Below, one piece after another: positions 1-64,000 of a stretch of DNA of 64,000 nucleotides. Numbering within the stretch: the stretch's first letter is position 1; each line of letters begins with the position of its first letter. The notes beneath the pieces are model-generated. The model saw nothing but the letters and a program-made list of their open reading frames with translations. It did not search any database and had not been told where the DNA came from. This DNA comes from Chimonanthus salicifolius (lineage: Eukaryota > Streptophyta > Magnoliopsida > Laurales > Calycanthaceae). A program made the translations under genes and the position numbers. The DNA is taken from NCBI GenBank assembly GCA_013350335.1, contig CM023540.1, positions 60,469,195 to 60,533,194 on the forward strand, in the 5' to 3' direction.

Positions 1-80
1 TATGGTTTGTTTTATGGATTATATTTTATAGGCTATGGTTTATATATTAAATGCTATGGATTATATGTATTAAAAATATG

Positions 81-81
<1 letters not shown>

Positions 82-148
<67 letters not shown>
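82..148. repeat. (AT)n microsatellite
   Basis: About 33 uninterrupted AT dinucleotides inside LTR X. The short reading frame through it is only a Tyr-Ile repeat and is not a gene. A length-variable locus. Confidence 0.95.
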
Positions 149-150
<2 letters not shown>

Positions 151-208
151 TACATAGCATAATGCACTTACATCTCATGCATGGCATGGGCGGGAAAATA
201 AAGGAACC

Positions 209-385
209 GGAGTCCATGCTCCGTCAGTGCGACCGAGAACAGACATGGGGATAGCCTGATAGGCCATAACAGGAGTCCATGCTCCGTCGGGGCGACCGAG
301 AACAGACATGGGGATAGCCTGATAGGCTATAACCGGAGTCCATGCTCCGTCGGGGCGTCCGAGAAGCAAACATGGGGACACCTTG
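209..385 (+). repeat. 63-bp tandem repeat in LTR X (2.7 copies)
   Basis: Units begin at 209, 272 and 335, exactly 63 bp apart, each starting GGAGTCCATGCTCC and containing CCGAGAA and ATGGGGATAGCC. Each unit holds a small CGGAG...CTCCG hairpin. The same repeat occurs in reverse in H, K and the H 5' LTR with four copies each, and once in G and P. Copy number is therefore family- and copy-specific. Confidence 0.9.
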
Positions 386-470
386 ACGGGATTTTGCTGT
401 CAAGGGGGATGTGACATTTTATGATGATATAGATGATGGGTGGGACACATGACATAGACACCCATGGCAT

Positions 471-555
471 TGTAACACCCCGCCCTTTCTGAGAATTTAA
501 GAGTCTAATTTATTTTTTTTTTAAAATAAACATCGGAAGAGAGTGGGGCGTTACA
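471..555 (+). other. Aberrant left terminus of A: inverted U5 tail used as an LTR end
   Basis: Where a multi-kilobase 5' LTR should be there are only 85 bp. About 70 of these read as the reverse complement of the last bases of the A/B LTR: TGTAACACCCCGCCC, then the reversed AGACTCT and poly-T tract, then ACATCGGAAGAGAG. They are followed by a normal GGGCGTTACA U5 end and the primer site. The piece supplies TG at the outer edge and CA at the inner edge. Confidence 0.8.
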
Positions 556-557
556 GT

Positions 558-569
558 TGGTATCAGAGC
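558..569 (+). other. Primer-binding site of A
   Basis: TGGTATCAGAGC, complementary to the 3' end of plant initiator-Met tRNA as used by many plant LTR retrotransposons. It lies 2 bases after the TTACA end. Confidence 0.9.
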
Positions 570-1001
570 GAAAAGGGAAGTTGAATCATCGAAGTAAGAT
601 TAAGACGGTTTCATGTCTCACTGAAGGATAAGAATCCCAACTGGCCGACTTTTCGGAGTCTGCTGACTGGGGGTCGGATTAATTTACTTCGAGTGACTCG
701 GACTGAACAATCAATCTGAGAACGACAATGAAAGATAGCAAAGTAAAGTACAGTCATCATAATTGGACAAATCAAACATAGCAAGGTAGGATGAACTCCC
801 CTAGAATCCCCACACTGAGAAACAAACAATAGGAAATTAGAGATTTCCCCTGAAACAAAAGAACACAAAGAGTGATGATTTGGTAATCTTCCCCAAACAA
901 AGTACATGATATAATACATGATCAGATTCCCCTGAAAACCAAGAGTGGTTTATTTAGAATTGTTGTTGAATATTCTTGTGTTTTATTGATATGATACAGA
1001 T
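570..1001 (+). other. Untranslated leader of A with conserved UUCG-type hairpin
   Basis: Non-coding but strongly conserved with the same region of B, E and H. A hairpin GACT(T)TTCGGAGTC sits at 647-660, about 80 bases after the primer site. Such a position is typical for packaging or dimerisation signals, but this role is inferred. The rest contains purine-rich stretches (AGATTTCCCC) also seen in B and E. Confidence 0.6.
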
Positions 1002-1571
1002 ATGTCGAGTAATGTGGAGTACTCAGAGTGTTACAGTGGAACTCCTAGCAATCCCATAGACTTGGTGTCTGCTTCTAACAACACCAACATGGAGGCTAAT
1101 GTGAACCTTCAGGAAGAGGAATGGAATCTAGCACCATTGGAAGAGTTGAACTTAGCACAAATGGAGGAGGTGAATCTAGCACCGTTACCTGAGTATCTGA
1201 TGGAGGATATTCCTTGGTTAGTGGAACCTCCTGAGGAGGAAAAGGATGATCTGGGATTTTTCTTTTATGAGGATCCTATGGAAGACTTTCCTATAATATT
1301 GGAATCGGCGGGGGAGGTAGATCCCTACGATACTTGTGAGTTGTGTAATCAGGACGATCACAACAGGTTGTATTGTCCTCATCCATTAGGAATTGTCTGT
1401 CCGGTCTGTGGATTACATGGGCATGGTGAGGCGAGGACTAATTGTCCTTATATAGGAGGACCTGGATTAATACCCTGTACGACATGTGAAGTATTGGGGC
1501 ACACAGCGATGACGTGTCCTGATAACCGTTTCAAGTTTGCTGATGATGCGGAGTCTTCTACGGAAGACTAG
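1002..1571 (+). CDS. Extra 5' gene of element A: acidic protein with three CCHC zinc knuckles (189 aa)
   Basis: The N-terminal half (residues 1-105) is very acidic, with a repeated NLAPLEE-like motif and no recognised domain. The C-terminal half has three zinc knuckles: CELC...H...C (C-x2-C-x4-H-x4-C, about residue 112), CPVC...H...C (C-x2-C-x4-H-x6-C) and CTTC...H...C (C-x2-C-x4-H-x4-C). Such knuckles bind single-stranded nucleic acid in retroelement nucleocapsids and in cellular CNBP-like proteins. The start is the first ATG matching the B homologue's MSSN start. It ends in ESSTED, identical to B. It lies 430 bases after the primer site, where gag would be expected, but it is not gag: it lacks the gag core and is followed in B by a separate gag-pol with its own knuckle. 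Function unknown; nucleic-acid binding is inferred. It stays open although the rest of A is degraded. Confidence 0.85.
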   Translation: MSSNVEYSECYSGTPSNPIDLVSASNNTNMEANVNLQEEEWNLAPLEELNLAQMEEVNLAPLPEYLMEDIPWLVEPPEEEKDDLGFFFYEDPMEDFPIILESAGEVDPYDTCELCNQDDHNRLYCPHPLGIVCPVCGLHGHGEARTNCPYIGGPGLIPCTTCEVLGHTAMTCPDNRFKFADDAESSTED

Positions 1572-1595
1572 GCTAGGAAGTAATATGAAGGGGTA

Positions 1596-1611
1596 TTAAA
1601 GAGAGGGTTAT
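1596..1611 (+). other. Internal polypurine-like tract after the extra gene of A
   Basis: TTAAAGAGAGGGTTAT, one base different from the tract that precedes the 3' LTR (3421-3436). It occupies the same position as the exact copy in B (11454-11469). Confidence 0.6.
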
Positions 1612-2255
1612 TTGGTAAGGGCGTATTTTGTTCTCTATAGGGTTTTGTTTCACCCTACCCACCTTTGTACAAGGATGAAGTATGAATTTATATAAAGTAT
1701 GCGATGTTATGATTCTAAGAGGATTTTTGGCACTAAGATATAAGTGACGAGGTCACTTGATTACATTGAGACGTGGTATGGGTGCGTCCCTCACATGGTA
1801 TTGATGAGATAAGAATATAAACTTCATGAGTATGGCTTTGAGTAGCTATGAGGCTGTGGGAACCTTGATACGAAATACGGAGACTTGGTCCCGTAGGGCT
1901 ACCGTTGAGGAGTGGGTCCCTCGCATGCTACGCGCTGGAGGGCACTCTCACGGCTGTTTGGCACACTAGATGTGCTGGAATGCGCAGAGCTAGATACTAT
2001 TTTACTCGGTGGGGGTGGTACTAGTTTCGTCAGACGCGGAGCGACCGCCTTAGAGCTTGACTGAATCACCTATGAGGTGAAGGGATGCAGGGCGAGGTAG
2101 ACTGGATCACGTTGGACGTGGGTCTTCTGCTTGGTAAGTCATGAGTCCTAAGTCTTGCAAGGGGTCGGGATATATTTGTGATTTGATATGGTTACCACAG
2201 TCTTATAGTGATTCATTTGAATGTTGTTCCTACGGATATTAAATCATGGATAGAT
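1612..2255. other. Non-coding filler of A
   Basis: The first 90 bases match the spacer between the extra gene and gag-pol in B (CACCCTACCCACCTTTGTACAA). After that I recognise nothing: no reading frame of note and no match to gag-pol. This sequence has replaced most of the coding region of an autonomous element. Confidence 0.6.
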
Positions 2256-2800
2256 GATACTCATGGACAGAGTGATACCAAGGATGGATGGTTTCCATGA
2301 ATGGATTATACCCATAAGTGGGTTATTTCATGGATAGTTATTAATCATACATAAATGATACTCATGGACAGAGTGATACCAAGGATGGATGGTTTCCATG
2401 AATGGATTATACCCATAGGTGGGTTATTTCATGGATAGTTATTAATCATACATAAATGATACTCATGGACAGAGTGATATCAAGGATGGATGGTTTTCAT
2501 GAATGGATTATACCCATAGGTGGGTTATTTCATGGATAGTTATTAATCATACATAAATGATACTCAAGGACAGAGTGATACTAAGGATGGATGGTTTCCT
2601 TGAATGAATTATACCCATAGGTGGGTTATATTCATGGATGGTTAGTAACTGTGTTTAGATAATGCTCCTGGACAGAGTAATACCAAGGATGGATTGTTAC
2701 CATGAATGGATTATACCCATAGGGGTTATATTCATGGATGATTATAAAACAGAGATAGATGATATTTATTGAAAGCGAAACACCAGGGATGGATGTATTT
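2256..2800 (+). repeat. 101-bp tandem array in the body of A (about 5 copies)
   Basis: Units begin GATACTCATGGACAG at 2256, 2357, 2458 and 2559, each exactly 101 bp apart, then decay over one or two shorter copies to about 2800. Each unit contains several CCATGAATGG or CATGGATAG type near-palindromes. It stands where gag-pol should be. Confidence 0.9.
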
Positions 2801-3258
2801 AACCATGGGTGATTATTCCCATGGTGGTTTGGATTGATGCCGGGAATTGGTATCGTGGAAGTTGGAACAAAAGTTGTTAGTCACATAGAGACTTATGTGC
2901 AAAGAAAGATGTGTTTAAATTTGGAGATATACTCAACGGAAAAGATAAGTGTCTGGTGAAACTTGAATGGGAAACTATGGACGACTGTCGAGTTAGACTG
3001 ATCACCTGGCTCTGTAGTTAACCGATGGAGTTCCAGGAGAGTGCAACTAGAAACCTAGTTGAAATGGAATCAGAAAAAGCTCTGAGCATAGGCTCGCATT
3101 GGCAGGCTACCTCACACAGAGAGTAGATAAAAGAACATATTGAGCCGGTACGTATGGAAAATACTATGAGAGCAGGTAAAGTGAAACAGAGTAGATTGAT
3201 CTATGTGAGATCACAAATGGCTCACGATAAAAAGATATAACATGAGACAAAACAAAAG
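2801..3258. other. Unassigned internal sequence of A
   Basis: No open frame or recognisable retroelement domain. It leads without a clear boundary into the chromodomain scrap at 3259. Confidence 0.4.
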
Positions 3259-3390
3259 GTGTTACGGAACCAAGCGATTCAATTTGTCAAAGTGGTGTGG
3301 ATCGACATGGTAATGAAAAAGTCACTTGGGAAACTGAAATCGGAAATAAGAATAGCATACTCTGAGATATTTATCGAATCATTTAGAAGC
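3259..3390 (+). pseudogene. Chromodomain remnant (end of lost gag-pol) in A
   Basis: Nucleotide match to the last 45 codons of the gag-pol of B: the frames for [14 protein letters not shown] and then, after a one-base shift, RHGNEKVTWETEIGNKNS-like sequence up to the end of the chromodomain. At least one frameshift makes it non-coding. It shows that A descends from a full chromovirus by internal deletion and replacement rather than being an unrelated element. Confidence 0.75.
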
Positions 3391-3420
3391 CTACTTCACT
3401 AGATTTTCGGGACGAAAATT

Positions 3421-3438
3421 TTAAAAAGAGGGTTATAT
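3421..3438 (+). other. Polypurine tract of A
   Basis: TTAAAAAGAGGGTTATAT directly before the 3' LTR. It is preceded by the GGGACGAAAATTTT motif that the elements here share. Confidence 0.85.
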
Positions 3439-4663
3439 TGTAACATCCCAATTTTTGAATAAAATGGAAAATTACGAAAATGCCCCTGAGTTGTGAAATT
3501 AATTATTTTGTGATGTCAAAATAAGAAATGGTGGGGCCCATTGCTCAAATTAAGGTCATATGAGCTCATTATAAATATCAAATTTGATTGGATGGGTAAT
3601 GAACATCAATTGGGTTGGAAATGGCTAAATGGGTCAAGGGGCCCAATTGGACCCAATGGGTCAAAATGGATGAGTTGACCATTGTGTAAGCTTAAATTAA
3701 ATAGGGTTAAGCCTATTTGATTGGAAATCAAGTAGAGAAGAAATGGGTAGGCTTGATCCATATGAGAAAACCACTTACAAATGACCAAAATACCATAATC
3801 GGGTCATAGAGTCAAAAACGGGTCAAGGAGCTAAAGGGGGGACCCAACGGGTCGGGTTGACCAGTTTGACCAAGGATGACCGTGTGGACCCTCAATTGAA
3901 CTCAAGTGTGAGTTAATTCAGCTTGAGTTGGGTTGATTTGAAATGAGTTGACTCAAACTTAGTGCATTAAAAGTGATGAGTTGGATGAGTTGGTTTGGAA
4001 TAAAAATACCTTGAGTTGGATGAGTCAAAATGGAAATTCAAGGGACTGTAAATCAGTGAGTTTAAGGGTAAGTTGAAGAGGTTGGCCGGCCTCAACCCAA
4101 CCAAAACAAGTCCCACACGTTGGGGACTTGTTTTGGTGGGTTCCATGGTGAAAATTAAATGTAAATGCATGGATTTGAGGTGAGTTGTTTGGGAATATGA
4201 ATGGCTGCATGGGTAGAATGCGAAGGGGTGCTCTGCTTGGCTGCAAGTTACTCCTTGGTTTGTGCAAGGCTTGATGAGGAGTAATGGGGATGTTGATGGC
4301 TGAAATACAAAATCAATGAACACCATCACTTGGCCAATTTATCATTGCAAAGCCTAAGATTTTCCTCATCTCTCTCTCCCTCTCTCCTCTCTCCAATTCG
4401 TTGTTCTTCTTGGCTGGAATAGCAGAGGTTTTGGCATCAAATATTCAAGCACAAAACAGCAAAAGAAAAGAAGAAATAAAAGGGAGAAAACAAGGATCAA
4501 AGACAAGGAGGAAGTTTGGAAAATTTGGTAAGTATCTTTATGATATTTTGGTTTAAAAACATAAAACAAGTAGGGTATGTATTGGGACCATGGTCATGGC
4601 CGAATATACCAATGTTTAACATTGATTATGGAGGATTTAAAATGGTAAAAATAACCATTGGGT

Positions 4664-6165
4664 TCGGCCACCATGAAGGGCCGAACCCCATGTAAGAGAT
4701 GGCTTGGTTTTCATGTTTTGAAACATGAAAACCATGGATTTTGTGGACTGTTTTTGGGTTTTGATTTAAGATTTAAATACATATTTTAGAATGGTTAAAA
4801 AACATGGATCTGATTGACATAGGGACTGAAGTTTCTATGGTCTAAAATCAGTGGATTAAAAGATGGAAATGGACCATTGGGTTCGGCCACTTAGCATGGC
4901 CGAACCCCATGAAAACAAGTGGCTAGTTTTGATGGTTTTTAGAAGTTAAAACCATATAAGTTGGGACTGATGTTAGAAGTTTGTAATAGATTTAAAATAC
5001 ATGTTTTAAAGAGGGTTAAAACATGGGTTTGGATATCAGAAAAGGTGGAAGTTATGTGGTCTAAATCAGTGGATTAAAATTGGAAAAAATGGACCATGGG
5101 GATCGGCCATCTTGGGCGGCTGAATCCCATGGAGTTGTGTTGATTTTGGATGTTTGTTTGAAAGGTAAAACCTGATTTTTATTTACTGTTATTACATGAT
5201 TATCTGAGGTTTAAAAACAGTAAACATAACCATTGGGTTCGGCCACCATGGAGGGCCGAACCCCATGTAAAAGAATCTTGGTTTTCATGTTGGGAAACAT
5301 GGAAACCATGGACTTTTATGGACTGTTTGGATGAATTTAATTAGAGGGTTTCTAAGAGGTATAAGGGCAGCAAAAAGGGTACTGATATTGCATGATTTAA
5401 ATAACACCTAATGCATGTTTGAAGGATCAATTCATGGACATAGGGTTCGGCCAACTTGAATGGCCGAACCCCATGAAAGAGATTGATGATTGTTGTGAAA
5501 TCAAAGAGTTAGAAACCATGCAATACCATGGGGTTTCTATAGTAGTTTAAATAGAATTAGGTTTGCTGTTTTTATGCCTAAGATACAGGATAAATGATAA
5601 AAGATTATTAGAAGAATTGAATCCCAAAGAACCATGAGGTTCGGCCATGTGAATGGCTGAACCCCATGGGTTGCTTTATGGTTCTTATTTGGTTTACTTA
5701 GGGTTATGGTTACTGATTTGGGTCAGCCTTTGGATGGCTGAACCATGTATTGATCATGGTTGAATTAGGATGATTAAACCATGAGCGATCATGGTGATGA
5801 TTGGATCAAGTGAACCCTAGGGTTCGGCTATGAGTATGGCCGAACCCCATGGGGCTGTTTTGATAATTAATGGGCTGTTTTAAATGGGAGCTTATGGTTG
5901 TTTTTAATTAGGGGATCATTCATGATAATTATGGACCATGGCATGGGTTAAATGGGCTAAGCTTATGAGTCATAATTGTTAATGGTTCCATGTTGAATTA
6001 AAAGGTTTAAAATATCCTAATGGAGAACCATATGGTAATGGATAATAGAACCATTGGGTTCGGCCAAAGGTATGGCAGAACCCCATGGAGTAATTTCGGT
6101 ATATTAAAGAGATCCAAATGGGATTTGGGTGGTTCGGCCAAGTAGTATGGCCGAACCCCACTATG
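4664..6165 (+). repeat. Hairpin array in the A LTR (about 10 units)
   Basis: Dispersed inverted repeats of the form GGGTTCGGCC, 6-9 base loop, GGCCGAACCCC, at about 4668, 4881, 5100, 5236, 5443, 5638, 5725, 5820, 6056 and 6130. They are embedded in otherwise AT-rich sequence with ATGG/CCAT flanks. All lie between the predicted donor and acceptor. Confidence 0.9.
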
Positions 6166-6597
6166 GTGGAATGGTTATGAATGTTCGTTTCAATATGGTT
6201 TAAGGTCAATGGCAAAAACTGTAAATACTAGTCGAATGATCAATGATGGAAACGATCATAGGGTTGGATGTACGGACACGAACCCCACATGATGTGGATG
6301 GGTCTATGATGTGATTAAATAAGTAAATGATGTTATGACTTATTGATTGATATATGGATAAGGTACCGGAAGTTGAACGACGAGTGAGTCGTGACCAGGT
6401 GAAGCTCAAAAAGGAACGGACACTTAAGCAAAGTTTGAATAGGTTTCCTACCTACTTGTAACCACGGTTTTTACCCAGTTTTTCTTATGATACTCTTGTT
6501 TTAATATATGTGTTTCAAATGATATATTATGCATTAACAAATAGCATACAGGCATTGGTATCTCATGCATAGTCATGGGATAATGAATGAAGTTCTA

Positions 6598-6870
6598 CAG
6601 TGATGGCTACGATTGTACATGATGGGGGTTGCCCATTGCATGTACATATTGTATAGAAGAGATGAATGTTGTTGTAATTTACCTTGTCGGTGCAAGGCAC
6701 GTCAAGTGATGGCTACGATGGTACATGATGGGGGTTGCTCATTACATGTACATCGCTTATAGAAGAGATGAAGGTGTGTTGTAATTTACCTTGTCGGTGC
6801 AAGGCACGTCAAGTGATGGCTATAAAAGTACATGATGGGGGATGCTCATTGCATGTGCATATTTCATAGC
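6598..6870 (+). repeat. 107-bp tandem repeat in the A LTR (2.5 copies)
   Basis: Units start TGATGGCTAC at about 6601 and 6707, with a diverged third copy at about 6814. Each includes CCTTGTCGGTGCAAGG and a GTACATGATGGGGG...CATGTACAT inverted repeat. B has two copies. Confidence 0.8.
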
Positions 6871-7469
6871 ATTGTTTTACCTGTTTTGATGATCATGTAT
6901 TATGATATGTATATGCATGTTTTATATGCTAACATGTGGTAGCCCTGATTCGGGAACCTACTGGGCGCGTTGATCTAACGCCCTAATTCTATCCTAGAGG
7001 AGATTGCAAGTACAAGCAAGGGGAAAGGAAAGGTCATTGACCGGGAGGGGAGCTGAGCCTAGGTGCTTTAATGATGGATTTGGATTACGTTATATTACTG
7101 TCATTTGAATACTATTGTTGGACATGTAATAATTCGTTATTTGCTATGGTTTGATTAGGATAATAACCTGTGGATGGTTGATCTATGTTATTTAATATTT
7201 AAGACTGTTACTTGCTATCTCGTCTTTCTATTCCGCAATTATCTAGATTATTCCGCATGTTGATGTTAGTTCCATGTGTGATTCACTATCATGGTCTATT
7301 CCATGTACACATGGGTGGCCAGTTAAGGTTCAGACTTGGGTAGTCTGAACTTAACTCGCGTCGTGACGCCGCCCGCTCTCTTCCGATGTTTATTTTAAAA
7401 AAAAAATTAGACTCTGAAATTCTCGGAAAGGGCGACTCTGAAATTCACGGAAAGGGCTGGGGCGTTACA

Positions 7470-7597
7470 GGCATAGCATTCATCATATGGTTTTATTATA
7501 TTACTATCAGTATGCTTGTTATCACTAATCCATGTGCTAGCCCTACCCGGAGTCCTACTGGGCGCGTTGTCTAACGCCCTACTTCTACCCTAGCTGA
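7470..7597 (+). mobile_element. LTR X, second piece between A and B
   Basis: 128 bp of X separating two related insertions in the same orientation. It contains the GGGCGCGTTG...AACGCCC branch-point-like hairpin and the acceptor-like CCCTAG (ends 7593). It ends in GCTGA, the target duplicated by B. Confidence 0.85.
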
Positions 7598-8669
7598 TGT
7601 AACACCCCAATTTCTCAATGAAGTGGAAAATTACCAAAATGCCCCTGAGTTGTTAAATTAATTATTTTGTGATGTTAAGTAAGGAAATAGTGGGGCCCAT
7701 TGCTCAAAATAAAATCATATGAGCACATTATGAATGTTAAGATTTATTGGTTGGGTAATTTTCATCATTTGGGTCAAAAATGGCTAAATGGGTCAAAGGG
7801 CCCAAATGGGGCCCATCGGGTCTTGCTGGGTTATTTGACCGTTTTGTGATTTTAAATTAAAAGGGGTTAAGCCTATTTGATTGGAAATCAAGTGGAGGAA
7901 AAATGGGTAGGCTTGATCCATATGTAAAAACCAATTAGAAATGACCAAAATACCATAAATGGGTCATGTTGTCAAAACGGGTCAAGGAGCTAAAAGTGGA
8001 CCCAACGGGTCGAGTTGACTATTGTTGACCGTGTGAACCCTCAAGGGAGCTCAAACACGATTCAAATCAGTTGAGTGGGATGGAGGTGAGTTGGAATTAA
8101 ATCAAAAGGTGAGTTAACTCATATGCATGAAATGAAATGCATTAAATGTGATGAGTTGGGTTGGAATAAAAATACCTTGAGTTGAGTGAGTCAAAATGGA
8201 AACTCAAGGGGCTGTAAATTCAGTGAGTTCAAGGGGAATTGGAAGAGTTTAGCTGGTCTCAAATCAGCCAAAACAAGTCCCACACGTTGGGGACTTGTTT
8301 TGGTGAGTTCCATGGTAAATATTAAATATAAGTGCATGGGTTTGAGGTGGGTTGCTTGGGGATTTGAATGGCTGCATTGGTAGCTGCCAAGGGGTGCCTT
8401 GGATGGCACCCAATGCCCACCGTTTTGAGCAAGAAATTATGAGGAATTGAGAGGTTTTTGGGGCTGAACTACAAAAGAACAATAAACACCCATGGTTGGC
8501 CGTTTTTGTCAAAGGAAACCCAATTTTTCCCATCTCTTTCACCCTCTCTTCAATTGGTGTTCTTGGCTGGAGCAGCAGAGGCTTTTGGTACCAAATATTC
8601 AAGCATACAATCAGCAAGGAGTTAAGGAAACAAGGATTAAAAGTCAAGAGCAAAAGGCAAAGGAAAGTT

Positions 8670-10015
8670 GTAAGTTTTTCCCATTGATTTATGGTTAATA
8701 AAATGGGTAAAATAAGACATGATTTGGCCATGTGATGGTCAAATCTATCAAAGGGTTAAAATATGATTCCTTTATGCTCAATTAGATGGAAAACATGGAC
8801 ATAGGGTTCGGCCACTTTGGATGGCCGAACCCCATGAAATTTTATGGTTAGTGTTGATGGTTTTGTAAGGATTAAACCATGCAAGAATAGGACCGATTTT
8901 AGAGGTCTAAGATACATGCTTTGGAAAGATTGAAAACATGGATTTGCATGTCATACCATGGTCGAATTTGACAAGAGTCTAAACCATGGAAGAAGGTGTC
9001 AAAAGAAATGAAATGAACCATTGGGTTTGGCCACTTTGGGTGGCCAAACCCCATGAAAAGAGTTGGTTAATGGTTATGGTTTTTGAAATTTAAAACCATC
9101 CATTTGGGGACTGTTTTTACATATTTTATTAAGATTTAAAATACATGTTTAAAGAGGGTTAAAACATGGGTTTGGATATCAGAAAAGGCTGAAGATATGT
9201 GGTCTAATCAGTGGAGTAAAATTGGAGAAGATGGACCATGGGGATCGGCCATCTTGGATGGCCGAATCCCATGATATCATGTTGGTTTTTGGATGGTTTC
9301 TTTTAAAGTTAAAACCTGATGTTAATACGCTGTTAATTACATGATGATTGAGGTTTAAAAACAGCAAACATAACCATTGGGTTCGGCCAACATAGAGGGC
9401 CGAACCCCATGTAAAAGAATGTTGGTTTCATGTTGGAAAAACATGTAAACCATAGACTTTTTATGGACTGTTTGGTATATGGATAAGGTACCGGAAGTCG
9501 AACGACGTGCGAGTCGTGACCGGGTGACGCGAAAGAAAGATCAGTTACTGAAGGGATTCGTAAGTAGGTTTCCTACCTACTTGTAACCACGGTTTTTACC
9601 CAGTTTTCTTATGATACTCTTGTTTTAATATATATGTTGCAAATGATATATTATGCATTAACAAATGGCATACAGGCATTGGCATCTCATGCATAGTCAT
9701 GGGATAATGAATGAAGTTCTACAGTGATGGTTACGATTGTACATGATGGGGGTTGCCCATTGCATGTACATATTGTATAGAAGAGATGAATGTTGTTGTA
9801 ATTTACCTTGTCGGTGCAAGGCACGTCAAGTGATGGCTATGAAAGTACATGATGGGGGATGCTCATTGCATGTGCATATTTCATAGCATTGTTTTACCTG
9901 TTTTGATGATCATGTATTATGATATGTATATGCATGTTTTATATGCTAACATGTGGTAGCCCTGATTCGGGAACCTACTGGGCGCGTTGATCTAACGCCC
10001 TAATTCTATCTTCAG
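8670..10015 (+). other. Predicted leader intron within the B 5' LTR (1346 nt)
   Basis: Donor GTAAGT at 8670; acceptor ATCTTCAG ending 10015, with TCTAAC about 23 bases upstream. The 3' LTR has the same at 17515-18860, also 1346 nt. If spliced, exon 2 would run through U5, the primer site and the leader. Inferred. Confidence 0.5.
8800..9410 (+). repeat. Hairpin array in the B 5' LTR (4 units)
   Basis: Units at about 8807, 9023, 9240 and 9380. The second has both arms changed together (GGGTTTGGCC with GGCCAAACCC), which keeps the pairing. An identical set sits at 17648-18250 in the 3' LTR. Confidence 0.9.
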
Positions 10016-10448
10016 AGGAGATTGCAGGTACAAGCAAGGGGAAAGGAACGGTCATTGACCAAGAGGGGAGCTGAGCCTAAGTGCTTTAATAATGGATTTG
10101 GATTACGTTTTATTACTGTCATTTGAATACTATTGTTGGACATGTAATAATTCGTTATTTGCGGTGGTTTGTTTAGGATAATAACTTGTGGATGGTTGAT
10201 CTATGTTATTTATTATTTAAGACTATTACTTGCTAGCTCGTCTTTTTATTCCGCATGTTGATGTTAGTTCCATGTGTGAATCACTATCATGATCTATTCC
10301 ATGTACACATGGGTGGCCAGTTAAGGTTCAGACTTGGGTAGTCTGAACTTAACTCGCGTCGTGACGCCGCCCGCTCTCTTCCGTTGTTTATAAAAAAAAA
10401 AAAAAAAATTAGACTCTGAAATTCTCGGAAAGGGCGGGGCGTTACAGT

Positions 10449-10460
10449 TGGTATCAGAGC
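10449..10460 (+). other. Primer-binding site of B
   Basis: TGGTATCAGAGC, initiator-Met tRNA type, 2 bases after the 5' LTR. Confidence 0.95.
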
Positions 10461-10893
10461 GAAACGGGAAGTTGAATCATCGAAGTAAGATTAAGACGGT
10501 TTCATGTCTCACTGACGGATAAGAATCCCAACTGACCGACTCTTCGGAGTCCGCTGCCTGGGGGCCGGATTAATTTACTTCGAGTGACTCGGACTGAACA
10601 ATCAATCTGAGAACGACAATGAATGATAGCAAAGTAAAGTACAATCATCATAATTGGACAAATCATACGTAGCAAGGTAGGATGAACTCCCTTGAAATCC
10701 CCACACTGAGAAACAAACAATAGGAAATTAGAGATTTCCCCAGAAATAAAAAGAAAACAAAGAATGTTGATTTGGTAATCTTCCTAAACAAAGTACATGA
10801 TATTTTGCATGATCAAAATTCCCTGGAAACCAAGAGTGGTTTATTTAGAATTATTGTTGAATATGTTTGTGTTTGAAATGATGTGGCACAGAT
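10461..10893 (+). other. Leader of B with UUCG hairpin
   Basis: Contains the perfect stem GACTC-TTCG-GAGTC at 10538-10551, a classic stable tetraloop form. The leader is closely similar to those of A, E and H although none of it is coding, which suggests a function in RNA packaging, dimerisation or translation control. Confidence 0.6.
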
Positions 10894-11430
10894 ATGTCAA
10901 GCAATGAAGAATACACTGAGTTATGGGATAAAGGGACACCAAGTTGTCCGGTAGATTTGGTGTCAACTTCCGACAGTATCAGTATGGAAGTTAATGTGGA
11001 TCTTCAGGAGGGACCTCCTGAAGAAGCTGATGTGGACTTAGCGCCTCTTCCAGAGGATCTGATGGATGACATTCCTGAGATGGTGGAACCTCCTGAGGAA
11101 GAGGAGGATGATCTAGCACAATTACTGGAGGATCCCATGGCTGGTGTACCTATTATATTGGAATCACTTGGGGAGATAGATCCCTATGACACATGTGAAC
11201 TGTGCAATCAAGATGGGCACCACTGCCGGTATTGTCCTCATCCACTGGGTGTTGTCTGCCCGTCCTGTGGACTACATGGGCATGGTGAGGCAAGGACTAA
11301 TTGTCCATACATCGGAGGACCTGGATTAGTACCCTGCACGACTTGTGAGGTATTGGGGCACACGGCGATGACGTGTCCTGATAACCGATTCAAGTTCGCT
11401 TTTGATGCGGAGTCTTCTACGGAAGACTAG
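10894..11430 (+). CDS. Extra 5' gene of element B: acidic protein with three CCHC zinc knuckles (178 aa)
   Basis: Homologue of the gene at 1002-1571. The N-terminal about 95 residues are acidic (PPEEADVDLAPLPED, PPEEEEDDLAQ). Three zinc knuckles follow: CELC...H...C near residue 101, CPSC...H...C near residue 122 (x6 in the last gap), and CTTC...H...C near residue 149. The C-terminus is ESSTED. In the C-terminal 80 codons most codon differences from A are silent, so the protein itself appears to have been conserved. It lies upstream of gag-pol in the same frame, separated by 219 bases with several stops, so fusion by readthrough is excluded. Expression would need a separate RNA, reinitiation or splicing. 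It is not gag: B's gag, with its own single knuckle, is downstream. Possible roles are RNA chaperone or packaging factor, or a captured host gene. The function is unknown. Confidence 0.88.
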   Translation: MSSNEEYTELWDKGTPSCPVDLVSTSDSISMEVNVDLQEGPPEEADVDLAPLPEDLMDDIPEMVEPPEEEEDDLAQLLEDPMAGVPIILESLGEIDPYDTCELCNQDGHHCRYCPHPLGVVCPSCGLHGHGEARTNCPYIGGPGLVPCTTCEVLGHTAMTCPDNRFKFAFDAESSTED

Positions 11431-11453
11431 GATAGGAAGTAATAGTAGGGGTA

Positions 11454-11469
11454 TTAAAAAGAGGGTTAT
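11454..11469 (+). other. Internal copy of the polypurine tract in B
   Basis: TTAAAAAGAGGGTTAT, identical over 16 bases to the tract before the 3' LTR (16426-16441). It lies 24 bases after the stop of the extra gene. It could prime a second plus strand, as central polypurine tracts do, or mark an old recombination joint. Confidence 0.7.
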
Positions 11470-11649
11470 TTTTGTAAGGGGGTATATTTTGTTATACATA
11501 GGGTTTGTTTCACCCTACCCACCTTTGTACAAAGATGCAGTTTGAATTTATATAAATATGTGATTTCATGTTTTTATGAGGATTCATGGCATGTGTTGCA
11601 TATTGTTAATGGAAACTAAGACTATGATGTTTCCATGAATTAGGACTAA

Positions 11650-14600
11650 ATGGCGCCACAGAAAAAGGTGGTAAAAGATCTGAAGGGTAAAGAAAAAGTT
11701 TTACAGATCGGACTAGGTGAGGGGGTGTCAAAGAGAAGGACCCGTCAGGACGATAAAAAGAAAGATGACGTGCTCATTGTCACACCACAAGGGAGGGTGG
11801 TACCCCGACGCAAGAAGGCGTCATCGGAACCTGATAGAGAGCAATCCGTTCATGACGAAGAGAGGTCTATACATGAACAATCTCACAATAAGGAAGAGTC
11901 TAACCATTCTCGGCGGGAAGAAGAAGGGAGTGACCCTACGTATCAACAGGACGACGAGGAGGAATATGACTCGTCGTATCGACGCAAGGAGGAGGAGAAT
12001 AGCAACATGACTGTACCCTTTGTGCCTCCTGAACTGCACAGCTTGGTGCAAGCTGTGGTTACATCTGTCCTCCAACAACATTTGAACGGAGGGGGAAACA
12101 TGAGCGAAAATAATGACCGAAACATGGTCAGAGATTTTCAGCAACAGCGCCCACCTTACTTCAAGGGCAGAGAAGGGCCTATTGGGGCCGAGAATTGGTT
12201 GGAGAAGATTTCGCATATATTGACTCTTTTGAACATCAAGAGTCATGCCCATAAAATATTATTGGCCACGTCACAGCTGGTGGATGACGCTGCCAAATGG
12301 TGGAAGGTGGTGGAGAAACAGCAGGCACTTGTGCCAAGAAGAGAAAGAGTTACTATGACCTGGGAGCAATTCTCCGCGACATTTCTAGAGCGCTACTTTC
12401 CAGAGGAAGAAAGAGAACGTCAAATTCAGGCCTTTATGACGTTAGTACAAGGTTCAATGACGGTGGCTGAGTATCACCAAGAATTCCTCAGCCTGTCAAT
12501 CTATGCATACTATATTGTGGACACGGAATATCGAAAGGCTCGCAAGTTCGAGCGTGGGTTACGGCCAAACATTAGGGCCAAGGTAACTGTGTTCAAAGCA
12601 GCCACGCTGGCGGAAGTGGTCAGCAGGGCCACCATTGTGGAACAGGAGATGGCGGAATTTGCCAGAGTGGACAACCGCCGAGCTCCGAGTGGGAGAGGTG
12701 GGTACCAACCCAACAAAAAGTTCAGACCGAATTTCAGCAGACCCTCACCGTCTGTTGGATCAAGTGGGGGCTTTCGCCCCAACCAGCCCACTCAATCTGT
12801 TGCGGTCACTCAAGCATCCCGAGGAGTGAATACTTGCTTTCACTGTGATCAACCTGGTCACTACAAAAAGGATTGCCCAAAGCTCAACAGGCTGTCTAAC
12901 TCAAGAGGATCATTTCGTCCGCCAGCTAGACCGGCATACTCCAGAGGAGGCAGAATGCAGGGCCGGGGAGGTCGAAGGTCTAACCCTGCTGGGGCAGGAC
13001 GATTATTCACTCTAACTTCTCCAGAGGAAGAGGAGGAGGATCATCCTGTGATACAAGGTATGGCGGTAGTGAGTAGCTCATATGCATATGCACTATTTGA
13101 TTCCGGAGCATCACACTCCTTTATAGCTGCATCGTTTATTAGTGCTACTGGTACATTAGTTCAAAGATTAGCCACAGAACTTACTATTGTATCCCCTGTC
13201 GGAGATTCGGCATTGGGACTTATTTGTACTGCGGTTAACACCGAATTAGCTGGACTCAGATTTGAGTTCAATTATTTAGTGCTGGACATGTCGGAATATG
13301 ATATTATATTCGGAATGGATTGGTTGGCAAAGTTTCATGCCAACATCGACTGTTATGGTCGAAGAGTGACATTTAAGTCACCCGAGGGCAAGCAATATGT
13401 AGTTCGTGCAGATAAACAAAGTGGATTACAAGAAGGGTTAAACCACGTGGTATTGAATAATATCACCATAAACAAAGCTCCAGTTACTGAACTTCCGGAA
13501 ATTGTACAAGAATTTGGGGATGTGTTCCCAAAGGAACTCCCTGGTTTACCACCTATGAGAGAGATTAACTTCGAGATCAGGCTGTACCCTGGCACAGCAC
13601 CAGTGTCGTTACCACACTATCGGATGGCACCAACGGAGATGTCGGAGCTAAAGAAGCAGATTGATGAATTGCTTAGGCTGGGTTGCATCCGGAATAGTAC
13701 GTCATCATGGGGAGCACCAGTGTTGTTTGTGAAGAAGAAGGACGGTTCACTACGGATGTGCGTGGACTACCGGAAGCTGAATCAGTTAACAGTCCGGAAC
13801 AAGTACCCTCTACCCAGGATTGACGATTTATTTGATCAATTGAGGGGTTCTAGTCATTTTTCAAAGATCGATTTGATGTCTGGTTATCATCAAATCCGAG
13901 TTAGAGAGGAAGATATAGAAAAGACAGCTTTTCGGACGCGATATGGACTGTTTGAGTTCGTGGTCATGCCATTTGGACTCACAAATGCGCCGGCTGTGTT
14001 CATGGATTTAATGAACAGAATCTTCCGTCCCTATCTGGATCAGTTTGTAATTGTATTCATTGATGATATCCTAATCTATTCTAAGAGTCAGGAAGAACAT
14101 GCAAAGCATCTACGGATAGTTTTGAATATTTTGAGGCAGAATAAACTGTATGCCAAGGCCAGTAAGTGTGAATTTTGGCTATCTCAAGTGAATTTCTTAG
14201 GACATGTTATATCCGAGGAAGGAATAGCCGTGGATCCGGCTAAGGTGACGGCCGTGAAAGACTGGAAAGCGCCAAAAAACGTAACCGAGATCTGCAGTTT
14301 CTTAGGATTGGCGGGTTATTATCGGAAATTTATTATGGATTTTTCCAAATTAGCGTCTCCATTGACTCGACTCACTCAGAAAGGAGTCAAGTATGAGTGG
14401 TCAGATCTGTGCAACCAAAGGTTTGAAGAGCTAAAAGACAGACTTACAACCGCTCCTATTTTGATTTTGCCGGAAAAGGGCAAGGGTTATGAAGTAGAAT
14501 GCGACGCTTTGGGAGAAGGACTGGGGTGTGTCCTCAGTCAAGATCATCGTGTGGTGGCTTATGGTTCAAGACAACTAAAAATACATGAACGCCTCTATCC

Positions 14601-16380
14601 TACGCATGATCTTGAACTAGCCGCAGTGGTCTTCGCTCTCAAAAGCTGGAGACATTATCTTTATGGCGAGAAGTTTGAAGTGTATTCTGATCATAAGAGT
14701 TTGAAATATTTATTTGATCAGAAGGAGCTTAATCTAAGGCAGCGTAGATGGATGGAGTATCTGGCGGATTATGAGTTCGAGCTTCGATACCATCCAGGCA
14801 AGGCAAACAAGGTGGCCGATGCTCTTAGCCGCATATCACATGCATCCGTGGCATGTCTGATCAGAACCGAGTGGGAGATGTTGAATACCATTCGAGAATT
14901 CAATCTATACATTACAAACCGTGGAGTTTTGCACAATTTAATCATACGGTCCAATATAGTCACCAAGATTGAACAAGAACAAAGAGCAGACCCGGAAGTC
15001 GAGGACATATGGGCCAAGATGTCTACTGGCACCGTTGTACCGGAATGGGAACTACGACCAGGACAGGGTCTTGTATTCCGGGGAAGAACTTATGTGCCAA
15101 AGAGTTGCAGGAAAGAGCTACTGATTGAGGCACATCAATCCAAGCTCTCTATTCATCCGGGTAGCACCAAAATGTATCATGATCTAAAGAGGCATTATTG
15201 GTGGCATGGACTAAAAAGGGATGTGGCGGAATTCGTGGCACACTGTCTAACTTGTCAACAAGTTAAGACTGAACACCAAAAGCCACCAGGGTTGCTCAAA
15301 CACTTAGCCGTGCCAGAATGGAAATGGGAACATATTTCCATGGACTTTGTATCCGGGTTGCCGAGGTCTTCAAAGGGTAATGACGCCATTTGGGTCGTAG
15401 TCGACCGGCTGACCAAGTCTGCACATTTCATTCCTATCAAGATGACGGATTCGTCTGAGACGTTGGGTCGGCGTTATATTAAAGAGATCATTCGACTACA
15501 TGGTATTCCCCGAACGATAGTATCGGACAGAGATGGCCGTTTTACTGGCAGAGTATGGCAAAGCATGCAGACAGCCATGGGGACTGAGCTATTGACTAGC
15601 ACCGCATTCCATCCACAGACTGATGGTCAGTCTGAAAGAACAATACAAACCTTGGAAGACATGCTGAGAGCGTGTATGTTAGATTTCAAAGGAGGATGGG
15701 AGGACCACTTACCATTGGTGGAGTTCTCCTATAATAACAGCTATCAGGCAAGCCTTCAAATGGCTCCTTATGAGGCTTTATATGGTAGACCGTGTAGGTC
15801 ACCGGTATGTTGGACAGAGGCAGGTGAGCCTGCATTGATCGGACCAGAACTAGTCGCAGAAACTACTGCACAAATTAAGTTGATACGTCAACACTTGTTG
15901 ACTGCACAGAGTCGGCAGAAGAGCTATGCTGATAAAAGGAGACGGTTTCTGGAATTTGAAGTGGGAGACTTGGTGTTTCTAAAAGTCTCACCACGGAAGG
16001 GACATATGAGGTTTGGCAAGAAAGGAAAACTGTCGCCAAGATATGTGGGACCATTTTCCATCATAAGAAGGATGGGGGATGTAGCTTACCAATTAGCACT
16101 TCCATCGCAATTAGCAGCTCTACACGATGTGTTCCACGAGTCGATGCTAAGGAAATACAATCCGGATCCGTCCCATGTTTTAAATGTTCAAGATATTGAA
16201 GTACAAAGCGACGTGACGTACGTCGAGAAGCCGGTCAGAATAGTGGAGACCGAACAAAGGGTGTTGCGAAACAGAGCGATTCAGTTCGTAAAAGTGGTAT
16301 GGGACCGTCATGGTGTTGAAGAGGCCACATGGGAACTTGAATCGGAGATGAGAACAGCTCACCCCGAATTGTTTGTGTAA
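11650..16380 (+). CDS. Gag-Pol polyprotein of element B (1576 aa, Ty3/gypsy chromovirus, Tekay/Del-like)
   Basis: A single open frame coding for capsid, replication and integration functions. Residues 1-120 are basic then acidic and of low complexity; the gag core is about 165-330 (PPYFKG, WWK, TWEQF, YFPEEE, EYHQEF). A CCHC knuckle lies at 396-409 (CFHC...H...C). The protease motif is LFDSGA with D484. RT is about 650-830 with FIDD (D805, D806). RNase H follows with D952, in the context CDALGEG where E and H have CDASGEG. Integrase has H1162/H1169-C1199/C1202 and the catalytic triad D1232, D1293, E1329 (D-x35-E). The C-terminal chromodomain is about 1525-1576 ([21 protein letters not shown]). 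Gag and pol share one frame without a shift, usual for this lineage. The ATG is chosen because it begins the open stretch after several in-frame stops. The only suspicious change is the Ser-to-Leu beside the RNase H aspartate. Confidence 0.96.
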
Positions 16381-16425
16381 TTTAATTTGAGAACCCTACT
16401 TCACTCGATTTTCGGGACGAAAATT

Positions 16426-16443
16426 TTAAAAAGAGGGTTATAT
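16426..16443 (+). other. Polypurine tract of B
   Basis: TTAAAAAGAGGGTTATAT ending exactly at the 3' LTR. It is preceded by the TTTTCGGGACGAAAA inverted repeat common to the elements here. Confidence 0.92.
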
Positions 16444-19295
16444 TGTAACACCCCAATTTCTCAATGAAGTGGAAAATTACCAAAATGCCCCTGAGTTGTT
16501 AAATTAATTATTTTGTGATGTTAAGTAAGGAAATAGTGGGGCCCATTGCTCAAAATAAAATCATATGAGCACATTATGAATGTTAAGTTTTATTGGTTGG
16601 GTAATTTTCATCATTTGGGTCAAAAATGGCTAAATGGGTCAAAGGGCCCAAATGGGGCCCATCGGGTCTTGCTGGGTTATTTGACCATTTTGTGATTTTA
16701 AATTAAAAGGGGTTAAGCCTATTTGATTGGAAATCAAGTGGAGGAAAAATGGGTAGGCTTGATCCATATGTAAAAACCAATTAAAAATGACCAAAATACC
16801 ATAAATGGGTCATGTTGTCAAAACGGGTCAAGGAGCTAAAAGTGGACCCAACGGGTCGAGTTGACTATTGTTGACCGTGTGAACCCTCAAGGGAGCTCAA
16901 ACACGATTCAAATCAGTTGAGTGGGATGGAGGTGAGTTGGAATTAAATCAAAAGGTGAGTTAACTCATATGCATGAAATGAAATGCATTAAATGTGATGA
17001 GTTGGGTTGGAATAAAAATACCTTGAGTTGAGTAAGTGAAAATGGAAACTCAAGGGGCTGTAAATTCAGTGAGTCCAAGGGGAATTGGAAGAGTTTAGCT
17101 GGTCTCAAATCAGCCAAAACAAGTCCCACACGTTGGGGACTTGTTTTGGTGAGTTCCATGGTAAATATTAAATATAAGTGCATGGGTTTGAGGTGGGTTG
17201 CTTGGGGATTTGAATGGCTGCATTGGTAGCTGCCAAGGGGTGCCTTGGATGGCACCCAATGCCCACCGTTTTGAGCAAGAAATTATGAGGAATTGAGAGG
17301 TTTTTGGGGCTGAACTACAAAAGAACAATAAACACCCATGGTTGGCCGTTTTTGTCAAAGGAAACCCAATTTTTCCCATCTCTTTCACCCTCTCTTCAAT
17401 TGGTGTTCTTGGCTGGAACAGCAGAGGCTTTTGGTACCAAATATTCAAGCATACAATCAGCAAGGAGTTAAGGAAACAAGGATTAAAAGTCAAGAGCAAA
17501 AGGCAAAGAAAGTGGTAAGTTTTTCCCATTGATTTATGGTTAATAAAATGGGTAAAATAAGACATGATTTGGCCATGTGATGGTCAAATCTATCAAAGGG
17601 TTAAAATATGATTCCTTTATGCTCAATTAGATGGAAAACATGGACATAGGGTTCGGCCACTTTGGATGGCCGAACCCCATGAAATTTTATGGTTAGTGTT
17701 GATGGTTTTGTAAGGATTAAACCATGCAAGAATAGGACCGATTTTAGAGGTCTAAGATACATGCTTTGGAAAGATTGAAAACATGGATTTGCATGTCATA
17801 CCATGGTCGAATTTGACAAGAGTCTAAACCATGGAAGAAGGTGTCAAAAGAAATGAAATGAACCATTGGGTTTGGCCACTTTGGGTGGCCAAACCCCATG
17901 AAAAGAGTTGGTTAATGGTTATGGTTTTTGAAATTTAAAACCATCCATTTGGGGACTGTTTTTACATATTTTATTAAGATTTAAAATACATGTTTAAAGA
18001 GGGTTAAAACATGGGTTTGGATATCAGAAAAGGCTGAAGATATGTGGTCTAATCAGTGGAGTAAAATTGGAGAAGATGGACCATGGGGATCGGCCATCTT
18101 GGATGGCCGAATCCCATGATATCATGTTGGTTTTTGGATGGTTTCTTTTAAAGTTAAAACCTGATGTTAATACGCTGTTAATTACATGATGATTGAGGTT
18201 TAAAAACAGCAAACATAACCATTGGGTTCGGCCAACATAGAGGGCCGAACCCCATGTAAAAGAATGTTGGTTTCATGTTGGAAAAACATGTAAACCATAG
18301 ACTTTTTATGGACTGTTTGGTATATGGATAAGGTACCGGAAGTCGAACGACGTGCGAGTCGTGACCGGGTGACGCGAAAGAAAGATCAGTTACTGAAGGG
18401 ATTCGTAAGTAGGTTTCCTACCTACTTGTAACCACGGTTTTTACCCAGTTTTCTTATGATACTCTTGTTTTAATATATATGTTGCAAATGATATATTATG
18501 CATTAACAAATGGCATACAGGCATTGGCATCTCATGCATAGTCATGGGATAATGAATGAAGTTCTACAGTGATGGTTACGATTGTACATGATGGGGGTTG
18601 CCCATTGCATGTACATATTGTATAGAAGAGATGAATGTTGTTGTAATTTACCTTGTCGGTGCAAGGCACGTCAAGTGATGGCTATGAAAGTACATGATGG
18701 GGGATGCTCATTGCATGTGCATATTTCATAGCATTGTTTTACCTGTTTTGATGATCATGTATTATGATATGTATATGCATGTTTTATATGCTAACATGTG
18801 GTAGCCCTGATTCGGGAACCTACTGGGCGCGTTGATCTAACGCCCTAATTCTATCTTCAGAGGAGATTGCAGGTACAAGCAAGGGGAAAGGAAAGGTCAT
18901 TGACCAAGAGGGGAGCTGAGCCTAAGTGCTTTAATAATGGATTTGGATTACGTTTTATTACTGTCATTTGAATACTATTGTTGGACATGTAATAATTCGT
19001 TATTTGCGGTGGTTTGTTTAGGATAATAACTTGTGGATGGTTGATCTATGTTATTTATTATTTAAGACTATTACTTGCTAGCTCGTCTTTTTATTCCGCA
19101 TGTTGATGTTAGTTCCATGTGTGAATCACTATCATGATCTATTCCATGTACACATGGGTGGCCAGTTAAGGTTCAGACTTGGGTAGTCTGAACTTAACTC
19201 GCGTCGTGACGCCGCCCGCTCTCTTCCGTTGTTTATAAAAAAAAAAAAAAAAAAAAATTAGACTCTGAAATTCTCGGAAAGGGCTGGGCGTTACA
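16444..19295 (+). mobile_element. 3' LTR of B (2852 bp)
   Basis: Nearly identical to the 5' LTR. The poly-A run near the end is longer, and about ten substitutions are visible, for example the donor context GTGGTAAGT here against GTTGTAAGT in the 5' LTR. The predicted intron is at 17515-18860 and the hairpins at 17648-18250. Confidence 0.94.
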
Positions 19296-19795
19296 GCTGA
19301 TGACGCAGGAGACGGATGAAATGGTGGACGCGACTGAAGTCAAGCTTAGGAGCTTGGGAAAACGACTACTTTGTTTATCAAAGTTTTATTTTGGAAAAGT
19401 TGTAACTTCAGTAGCTTAGCTTGTCGAATTGTAATAATTTTGGATTTCTTGCTATGGTCTGGATTATACTCTGTACGTTATCATTTTGAGACATAATTAT
19501 GAACATTTGGGTATCTTAGTAGTTTAATGATGTATCTTTCCTTCTATCTAAAACCGGTAGGATAGTATCTATTATAATGTTCCGCATGTAATTATATTTT
19601 GCGAGCTTACTTCCTACGCGTGAACTGTACTCGTGGACTTCATTCCGCGCACGCGTGGGGTTGGCCAGTTAAGGGCCGGGCTTTAGAAGTTCAGACTTAA
19701 CTCGCGTCGTGATGTCCGCGCCCATTGTCACTTTTATTTAATTCAAAAAAAAAAAAATAGACTCTGATTTCGGCGAAAATGGGGCGGGCATTACA
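19296..19795 (+). mobile_element. LTR X, third piece and end
   Basis: Continues X after B (ATGACGCAGGAGACGG, then AAGCTTAGGAGCTTGG) through the conserved U5 TTAAG...CTTAA hairpin and an A-run, to GGGCATTACA at 19795. No primer site follows, so X is a 3' LTR or a solo LTR. The sequence after it (GGTTT) belongs to LTR D. Confidence 0.85.
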
Positions 19796-21884
19796 GGTTT
19801 TGATGCTTAGAAAACATAGAAACCATGGAGTTTTGTGGACTGTTTTTGAGGTTTCTTAGTGATACAAATGCATGCTTTAAAGAGGGGTAAAAAAATGTAT
19901 TTGAATGACATAAGGACTGAAGTTAGCATGGGTCTAAAACAGTGAATTAAAATTAATGAAATGGACAATGGGGATCGGCCATCTTGGATGGCCGAATCCC
20001 ATGAAGTATGAGGGTCATCTAGACAAAGAGATGAACTTATTTGGATGGTTTTTAAGGGGTATAAATGCAGTAATGTTATACTGATATTGTGTGTTTAAAT
20101 AACACCTAAAACATGTTTGAAAGACCAAAACATGGACATACGGTTCGGCCACCTTGGATGGCCGAACCCCATGTAAGTAATTGATGATTTTGATGAGTTT
20201 AAAACCATATAAAATATGGTGTTTGATGTGATTTGGTGAAGTTTAATTTACTGTTTCGGTGGATGTTTATGCGGCTGAACCATGTATAATTCATGGTTGA
20301 GTTAGCATGATTAAACCATGAATAATCATGGTGATTATCGGATCAAGTGGACCCTAGGGTTCGGCTATGAGTATGGCCGAACCCCATGGAGCTGTTTTTG
20401 AGATTAATGGACTAATTTGGATGGGAGGTTATGGTTGTTTTAATTAATGAATCATACATGATAAGTTATGGACTATGTGTAAGAAAATAATCAACTATTG
20501 ATGATGATGGATTATGGGATGAAAATCTATAGGATGTGGTTCGGCCATGTAGTATGGCTGAACCCCATCAATGATTATTTGATACAATTGGGTTAAGTAA
20601 TAAATGGGATTAAAGGTGATGAATGAAGAACCCCACAAGATGTGGTTGGGTCTTAGATGTGAATGAACATTTAAATGATAGTATGATTTATTTATTGTTA
20701 CATCACAAGGTGACGGAAGTGAACGGCGGGCAAGTAGTGTGCAAGTGACGCTAGAGAAAGATCGAACACTGAAGTGAATCTTCAGTAGGTTTCCTACCTA
20801 CTTGTAACCACAATTATGATTTGATTTTATTATGTTTTTATGAGATATGTTGTATTTGATATTATGTTTCAAATATGGTTTTGAATGATGAGATATGTAT
20901 TTACAAATGACATACATGTACATTGACATCTCATGCATGGCATGGGGTGATGATTATGGATTACCTTGACTTGAGAGTCCCAATGAAAGAACACCGTGAA
21001 ACAACTCAATGATGAAGTGTCTTTCCACAAGTAATGAGGATTACTGTGGATTACCTTATCATGTGAGTCCTAATGAAAGAATACTGTAAAACAACTCAAT
21101 GATGAAGTGTCTCTCCACAGGTAACGAGGATTACTGTGGATTACCTTATCATGTGAGTCCCAATGAAAGAATACTGTGAGTCCCAAATGAAAGTGCATTG
21201 TGATTTACCTTGACGGTGAGAGTCCCGTCAAGTGATGGCTATGTATGTGTGATGGGGTGGGGCTCATTACATATGCACTTACATACATAGCATTGTTTTC
21301 AGATGTTTTATTGATAATCATGTACTATGATATATATGCATATTTTATATGCTAACCATGTGGTAGCCCTGATTCGGGAACCTACGGGGCGCTTTGATCT
21401 AACGCCCTAATTCTATCCATAGAGGATAATGCAGGTACAAGGAAAGGGAAAGAGAAGGACGATGACCAGGAGGGGAGCCAAGCGTAAATGCTTGAATGCT
21501 GGAACGAATTTATATTTGATGTTATTTGAATACTTTATTATGGACATGTAATAATATAGATACCTTGCTATGGTTTGATTAGGATATTAATAATGGTTGG
21601 TTGATTTATGTTAATTATTAATTGAGACTGGTACTTGCTATCTATTCATGATATTTCCGCAGTTAGTCTAGTTTATTCCGTAAGTCTTTGTTTAGTTCCA
21701 TGTGTGTATTATCTATTATGGTTTAGTCTATGTACACATGGGTGGCCAGTTAAGGGTCAGGCTTTGGGTAGTCCGGACTTAGCTCGCGTCGTGGCGCCTC
21801 CCGTTCTTGTTCACTCTATGTTTTTTTCAAAAGAAATTTTTAGACTCTGATTTTCGGAAGGGTGAAAAGGGCAGGGGCGTTACA
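19796..21884 (+). mobile_element. LTR D, right part (A/B-type LTR)
   Basis: Matches the A and B LTRs from the middle of the hairpin array onward, with hairpins at about 19972, 20145, 20357 and 20540. It then has the acceptor-like CCATAG (ends 21422), the TTAAGGG...CTTAG U5 hairpin and the end GGGGCGTTACA at 21884. Its left part lies outside the window beyond X. No primer site follows, so it is a solo LTR or 3' LTR, and it abuts an E-type LTR. Confidence 0.8.
20960..21215 (+). repeat. 90-bp tandem repeat in LTR D
   Basis: Units starting ATTACCTT at 20960, 21050 and 21140 (exact 90-bp period), including GTGAGTCCCAATGAAAG and CAACTCAATGATGAAG. Not present in A or B at this spot. Confidence 0.85.
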
Positions 21885-23463
21885 CAAGTAAGTGATCTGG
21901 TGTGTTTCAACCGACTGAATCTTACGATTCAGTTGACGGAAGGTATCTGGGTGTGATTCAGTCAACTGAATTGAAAAGTTTGATTTTTGGATGATCTTCC
22001 ATATGCCTTTGTCTATCTGGGAGGATGGAAGGGATGATAAAATTAAAATGGAAAATCAAATTAATATATGTTGCTGAACTTAATAAGGTAAGGAGATTCG
22101 TAAAAGGATTGTGATATGGCTTGTATGAAGCTATGTGAACTGCTGAGATTTAGTTCTTACATAGCTTGTATACAAGCTGAACTTAATAAGGTAAGGAGAT
22201 TCACAAGACAAGACAAGTAAGGATAGAGTATTCGACATTGGTAGGATTCCTACCTTATTGAAAACACTATGGAAAATGATATGATACTGATCTTTATTCG
22301 AAATATGATGATTACTTTGGTTAAACAAATTGTATATGTTTATGAACTGAATTTCAATAATATTATGTATTTTGAAATGAAATGGCATTCTGCATACATT
22401 ACCTCATGCATGGCATGGGAGAGAATACATATGACCAGTAAGCCAAGTCCTGAGCAGTCCAGACATGACTTGGGCTTGAGACTAGCTTGTATGAAGCTAT
22501 GTGAACTGTTGAGATTTGGCCTTGTCCGGGTTGATAGAAATAGGTATGGCCTAATTTGGGCCAAAGTGCTCCTGGGAAGGTCCCGAAACCCTGCGCAGAG
22601 GGAGGAGTCCACACTCCACTGATAGTCTCGGTTGTTAATATGTGGATGGGTATACAGTGACCTTGGCGGTTGCCGCCACAAAACACTGCCGACGTAATTG
22701 GCCAAGTAAACCTTGATATGGTGATTTATCAAGGAAACCATTGATATTTATTTATGATGTGATTGGATATGAAAATTGGGTGAGAGTTCATTTGGCATTG
22801 ACACCCATGACAATATACATAAGTAAGCATGATTATGATATGGACATCATGCATTGTTTTTACTACTTATGAGATATTTTGCAAATGTGATATGATGTAT
22901 CTACCTTGATTTATATTATTCATATGTGTACCATAACCCTATTTGGAATACCTGCTGGGCATGTTGACTAATGCCCTACTTTTACCCCATAGATGATGGA
23001 ACAGGGAATGGTAATAATCAGGAAAAGAACGATGGACTGGAAGGGAGCCAAGCATAGGAGCTTGGAAAGATTATGTTTAAATTACTCAATTTTAATTTCC
23101 ATGATGTATTGGGAGAACTAATATTTTGGATTTTAATAACTTAGACTTAATTGTTATGGTTTGATAATATTTAATTTTAAGTATATGGTGATTGGCTTTC
23201 CTTGCCTTATAATGACAAGTATATGAATAATATCTTATTCGTATAAATAATTCCGCAAGTATTTAGAAAAGTGTTTGAAATGTTTTAGTGGATTTAGTCC
23301 ACGCACATGTAATGGTGGCCAGTTAAGGGTCGGGTTTTGGAAACTCGGACTTGACTCACGTCGTGCCGTCCCACTCTCTCTCACTTGATTTAATATATAT
23401 ATATGTATGTATGTATATATATACTCTGATTTTGTGAAGGTGAGAAAGGGTGGGGCATTTTCA
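21885..23463 (+). mobile_element. 5' LTR of element E (right part)
   Basis: An LTR of a different subfamily, similar to 53070-54793. It begins inside a palindrome cluster (CCGACTGAATC...GATTCAGT). It carries GGTAGGATTCCTACC (22240-22254), GGGCATGTTGACTAATGCCC followed by the acceptor-like CCCCATAG (ends 22992), and a short TA/GTAT run. It ends in CA at 23463 before the primer site. The left part is missing or displaced by D. Small reading frames here are not genes. Confidence 0.82.
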
Positions 23464-23465
23464 GT

Positions 23466-23477
23466 TGGTATCAGAGC
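23466..23477 (+). other. Primer-binding site of E
   Basis: TGGTATCAGAGC, initiator-Met type, 2 bases after the LTR end. Confidence 0.92.
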
Positions 23478-23949
23478 AAAACCGGAAGTGTTGAATCTCG
23501 CAAAGTAAGATTAATATGGTATCATGTCTCACTGACAGATAAGAATCGCAACTAACAGACTCTTCAGAGTCTACTGCACGGGGGCTGGATTAATTTACTT
23601 TGATGAGAATCAGCTGTAAGCATTCAATTTGATAACAACATTTGATGAGCAAAACAACAGCAAGGGAAGGACAATCACTATAAATTGTAGATTTATCAAA
23701 TATAGCGAAATAGGTAGTTCCTCCCCCGAACAATAAACATCATGTGATACTTAGAAAATCTCCCCAAAACAATAAATACAAGATGTCACTTAGGCAATTT
23801 CCCCAAGAAAGGAACACAAATGATATTTAGGAGAGCTAAGCAGAACTTTCCCCTCCCTATGATTATTTGAACAATTATAACATCAGAGTATGTGAACAAA
23901 AGTTCTTATTAGCAAATTAAGTCAACCAATGTTTCAATGACTTAGGAAA
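23478..23949 (+). other. Leader of E
   Basis: Same layout as A and B: ATGTCTCACTGAC, a hairpin GACTC-TTCA-GAGTC (23558-23571), then TTCCCC-rich repeats of about 50 bp. The extra zinc-knuckle gene is absent, since gag begins only about 470 bases after the primer site. Confidence 0.65.
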
Positions 23950-26381
23950 ATGCCTCCAAGAAGAAGCAATACCTGACAGAACCCACATCAGGAAGAGGGA
24001 CAGGACAGTGTAAATATTCCTGAGGTGCCTCTCGAGCTACAGAGCTTAGTAATAGGCAGTGGTCACCTCCGTTCTACAGCAACACTAGAACGGCAATGGA
24101 GGTTCAACCTCCAATGAATCTCAGGACCGAACAATGGTCAAGGATTTTCAATAGCAGCGTCCCCCTTATTTCAAAGGGAAGGAGGGACCCGCAAGAGCGG
24201 AGAACTGGATTGAGAATATTACAAAGATCTTAAAGTTGCTCAAAATCACCGATGACCAGGACCGAATACTGCTAGCTACCTCACAACTGGTAGATGATGC
24301 CAGCAAATGGTGGAAGGTTATCGAACATCAACAAATGCAGATTCCAGTAGAGGATAGAACATAGATAACTTGGGATCAGTTTGCTGGGATGGTTTTGGAC
24401 CATTACTTTCCAGAAAAGGAGAAAGAGGCGCCAAACACAGGCACTCATAGCCTTGGTCCAGGGCACCATGACCGTCGCAGAATATTATCAAGAATTCCTT
24501 CATCTATCATGTTATGCTCTGTACATTGTGGACACTGAATATAAGAAGGCCCGGAAGTTTGAGCAAGGTTTGAGACCAAACATCAGAGCCAAAGTTACTA
24601 TTTTCAAATCAACTACTTTGGCAGAAGTGATCAGCAGAGCCGGTATAGTCGAACAAGAGCTAATGGAGACAGTTAGATTTGTGAACAACAGACGAAGCCA
24701 GAGCGAGGGAAATACTTTCCGCCATCACAAGAAATTCAGACCCAACTTTGGGAGACCCTCAGCCTCTACTGGTTCTACTGGTGGTTTTTCGTCCCAATCA
24801 GCCCTCCACATCAGGACCAGTCTCTCAGGCTCCTCGAGGTGTTATCACCTGTTATTAGTGTGGCCAGCAGGGCCATATGAAGAGGGATTTTCCGCATAAC
24901 AATAGACCTTCTTACTCCAGGGGTTCTTTCCGTCCTCCAGGCCGATTAGCTCAGTTGCAAGTAGCCAGGGCACATAACCAGTCAGGACAGGCACCCATTC
25001 CGACAAGATCTGGATGGTTATATACTTTAGTTCCTCCTCCAGAGACAATGGATCACTCAATGATTCAAGGTATGGCAGTAGTTGGTAGTTCTTATGCTAT
25101 TGTATTATTTGATTTAGGAGCATCCCACTCCTTTATGTCTGCTACCTTCATGTCTGCTACTGGTATCTTAGTACAACAACTATCCACTGCACTTACTATT
25201 GTATCCCCTGTTGGAGACACATCACTGGGTCTAATCTACACCTCCGTAGATATTGAACTTACTGAGTTCAGATTTAAATTCAACTACCTGGTACTCGAGA
25301 TGACAAAATAGGATATCATACTTGGCATGGACTGGTTGGCTACCTTTCAAGCCGGCATTGACTGTCACCTTCGCAGAGTGATATTCTAGTCACCCGAGGG
25401 AAAACGGTTTATAGTACATGCCATCGGTAGAGATTCCTATGACCAGGAGATTACATGAAGAAATGAACCATCTCGTACTAATCAACATCAGACTAGACAA
25501 GGCGCCGATGAAAGAACTACATGCTGTAGTGAAATACTACGAGGGGTATTTACAACAGAACTCCCTAGTTTGCCTCAAAAAAGGGAGATTGATTTCGAGA
25601 TTAAACTCCATCCTGGCACTACTCCTGTATCATTACCTCATTACCGGATGGCCCCAGCAGAAATGTCTGTGCTGAAGAAACAAATTGATGAGTTGCTCAG
25701 ACTAGGATGCATCCGGCACAACACCTCATCCTAGGGAGCACCAGTATTGTTCGTAAAGAAGAAAGATGGTACTCTTCGGATATGTATGGATTACAGGAAG
25801 TTGAATCAATTGACTGTCAGGAACAAGTACCCTCTACCCAGAATTGATGATTTGTTCGATCAAGTCAGAGGCTCCAGCCATTTCTCCAAAATTGATCTTA
25901 TGTCAGGCTACCATCAAATCCATGTTAGGGATGAGGACATAGAAAAGATGGCTTTTAGAACTCGGTATGGACTGCATGAATATGTGGTCATGCCTTTTGG
26001 ACTCACCAATGCACCAGCCATATTCATGGATCTGATGAACAGAATATTTTGTCCTTATGTGGATAAATTCGTAATTGTCTTCATTGACGACATTATAATT
26101 TATTCCACCAGTTGGGAAGAGCATGCTGAACATCTAAGGATAGTTTTGGACACTCTAAAGAAGAATCAGTTATATGCCAAAGCAAGCAAGTGCGAATTAT
26201 GGCTATCTGAGGTCAACTTTTCGGGACACGTTATATCAGCTGAAGATATAGCCGTAGACCCAGCTAAAGTGGCAGCGGTTAGAGACTAGAAAGCTTCAAA
26301 GAATGTGACCGAAATCCACAGCTTTCTGGGACTAATTAGATACTATCGAAAGTTTATTATGGACTTCTCCAAGAATACAGC
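23950..26381 (+). pseudogene. Gag-PR-RT part of element E gag-pol (degraded)
   Basis: Starts ATG CCT CCA AGA as in H's gag but stops at codon 9. The gag core is readable at 24381-24840. The zinc knuckle is broken by a CAG-to-TAG stop at 24856. The protease has the active-site triplet changed to DLG (about 25110). RT is readable at 25747-26289, including FIDD, after a TGG-to-TAG stop at 25732. Most lesions are C-to-T or G-to-A, as expected for long methylated DNA. It is cut at 26381 by solo LTR F and continues at 29957. A Tekay/Del-like chromovirus related to B and H. Confidence 0.9.
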
Positions 26382-27092
26382 TGTAACACCCCGCCCTTTT
26401 CACTCTAATTATCAGAGTTTTTTTTTATAAATAATAATACTCAAGTGATCGGGGCAGAGTGTCACGACGCGAGTTAAGTTCGGACTTCTAAAATCCGACC
26501 CTTAACTGGCCGAGCCCATGTGCATATGGACTAAGTCCATAAGAATCGATCCACACATGGTACTAATAGAATTGCAAAAAATACTTAAACCTAAACTAAC
26601 TGATGGTTATAATGGAACCTATGACTACTCCAATTATCATTCTTAGATAGCAAAGTACTTAATCATAATCTCCAAAAATTACTAAACAATCTTAACTAAT
26701 CGTTCAATCAAACCATCCAAATAAATAAAACCATAGCATCTACTTAACTACTTATTACATGCCAACACATCTAATTACCAAATTACATTGTCCAAATAAA
26801 TCAAATAACAAGTCCATAAATAGTCCATTCAAATCATTCAAACCGCCCAAGCTCCTTTGCTTGGTCCCCCTCTCGATCCTCATTTCTTGTCTTTCCTGCG
26901 TCATCCACTAAGGGTAGAGATAGGGCGTTAGATCAACACGCCCAGTAGTGTTTCCGAATAGGGCTACCATAAGGTTAGTATAGAACATGCAAATAATATA
27001 ATAATACATGTGTGTCAAAGTTCCATAAAAACATGCTATGTATGAAATGAATATGTAATGAGTCCCACCCATCACCATTCTACATAGCCTCC

Positions 27093-27246
27093 TCTTGACG
27101 GGATTCTCATCGTCAAAGTACTCCACAGTGGTCTTTCGGACGCCCCGACGGAGTGTGGCCTCCGGATTCCTCTTGATGGGATTCTCATCATCAAGGTACC
27201 CCACAGTGGTCTTTCGGACGCCCCGACGGAGTGTGGCCTCCGGTTA
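27093..27246 (-). repeat. 78-bp tandem repeat in F (2 copies)
   Basis: Copies begin at 27093 and 27171. Each combines a CTTGACGG...CGTCAAG type hairpin with the CGGTCG/CCCCGACGGAG block that makes up the 63-bp repeats elsewhere. Confidence 0.85.
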
Positions 27247-27539
27247 CAACACCATCATCCCATGCCATGCATGAGATATCTATGAAAACATGCCATTTAG
27301 AAACATAACTTTACATTCATATAACTTATCGAAATCAACATAAAACAGCAAATAGAAATGTGGTTACAATAAAGGTAGGAAACCTACACAATGATCACTT
27401 AATTTGGCTCTTCTTTTGAACCGTCTCTTTTTTACAACTTGTACACTGTTCAAGCAAACCCCGTGGCCCTATTTATATAACGGCAAGTCAAACTTTTAAC
27501 CATAAAATTCCAATCTAGTCTAAGTCCCAAAAATCCATT

Positions 27540-28450
27540 ATGTGGGGTTCGGCCAAATCCCATGGCCGAACCTCACCTATTTTCAATTTGTCTCTCTTTC
27601 ATACAACCATACAATTTAACCAACCTCCAAATAAGCCTTGGTAGGGTTCGGCCATACATTATGGCTGAACCTTACCACTTTGGTTTTGGCCCATTTATCC
27701 AATCACATGATCATTTTATCTTTGATCATTTCATCCATAATTTACAATAATGCCACCATACAACTCTTTGCTTAATTTTCCTTAAAATTCAAAGTCCAAC
27801 CCCAAACCACCTTAGTGGGGTTCGGCCATACACATGGCCGAACCTCACCATCTTTATTTGCTCCTTTAAGTCCCTCATACATGTATCTCATTTGCTTAAT
27901 TTTTATCACAAATTGATCATCAAGTCCATCAATTGACAATTGGTGGGGTTCGGCCCCACATATGACCGAACCTCACCCTAGAGATTTTAATCCCAAGTTC
28001 CATCCTCTTTCATGTTTAATCTCCTTAGTACTAAGTCCATAATTGAGATATGTAATTTCAAAATCATAAACATATATCATTCATTAACATAATCCATAAA
28101 ACAGTCCATGGGGTTCGGCCATACATATGGCCGAACCCTATGGTTCTCTTGGTGTAATCCTTCCAACATTTGTCCATGGTTTTAATCCATAAATTAGCCA
28201 TAACAATAATATGTTTCAGCCAAGCCATAGCTACTCAAAAACAGTAAGCTATCTTCACTTAAATTCCTTTAAAAATCTTCATTACCCAATATGGACTTTA
28301 TCCCTCAAACACCATTAAAATCACCAAGTTTTTCCATGGGGTTCGGCCATCTAATGGGGCCGAACCCTATGGTCCATATTTTACCATTTTTAAACATCAT
28401 AATCCTAGATCTAAACCATTGATGGATCTGGCCATACAATGGCCAGATCA
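27540..28450 (-). repeat. Hairpin array in LTR F (7-8 units)
   Basis: GGGTTCGGCC...GGCCGAACC units at about 27544, 27643, 27819, 27946, 28108 and 28340. A final variant at 28425-28449 has both arms changed (GATCTGGCC with GGCCAGATC). All lie inside the predicted intron. Confidence 0.9.
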
Positions 28451-29956
28451 CATTCCCTTAACCAACTTTATTTATCAATTGTTTAAAGTGCACTTACCGA
28501 TACAGCGACTCCTTCGGTCTTTCACTTCTTGATCTTTTTCTCCGATTTGATCTTCCTTCCTTTCCTAGTCCTTCTCTCTTCCTTCTGGTTCTCTTGGCTG
28601 AGACTGGCCTTGCTGCAAGCTCCTTGGGATAATTCAGCCAGGTGATATGGATTTGAGAGATAGATAGAGAGAGAAAGGGAACTTTGATCTTAAACCTTGG
28701 TGCCAAACTCTTTTGCTCAAAGTGTGCTTTTGTCTTGGTGAAAGAAATCAACCAAGGACTGATTGCAAATCAATAACCAGCTGCTGTTCTTGCTTTTGGA
28801 AAGATGAAGGACGACCAAGGGAGAGAGAGATAGAGAGAGTAAGAAATGAAACTTCTTTGGCTACTCAAATTTAGTCCAATTTTATCTCTCATGTAACTCC
28901 CATATTAACAATGCCTTTTATGCTTACTTGGGGGTTTCATCTATGAAATGAAACCTCCCCAAGCTTCCAACGTCTCCCTTGGACTGTATTTGTGTAACCC
29001 CCTCCTTAGATCCTCTCTCATTAACAATTCAAATGGGGGTTTCATCTTAAGATGAAACTCTTCCCCTCCTCCAATGTGTAATCTAACCATTTGAATTTGA
29101 ACTATTATAATCTCTCATGTAACTCCATAAAATAGCCAGCCCTATTCATGCTCCATCTTTGGGAGTTACATGCATGAAATAACCATCCCATGCAACTCCA
29201 AATGTAACTCTCATTTGTTTACTACTTCCCTTGGGGTTTCATTTTTGAAATGAAACACACCATGTTCCAACGACTCTCTATGCATGTCCTTGTGGTTTAC
29301 ATCTTCCCCTCATTCATCTCTCATTAACCATCTTGCATGTGAGAGTTTCATTTGAAATGAAACTCTCCTAGGTCCCAACGGCTAACCCCTTGATTCATCT
29401 TGTGTAACCGCCACTTCTTAATACCTTCCTTGGAGTTACATGCATGAATTATCAATCCATGCCGCTCCAACGTGCATCACCACTTGAATTTGAAATCACC
29501 CATCAACCTTTTATCTACACACCTCATTCATTTAAATATTCCATCCAACTCATTTATGTAACTCACCCATCTCAACTCATTCATTTAATGTAACTCAACT
29601 AATAAATTCAACTCACTCATCTCCATCATTTAATTTATCTCAATCCCACTCAAACATTAAATTAAACTTATCCCAAATTAACTTCGAACTTAATCAATGA
29701 TTAATCATATCCATCTCAACCCGTTGGGTCCCATTTGGGTCCCTTTAACAATTTATCAAAATTTGACCCAATTACAAATCTTGACCCATTTGAGTACATC
29801 TCATCCATTTATTGGTCTTGTAAACATAATTATCAACCATTGGTCTTGATTGGACCATTGGCCCAACACCTTACAAATTTAAATCCATATCAAATAAACC
29901 ACAATGGCAATTCCGTAAATATTAATATATTGAAAATTCTAGGGTCTTGCAGCAGC

Positions 29957-31177
29957 TCCACTTACCCGACTAACTCAGAAAGGAGTCAAATTTGAATGGT
30001 TTGACGTGTGCAACCGAAGGTTTGAAAATTTGAAAGAGAAGCTTACCACCGCTCCCATTCTGATTTTGCCGGAGAGAGGCAAGGGATATGAAGTATACTG
30101 TGATGCTTCCGGAGAAGGACTTGGGTTCTCTCTCACTAAAAGTCATCATGTAGTGGCATATGGTTCAAGGCAACTGAAAATCTATGAACGCAACTATCCC
30201 ACCCATGGTCTGGAACTACCTGCAGTGGTCTTCGCTCTCAAAAGCTGGAGACACTATCTATATGGTGAGACATTTGAGGCGTTTCAGACCATAAGAGCTT
30301 AAAATATCTATTCGATCAAAAGGAACTTATTTTGAGACAGCGCAGATGGATGACATACCTGCAAAACTATGAATTTACATTGCCATATCACCCGGGCAAG
30401 GCAAACCAAGTGGCATCTGATGGTACGGTCCAGTATGGTTTCCAAGATTGAGCAAAAACACTGGACAAATCCTGAAGTGGCAGAAATTTGGGCCAAGATG
30501 ACGATTGGAGAGGTTATACCTGAATGGGAATTACGACCTGGACAAGGTCTCTTATTCCGAGGCAGGACATATGTACCCCAAGGCTGCAGAAGAGAGTTGT
30601 TGACAAAAGCTCATCAATCAAAACTCTTTATTCATCGAGGTAGCACCAAAATGTATCATGATCTAAAGAGACATTATTGGTGGCATGGACTCAAAAGAGA
30701 TGTGGCTGATTTTGTCTCTCACTATCTTACTTGCCAGCAAGTCAAAACAGAACATCAGAAGCTGCCAGGATTGCTAAAACCCTTACCTGTGCTTGAATGG
30801 AAATGGGAACACATTTCCATGGACTTTGTGATAGGACTGCCGAGGTCTTCAAAGGGTAACGATGCAATCTGGGTTGTAGTGGATCGTCTGACTAAGTCCT
30901 CACATTTTCTTCCTATCAAGATGACAGACTCGTCTGAGACTTTGGGACGGCGGTATATGAAGGACATCATCAGGCTACATGGTATACCAAGGACTATTGT
31001 ATCCGACAAAGATGGCTGATTCACTTGCAGGGTGTGGTAGAGCATGCAGTCGTCTATGGGGACAAACTTGTTAATCAACACAGTTTTCCATCCACAAACC
31101 AATGGTCAGTCGGAACGAGCAATACAAACATTGGAGGATATGCTTAGAGCTTGCATGTTAGACTTCAAGGGTGGTTG
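29957..31177 (+). pseudogene. RNase H-integrase part of element E gag-pol (degraded, truncated)
   Basis: Continues E's pol after F: RNase H (30006-30300, [13 protein letters not shown]), a frameshift near 30295 and a short deletion near 30418. Integrase is open from about 30420 to 31018, with HHCC zinc finger, the first catalytic Asp (MDFVIG) and the second (SDKDG). Stops follow (TGA at 31018, TAG at 31038), and the frame then runs to [15 protein letters not shown]. At 31177 LTR G cuts it. The rest of integrase, the chromodomain and the polypurine tract are not found anywhere in the window, so a deletion accompanied or followed the later insertions. Confidence 0.88.
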
Positions 31178-31809
31178 TGTAACGCCGCCCCTTTTCGCTA
31201 CGCCAAAATCAGAGTCTATTTTTTTTTTTGAAAATAAGGAGTGACAAGAGAGCGGGACATCACGACGCGAGTTAAGTCCTAGCTTCCAAAGCCCGGCCCT
31301 TAACTGGCCAACCCTACGTGTTCGTGGAACTAAGTCCACAAGAACGGTTCACACGTAGAAAGTAAGCTTGTGGAAAATAAACTTAATGCGGAAGTTTATC
31401 CTACCAATTTTAGATAGCAAGGAATTGCATCACTTAATTAATAAATACCTCAATTTAAAATGTCCAAAATGAAAGTCCAAACCATAGCAAGTAATCTAAA
31501 TTATTACAGTCCAACAAGTTAAGTTACTCAAATTACATCTCCATAAATAAAACTTAAGTAAATAAAACTAGCTCCTTCAAGCTCCTATGCTTGGTTCCGA
31601 TCACGTCCTTCACTTCCTCCATTTCCTGCGTCATTGTCTAAGATAGAAGTAGGGCGTTAGACAACGCGCCTAATAGGTACTCCGAGTAGGGTCAACACAT
31701 GGATTAGTATAAACAAAACACATAGATATAAGTAAATCAAAACCATGCAATCAATGCCATGCCATGGGTGTCATATGCCATGAGTCCCACCCATCATCCA
31801 TATCACCAT

Positions 31810-32390
31810 CACATAGTATCCTCTTGATAGAAAAAAATCTTCATCAAGGTATCCCAATCACAAAGTATCCCTCTTGATGGAAAACCAGTCATCAAGGTAT
31901 CACAATCATATAGTATCCCTCTTGATGGAAAAGCCTCATCAAGGCATCACAATCACATAGTATCCCTCTTGATGGAAAAGCCTCATCAAGGTATCACAAT
32001 CACATAGTATCTCTCTTAATGGAAAAGCCTCATCAAGGTATCACAATCACATAGTATCCCTCTTGATGGAAAAGCCTCATCAAGGTATCACAATCACATA
32101 GTATCCTTCTTGATGGAAAATCCTGATCAAGGTAGCACAATCACATAGTATCCCTCTTGATGGAAAAGCCTCATCAAGGTATCACAATCACATAGTATCC
32201 CTCTTGATGGAAAATCCTCATCAAGACATCAAAATCACAAAGTACCCTCTTGATGAAAAATGCACATCAAGATATCCCCATGTTTGTTTATCGGTCGCCC
32301 CGACGGAGCGTGGACTCCGGTTACATCTCAAACATAGTATCCCTCTTGATGGAAAATCCTCATCAAGGCGTCACAACTCCATAGTATCCC
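31810..32390 (-). repeat. 47-bp tandem array in LTR G (about 12 copies)
   Basis: Regular units (for example 31921, 31968, 32015) each holding CTTGATGG...TCATCAAG, a 7-bp stem hairpin. One copy of the 63-bp-type unit interrupts near 32280-32325. Not a CRISPR: the spacers are part of the repeat and the setting is a plant LTR. Confidence 0.92.
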
Positions 32391-32704
32391 TCCCATGCCA
32401 TGCATGAGGTACAAGTGCAAAATGCTATGTAATAATAATAAACACCATAGCATTCAAAATCCCATCAATAAGACATAACATTTGATACCAAAATAATTCA
32501 AGTGAAAACATCATATGCACATATTCCATGGTTTCAATGAGGTAGGAATCCTACCAATGTCTAGATACCGGGTCCTTGGGTTTCTGTCCAAAGATCGATC
32601 ACCGATCGCGCACTGCTTGTGAGATCCCGTTACCTTATTACATATCAACAAATCAAACCATTGTTCCATTTGATTTCCAACCATGCTCAAGTCCACAAAT
32701 ATGC

Positions 32705-33840
32705 CTTAGTGGGGTTCGACCATACAACATGGCCGAACCTCACTCACTTGGTTTTGGGTCCCTTTTTAATCCTTAGATTATTTTGATCATGTGGGTCCAA
32801 GATCATGCCATCCTTTGATTCATTAATCCAAACACACATAAGTTCATCATTTACCACTAATAAACCATAAGTCCCCAAAAACATTCTCCATGGGATTCGG
32901 CCATACACCATGGCCGAACCCATGGTCTTTCATTTTTAACCATATTTACCTCTTAGCCACCATTCTTCCCATAGCTAATTACTCCTTTTATTTATACATA
33001 CCTAGGTCCATAACTGATCCATAATATAGATCCATAAATGATTCATTAATCATGACATAAAACCCTAACAAATGCCTCCATTCCTTAGCTTGATAATCCA
33101 TTCATTTAACATGCATAGATCCATAGATGACCCATTAAAATGGTTCATGGGGTTCGGCCATACAACATGGCCGAACCCATGATGCCATTTTTTCCTCATT
33201 TTCCTTACATCATCTACCACATTAGATCCATAATCCAAGTCCCTTCATGGGGGGGTTTAATCATACACTTAGGTCATCATTTTAGATCATCATTAACCAC
33301 ACTTAAAACCTATTAAAATTACCAACATTCCCCCATCATTTTCATGGTCCAAAAACACTTAAGTCCATCAATATCTCTCCATGGGGTTCGGCCATACAAC
33401 ATGGCCGAACCCATGGTCCATGGTTCTTCACCATTTATAATATTTGAGACCATTTAAACTCATTAACATGCATCTATTCAAAACCTTTTAAAATTACTAA
33501 CATGCATCTATGATTTTCATCCTTTAAAACTCATTACAAATCACCAATATCCTTCGATGGGGTTCGGCCATACAACATGGTCGAACCCTATGGTTCATCA
33601 CTTACCCTTAGAAATCACATACTTATGATTTTATCCCTTGATGGGGTTCGGCCATACATCATGGCCGAACCTCATCCAAATCCTTATTAGTTCTTATGAT
33701 CCATATACATAGAAATCTAGGGTTTGGCCATGCAAGGGCCAAACCATGATCTTGATCATATACCTTATCTTAGACATGCATGAGATCCTTTCCATGTATC
33801 CATAACAATTAGGGTTCGGCCATGCAAGGCCAACCCATGA
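32705..33840 (-). repeat. Hairpin array in LTR G (8-9 units)
   Basis: Units at about 32712, 32895, 33150, 33385, 33560, 33643, 33721 and 33813. The one at 33721-33745 is GGTTTGGCC with GGCCAAACC, again a paired change; 32712 and 33560 each carry one mismatch. Confidence 0.9.
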
Positions 33841-34559
33841 TCCATGATCATAATCCTTATATTGTTCATGCAAGAGGTCCTTAGCCATATATACATAATG
33901 TCCTTAATATTCCATCATTTACATAGCCTATCTTACCCATTAGGGTTTGTCCATTTTCTGTCTCATTTCTTGGATGGATTTTTAAATCCATGGCCCATAA
34001 TATTTTGGCCAACTCTCCTATCCAAAAATGGGATTCCATGGTTTCCTTTAACTCCTTCAAATTAGTAAAATCTTATTAAGTGATACTTACCGATTCCGCG
34101 GCTCCTCCGGTTTCTTTCACTCCTTCTTTCTCCTCCGATCTTCTCCTTAGTCTTTCTTCTTTCTTCCTTCTTGATCTTGGGCCTTGAGAGGGAGAGGGTC
34201 GGCCTTGAGAGGGAGAGGGTCTAAGATGAAACCCCCCAAGAAGATGGTTTAGCCTTGGTGAATGTTTGAGAGAGGAAGAGGAGGAGAGAATGGAAACCCT
34301 AAGTCCTTTTCTTTTGTCTTGTGAGAGAGGTCGGCCAAGCTTGAGATCCAAATTTCTCTAAGTCTTTTTCTTCTTTCTCTTAGAGTGATGGTCGGCCAAG
34401 AGAGGGAGAGGGAGAGGGAGAGAGTGAGATGAGAGGAATGAGATCAAAAGTCCTCTTTCCCATCTTGTCTAGGGTTTGCTTGGGTTAGACTCCACCCTCA
34501 TCAATGTGGAGTCTTCCCCATGAGCCCATTGACCAAACAAAGAAGTGCATGCCCCCCAC

Positions 34560-35060
34560 ATGGCACATACCACTCCCATGTCCAATGGTTTTGGCTTGGT
34601 TTCATCTTGGTGGTTTGTGGTTTGGATGAGGTGGAACCACCACCTCTCTTTTGCCCAATGCATGGTCTTGCATGTCCCCAATTTAAACTTCTTGTCTTGC
34701 ATACCACCCCCATGGCCAACGGTTTTGGGTTTGGGTTTCCTTGGGTGGTTTGGTGGTTTGGATGAGGTGGAACCACCATCTCTCTTTTGCCCAATGCATG
34801 GTCTTGCATGTCCCCATTTTAAGCTTCTAGTCTTGCATACCACCCCCATGTCCAACGGTTTTGGGTTTGGGTTTCCTTGGGTGGTTTGGTGGTTTGGATG
34901 AGGTGGAACCACCACCTCTCTTTTGCCCAATGCATGGTCTTGCATGTCCCCATTTTAAGCTTCTTGTCTTGCATACCACCCCCATGTCCAACGGTTTTGG
35001 GTTTGGGTTTCCTTGGGTGGTTTGGATGAGGTGGAACCACCACCTCTCCTTTGGCCAATG
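34560..35060 (-). repeat. 136-bp tandem array in LTR G (3.7 copies)
   Basis: The unit marker GATGAGGTGGAACCACC is at 34625, 34761, 34897 and 35025 (136, 136 and 128 bp apart; the last unit has an 8-bp loss). Each unit has a GAGGTGG...CCACCTC hairpin. It lies upstream of the predicted exon 1, that is, in the U3 promoter region of G. Overlapping frames on both strands are by-products of the repeat. Confidence 0.92.
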
Positions 35061-35513
35061 TATGCCCTCCACCTAAGTATCCTTGTGTAGCCAAGGGGGT
35101 GCATGCCCTCCACATGGCACACACTACCCCCCAACGGTTTTGATGGAGTGGTTTCCATGAGATGAAACCACCCTCTTGACTCACTCCATCTTTTGGTCTT
35201 TTATGTGACTCACTCCCCACTTGACTTACTCCATTTAAATGCAACTCATTTCCCAACTCAATCATTTGAATTTATATCTAACTTAGGTCATTACCATTAA
35301 ATAATTTAATTCTACTTACTACATTTAATCTTCTTTAATTTATCTTTGACTCACCCATGGTTGCCCTAGTCAACCATGGTGGCAGGCCCCACTTGTACAT
35401 TGGTCCACACGCCACCTCACTTGATGAGGTGGAGTTGGGTCCCACTTGGCCGTTTATCTCTATTGAAAAAAAAAAAAAGAAAAAAAAAAGGAAAGAAACC
35501 CTAAAACCCCTTA

Positions 35514-35520
35514 CTATAAG
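35514..35520 (+). promoter_or_regulatory. Possible TATA box of LTR J
   Basis: CTATAAG about 70 bases upstream of a CT-rich stretch, in the order expected for LTR transcription start. Sequence resemblance only. Confidence 0.35.
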
Positions 35521-36949
35521 ACCTTCCCGTGGCATTGTAGCTTTCCAGCTACAGTGTGCTGTAGCACCCTCACCCGCGGCCCTCTCTCTCTCTCGGTGCT
35601 TCTCTTTCTTCTTCTTCTTTCTCTTTTTCCCTTGTCTACTTGACCAGTCGTCGCCCTCAGACATTTGCTGCCCGGGATTTGCCGGTTTCCACCCCCCTCT
35701 CGCCATCTCTATCTTCACCCCCTTTCTTCTCCCTCTGATTTTCTCAATTTTCCTCTCTTTTACTTAGTTTTCCCTCCCCTTTTTTCCTCTGGTTTTTCTG
35801 GGATTTCCCTTTATTTCCATTGGTTTTTCCTGACTTTCCCGATTTCTCTGATTTCTTCTTCTTCCATGTTTTCCTTGTTTCCTCTTTCTTTTCTCGGTAA
35901 TTTCTTCCTAGAAGTTTTTCCTTGATTTCATTTTCCCTGATTTTGTTTTCCCTTTCCTTTCCCCTTTTCAGACTTAGTTGGACAACTGAGTTGGATCGAC
36001 TTAGTCTCCAAACGGACTCAGTTCAAGCGCTGGGTCATCCCAGTCTTAGACCTGGCTTGGTCCACTCCGGTCCAACTTTCGGCCCAATTCTGTTAAGCCC
36101 AGTCTTTGCCTTGGACTCAGCCCTGGATCTGGCCCAACCAACCTTGGACTCAGCCTGGCCCATTTCCAGGCCCAGACCTAGTCCGGTCCAACCAGATTTG
36201 GTCTGGCCTAGTCTGACGGCCCGTTTCCAGGCCCGGCCCATTTTGGGCCCAACCCAATTTTAGGCCCATTTTCAGTCCAGTCTCGTTCAGCCCTTTTTAG
36301 CTTATTTACTTATTCATTCTTCCTTGTTTCAATAGAGTGAGCTTCATACAACCTTTCAAGCCGCTTGCTCGCTTCGAATTTTCGACTCCTCACACACTGT
36401 GAGGGGACTTATCACTATTTTAGCATGCATTCACATCTATTTGACTCTTGACCTTGGACATGGAGTGACTCAAGTGGGGCCCTTCGTTCATTAAGCCACT
36501 CGGTAAGGGAACTGTTGTATGAATTTGTGGCAAAGGGTCCGTTCGGGTGCAGTCATGTCAACTATATGTGATTAAATGGAAAATTTTGATCGGATTAATG
36601 GACAATGAACATGATGCTTGAAACTTATTGATAACATATGTATTTAGCTATAACATGTAAATGAATTTATGATGATAATAAGGCATGGATTGGATGTTGA
36701 ACATGATGTTAGGGAGTTAATGATAACTTGTTGCGCATTTAATTATAACATGTGAATGCATTTATGCTGAAAATGAGATATGCGTCTAGACTTTCGATAT
36801 GATGCTTGGGACTTGTTGACAACATGATGGGTGTTTACTTATGATACGTGAATGAGATCATGATAAGTATGTGGACTTGTGTTTGAGACCTTATTATATA
36901 CTTGTGTTGTTATATATGATCATGATATCATGCGCCCTGCCTGCATTTT

Positions 36950-36970
36950 GGGGGGGGGGGGGGGGGGGGG
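36950..36970 (+). repeat. G21 homopolymer in LTR J
   Basis: A run of 21 G. The true length may be uncertain because such runs are error-prone in sequencing. Confidence 0.9.
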
Positions 36971-37065
36971 TATCCCACAACAGACAGCGCTTCGTTGGGT
37001 GTTGAGATGGAGGAACTATTGACATGTGTATATGTTTATGATGATGTGATGAGTTTGGTTGTTGG

Positions 37066-37245
37066 GAGGACTTCCCCGTTACGCCGCGGTGGTTGACATC
37101 CCAATAGGGAGATGCGGGTTTTCCCGTTGCACTCCGGCGGTTGAGGTGCCTGCCTTTGAGATTGGCTTCCCCGTTATTCTCCAGCGGTCTAGACCCCCAT
37201 AGGGAGATGTAAGTTTCCCTATTGCATTTTGGCGGTTGAGGCAGT
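37066..37245 (+). repeat. 95-bp tandem repeat in LTR J (2 copies)
   Basis: CTTCCCCGTT at 37071 and 37166, each unit containing AGGGAGATG and CGGCGGTTGAGG or GGCGGTTGAGG. Moderately diverged. Confidence 0.8.
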
Positions 37246-37673
37246 TGTGTATTATGAGGTCTCCCACTTGTATTGGTAGGGAGACCGGAGTTGGAGGATG
37301 ATAGTTGTGAGTTATGGGGATGATGTTTTGGATTAGTCGATGGGACCACTGATTAGTTGTATGGTTGAGCACTCTTGTACGTAGAAATTCATTTTATTAC
37401 GATGTCCATTATTCCTCATACATGTGATATATGTTGTCGTTGACATGTGATATGATTATTCCCTTCACTGGGTTGGTTAGCTCACCCCTTATCTTTCAGG
37501 TACCCCTGTTACGGAGGGACCAGGAGGGCCCCTTGAAGAGGTACCTAGAGAGGAGTAGCAATAGTTAATATCGCATATTCTACTTATGCTCTAATTTTGA
37601 GAGGCTCTTGTTTATATAGACTCGTTATCACATGCTTTCTTTGGATGATTGTATAACTGTACTGCACAGTCGA

Positions 37674-40200
37674 TGTAACACCTGCCCCTTTTCACCGAAA
37701 TCAGAGTCTATTATTTTTTTTTTAAAAATAAAAGTGACAAAGGCGCGGGACGTCACGACGCGAGTTAAGTCCGAGCTTCTAAAGCCCGGCACTTAACTGG
37801 CCAACCCTACGTGTGTGTGGAACTAAGTCCACGAAGAACGGTTCACACGTAGAAGTAAGCTTGCGGAATATTAAACTAAGTGCGGAATTATAATAGAGAC
37901 TATCCTAAAAATTTTTAGATAGCAGGAAAGTGACATTCATTTAATTACTAAAATACTTCAAAATCATAATGTCCAAAATAAAAACCAAACCATAGCAAGT
38001 AATCGAATCTAAATTATTACAGTCCGACGAGCTACATTGCACAAATTACATTTCCAAAATAAATCTTAAATAAACTAAGTAGCTCGCTTCCCCAAACTCC
38101 TAAGCTTGGCTCCCGTCTCGTCCTTCGTTTCTGCCATCTCCTGCGTCATCAGCTAGGGTAAAAGTAGGGCGTTAGACAACGTGCCCAGTAGGTCTCCGAG
38201 TAGGGCTAACACATGGATTAGTGATAATAATGCATATAGGGAATAATATCAAACAAAAACCATAAAATCAATGTCATGCCATGGGTGCCTATGTCATGAG
38301 TCCCACCCATCATCCTTACCATTGTACAATGTCCCTTTTTCCAATCATATATGAAATCCCCCCTTGATGGAAAAACCTCATCAAAATATCCCCATGTTTG
38401 CTTCTCGGTCGCCCCGACGGAGCATGGACTCCGGTTATAGCATATCAAGCTATCCCCATGTTTGCTTCTCGGTCGCCCCGATGGAGCATGGACTCCGGTT
38501 ATAGCATATCAAGCTATCCCCATGTTTGCTTCTCGGTCGCCCCGACGGAACATGGACTCCGGTTATAGCACATCAGGCTATCCCCATGTTTGTTTCTCGG
38601 TCGCCTCGACGGAGCATGGACTCTGGTTTCATTATTTTCCCGCCCATGCCATGCATGAGATATAGATGCATTATGCTATGTTATATATAAATCATAGCCT
38701 TAATATATATAACTCATAGCCTTAACATATAATGCATAACCTTCAAATATAATTCATATCATAAAGATATAATTCATAGCCTTAAAACCCATCATAAGAC
38801 AAATCATATAATTATCAAAATAAATCAAAGGAACCATCACATAAACCATGGCTTACAAAAAGGTAGGAATCCTACCGAATACCGACTAGCGTCCCTTTAC
38901 GTTTTCGTTCACGAATCCGGTTACCCAAACGTGCACCGCTTGCGATGTCCGGTACCTTATTACATATGAATAATCAGTCCATGTTTTTAACCATTTAAGT
39001 CCATTAATCATACCTTAGCGCGGTTCGGCCATACACTATGGCCGAACCTCACTAACTAGGTTTGTGGGTCCCATTTAATCCATTAATTATTTTAATTACA
39101 TGAGTCTAAAAACCAGTCACCCTAGGCTTTATTTAGCCTTACATAAGGTCATCTTTAAAACACCTAAGTCCATGATTAATCTCCATGGGATTCGGCCATG
39201 TACCATGGCCGAACCCATGGTTCTTCCTTTCGGCCCTTATTACCATTTTGCCACTCTTCCTCCATGGTTAAGTTACCTCTTCTATCCATGCACACTTAAG
39301 TCCATAATTGATCATTAAACTTAGATCCCTTAGTACCTCATTTAATCATGCCATAAAATCATTAAAAATAGCCCTTTTTCTTAACTTAATCCTCATTAAT
39401 TAAAACACCTACAGAACCCCATACTTAGCCCATCAAATGGCTCATACATTGGGTCATGGATTCGGTCATACACCACGGGCGAACCCATGATGTCTTTCTT
39501 CCCCATTTTTCTTGGATCCTTTGTCACACTTTGGATCTACTACAAATCTTCCCATGAGGGGTTTACATCATGCATTTAAACCACATTGAGTCCATTAACT
39601 TAACCACATTCTCTATTCATTTTCATGGTTCCAAAATACCCAAGTCCACCAAAATTTCTCCATGGGGTTCCGCCATACACCATGGCCGAACCCATGGTCC
39701 ATGGCTCACCTTTATTTGCCAATATTTGAGGCCATGCATAATCACTAATTTTTTCCTCCATGGTTTATCATTATTTCCACCCCTTTAAAATATTATAAAC
39801 TATGCTTAAAAATCCATTTAAACCATCAACATTCTTAATCATTTTTCCCTCTTTTTACACCCTTTAAATTTACAAACACATCACCCTAGGGTTCGGCCAT
39901 ACACCATGGCCGAACCCATTGCTCATGGTCCATTATCCATTCATGCCTTTTGAGGGCATAAACATCATTCACATCTCCCATGAATTTCCTCATTTAAAAT
40001 CACTACATTTAATCATTAAAACCCTAAAAATTACAAATCATCCTTCCATGATTTTAAACCTAAAAACCCCATTAAAATTTCTTAATTACCTACCATGGGG
40101 TTCGGCCATACTACATGGCCGAACCCTATGGTCCATGGTTCTTTCTAAAAATCATAACCTCTCCATGTTTAAATAAAATTTTAATACATAATACCCTTAA
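37674..40200 (-). mobile_element. H 3' LTR, U5-side portion
   Basis: Outer end TGTAACACCTGCC at 37674. It contains the 63-bp array (38396-38625, 4 copies), acceptor-like CTACCCTAG-type sequence at 38153 (here CTTTTACCCTAG), GGTAGGAATCCTACC (38862-38876) and six TTCGGCC hairpins (about 39020-40125). It breaks off at 40200 within the array region; the donor side is lost. Confidence 0.85.
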
Positions 40201-43200
40201 TGTAACGGCCGCCCCTTTTCTCCAAAATCAGAGTCTATTTTTTTTTTTTTGAAATAAAGAGTGACGAAAGGAGAGAGACGTCACGACGCGAGTTAAGTCC
40301 GAGCTTCTAAAGTCCGGCCCTTAATTGGTCAACCCTACGTGTGCGTGGAACGAAGTCCACGACAACGGTTCACACGTAGACGTAAGCTCGCGGAATATAA
40401 CTTAATGCGGAACATTATAATAGAGACTATCCTACCAGTTTTAGATAGCAAGGAAGTACGGCGCTTAAATTAGTAAAATACCCCTAAATTCATAATTATA
40501 CCTCAAAATGATAACGTTCAAAATAAAGTCCAACCATAGATAGAAATCTACATTATTACAGTCCAACGAGCTAAGCTATTCAAAACACATTTCCAAAATA
40601 AATCTTAAATAGACCAAGTAGCTCTCTTTCCCAAGCTCCTACGCTTGGCTCCCGTCATGTCCTCCGTTTCCGCCATCCCCTGAGTCATCAGCTAGGGTAG
40701 AAGTAGGGCGTTAGACAACGCGCCCAGTAGGACTCCGAGTAGTGCTAACGCATGGATTATTGAGAACAAGCATACAAATAATAATATAATGAAAACCATA
40801 AAATGAATGCTATGCCATGGGTGTCTATGTCATGAGTCCCACCCATCATCCATACCATCATGATATCCCCATGTTTGCTTCTCGGTCGCCCCGACGGAGC
40901 ATGGACTCCAGTTATATCTCAACACATCAAGTTATCCCCATGTTTGCTTCTCGGTCGCTCCGACGGAGCATGGACTCCGGTTATAGCATATCAAGCTATC
41001 CCCATGTTTGCTTCTCGGTCGCCCCGGCTGAGCATGGACTCCAGTTATAGCATATCCAGTTGTCCCCATGTTTGCTGCTCGGTCGCCCCGACAGAGCATG
41101 GACTCCGGTTCCTTTATTTTCCCGCCCATGCCATGCATGAGATGTAATTGCGATATGCTATATAGTATTTAAAATCATTGTAAATGTAATATGCCATATG
41201 CCATATAATATATATAACTCATAATCTTAAAACCCATCATAACACCAATCATATAGTTACCAAAATAAATCAAGGAACCCATCATATAACACGTAATCCA
41301 CAGCTTACAAAAAGGTAGGACTCCTACCGAATACCGACTAATGTCCTCTTACGTTTCCTTTCGATAATCCGGTCATCGATATGCGTACCGCTTGCGATAT
41401 CCGATACTTTATTACATACGAATCATCAGCCCATGTTTTTAACCATTTAAATCCATTAATCATACCTTAACGGGGTTCAGCCATACACCATGGCCGAACC
41501 TCACTAACTAGGTTTGTGGGTCCCATTTAATCCATTAATTATTTTAATCACATGGGTCTAAAAACCAGCACCCTAGGCTTTATTAAGCACACATAAGGTC
41601 ATCTTTAAAAGACGTTTAAGTCTATGGTCATCATCCCATGGGGTTCGGCCATGTACCATGGCCGAACCCATGGTTCTTGAATTTGGCCATTATTTACGGT
41701 TTTGCCACTCTTCCTCCATGGTTAACTTCTCATTTCATTCCTTCATTCTTAGGCCCATATTTGATCCATAATCTTGGATCCATTAATGACTCACCAATCA
41801 TGAGGTACCACCATTAAAAATCAGCCACTAACTTAACATAATTCCCATTAATTAATGCATATACATAGATCTTAATCTTAGCCCATCAATTGGTTCACAA
41901 AATGGGTCCATTGATGTCTCATTAACCATGACATAACAACATTAGAAATCAGCCATTTAATTAACCTAATCTCCATTCATTTAAACACATACATAACCCC
42001 ATACTTAGCCCATCAAGTGGCTCATAAAAATGGGTCATGGGTCATCATCATTGGTGATATTTAAGACCATAAAAACATTAACCTTCATCCATGGATTCCG
42101 TCATTTAAAACCTCTTCAAAAATCACTAACATTTATTCCTTTAAAACCCTTAAACCCATTAACCACCTTCTATGATTTTAATCCTTTAAACCCATTAAAA
42201 TTTCCTTAATCACCTACCATGGGTTTCAAAAACATTCCCTCCATAAAATCCCTCCATGGTTTTATTTTTTAAAACCGTATTTACAATGCTTAAAATCCAC
42301 TTAAAAACCATCACCCTTCTCCATCAATTTCCACATTTTTACACCCATTACATTTACCAACACATCACCATAGGGTTCGGCCATACACCATGGCCGAACC
42401 CATGGTTCATGGGTCACCTTCATCTATGCCTTTTGAGGCCATAAAACCCTTTGCATCTTCATGAATTTCCTCATTTAAGATCCCTTCAAAAATTACTACA
42501 TTTAATCATTTAAACCCTAAAAATCATTATCATCCTTTCATGATTCTAACCCTAAAAACCCCATTAAACATTTCTTGATTACCTACCATGGGGTTCATTT
42601 ATCCTTAAAAAATCCTCACTTCCAAAAATCACATACATCCATGCTTAAATAAATGTTTAATACATAATGTCCTAAATGCATCCTTTATTTTCTTAACCTA
42701 ATTTACCCATTAGGGTTTGTCCATTCCTCATCCTTTCCTTAGATGGATTTGAGATCCAAGGCCCATGAATATTTTGGCCACTATTACATCCAAGAAAAAT
42801 GGATTCCATGGTCTCTTTTTAACCCTTAAAAAAAATTGTAAATTCTTGTTTAGGAATACTTACAATCCGACGGCTCCTCCTACTTTTCTTTCTCCTCTTG
42901 GATTCCTTGGCCTCCTTTCTTCTTCTTCTTCTTTGTTGGTCGGCCAAGATGTGCTTGACCCAATGAAAACTCCAATTCTTGGGTCGCCCAATGATGGAGG
43001 TAGATTGAGAGAGGGAGAGGGGGAGAGGATGGGGAAAGGATGTCTCAAGCTTTGGCCTTGAGGTGGAGGACAAAACCTAACTTCTTTCTTCTCTTCTTCT
43101 CTTCTTAGTTTTCTTCATCTTTTTCTCCTTGGTGAGGGACGACAATGAGAGAGTAAGAGAGGAAGAGAGTGAAATGAGAGTGGAATGGAGAGATGAGATG

Positions 43201-43920
43201 AAAACCCATCTCATCCCCTTGGTTGCTTAAGTTACAGTCTACCATTAATTCTCCCACCAACCAAGCATGGGCTAAAGTGCATTAGTGGTGGTGGTTGGGA
43301 TAAAACCACCACCCTTAGTCCATGGTTTAATTTGTGTTTTCTTTAAGTGGTTTGGTCTTCCATTTGACCATTTGACCAAACTTAATTAATGTAATTAATT
43401 AAATCCTTAACTTAGGTTAATTAATCCCCATTTAATCTCCTTTTAATCTACTTGATTCCTCTCCATTATTCCACCAATGGTTGACCAATTCAACCATGGT
43501 GGCCGGCCCCACCAATCCTTGGTCCACACGCCACCTCACTTGGTGAGGTGGAGGTGGGTCCCAATCGGCCAAGTCACCTTGGTCAATTCATCACCAACTT
43601 AGGTGATTTAAATTTAATTAAATCCATTCCTCTTATTGGATCACCATTGGGCCCATGGTCCAATTAAATTCACCCTTACCCATTTACCTTAGAGCTTACA
43701 TTATCTTGACCTATTGGGTCCCAAATGGGTATTGGGCCCAATTTGACCATCCTTGACCATTTAAATGATTTTAAATCCAATCCATGGTCCATTAGGCTAT
43801 ACTTGGGCCTTTGTCCATATTTTGATTCATTCACCATTTATTCCATCAAATTTCCAATTTCCACCATTAAAATAAATAATAGCCACATATATATTGATTT
43901 ACAAATTCCGGGTTATTACA
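40201..43920 (-). mobile_element. LTR K: complete LTR fused between H's 3' LTR and H's interior (3720 bp)
   Basis: Bounded by TGTAACGGCC (40201) and GGTTATTACA (43920), immediately followed on the internal side by the polypurine tract. No CTTAA duplication is found on its other side. It has a four-copy 63-bp array (40865-41110), GGTAGGACTCCTACC (41314-41328), and three hairpins (about 41472, 41640, 42372). Predicted intron 40692-42863. It has fewer hairpins than H. Confidence 0.85.
40692..42863 (-). other. Predicted leader intron in LTR K (2172 nt)
   Basis: Donor GATT|GTAAGTATT at 42863 after the exon motif GGAGGAGCCGTCGGATT. Acceptor CTACCCTAG at 40692. Inferred. Confidence 0.5.
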
Positions 43921-43938
43921 ATATACAATCCTCTTTTG
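43921..43938 (-). other. Polypurine tract of H/K
   Basis: Minus-strand AAAAGAGGATTGTATAT directly before LTR K, preceded by GGGACGAAAATTT. It differs slightly from that of A and B. Confidence 0.85.
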
Positions 43939-43984
43939 AAATTTTCGTCCCGAAAATTCGAGGGAAGTAGAGGTTCAAAACATC

Positions 43985-46900
43985 TCATACAAAGAGCTCC
44001 GGATAAGCGGTTCTCATTTCTGATTCAAGTTCCCAGGTGGCTTCCTCATTGCCATGTCGTTCCCATACCACCTTGACTAACTGAATAGAGCGGTTCCGCA
44101 GTACCCTTTGTTCACTCCCGATCACTCTAATCGGCTTCTCCACATACGTCACGTCACTTTGCACATCGACGTCTTGCACACTCAGGACATGTGAAGGATC
44201 AAGATTGTACTTCCTCAACATGGACACATGGAATACATCATGTAGAGATGATAGCTGTGGAGGGAGCGCTAACTGATAGGCTACCCCCCCCCCCCCCCAA
44301 AACCCTCTTCAGGATTGGAGATGGTCCCACAAATCTAGGCGACAGTTTCCCCTTCTTCCTGAATCTCATGTGTCCCTTCCATGGTGAGACTTTCAAGAAC
44401 ATTAAGTCTCCCACCTCAAACTCGAGGAACCTTATCCTCTTGTCGGCATAGCTCTTCTGACGGCTCTGCACAGTGAGTAAGTGTTGCCGTATCAACTTTA
44501 TCTTCGTTGTAGTCTCTGCAACCAACTCCGGTCCAATCACCGCAGGCTCACCTGGCCTCTGTCCAACACACTGGCGATCTACACGGCCTACCATACAAGG
44601 CCTCAAATGGAACCAGCTGGAGGCTTGCCTGGTAACTGTTATTGTAGGAGAACTCCACCAGTGGCAAGTGATCCTCCCATCCATCCTTGAAGTCTAGCAT
44701 ACATGCTCTCAACATATCCTCTAGTGTCTGTATCGTCCTCTCTGACTGTTCATCAGTCTGGGGATGAAATGTTGGCTAGTCAATATGTCAGTCCCCATAG
44801 CTGACTGCATGCCCTGCCATACTCTACCGATGAATCGGCCATCTCTGTCGGGCACAATGGTCCAGGGGATACCATGCAGTCTGATGATATCCCGGATGTA
44901 CCGTCGACCCAAGGTCTCCATTGAATCTGTCATCTTGATGGGAAGGAAATGCGCAGACTTAGTCAATCGGTCTACCACGACTCATATCGTATCGTTGCCC
45001 TTTGATGACCTTGGAAACCCTGTTACAAAGTCCATGGATATGTGCTCCCATTTCCACTCTGGACACTGGCAAGGGTGCGAGTAAACCTGGTGGTTTCTGA
45101 TGTTCTGCCTTAACTTGCTGATAAGTTAGGCAACGAGCAACAAACTCTGCCACATCTTTCTTGAGTCCACTCCACCAATAGTGCCTCTTAAGATCATGAT
45201 ACATCTTGGTGCTGCCCAGATGGATAGAGAGCTTGGTTTGGTGTGCTTCAATCAACAACTCTCTTCTGCAGCTCTTAGGCACATATGTTCTGCCTTGGAA
45301 CACAAGAACCTATCTTGGTCGTAGTTCCCACTCCTGTACAACTTCTTCGGTAGACATCTTAGCCCATATCTCCTCCACCTCTGGATCTGTCCGTTGCTCC
45401 CATTCAATCTCGGAGACCAAGTGGGATTGTATGATCAGGTTATATATGGTCCTATGATTATTGAGGTAGAGTTTAAACTCTCTAATGGTATTCAATACCT
45501 CCCATTCCGTCCTGATCAAGCTGGCTACTGTCGCATGTGACATGCGGCTGAGGGCATCCGCCACCTCGTTCGCCTTGCCCGGATGATACCGAAGTACGAA
45601 CTCATAATCCGCCAGGTATTCCATCCATCTGCGCTGTCTCATGTTGAGTTCCTTCTGATCAAATAAGTACTTCAGGCTCTTGTGTCGGAGAACACCTCAA
45701 ACTTCTCACCATAAAGGTAGTGTCTCCAGCTTTTGAAAGCGAAGATCACTGCTGCTAGCTCCAGATCATGTGTGGGATAATGGCATTCATGAATTTTCAA
45801 CTGTCTTGATCTATACGCCACCGCACGATTACCTTGACTGAGTGTACACCCCAGTCCCTCACCTGAGGCATCACAGTATACCTCATAACTTCTGCCTCTT
45901 TCCGGCAAGATCAGAATAGGAGCGGTTGTAAGCCCCTCCTTTAGCTCCTCAAATCTCCGGTTGCACAGATCTGACCACTCAAATTTGACTTCTTTCTGAG
46001 TGAGTTGGGTAAGTAGAGCTGCAATCTTGGAGAAGTCCAAGATGAATTTCCTATAGTAACAGGTCAATCCCAGAAAACTGCGGATCTCGGTCACATTCGT
46101 CGGTGCCTTTCACTCCCTTACTGCCGCTACCTTAGCCAGGTCCACGCCTATGCCTTCCTCCGATATAATGTGCCCCAAGAAATTGACCTCAGATAGCCAG
46201 AATTCACACTTGCTGGCTTTGGCATACAACTGGTTCTTCCTCAACGTGTCCAGGACTATCCGCAGGTGCTCCGCATGTTCCTCCTGACTCTTGGAATAGA
46301 CCAGAATATCATCAATGAATACAATCACAAACTGGTCCAAGTAAGGACGGAATATCCTATTCATCAGGTCCATGAACACAGCCGGTGCATTAGTAAATCC
46401 AAATGGCATGACCACATACTCATATAAGCCATACCGTGTCCTGAAGGATGTCTTCTCTATGTCCTCCTCCCTAACCCGGATTTAATGGTACCCGGACATC
46501 AGATCAATCTTGGAGAAGTGAGAGGAACCTAAAGTTGATCAAATAGATCATCAATCCTAGGTAGGGGATACTTGTTCCTGATAGTCAGCTGGTTCAATTT
46601 CCTGTAGTCCACACACATCCGAAGGGTACCGTCTTTCTTCTTCACAAATAATATTGGGGCTCCCCATGCGGATGTGTTGTTCCGAATAAAACCCAGTCTG
46701 AGCAGTTCATCAATCTGCTTCTTCAACTCGGTCATCTCAACTGGTGCCATCCTGTAATGTGGCAGCGATACTGGAGCAGCGCCGGGATATAACTTAATCT
46801 CAAAGTCTATCTCTCTCTTCGGTGGAAAACCAAGGAACTCTGTTGGGAATACCTCGGCATAATCTGCTACTACCGCCGGAAGTTCAGCCACTGGATGCCC

Positions 46901-48416
46901 TTTCTGTCAGCGTGCACCATATACCGTTTTCCCTCGGGTGACCAAAATATCACCCTACGAAAATGGCAATCAATATTGGCCTGAAATGTAGCCAACCAGT
47001 CCATGCCAAATATAACATCGTACTCAGCCATATCGAGTACCAAATAGTTGAACTCGAATCTGAATCCAGCGAGTTCAGTGTTCAATGCCGTGCATATGAG
47101 TTCCAAAGATGTGTCTCCGACGGGGGATCCAATGGTAAGTGATGTGGACAGGTTTTGTACTAATGTGCCCGTAGTAGATATGAATGCAGCAGATATAAAT
47201 GAATGAGAAGCTCCAGAATCAAACAATGTAACAACATAGGAACTACCAACTATGGCCATACCTTGAATCACTGAGTGATCTGCCGCTGCTGGAGGAGCTA
47301 TGGTAAAAAGCCGTCCAGATCCCGTAGGGTTTGTCGCCCGCCCCTCTTGGTTGTATGCTCTGCCTCCTCGCGACTGAGCTGGTCTAGCTAGAGGGTGGAA
47401 AGAACCCCTGGAGTAAGAGGGTCTGCTAATCTGTGGACACTCCCTCTTGAAGTGGCCCTGTTGGCCACACTGATAGCATGTGTTCCCACCCTGTGGAACC
47501 TGAGTGATTGATGCTGATGGGGAGGGCTGATTCGGGCGAAAGCCCCCTGTAGATCCAGTGGAGGGTGAGGGTCTGCTAAAGTTCGGGCGGAACTTCTTGT
47601 TGGGTTGAAATGCACCCCACCCACTCTGCCCTCGACAGTTGTCAAACCGCACTATCTCATTCAACTCTCGTTCTGCTATAGTGGCCCTGCTGACCACCTC
47701 TGCCAGTGTAGGTGCCTTGAAGATGGTCACCCTGGCTCTGATGCTTGGCCGAAGGCCCCGCTCAAACTTACAGGCCCTCCGGTGCTCGGTATCCACCATA
47801 TAAAATGCATAGACAGATAGCCTAAGGAATTCCCTGTGATATTCTGCCACCGTCATATTGCCTTGTACCAATGATAGGAAGGCTTGAGTCTGGTACTCTC
47901 TTTCCTCCTCCGGAAAATACTGCTCTAGAAAGGTAGCTGAGAACCCTTCCCATGTCATGGTAATCCTTTCCCCTTCCGGCACCAGTGCTTGCTGTTTTTC
48001 TACAACCTCCCACCAATTACCGACATCCTCGATCAGTTGAGATTAGCCAGTAAGATCCTATCAACATGACTGGAAATCTGAAGCAGATTCAAGATCTGAG
48101 TGATCTTTTTCAACCAATGTTCTGCTCCGACAGCCTCTTCTTTTCCCCTGAAGTAGGGAGGGCGCTGTTGCTGGAAATCTCTAACCATGTTCCGGTCGTT
48201 GGAGTCGCTGGTGATCGCATTCCCATTCAAGTGTTGTTGCAGGACAGAGGTGACCACTGCTTGAACCAATTCTTTCAACTCGGGAGGCACAACCGGCAGG
48301 TTCACACTATTCTGTCCCTCCTCCTGATGGGGTGGTTGTACCTCCTCTTCCTGACGAGGTGGTGGTACCTCTTCCTCTACCTGTGGGTTGCGGCGAGTCC
48401 TTCTCTTCGGAGACAT
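43985..48416 (-). pseudogene. Gag-Pol of element H (degraded chromovirus polyprotein)
   Basis: Readable from MSPKRRTRR (48416) through the gag core (48033-47500), a CCHC knuckle CYQC...H...C (about 47470), an intact protease [10 protein letters not shown] (about 47215), RT with FIDDILVYS (about 46300), RNase H with [10 protein letters not shown] (about 45870), integrase HHCC and catalytic region (45303-44400), and chromodomain RVLRNRSIQLVKVVW (ends 43985). About ten frameshifts or stops break it, including near 48035, 46885, 46520, 46100, 45670, 44970 and 44690. A C-run at 44285-44300 adds another. Same family as B but without the extra 5' gene. It may be a mosaic of two elements (see LTR K). 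Confidence 0.92.
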
Positions 48417-48469
48417 TTCCTAAGTTATCGACAAAAATATTTATTGACTTAGTTCCTTCTCAAATTGGG

Positions 48470-48900
48470 AGGGAAAATTGCTAAGTAACATACTTTGTTT
48501 TGGGGGAAAGACTTCCCAAGTATTGTTTCTCATTTTGGGGGAAAATTACCAAATAAACATACTTAGTTTTTTGGGGGGGATTTTTCATGTATAATACAAT
48601 GTATATTTGTCGGGAAAATTGTCAAATCATCACTCTTTGTTTTCCTTTGTTTCGAGAGGGGGGGGGGGGGGGGGGGGGGGCGCTGGGGGGGGGGGGGAGA
48701 GGGGGGGAATCTCTAATTTCCTATTGTTTTGTTCTTCAATTTGGGGGAAAATTTCTAAGTAAGTATACCTTGTTTGGGGGAAAGCTTCCTAAGTATCAAA
48801 TATCATTTCTCATTTGGGGGGGAAATTTCCTAAGTACCAAAATATTGTGTTCTCATTTTTGGGGAAAATAGCCCTATTTGCTATGTTTGATAATCTAATT
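48470..48900 (-). repeat. Degenerate 55-65 bp repeats in the leader of H
   Basis: About six imperfect copies of GGGGGAAAATT...AAGTA...TTGTTTT units between the primer site region and gag. A related but shorter series is in the leader of E (23730-23850). Includes G-runs at 48658-48697. No coding potential, and no extra zinc-knuckle gene fits here. Confidence 0.75.
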
Positions 48901-49011
48901 TAGTGTGATTGTCCTTCCCTTGCTATCATTCATTTCCGTCGAATGTTGTTCTCAGATTGAATGCTTCAGTTTGAGTCAATCGAAGTAAATTAACCCGGCC
49001 CCCGTGCAGCA

Positions 49012-49025
49012 GACTCCGAAGAGTC
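49012..49025 (-). other. Leader UUCG hairpin of H
   Basis: Minus-strand GACTC-TTCG-GAGTC, the same as in B, about 80-90 bases after the primer site. The surrounding bases (CCCAACTGACC before, CTGCTGC after) also match B. Confidence 0.65.
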
Positions 49026-49104
49026 GGTCAGTTGGGATTCTTATCTATCAGTGAGACGCGAAACCGTCTTAATCTTACTTCGAGAGATTCATTCTTTCGA
49101 TTTC

Positions 49105-49116
49105 GCTATGATACCA
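49105..49116 (-). other. Primer-binding site of H
   Basis: Minus-strand TGGTATCATAGC, one base off the initiator-Met consensus (TGGTATCAGAGC), 2 bases from the 5' LTR. Confidence 0.88.
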
Positions 49117-49118
49117 AC

Positions 49119-52100
49119 TGTAACAGCTGCCCCTTTTCACCGAAATCAGAGTCTATTATTTTTTTTTTTTGAAATAAAAGTGACAAATGCGCAGGATGTC
49201 ACGACGCGAGTTAAGTCCGAGCTTCTAAAGGCCAACCCTTAACTGGCCAACCCTACGTGTGCGTGGAACTAAGTCCACGAAGAACGGTTCACACGTAGAA
49301 GTAAGCTTGCGGAATATTAAACTAAGTGCGGAATTATAATAGAGACTATCCTACAAATTTTTAGATAGCAGGAAAGTGACATTCATTTAATTACTAAAAT
49401 ACTTCAAAATCATAATGTCCAAAATAAAATCCAAACCATAGCAAGTAATCGAATCTAAATTATTACAGTCCGACGAGCTACATTGCACAAATTACATTTC
49501 CAAAATAAATCTTAAATAAACTAAGTAGCTCGTTTCCACAAACTCCTAAGCTTGGCTCCCGTCTCATCCTTCGTTTCCGCCATCTCTTGCGTCATCAGCT
49601 AGGGTAGAAGTAGGGCATTAGACAACGCGCCCAGTAGGACTCCGAGTAGGGCTAACACATGGATTAGTGATAATAATGCATATAGGGAATAATATCAAAC
49701 AAAAACCATAAAATCAATGTCATGCCATTGGTGCCTATGTCATGAGTCCCACCCATCATCCTTACCATTGTACAATGTCCCTTTTTCCAATCATATATGA
49801 AATCCCCCCTTGATGGAGAAACCTCATCAAGATATCCCCATGTTTGCTTCTCTGTCACCCCGAAGAAGCATGGGCTCCGGTTATAGCATATCAAGCTATC
49901 CCCATGTTTGCTTCTCGGTCGCCCCGACGGAGCATGGACTCCGGTTATAGCATATCAAGCTATCCCCATGTTTGCTTCTCAGTCGCCCCGACGGAGCATG
50001 GACTCCGGTTATAGCACATCAGGCTATCCCCATGTTTGTTTCTCAGTCTCCCGACGGAGCATGGACTCTGGTTTCATTATTTTCCCGCCCATGCCATGCA
50101 TGAGATATAGATGCATTATGCTCTGTTATACATAAATCATAGCCTTAATATATATAACTCATAGCCTTAACATATAATGCATAACCTTCAAATATAATTC
50201 ATATCATTAACATATAATTCATAGCCTTAAAACCCATCATAAAACAAATCATATAATTATCAAAATAAATCAAAGGAACCATCACATAATCCATGACTTA
50301 CAAAAAGGTAGGAATCCTACCGAATGCCGACTAGCGTCCCTTTACGTTTTCGTTCACAAATCCGGTTACCCAAACGTGCACCGCTTGCGATGTCCGGTAC
50401 CTTATTACATATGAATAATCAGTCCATGTTTTTAACCATTTAAGTCCATTAATCATACCTTAGCGCGGTTCGGCCATACACTATGGCCGAACCTCACTAA
50501 CTAGGTTTGTGGGTCCCATTTAATCCATTAATTATTTTAATTACATGACTCTAAAAACCAGTCACCCTAGGCTTTATTTAGCCATCATAAGGTCATCTTT
50601 AAAACACCTAAGTCCATGATTAATCTCCATGGGATTCGGCCATGTACCATGGCCGAACCCATGGTTCTTCCTTTTGGCCCTTATTTACCATTTTGCCACT
50701 CGTCCTCCATGGTTAAGTTACCTCTTCTATCCATGCACACTTAAGTCCATAATTGATCATTAAACTTAGATCCCTTAGTACCTCATTTAATCATGCCATA
50801 AAATCATTAAAAATAGCCCTTTTTCTTAACTTAATCCTCATTAATTAAAACACCTACATAACCCCATACTTAGCCCATCAAATGGCTCATACATTGGGTC
50901 ATGGATTCGGTCATACACCACGGGCGAACCCATGATGTCTTTCTTCCCCATTTTTCTTGGATCCTTTGTCACACTATGGATCTACTACAAATCTTCCCAT
51001 GAGGGGTTTACATCATGCATTTAAACCACATTGAGTCCATTAACTTAATCACATTCTCTATTCATTTTCATGGTTCCAAAATACCCAAGTCCACCAAAAT
51101 TTCCCCATGGGGTTCGGCCATACACCATGGCTGAACCCATGGTCCATGGCTCACCTTTATTTCCAATATTTGAGGCCATGCATAATCACTAATTTTTTCC
51201 TCCATGGTTTATCATTATTTCCACCCCTTTAAAACATTATAAACTATGCTTAAAAATCCATTTAAACCATCAACATTCTTAATCATTTTTCCCTCTTTTT
51301 ACACCCTTTAAATTTACAAACACATCACCCTCGGGTTCGGCCATACACTGTGGCCGAACCCATGGTTCATGGTCCATTATCCATTCATGCCTTTTGAGGA
51401 CATAAACATCATTCACATCTCCCATGAATTTCCTCATTTAAAATCACTACATTTAATCATTAAAACCCTAAAAATTACAAATCATCCTTCCATGATTTTA
51501 AACCTAAAAACCCCATTAAAATTTCTTAATTACCTACCATGGGGTTCGGCCATACTACATGGCCGAACCCTATGGTCCATGGTTCTTTCTAAAAATCATA
51601 ACCTCTCCATGTTTAAATAAAATTTTAATACATAATACCCTTAAAGCATCCTTTATTATTTTTTAACCTGATTTACCCACTTTGCGCATTTCTCACTTCA
51701 TCTTTGGATGGATTTAAGATCCAAGGCCCATGATGTTTTGGCCACCATTAAATCCAAGAAATGGACCCCAAATCTTAAACCTTAAGAAAATCTAACCTCT
51801 TGTTTAGAAATACTTACAGATCCGACGGCTCCTCCGACTTTTCTTTCTCCTCTTGGATTCCTTGGCCTCCTTTCTTTTTCTTCTCCTTTGTTGGTCGGCC
51901 AAGATTTTTTGGACCCAATGAAAAACTCCAATGCTTGGGTCGGCCAATGATGGAGGTAGATTGAGAGAGGGAGAGGAGGAGAGGATAAGGGAAATGCTTA
52001 AGTCTCCTTGGTCTTGATCTTGGAGTGGTGGCTTATGCTTTGATTTTCTTCCTTCTCTTCTTCTCTTCTTAGTTTTCCTCTTCTCTTCTCCTTGGTGTGG

Positions 52101-52907
52101 GACGGTTTTGGAGAGAGCAAGAAAGGGAGAGAGTGAAAGAGTTAGAAGGAAAGAGATGGAGAAATGACATGAATCTATCCCATTTTGGTTGAGTGACCTA
52201 CACTCCACCATTTAATTCCTCCCACCAACCAACATGGGCTAATGTGCTTAGTGGTGGTAGGTGGGATAAAACCACCACTTTAGCCAACGTTTTTGGTGTC
52301 TTGTGATAAGGTGATTTTTGGTCTTCCATTTGACCATTTGACCAACTTAATTAATGTAATTAATTAAATCCTTAACTTAGGTTAATTAATCCCCATTTAG
52401 TCTCCTTTCAATCTAATTGATTTCTCTCCATTATTCCACCCATGGTTGATCAAGTCAACCATGGTGGCTGGCCCCGCCAATCCTTGGTCCACACGCCACC
52501 TCACTTGGTGAGGTGGAGGTGGGTCCCTTTCGGCCATGTCACCTTGATCATATTAACATTAACTTAGGTAATTTAAATTTTATTAAATCCATTCCAACTA
52601 ATTGGATCACCATTGGGCCCATGGCCCAATTACATTCACCTCCAACCCATTTACCTTAGAACTTACATCATCTTGATCCATTGGGTCCCAAATGGGTATT
52701 GGGTCCAATTTGACCATCCTTGGCCCAATTAACTATCATTGACCATTTAAATGAGTTTTATCCGACACATGGTCCACTGGACCATACTTGGGCCTTTGCC
52801 CCAAATTTTGATCCACTTAACATCTATTCCATTAAAATTCTCAATTTCCATCATTAAAATAAATAATAGCCACATATATGTTGATTTAAAAATTCCGGGC
52901 TATTACA
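49119..52907 (-). mobile_element. 5' LTR of H (3789 bp)
   Basis: Ends TGTAACAGCTGCC/TATTACA on the plus strand. It holds a four-copy 63-bp array (49835-50080), GGTAGGAATCCTACC (50307-50321) and six hairpins (about 50466, 50633, 50903, 51110, 51333, 51541). The donor is at 51817 and the CCACCTCA...TGAGGTGG hairpin at about 52496. Confidence 0.9.
49599..51817 (-). other. Predicted leader intron in the H 5' LTR (2219 nt)
   Basis: Donor TCT|GTAAGTATT at 51817 following GGAGGAGCCGTCGGATCT. Acceptor CTACCCTAG at 49599, with TCTAATGCCC about 20 bases upstream. It encloses all six hairpins and the 63-bp array. Inferred. Confidence 0.5.
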
Positions 52908-53069
52908 ATCGATGGTTATTTGATATACTTTATCATGTTGGTTTTGGCCTTTATCAAATTGTTGAATGGGAGATAGTTACCCCATTTCAAAAAAAAAATG
53001 CCCGATATCTGTCCTTTTGTGTTGATTTGAGTTATTTCGGAGATAACGCACCCGTAGCGGGACGTTACA
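52908..53069 (+). mobile_element. LTR J, final piece
   Basis: Continues J after H's target duplication to the U5 end GGGACGTTACA at 53069. No primer site follows; next comes an E-type LTR. Confidence 0.7.
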
Positions 53070-53360
53070 ATTTCAGCTGACTGAATCTTATGATTCAGTC
53101 GACTAAATGTGTACTTACCAAACACGTAAACGATTTGTTGGTATTTTAGCCGACTGAATCTGTGATTCAGTCGACTGAAAGTGTACTGGCCGAGAACACA
53201 GAGGATTTGACCCAAAGTCAACCGACAGAATCTATGATTCAGTCGACTGAAAGTTTACGGGTCAAGTTTATACAGTACATGGTTGTATGTTCAGCCAACT
53301 GAATCTTATGATTCAGTCAACTGAAAGTTTACGGATAGAGAACAGATTGTATCTGGGTGT
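53070..53360 (+). repeat. GATTCAGTC palindrome array in the E LTR
   Basis: Four to five units of GACTGAATC-loop-GATTCAGTC, about 65-80 bp apart (53083, 53152, 53222, 53296, half unit 53358). This is the E counterpart of the TTCGGCC array: same place in the LTR, different sequence. Confidence 0.85.
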
Positions 53361-54793
53361 GATTCAGTCGACTAAATTGAAAAAGTTTGATTTTTGGATG
53401 ATCTTCCAAATGCCTCTGTCTATCTAGTAGGATGGAAGGGATGATGAAATAAAAATGGAAAATCAAATTAATATATGTGGTTGAATTTAATAAGGTAAAG
53501 AGATTCGCAAAAGGATTGTGATTCGTTTTGACGCGATCATTAGCATTGTTCTCACAAGACAAGCAAGAATAGAGTATTGGACATTAGTAGGATTCCTACC
53601 TTATTGAGAACACTATGGAATATGATATGATACTGATTTTTATTCGAAATATGATGATTACTTTGGTTAAACAAATTGTATATGTTTATGAACTGATTTT
53701 CAATAATATTATGTATTTTGAAATGAAATGGCATTCTTGCATACATTACCTCATGCATGGCATGGGAGGGAATACATATAACCAGCAAGCCAAGTCCTGA
53801 GCGGTCCAAACATGACTTTGGCTTGAGACTAGCTTGTATGAAGCTACGTGAACTGCTGAGATCTGGCTTTGTCCAGGTTGATAGAAATAGTTACGGCGTA
53901 ATTTGGGCCAAAGTGCTCCTGGGAAGATCCCGAAACCCTACGTAGAGGGAGGAGTCCACACTCCACCAATAGTCTCGGTTGTTAATATGTGGATGGCTAT
54001 ACACTGACCTGGTGGTTGCCGCGACAAAACACTGCGGACGTAATTGGCCAAGTAAACCTTGATATGGCGATTTATCAAGGAAGCCATTGATATTTATTTA
54101 TGATGTGATTGGATATGGAATTGGGTAAGAGTTCATTTGGCATTGACACCCATGACATGACACATAAGTAAGCATGATTATGATATGGACATCATGTATT
54201 GTTTTTACTACTTATGAGATATTTTACAAATGTGATATGATGTATCTACCTTGATTTATATTATTCCTATGTGTACCATAACCCTACTTAGAATACCTAC
54301 TGGGCATTTTGACTAATGCCCTACTTCTACCCTATAGATGATGGAACAGGGAATGGTAATAATCAGGGAAGGAACAATGGACCGGAAGAGAGCCAAGCAT
54401 AGGAGCATGGAAAGATTGTGTTTAAATTACTCGGTTTTAATTTCAATGATGTATTGGGAGAACTATATTTTGGATTGTAATAACTTAGACTTAATTGCTA
54501 TGGTTTGATAATATTTAAGTTTATTTTAAGTATATGGTGATTGGTTTTCCTTGCCTTATAATGACAAGTATATAAATAGTATCTTATTCATATAAATAAT
54601 TTTGCAAGTATTCAGAAAGCGTCTGAAATGTTTTAGTGGATTTAGTCCACGCACACGTAATGGTGGCCAGTTAAGGGTCGGGTTTTTGAAATTCAGGACT
54701 TGACTCGCGTCGTGGTGTCCCGCTCCCTCTCACTCATTATAATATATATATATACTCTGATTTTGTGAAGGTGAGAAATGACGGGGCGTTACA
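53070..54793 (+). mobile_element. 3' LTR of element E (right part)
   Basis: Aligns with 21885-23463 at roughly 93-95 percent by eye and ends GGGGCGTTACA at 54793. It starts inside the palindrome cluster, so its left part is lost. It has GGTAGGATTCCTACC (53586-53600) and GGGCATTTTGACTAATGCCC with an acceptor-like CCTATAG (ends 54337). The divergence from its partner makes E the oldest of the elements with paired LTRs here. Confidence 0.8.
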
Positions 54794-56388
54794 TCTAAAA
54801 TGTCAACCAATTATATGAGGAATCAATCTAAGGGACTAGATGTAATAATCAATCTAAGGGATTAGACCAATGACCCACCCATATGTGATTTTCAGAGTTT
54901 AAGAAACTCGGCCCGCCCTGCAGTTTTCTACAAGTGACTGTCTGAGGAAGACAAGTCTCGGAACCTGTCTCGGAACCTTCTCAGACGTTCCGAGACAAGT
55001 ATCGAAGGTTTGGACAATCCGAGGGAACGAATGACGTTCCATGGACCATTGAAAGATATGAGGTCTCGGAATCTTTCTCGGACATTCCGAGGCCAAGTTC
55101 TGAGAAGACCAATAAACCCCTGAAGGACTAAAAACTTAAGAAAATTTGTTGAGTCCAAAAGGAAACCCGAAGTCTCGGAACCTGGCTCGGATGTACCGAG
55201 ACCAAGTTCCGAGCAACCTAGTATGAACTACCTGTCTCGGAAGTGCCGAGAGAAGACCTAGAAGTTCCAAAGTCTCGGAACTTGGTTCGGAGGTTCTGAA
55301 TTCAAGTTTCGAGCAGAACCCATGTATTGTATACTTCGGACGATCCAAGGGATGACCCGGATGCTCCGAAGCTTGGGAACAAGCTTAGGAAGTGCCGAAC
55401 CCAATGACTCAAGTTCCGAACTAACAGTTACGAGACTGTTTTGATTTTAACCCCACACCGTAGTTTTGATCATTAATGTGGGATTAATAAGACAACAATA
55501 ATATTCTCCAAATCTGATACACTCAATGGCAATTAATAAAAGTACTAGGTATTAGATTTGGCTTCTTACATGTTTGAAGTATGAAGTGAATATATAAATA
55601 TATACTTGAATAAAAGTTGCATGAATTGTTTTCAAAGCATGTTTTGATGATGAATAGTTAATGCGTACTTTGGAGTATGGAAAAATGTAAATTGCCTTAT
55701 ATTTGATAGAATGGATTTTGCATCATTTCATAGTCATGTATTTCAGGCATTTGCATGGGATGGGAAGAGCATACACCGAAACAAAGGGGTGACATACTTT
55801 GATTTCAAAGAGATATTTATATACATATGAATTGATTAACCATTTATTTTGAGTATGTTAGGTGTTAGTGCCCCGGCTTGGTCGAGTCCCTAGCTTGTCA
55901 ATTCCATGACTCGGGAAGAAGCACTTGCTAAGACACTTGAAGACCCAAGGTGATCAACAGTAAAGATCATGCTCCATCGGATTGAAGCTAATTGTTATGG
56001 CAATCACAAAATAGGTAATATGGTCATAGGTGACTTTAGGTGGTACCCACACCTTAGAGAGGACCATCCCTAGGCTTAGTTGAACAAATGGTAAAATCAT
56101 TAAAAGCCTAGAGAGGGAGCTAGACAGTGAATTGGAACCCAACTTCGAAATATATATTTGGTTTCACTGTCAGCTCGACCAGTCGTTCTATCCTACCCCT
56201 CGGTGGAGACAGGATTGACCCATCGTGGTCAAAGACTGGCTAACCAGATTGACATAGGTTCTGGATCATTGAACTGTCATTCTGGGAAAACCTCTCATCG
56301 AAAGTATCGTATACACCGACCCCTTAGTGAAAGGCTGAAACGACCCATCGTGGTCAACGACTCATCGATAAAGATGTATGAGTTCTAG
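54794..56388. other. Unclassified repeat-like sequence with TCTCGGAAC motifs
   Basis: No gene found. 54940-55440 has repeated TCTCGGAAC and GTTCCGAGA half-sites, loosely paired as hairpins. 55450-56388 is AT-rich then mixed, with CGACCCATCGTGGTCAA repeated (about 56214 and 56340). It probably belongs with 58945-60158 as one older LTR or element split by solo LTR M. Short frames overlapping it on both strands have no domain. Confidence 0.45.
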
Positions 56389-58939
56389 TGTAACATCCCG
56401 GATTTTTCAATGCAATAATATATTGGATTTTGACTATTTAAATTGTTTAATTAGTTGAATTTAAGATTTATGGATGAAATGGATTTTAAATGGGTAAATG
56501 TAATTAAATGGGTCAATTACCCAATTGGGACCAATGGGTCAAAGTGAATGGATTTTGGGAAGTAAATGGGTAAGGGATTAATTTAAGTGGGTCATGTACC
56601 CAATTAAGACCCAAGACATGGGATCCACCTCATCAAGTGAGGTGGCATGTGTATGAGGTGGCATGTAAGTGGCATGGCCAAGTGGGACCCAAATCCACTT
56701 CATCAAGTAAGGTGGCGAGTGGTCTAAGGTAACATGCATGGTCGACTACCATGGTTGACTTGGTCAACCATGGGTGAGTTCAAATGGGGTGAGTTGAGTT
56801 ATATTGAGTTGGAAATTAAAATCACTTGAGTTATATGGAAATGAGTTCAAGAAAATTAAGTGAGTCAAAGTGAATTGGGATTGAGTTGAATGGGAAAGAC
56901 CAAGCCCCAAGTGTAAGCCATGTGTCTTCTTGGTTGACCAAGGGACACATGGGAAAGACCACACCTTAATGTGGGTGGTTGGGAGGCTAGGGCTAGACAA
57001 AAGACAACACCACCAAAACCCTCCTTGGCCGATCCTCTCTCCCTCTCTCTTGAGCAAAAGAAATCTCATCTCCACTCCTATCTCTCTCTCTCTCTCTCTC
57101 CCTCTCTCAAACTACACCACATTGGCCGATCCATAGAGATTTTCACCTCATTTTCTCCCTCTCTCATTCAACACCTTGGCCGAATGCTCCATTGAAGGGC
57201 AAGGAGGTTTCATCTCTTTCTCTCTCACACACATTACTCTAGACTTGGAGGAAGAACAAGGACCAAGGAAGGAGAAGGACGGAGGAACAAGATCAGACCT
57301 AAAGAAACGGAGGAGACGCTGAATAGGTATGTAATGTTTAACGAGGGTTATTGATTAAAAAGAAGCTAAGGGAACCATGGTTTCGGCTATGAAATGGCCG
57401 AAACCATGGGGTTCCATATTGGATTTAAAAGATTGGCCAAAACGTTATGGGCCATAAAATGTAAAAGAAAAACCCATCCAAGAAGATGGTTAAGCGTTTG
57501 TAATGAAAAGAAAAGACCCTAACCTTGTTGGTGGTAAGATAAGTTGTACAAATGAGTTGTGATAATAAGGACTATGTTTATACATGATTAATGGATGACA
57601 TTAGATATGTTGAATATACGAAATAAATTTCATAAGGAAAGGACAAGCCAAACATCAAATAAAATGATGAATGATTTCGGATGACACTATCAGCGGACAG
57701 GTATCACCATCTGCAGACGGGTCTTTATTGTCCGCGGGATGGGTTTTGACCGTCCGAGGACGAATAATAAACTAGACATGGATTTTCTGTGGACAGGTAT
57801 CTGTCGTCCGTATGATGGGCTGCGGACGTGTGACCGACTGATTTTTAAAAGTGAAGTTTTCTATGATGATGTTCCTTTTCCAAATGATTAAGTTTAAATG
57901 GAGGAATGTAAGGTATGCTTTAAATTAATTAAATAATTAATTTAACTATTTTGTATGATGGAATTAATTTAAGGTAACGGGATTTCACGAACGGGTGTAA
58001 TATCGGCTTTGACGTGATCAGTGATCGTTTTGACGAAAACGCAAGGATACAAAACTTGGATGTGGGTAGGATTCTTACCTTGTTGAAACACTTGGAATTA
58101 TGTACATGTGATGGTTTTTATTTCTATGTTTGATGATCTATTTTTGGTATCAAAATGCTATGTTTTAAGCATGGAATTTCAATGCTATTATGTTTAATAT
58201 GAAATAACAAACGTGGGGAGGGATTCGTACTAATTCTGATTGAGAAATGGTATATGATGTTTGAAATGAAAGAGGAGTCCACACTCCGTTCGGCGGCACC
58301 GATAAGGCATACGTGAGGAGTCATGACAATGAATACCATGATGTGGCTTGTTCATCAAGAGGATTATCTATGTATTTTTGAGATATGGTTGATGGGTAGG
58401 AAATCATGGCATATGACACCCATGGCATGGCATTGTTTTATCATGATTTCATATTATGTATCTATTCTGATTTTCATACTAATCCCATGTATTTAACCCT
58501 ACTTGGAATACCTACTGGGCTCGTTGACTAACGCCCTACTTCTACCTTAGATGATGGTATAGGGAATGGAACGGACGATGGACGCGAAAGGAGCCAAGCT
58601 TAGGAGCTTGATATTACTCTGCTATGGTTGTCGTTACCTTCGGATATTAAGTTCAGTTAAGTTTTGGGTCATTAACTTCCTTGCTAAGTAAAGGTTATGG
58701 TTGGTTTATGTAATCAAATATTAATTCCGTAATATCTTTATTTCCCCAAGTATAACCTTAAGCGTGTGAACGACTTTAGTGGACTCGGTACACGCATACG
58801 TACGGTTGGCTAGTTAAGGACCGGGCTTTGGAAGCTCGGACTTAGCTCGTGTCGTGGCGTCCTGCTCTCTCTCACTCTTTATTTAAAAAAAAAAAATAGA
58901 CTCTGATTTCGGCGAGTGAAAAAGGGCGGGCCGTTTACA
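56389..58939 (+). mobile_element. Solo LTR M (2551 bp)
   Basis: TGTAACATCCCGG to GGCCGTTTACA with a perfect 5-bp duplication TCTAG (56384-56388, 58940-58944) and no internal region. It shares the family plan: CCACCTCA...TGAGGTGG (56628), a CT-rich exon, a donor, one TTTCGGC hairpin (57379-57405), GTCCGC-type motifs (57680-57840), GGTAGGATTCTTACC (58065-58079), an acceptor and the U5 hairpin. Confidence 0.93.
57327..58550 (+). other. Predicted leader intron in LTR M (1224 nt)
   Basis: Donor AATAG|GTATGT at 57327 after the exon motif CGGAGGAGACGCTGAATAG. Acceptor CTACCTTAG ending 58550, with ACTAACGCCC about 20 bases upstream. Inferred. Confidence 0.5.
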
Positions 58940-58944
58940 TCTAG

Positions 58945-60158
58945 AACTTAGAACTCAAATGGGTTCTCAAGAAAACAAACATATCGGTAGTTCAAGACCG
59001 ATCGAGAGTACCAGGGCCGACCCCTCGGTAAAAGGCGACAGGTCGTTCTCGGTAAGACAGGTTTCTAGACTTGAAACTACTGTCAGCATGGTGTTCCCAG
59101 ATAAAGACCACCGTATGGACCTACCTCTCGGTGCCATAACTGTCGACCCATCGGCGACACCAACATGTCGACCTGGAAAGAATATTACCGTTGGGGGTGC
59201 ATTATTGCGCAACGGTCGGGTTGTTGAATGGTAACATTTCTAGTAACCTACCCATCGGTGCGCCCGACTTGTCGGTACATTACCGTTGCTGCAACTGATT
59301 GCCTTCTCTATATAAACCAATCTTTATGCAACCAGTTGGCATCCTTCGGCATAATCAATTGGCCCTCATCTTTATCAGTGAGCTTAAACAAGGGCCAACA
59401 GAAGAATCACTCTCTATCTTGTGCTTATACTTGGGGAATCAAATACAACCAATCATATGGATTGAGTTTGTGAGAGAGAGAGAGAGAGGAAGGAGATAAA
59501 ATCATAAATAACCAATCAGTTGATTGAGTTTGTAAGTGAGAAAGAGAAAGGGAAAGAAGCCATAAACAATCAATCTTTTGATTGAATTTGCAAGGAAGAA
59601 GATAAAAGAACATAACTAGGAACCTTTGGTCACCCTGCATTGTGATTGCCTTATGATGACTACAAGGAGGAGCATCGACACCGGCACACATTCGTTGGAT
59701 CTTGAAGAAACACACATCAGGAGAAAGAGCTTCAAAGACAAATACTTCTTGGTTTTAATTTTATTTTAAAACCTTTGTTCCAAAAGTGAATTAAGGAAGG
59801 TTTGTTCTGGAACCACTAAAATAAAATCTGGAGCGTCGTCCCCAACACATGTGGTGGGTGGAATTCCAAGCCAAATGAATAGATGTAATTCCTATTCTAC
59901 AGTGGTGGGAGAAATTTCCAGCCGATTGAGTGAGGTGGAATTCCTACTCTAATTGTGAGGGTGTATGTCCCCACTTAGTGGATTTGGGGATAACTCAAGA
60001 TTAAGTTAGTCCTAACAGTGGATGTAGGTTGGCTAACTGAACCACTTTAAATTGGTCTTATGGTGTTTGATTTTTGTGTGTTTGTATTTACTATTTAAGT
60101 ACTCTTCTCAACACACATCACTTTGCACATTGATTATCTTATTCTACACATTGTGCAC
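58945..60158 (+). other. Older LTR-like sequence, possibly Ty1/copia type
   Basis: Right flank of M. 58950-59300 has CGGT/ACCG palindromes. 59445-59600 has a loose 60-bp repeat of CAATC...GATTG hairpins with GAGAGA runs. The end (about 59820-60150) carries GTGGATGTAGGTTGGCTAACTG and a run of T/G that resembles the R-U5 part of some plant copia LTRs. This is by memory of style and not a database match. No coding domain seen. Confidence 0.35.
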
Positions 60159-63100
60159 TGTAATGCCCGCCCCTTTTCACCGAAAATCAGAGTCTAATTT
60201 TCTTTTTAAAAAGGAAAAGTGACAAAGGGCGCGGACGTCACGACGCGAGTTAAGTCCGAGCTTCTAAAACCCGGCCCTTAAATAGCCAACCCTACGTGTG
60301 CGTGGAATGAAGTCCACGGAGAATGGTTCACACGTAGAAGTAAGCATCGGGGAACATTTAAACCAATTGCGGAAAATTATAAAAGAGCCTAACCTACAAA
60401 TTCTTAGATAGCAGGGAAGTTACATTCATTCAATCACCAAACATCCTTAAAACCATAATTTCCAAAATATAGTAAGTAATCTCAATTATTACATTTCCGA
60501 CAAATTAAACTACTTCAAATACACATTTCTCAAAATAACTTAAATAAAATAATTAGTCCGCCTTCCCAAGCTCTTAAGCTTGGCTCCCGTCTCGTCCTTC
60601 TGCTCCGGCATTTCCTGCGTCATCAGCTAGGGTAGAAGTAGGGCGTTAGACCACGCGCCCAATAGGACTCCGAGTAGGGCTAACACATGAATTAGTGATA
60701 ACAAAGAAAATAGATAATACATAACGAAAAGCCATAGAATGAATGTCATACCATGGGTGTCTGTGTTATGAATCCCACCCATCATCCTTACTATCCCGAT
60801 GCCATATCCCCCTTGACGGTAAGGCCTCGTCAAGGCGTAACCACAAATACAATATCCCCCTTGATGGAAGAACCATCATCAAGGTATAACAATAAATACA
60901 ACATCCCCCTTGACGGTAAGGCCTCGTCAAGGTGTAACCACAAATACAATATCCCCCTTGATGGAAGAACCATCATCAAGGTATCATAATACATATGTGA
61001 AATGTCCCCATGCTGTTTATCGGTCGCCCCGACGGAGCATGGACTCCGGTTTCATTTCATCCTTTCCCTGTCATATCCCTCCCATGCCATGCATGAGATG
61101 TAGGTGCCATATGCCATGTAATGAATATAATAACACCCATGACATGTAAAAATCCCATAAATCAAACACATGACTTGATTATCAAAAGGAGATCAAGCAA
61201 AGCCTCAATAAACACATCATAGCTTTAAATCCATTCTAAACCAATTATATGCTTACCAGAATAAATCAAGTAAAAACCCCTACATAATACATAACTCAAA
61301 AACAATCTTAAAACAACCCATATAATTTCCAAGATAATTCAAAACAACCATCACTCAATCCATGGCTTACAAAAAGGTTAGAATCCTACACAATACCGAC
61401 TTGCGTCCTTTTACATTTTCCGTTCGATAAACCCGGTCGCCGATCGCCACCGCCTGCGATGTCCAGTACCTTATTACACATTAATCATTAGTCCATGTTT
61501 CAACCATTTATAAGCCCTTATAAAAAAAACCGGTCACCATTTAGGTTTTGTGGGTCCCACCTAATCCATTATATATTTTTAAGTGCATATGTCTAAAATC
61601 AGCCACCCTAGGCTTTATTAACCACTTATAAGGTTATCACATTAGATCCCCTCATTCCATGATCAATCTCTATGGAATTCTTGAATTTGGCATTTAATTA
61701 CGGTTTTGCCACTACCACATTTTCCATGGTTAATCACCCATTTATCCATGCATGATTAAGTCCAAAATTGATTTTTAAACTTAGATCCCTAACTTAGGTT
61801 CATTTATGACCCACCAAACTATTAAAACTTGTCATCTAATTAATCCAATTCCCATTACTTAATCACATACATACCCATTAACTTTAGACCCAAAAATGAT
61901 CCACCATTTGGGTCATGGGTTCAAAATACCTAATTCATCAAATCCTCCCATGGGGTTTACCTTATGCATTTAACTTCAATGAGTGCATCACTCATTCATT
62001 CCCTTTGGAGGCCACAAACACCATCCATCATCCAATTTAACCCACTACAATGGGTTACAATTGGGCCATGGGTTCGGCCATACACCATAGCCGAACCCAT
62101 GGTGTCCTTTCCCCCTTTTCCATCCTTTTAACCCCATCAATTGATCCCTATTACATCACCATAGGGTTCGGCCATTCTCCATGGCCGAACCCATGGTTCA
62201 TGGTCCAATATTTCTTTATGCCATTTTAGACCATTAACTTAGCCACATTTGCATTGATTTAAACACATGCATAATTTCACATTTTAGCCCTTCAAGCATC
62301 CTAATTTGTGAGACTAAAATGCATCAACCCCAAGCTTAATTTAATCACTCATAAGGTCATCTTAATTTAATTAAACTTTCCATCATCTAAACACAACATG
62401 GACTCACTTAGCTCATACAATGATCTACAAAATGGGTCATGGGTTCGGCCACACACCATGGCCGAACCCATGATGTCTTGTTCCCCATTTTCCTTGGATC
62501 CTTTGGCACATTTTAGATCTATCACAAGTCCTTTCATGAGAGATTTACATCATGCATTTAAATCACCATTTTAGGGTATCATTTCATACTTTGGTTCCAT
62601 CAAAATTACCAACATTTTTCCATTTATTTCTCCATAAATCATAACCATTAAATCCACCATTATCACCATAGGGTTCGGCCATACACCATGGCCGAACCCA
62701 TGGTTCACAATCCATCACTTCCTATGCCCTCCAATGCCATAAAATCCCTTTACATTTCCTTCATAAAAAGCATTTTGAAACATTTCCCACATTCACTCAT
62801 TTACTACAATTCATTAACTTAACACCCTCATTGATTTCCATTCTTAAAACCTTAACCAATTACATCAAAGACCAAATCACCCACCATGGGGTTCGGCCAT
62901 ACTACATGGCCGAACCCTATGGCCCATAATTTTATTCCAATTACCCCATTCCATGCTTAATTTCATAATTCACATAATGCACATAACCCAGTTATTCATT
63001 TTCTTACCCTAACCCTAATTCACCCATTTAGGGTTTTCTCCATCTTCCACCCTCTCATTTGATGGGTTTAAACTCCATAGCATAAAATTATCTCTCCACC

Positions 63101-64000
63101 ATTACATTCATATAAAATAAATTCCAATTCTTAAACCCTAAAATCCAAAATTTCTTATTTAAGAAATACTCACAATCCGACGTCTCCTCCGATTTCCGCC
63201 ACTCCCGTCGGTCTCCTTAGCCTCCTCTCTCCTTCCTCTTGATCTTTGATAGGTCAAGATGCTTGATCCATGGTGGCAACCCCTAACCTTAGGATCGGCC
63301 AAGGTAGGGTTCAAAATTGAGAGAGGGAAAGGGAGGGATGATGAGAGGGGAGGTGATAACATCAAATCTTAGAGTGATCTCCCTCCATTTTTCCATTTCT
63401 TTCTTCTCTCCTTGAGCTCCTCTCTTTTCTTTCTTTATTTTCTTCTTCTTTTCTCCTTCCTAGTGTGGGACGGCAATGGAGTATGAAGAATGGAGACAAA
63501 TAAAGAGAGGATAAGAAAATGGGAAAGAACTCAAGACTTATCCCCATTTTTTCTTTACATTAAAGACCCCACCAACTCTAAGATATTTAAAAGATCTTTT
63601 AATTGCTTTATGGTGGTGGTTATCTAAACCACCACCATGCCCAACGTGTTTAACATTTTGAGGTGGGGTAGCTTGGTCTCCCTTTGACCAATCTAACCCC
63701 ATTTAGCCACCAACTTATTAATTTAAGTATTTAATTAATTTGGTAATTAACTTAGGTTAATTCATTTTTATTTAACCTAATTCCCATTATTCCACCCATG
63801 GTTGACCAAGTCAACCATGGTGGCCGGCCCCACCAATCATTGGCCCACACGCCACCTCACTTGATGAGGTGGAGGTGCGTCCCACTTGGCCACACCACCA
63901 TTGTTTAATTCCAAATTACTTAGGGTGATTAAATTTCATTAAGCCCACTCTAAATGGATCACCATTGGGCCCATGGCCTAATTACATTTCCATCTTGACC
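60159..64000 (-). mobile_element. LTR P (minus strand, runs past the window end)
   Basis: U5 end TGTAATGCCCGCCCC at 60159, after a possible target TGCAC. Same family as G and H. It has a 49-bp array of CTTGA(C/T)GG hairpins (60811-60990) and one 63-bp-type unit (61010-61052). Five TTCGGCC hairpins (62066, 62163, 62441, 62670, 62888), the donor at 63173, a CT-rich exon, and the CCACCTCA...TGAGGTGG hairpin (about 63853) follow. No gene. Confidence 0.88.
60627..63173 (-). other. Predicted leader intron in LTR P (2547 nt)
   Basis: Donor GATT|GTGAGTATT at 63173 (a GTGAGT variant) after GGAGGAGACGTCGGATT. Acceptor CTACCCTAG at 60627, with TCTAACGCCC upstream. Inferred. Confidence 0.45.

Follow-up and report, generated by a model that had tools for sequence, protein, structure and literature searches.

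A selected ORF0 encoding an acidic protein with three zinc knuckles upstream of gag-pol in a young, putatively Tekay-like LTR retrotransposon of Chimonanthus salicifolius

Extra genes are widespread in plant retrotransposons, and the functions of most of them are unknown. Within a stretch of 64,000 nucleotides of Chimonanthus salicifolius DNA (GenBank assembly GCA_013350335.1, contig CM023540.1, positions 60,469,195 to 60,533,194; hereafter the window, whose own numbering and forward strand are used below unless stated), which is rich in LTR retrotransposons of plant type, two elements, termed A and B, carry an open reading frame, ORF0, between the primer binding site and the position of gag-pol. 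The locus thus raises the question of whether ORF0 is a genuine gene and, if so, what its product may do for the element and how the element came to possess it. Since ORF0 is compact, its domain plan can be recognised and its element moved recently, its role is testable; moreover, small ORF0 genes may be commoner than thought. Our analyses lead us to regard ORF0 of element B as, very probably, the selected ORF0 of a Tekay-like element.

Element B is intact, young and recently mobile. Its 5′ LTR (7598–10446, with the ends TGTAACACCC...GGGCGTTACA) pairs with the 3′ LTR (16444–19295), both copies of a GCTGA target-site duplication are present (7593–7597 and 19296–19300), and the two LTRs differ by 10 substitutions over 2,848 aligned sites, with 6 further columns being gaps (K80 0.0035), which at plant rates of 1.3e-8 and 7e-9 dates the insertion to about 0.14 and 0.25 million years, respectively. 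Between the LTRs lie a primer binding site (TGGTATCAGAGC, 10449–10460), which opens a leader (10449–10893), then ORF0 (10894–11430), gag-pol as a single ORF of 1,576 aa (11650–16380; gag, CCHC knuckle, protease, RT, RNase H and integrase) and a polypurine tract (16426–16441) ahead of the 3′ LTR. The LTR pair, target-site duplication, primer site, polypurine tract and the gag-protease-RT-RNase H-integrase order are those of a Ty3-type element. The primer site motif, which we take to be of the tRNA-Met type, would agree with chromoviral usage, and the name of the Tekay (Del) clade, given to B both in the preliminary description and here, is a putative assignment. According to the accessible text of the REXdb survey, most chromoviruses use a tRNA-Met primer site (PMC6317226). 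The C-terminus of the integrase carries SH3_Tf2-1 at residues 1439–1503, with no chromodomain family among the 17 families listed at a Pfam E-value of at most 10; it could be read as a type II-like tail. ORF0 itself is sense-oriented, lies between the 5′ LTR and gag, and is distinct from gag-pol: it is in the gag frame, but is ended by a stop that is followed by several further stops.

In element A, ORF0 (1002–1571, 189 aa) is open as well and a polypurine tract precedes the 3′ LTR (3421–3436), while gag-pol is missing except for its last 44 codons; element A may represent a non-autonomous form whose only gene is ORF0. Repeats spaced by 101 bp (2242–2629) are found in the part of A from which gag-pol is gone (1572–3438). 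In front of its primer site the LTR matches are short ones only: within 471–559, stretches of 67–77 nt match the A/B LTR ends in inverted orientation and 27 nt (533–559) in direct orientation, the LTR end having undergone a local inversion.

Comparison of the two copies revealed that ORF0 is a real gene, as the preliminary description had supposed, and one kept by purifying selection. The proteins are 77% identical in the MAFFT alignment (71.6% by tblastn), and over 177 aligned codons the genes differ at 120 nucleotides, distributed 29, 22 and 69 over the first, second and third codon positions (chi-square p 1e-7). The NG86 estimate, which is based on these two sequences only, both of them open (2/2), yields dN 0.150, dS 1.025 and an omega of 0.15 (bootstrap 0.081–0.240; 999 of 1,000 replicates usable), and YN00, applied to the whole ORF only, gives 0.160/0.722. 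Hence, the excess of third-position changes together with the low omega identifies ORF0 as a selected gene. The knuckle part (dN 0.069, dS 0.638) and the acidic part (dN 0.229, dS 1.823, near saturation, with 810 of 1,000 bootstraps usable) were also estimated separately. The net length differences between the copies are multiples of three, and neither copy has lost any of the twelve CCHC residues. For the pol pieces of B and E, a relative of B within the window, omega was 0.047–0.062 in three of the four pieces, at a dS of 1.7–2.3 that is near saturation, the fourth piece having no usable dS. Set against these values, ORF0 is constrained, yet less tightly than pol and faster-evolving.

The product of ORF0 had been described as a protein of 178 aa (B) or 189 aa (A) with an acidic N-terminus and three CCHC knuckles spaced x2-x4-x4, x2-x4-x6 and x2-x4-x4, and its coordinates, lengths, spacings and acidity were all borne out. 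The knuckles occupy residues 101–114, 122–137 and 148–161 in B and begin at residues 112, 133 and 159 in A; among 20,000 shuffles of the residues of the B protein, one such motif arose in 61 and two or more in none. Among the 94 residues of the N-terminal part of B, 29 are acidic and 1 is basic, the figures for A being 26 and 1 out of 105, and the pI of the whole protein is 4.05 in both. The knuckle-bearing stretch is itself net acidic (−2 for residues 99–169 of B, −3 for its counterpart in A), as against +12 for residues 372–449 of B gag, around the separate knuckle that gag had rightly been said to possess (residues 394–411; Pfam zf-CCHC, E 2.5e-5). Moreover, at the first position within the ORF0 knuckles stands E, P or T, where nucleocapsid knuckles usually have an aromatic residue. 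A Pfam search returned no family over the cut-off for ORF0, the best being the zinc knuckle (E 0.085 for A and 0.28 for B), and a comparison with PDB gave 18 weak matches, the best at E 0.049; nucleocapsids or gag account for 12 of these, and the top four include TRIM37, yeast Air2 (E 0.083) and CHD4. Retroviral nucleocapsid and Air2 thus share the CCHC spacing of ORF0 in weak matches (E 0.05–0.08), but ORF0 differs from them in being acidic, in its long acidic N-terminal arm and in having no significant homology to either. AlphaFold2, with two sequences as input, produced no model that could be used (pLDDT 40.8 for the whole protein and 37.3 for the knuckle part), and no relatives of ORF0 were found in viral and prokaryotic contig collections (where an RT piece was also searched, in the viral set), which are little informative for a plant gene. 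Two further readings of the protein were rejected. The acidic arm does not stand out as an activation domain, as nonamers of the activation-domain pattern are not above shuffles (3 in B, reached by 294 of 2,000; 1 in A, reached by 1,756 of 2,000). Nor does ORF0 appear as a duplicated piece of gag, the only tblastn match being one of 36 residues to the knuckle region of B gag (E 0.39). At the nucleotide level, 11090–11113 matches gag-pol at 13019–13042 over 24 nt (E 7.7e-4), within runs of acidic codons.

ORF0 is present in two of the four window elements that have a primer site; not counted is a fifth primer-like match (14792 on the minus strand, 2 mismatches), which falls within gag-pol. Elements E and H, with primer sites at 49116 (minus strand, one mismatch) and 23466, had been reported to lack ORF0, and indeed gag starts about 703 nt (E) and 485 nt (H) past the primer site, and tblastn of the B protein at E<=1 found in both just matches of 17–18 residues at the gag knuckles (47484–47431 and 24847–24897). 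Over an initial 177–241 nt, their leaders are 78.5–83.0% identical to the leaders of A and B, the part of the B leader that recurs in both being roughly its first 185–210 nt; E matches the B leader further at leader positions 251–293 and 301–375. On the other side of ORF0, the gag start of B is matched by H over 41 nt (E 1.8e-4) and, in a local alignment only, carrying no significance test, by E. These sequence matches place ORF0 between a leader and a gag start common to its ORF0-less relatives; by their limits, the ORF0 segment of B would span roughly 10824–11602, and in E the corresponding place is taken by about 70 nt peculiar to that element. The distribution may reflect either a gain on the A/B branch or a loss in E and H.

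Extra ORFs 5′ of gag are on record in other plant elements. Steinbauerova and colleagues are said to have described in 2011 histone-H3-like 5′ extra ORFs in grass chromoviruses; like ORF0 these are 5′ extra ORFs, but they would encode a different protein. A sense ORF0 between the 5′ LTR and gag-pol is documented, in the part of the source available, for Retrosat2, FRetro3, RIRE3, RIRE8 and homologues from maize, sorghum and Brachypodium, and was found there in grasses only (Gao et al., 2012; PMC3485330). A 5′ additional ORF of 402 aa (5′aORF) is likewise reported, in the accessible text, from 500 of 523 elements of sunflower Tekay group 2 and from none in groups 1 and 3, and it has no amino-acid similarity to the grass proteins (PMC11728184). 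Hence, the claim that such a gene is unfamiliar in Tekay/Del elements does not hold for its location, since 5′ extra ORFs have been published (PMC3485330; PMC11728184). As far as the accessible accounts go, ORF0 of B, compared by description only and not by sequence, resembles the Retrosat2, FRetro3, RIRE3 and RIRE8 genes in its sense orientation, its position between the 5′ LTR and a single gag-pol ORF and the long LTRs of its element. The LTR ends are alike (TGTCACACCC-GGGCGTGACA in Retrosat2/RIRE8, TGTAACACCC-GGGCGTTACA in B), and in Retrosat2, as in B, ORF0 evolves faster than gag-pol, with a Ka of 0.257 for ORF0 against 0.078 for ORF1 in the text available (PMC3485330). With sunflower group 2 it shares the Tekay clade (putative for B), the sense position 5′ of gag-pol and the restriction to a subset of elements; the sunflower protein, though, is described in the available portion of its source as 402 aa long, proline-rich, mostly disordered, with a nuclear localisation signal and no known domains (PMC11728184), whereas that of B, set beside it by description only, has 178 aa, is acidic and bears three CCHC knuckles. 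The accessible parts of PMC3485330, PMC11728184 and PMC6317226 make no mention of zinc knuckles for the grass ORF0 or the sunflower 5′aORF; the main text of PMC3485330 contains no instance of "knuckle" and a single "zinc", which refers to a modelled ligand. Among the matches listed from open-licence literature, supplements apart, no three-knuckle ORF0 of a plant LTR retrotransposon was recognised. Thus, the location of ORF0 is already known, and the acidic three-knuckle type of protein appears to be new within the literature searched, as far as its accessible text goes. The REXdb survey, according to its available text, set a lower limit of 250 codons for the extra ORFs that it counted (PMC6317226), so a gene of 178 codons like ORF0 would be missed by it.

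The arrangement of start codons bears on how ORF0 and gag could be read. In B, ten ATGs lie between the primer site and ORF0, five of which open a frame running past the ORF0 start, and ten more lie between ORF0 and gag (11535–11635); A has seven ATGs ahead of ORF0. Reading of ORF0 from unspliced RNA is therefore doubtful, and plain scanning to gag is unlikely. Using approximate splice-site weights, we found the best donor-like site, AAG/GTAGGA, with the first base of a candidate intron at 10677, and the best acceptor-like site, ACATAG/G, with its last base at 11501; the same sites are the best in A (786 and 1640), although the two copies are too alike there to count twice. This candidate intron (10677–11501) would drop ORF0 but leave the ten ATGs before gag, whereas a second candidate acceptor, GAATTAG/G at 11643, just ahead of the gag ATG, would drop those as well; acceptor-like sites ahead of gag are also seen in E and H, with a score of 4.9 in all three when B's 11643 is included. 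Just before the ORF0 ATG, both copies have ACAG, which scores 5.9 as an acceptor in A and is outside the best ten in B. Taken together, the splice-like sites around ORF0 in A and B amount to a suggestion of spliced expression.

We propose to identify ORF0 as the 5′ additional gene of a Ty3-type element that is Tekay/Retrosat2-like and was recently mobile, and to regard its product as a regulatory or adaptor protein that would act in trans, an explanation which, taken whole, we give slightly less than an even chance. ORF0 would be expressed, with a differently spliced transcript as its probable source, and its protein might serve the element in trans: the knuckles would bind either a partner protein or some specific nucleic acid, and host factors would be recruited or blocked by the acidic arm. 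The protein would not be a general RNA chaperone, and in the version that we favour it may lift host silencing or raise expression. The regulatory or adaptor mechanism as such, drawn from composition and analogy only, is put forward tentatively. That ORF0 is open by chance, or is a functionless passenger, is extremely improbable. An open frame by itself is weak evidence for a gene, the frame having stayed open in 446 of 20,000 neutral simulations with 120 substitutions and in 2,537 of 20,000 with 60, and ORF0, in its two copies, evolves faster than pol; against this stand the omega of 0.15 with an upper bootstrap bound of 0.24, the third-position excess and the twelve retained CCHC residues. 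Quite unlikely, too, is that ORF0 would assist Gag in selecting or annealing genomic RNA, as a packaging chaperone or one of nucleocapsid kind, a role raised in the preliminary description. Its three CCHC knuckles and the prevalence of nucleocapsids and gag among the weak PDB matches (12 of 18; Air2 at 0.083) would suit such a protein, as would the strong conservation of the adjoining leader (A and B agree at 408 of 443 aligned sites) and its ability to fold as a long stem. However, a chaperone of the nucleocapsid type combines CCHC knuckles with a basic character, and ORF0 has the former but not the latter: its pI of 4.05 and a knuckle stretch at −2/−3, compared with +12 in the element's own nucleocapsid stretch, speak against this role, and E and H retain the first part of the leader without ORF0. 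By composition and analogy, a regulatory or adaptor role would be the likelier one for ORF0, and a packaging factor or chaperone the less likely.

As to origin, a copy of the polypurine tract, TTAAAAAGAGGGTTAT, lies behind ORF0 in both elements, 23 nt past the stop in B (11454–11469) and, with 1 mismatch, 24 nt past it in A (1596–1611). With up to 2 mismatches allowed, the tract occurs at four places in the 64 kb, namely the two true tracts and one behind each ORF0, while shuffles gave a mean of 0.10 places and four places in 0 of 100; the match score of the tract in the B spacer (11428–11649) was attained by 0 of 2,000 first-order resamples. The alignment continues there into the TGTAA of the LTR start, the resampling having taken in the tract only. 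These observations are a hint that ORF0 was acquired from a 3′ position or, alternatively, that plus-strand synthesis has a second primer, and they provide a concrete hypothesis for how such genes are gained, namely that template switching brought ORF0 in from the 3′ part of a related element (the interval between pol and the polypurine tract), together with the tract and the first LTR bases. We consider this route rather doubtful; the match spans only about 24 nt, at E<=0.5, all that 10824–11649 shares with the B LTRs is an 11-nt word lying within the tract, with no longer LTR similarity, and a retained central tract would give the same picture. Nevertheless, acquisition with a tract-LTR junction is slightly favoured over a central plus-strand priming tract, and being about origin, it is compatible with the functional readings. 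Capture of a host gene, or of part of one, from a cellular zinc-knuckle family (Air/ZCCHC-like) is unlikely. The knuckle series is weakly like Air2, and gene transduction by plant elements is described in the accessible text of PMC7264820; yet no Pfam family passed the cut-off even for the better-scoring A copy, and the GC content (0.453–0.489) and GC3 (0.416–0.439) of ORF0 are like those of gag-pol (0.461 and 0.457). A far-reaching combination, in which ORF0 and its tract would form a mobile accessory cassette swapped among Tekay-like elements by template switching, the protein being a counter-silencing or expression factor and the internal tract a second plus-strand primer, is a very long shot.

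Several observations concern the leader itself. About 190 nt past the primer site are kept in all four elements (10447–10640 in B, 556–749 in A, 48906–49118 on the minus strand in E and 23464–23660 in H), a conservation that contrasts with synonymous sites between B and E, which are near saturation. The four leaders are predicted to fold as a long stem with 54 consensus pairs, 6 of them with two-sided change, and this conserved stem is a candidate packaging or dimerisation signal; for the B leader alone the folding energy by itself is not significant (z −1.7; 12 of 200 shuffles fold equally well). All four leaders have a donor-like GTAAGA close to the primer site; it was not relied on as a splice site, as it lies inside the predicted stem and its conservation may therefore be structural. 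The leader of B also holds, between 10504 and 10723, three small upstream ORFs (MSH, one of 17 aa and one of 13 aa), which occur at matching places in A and B.
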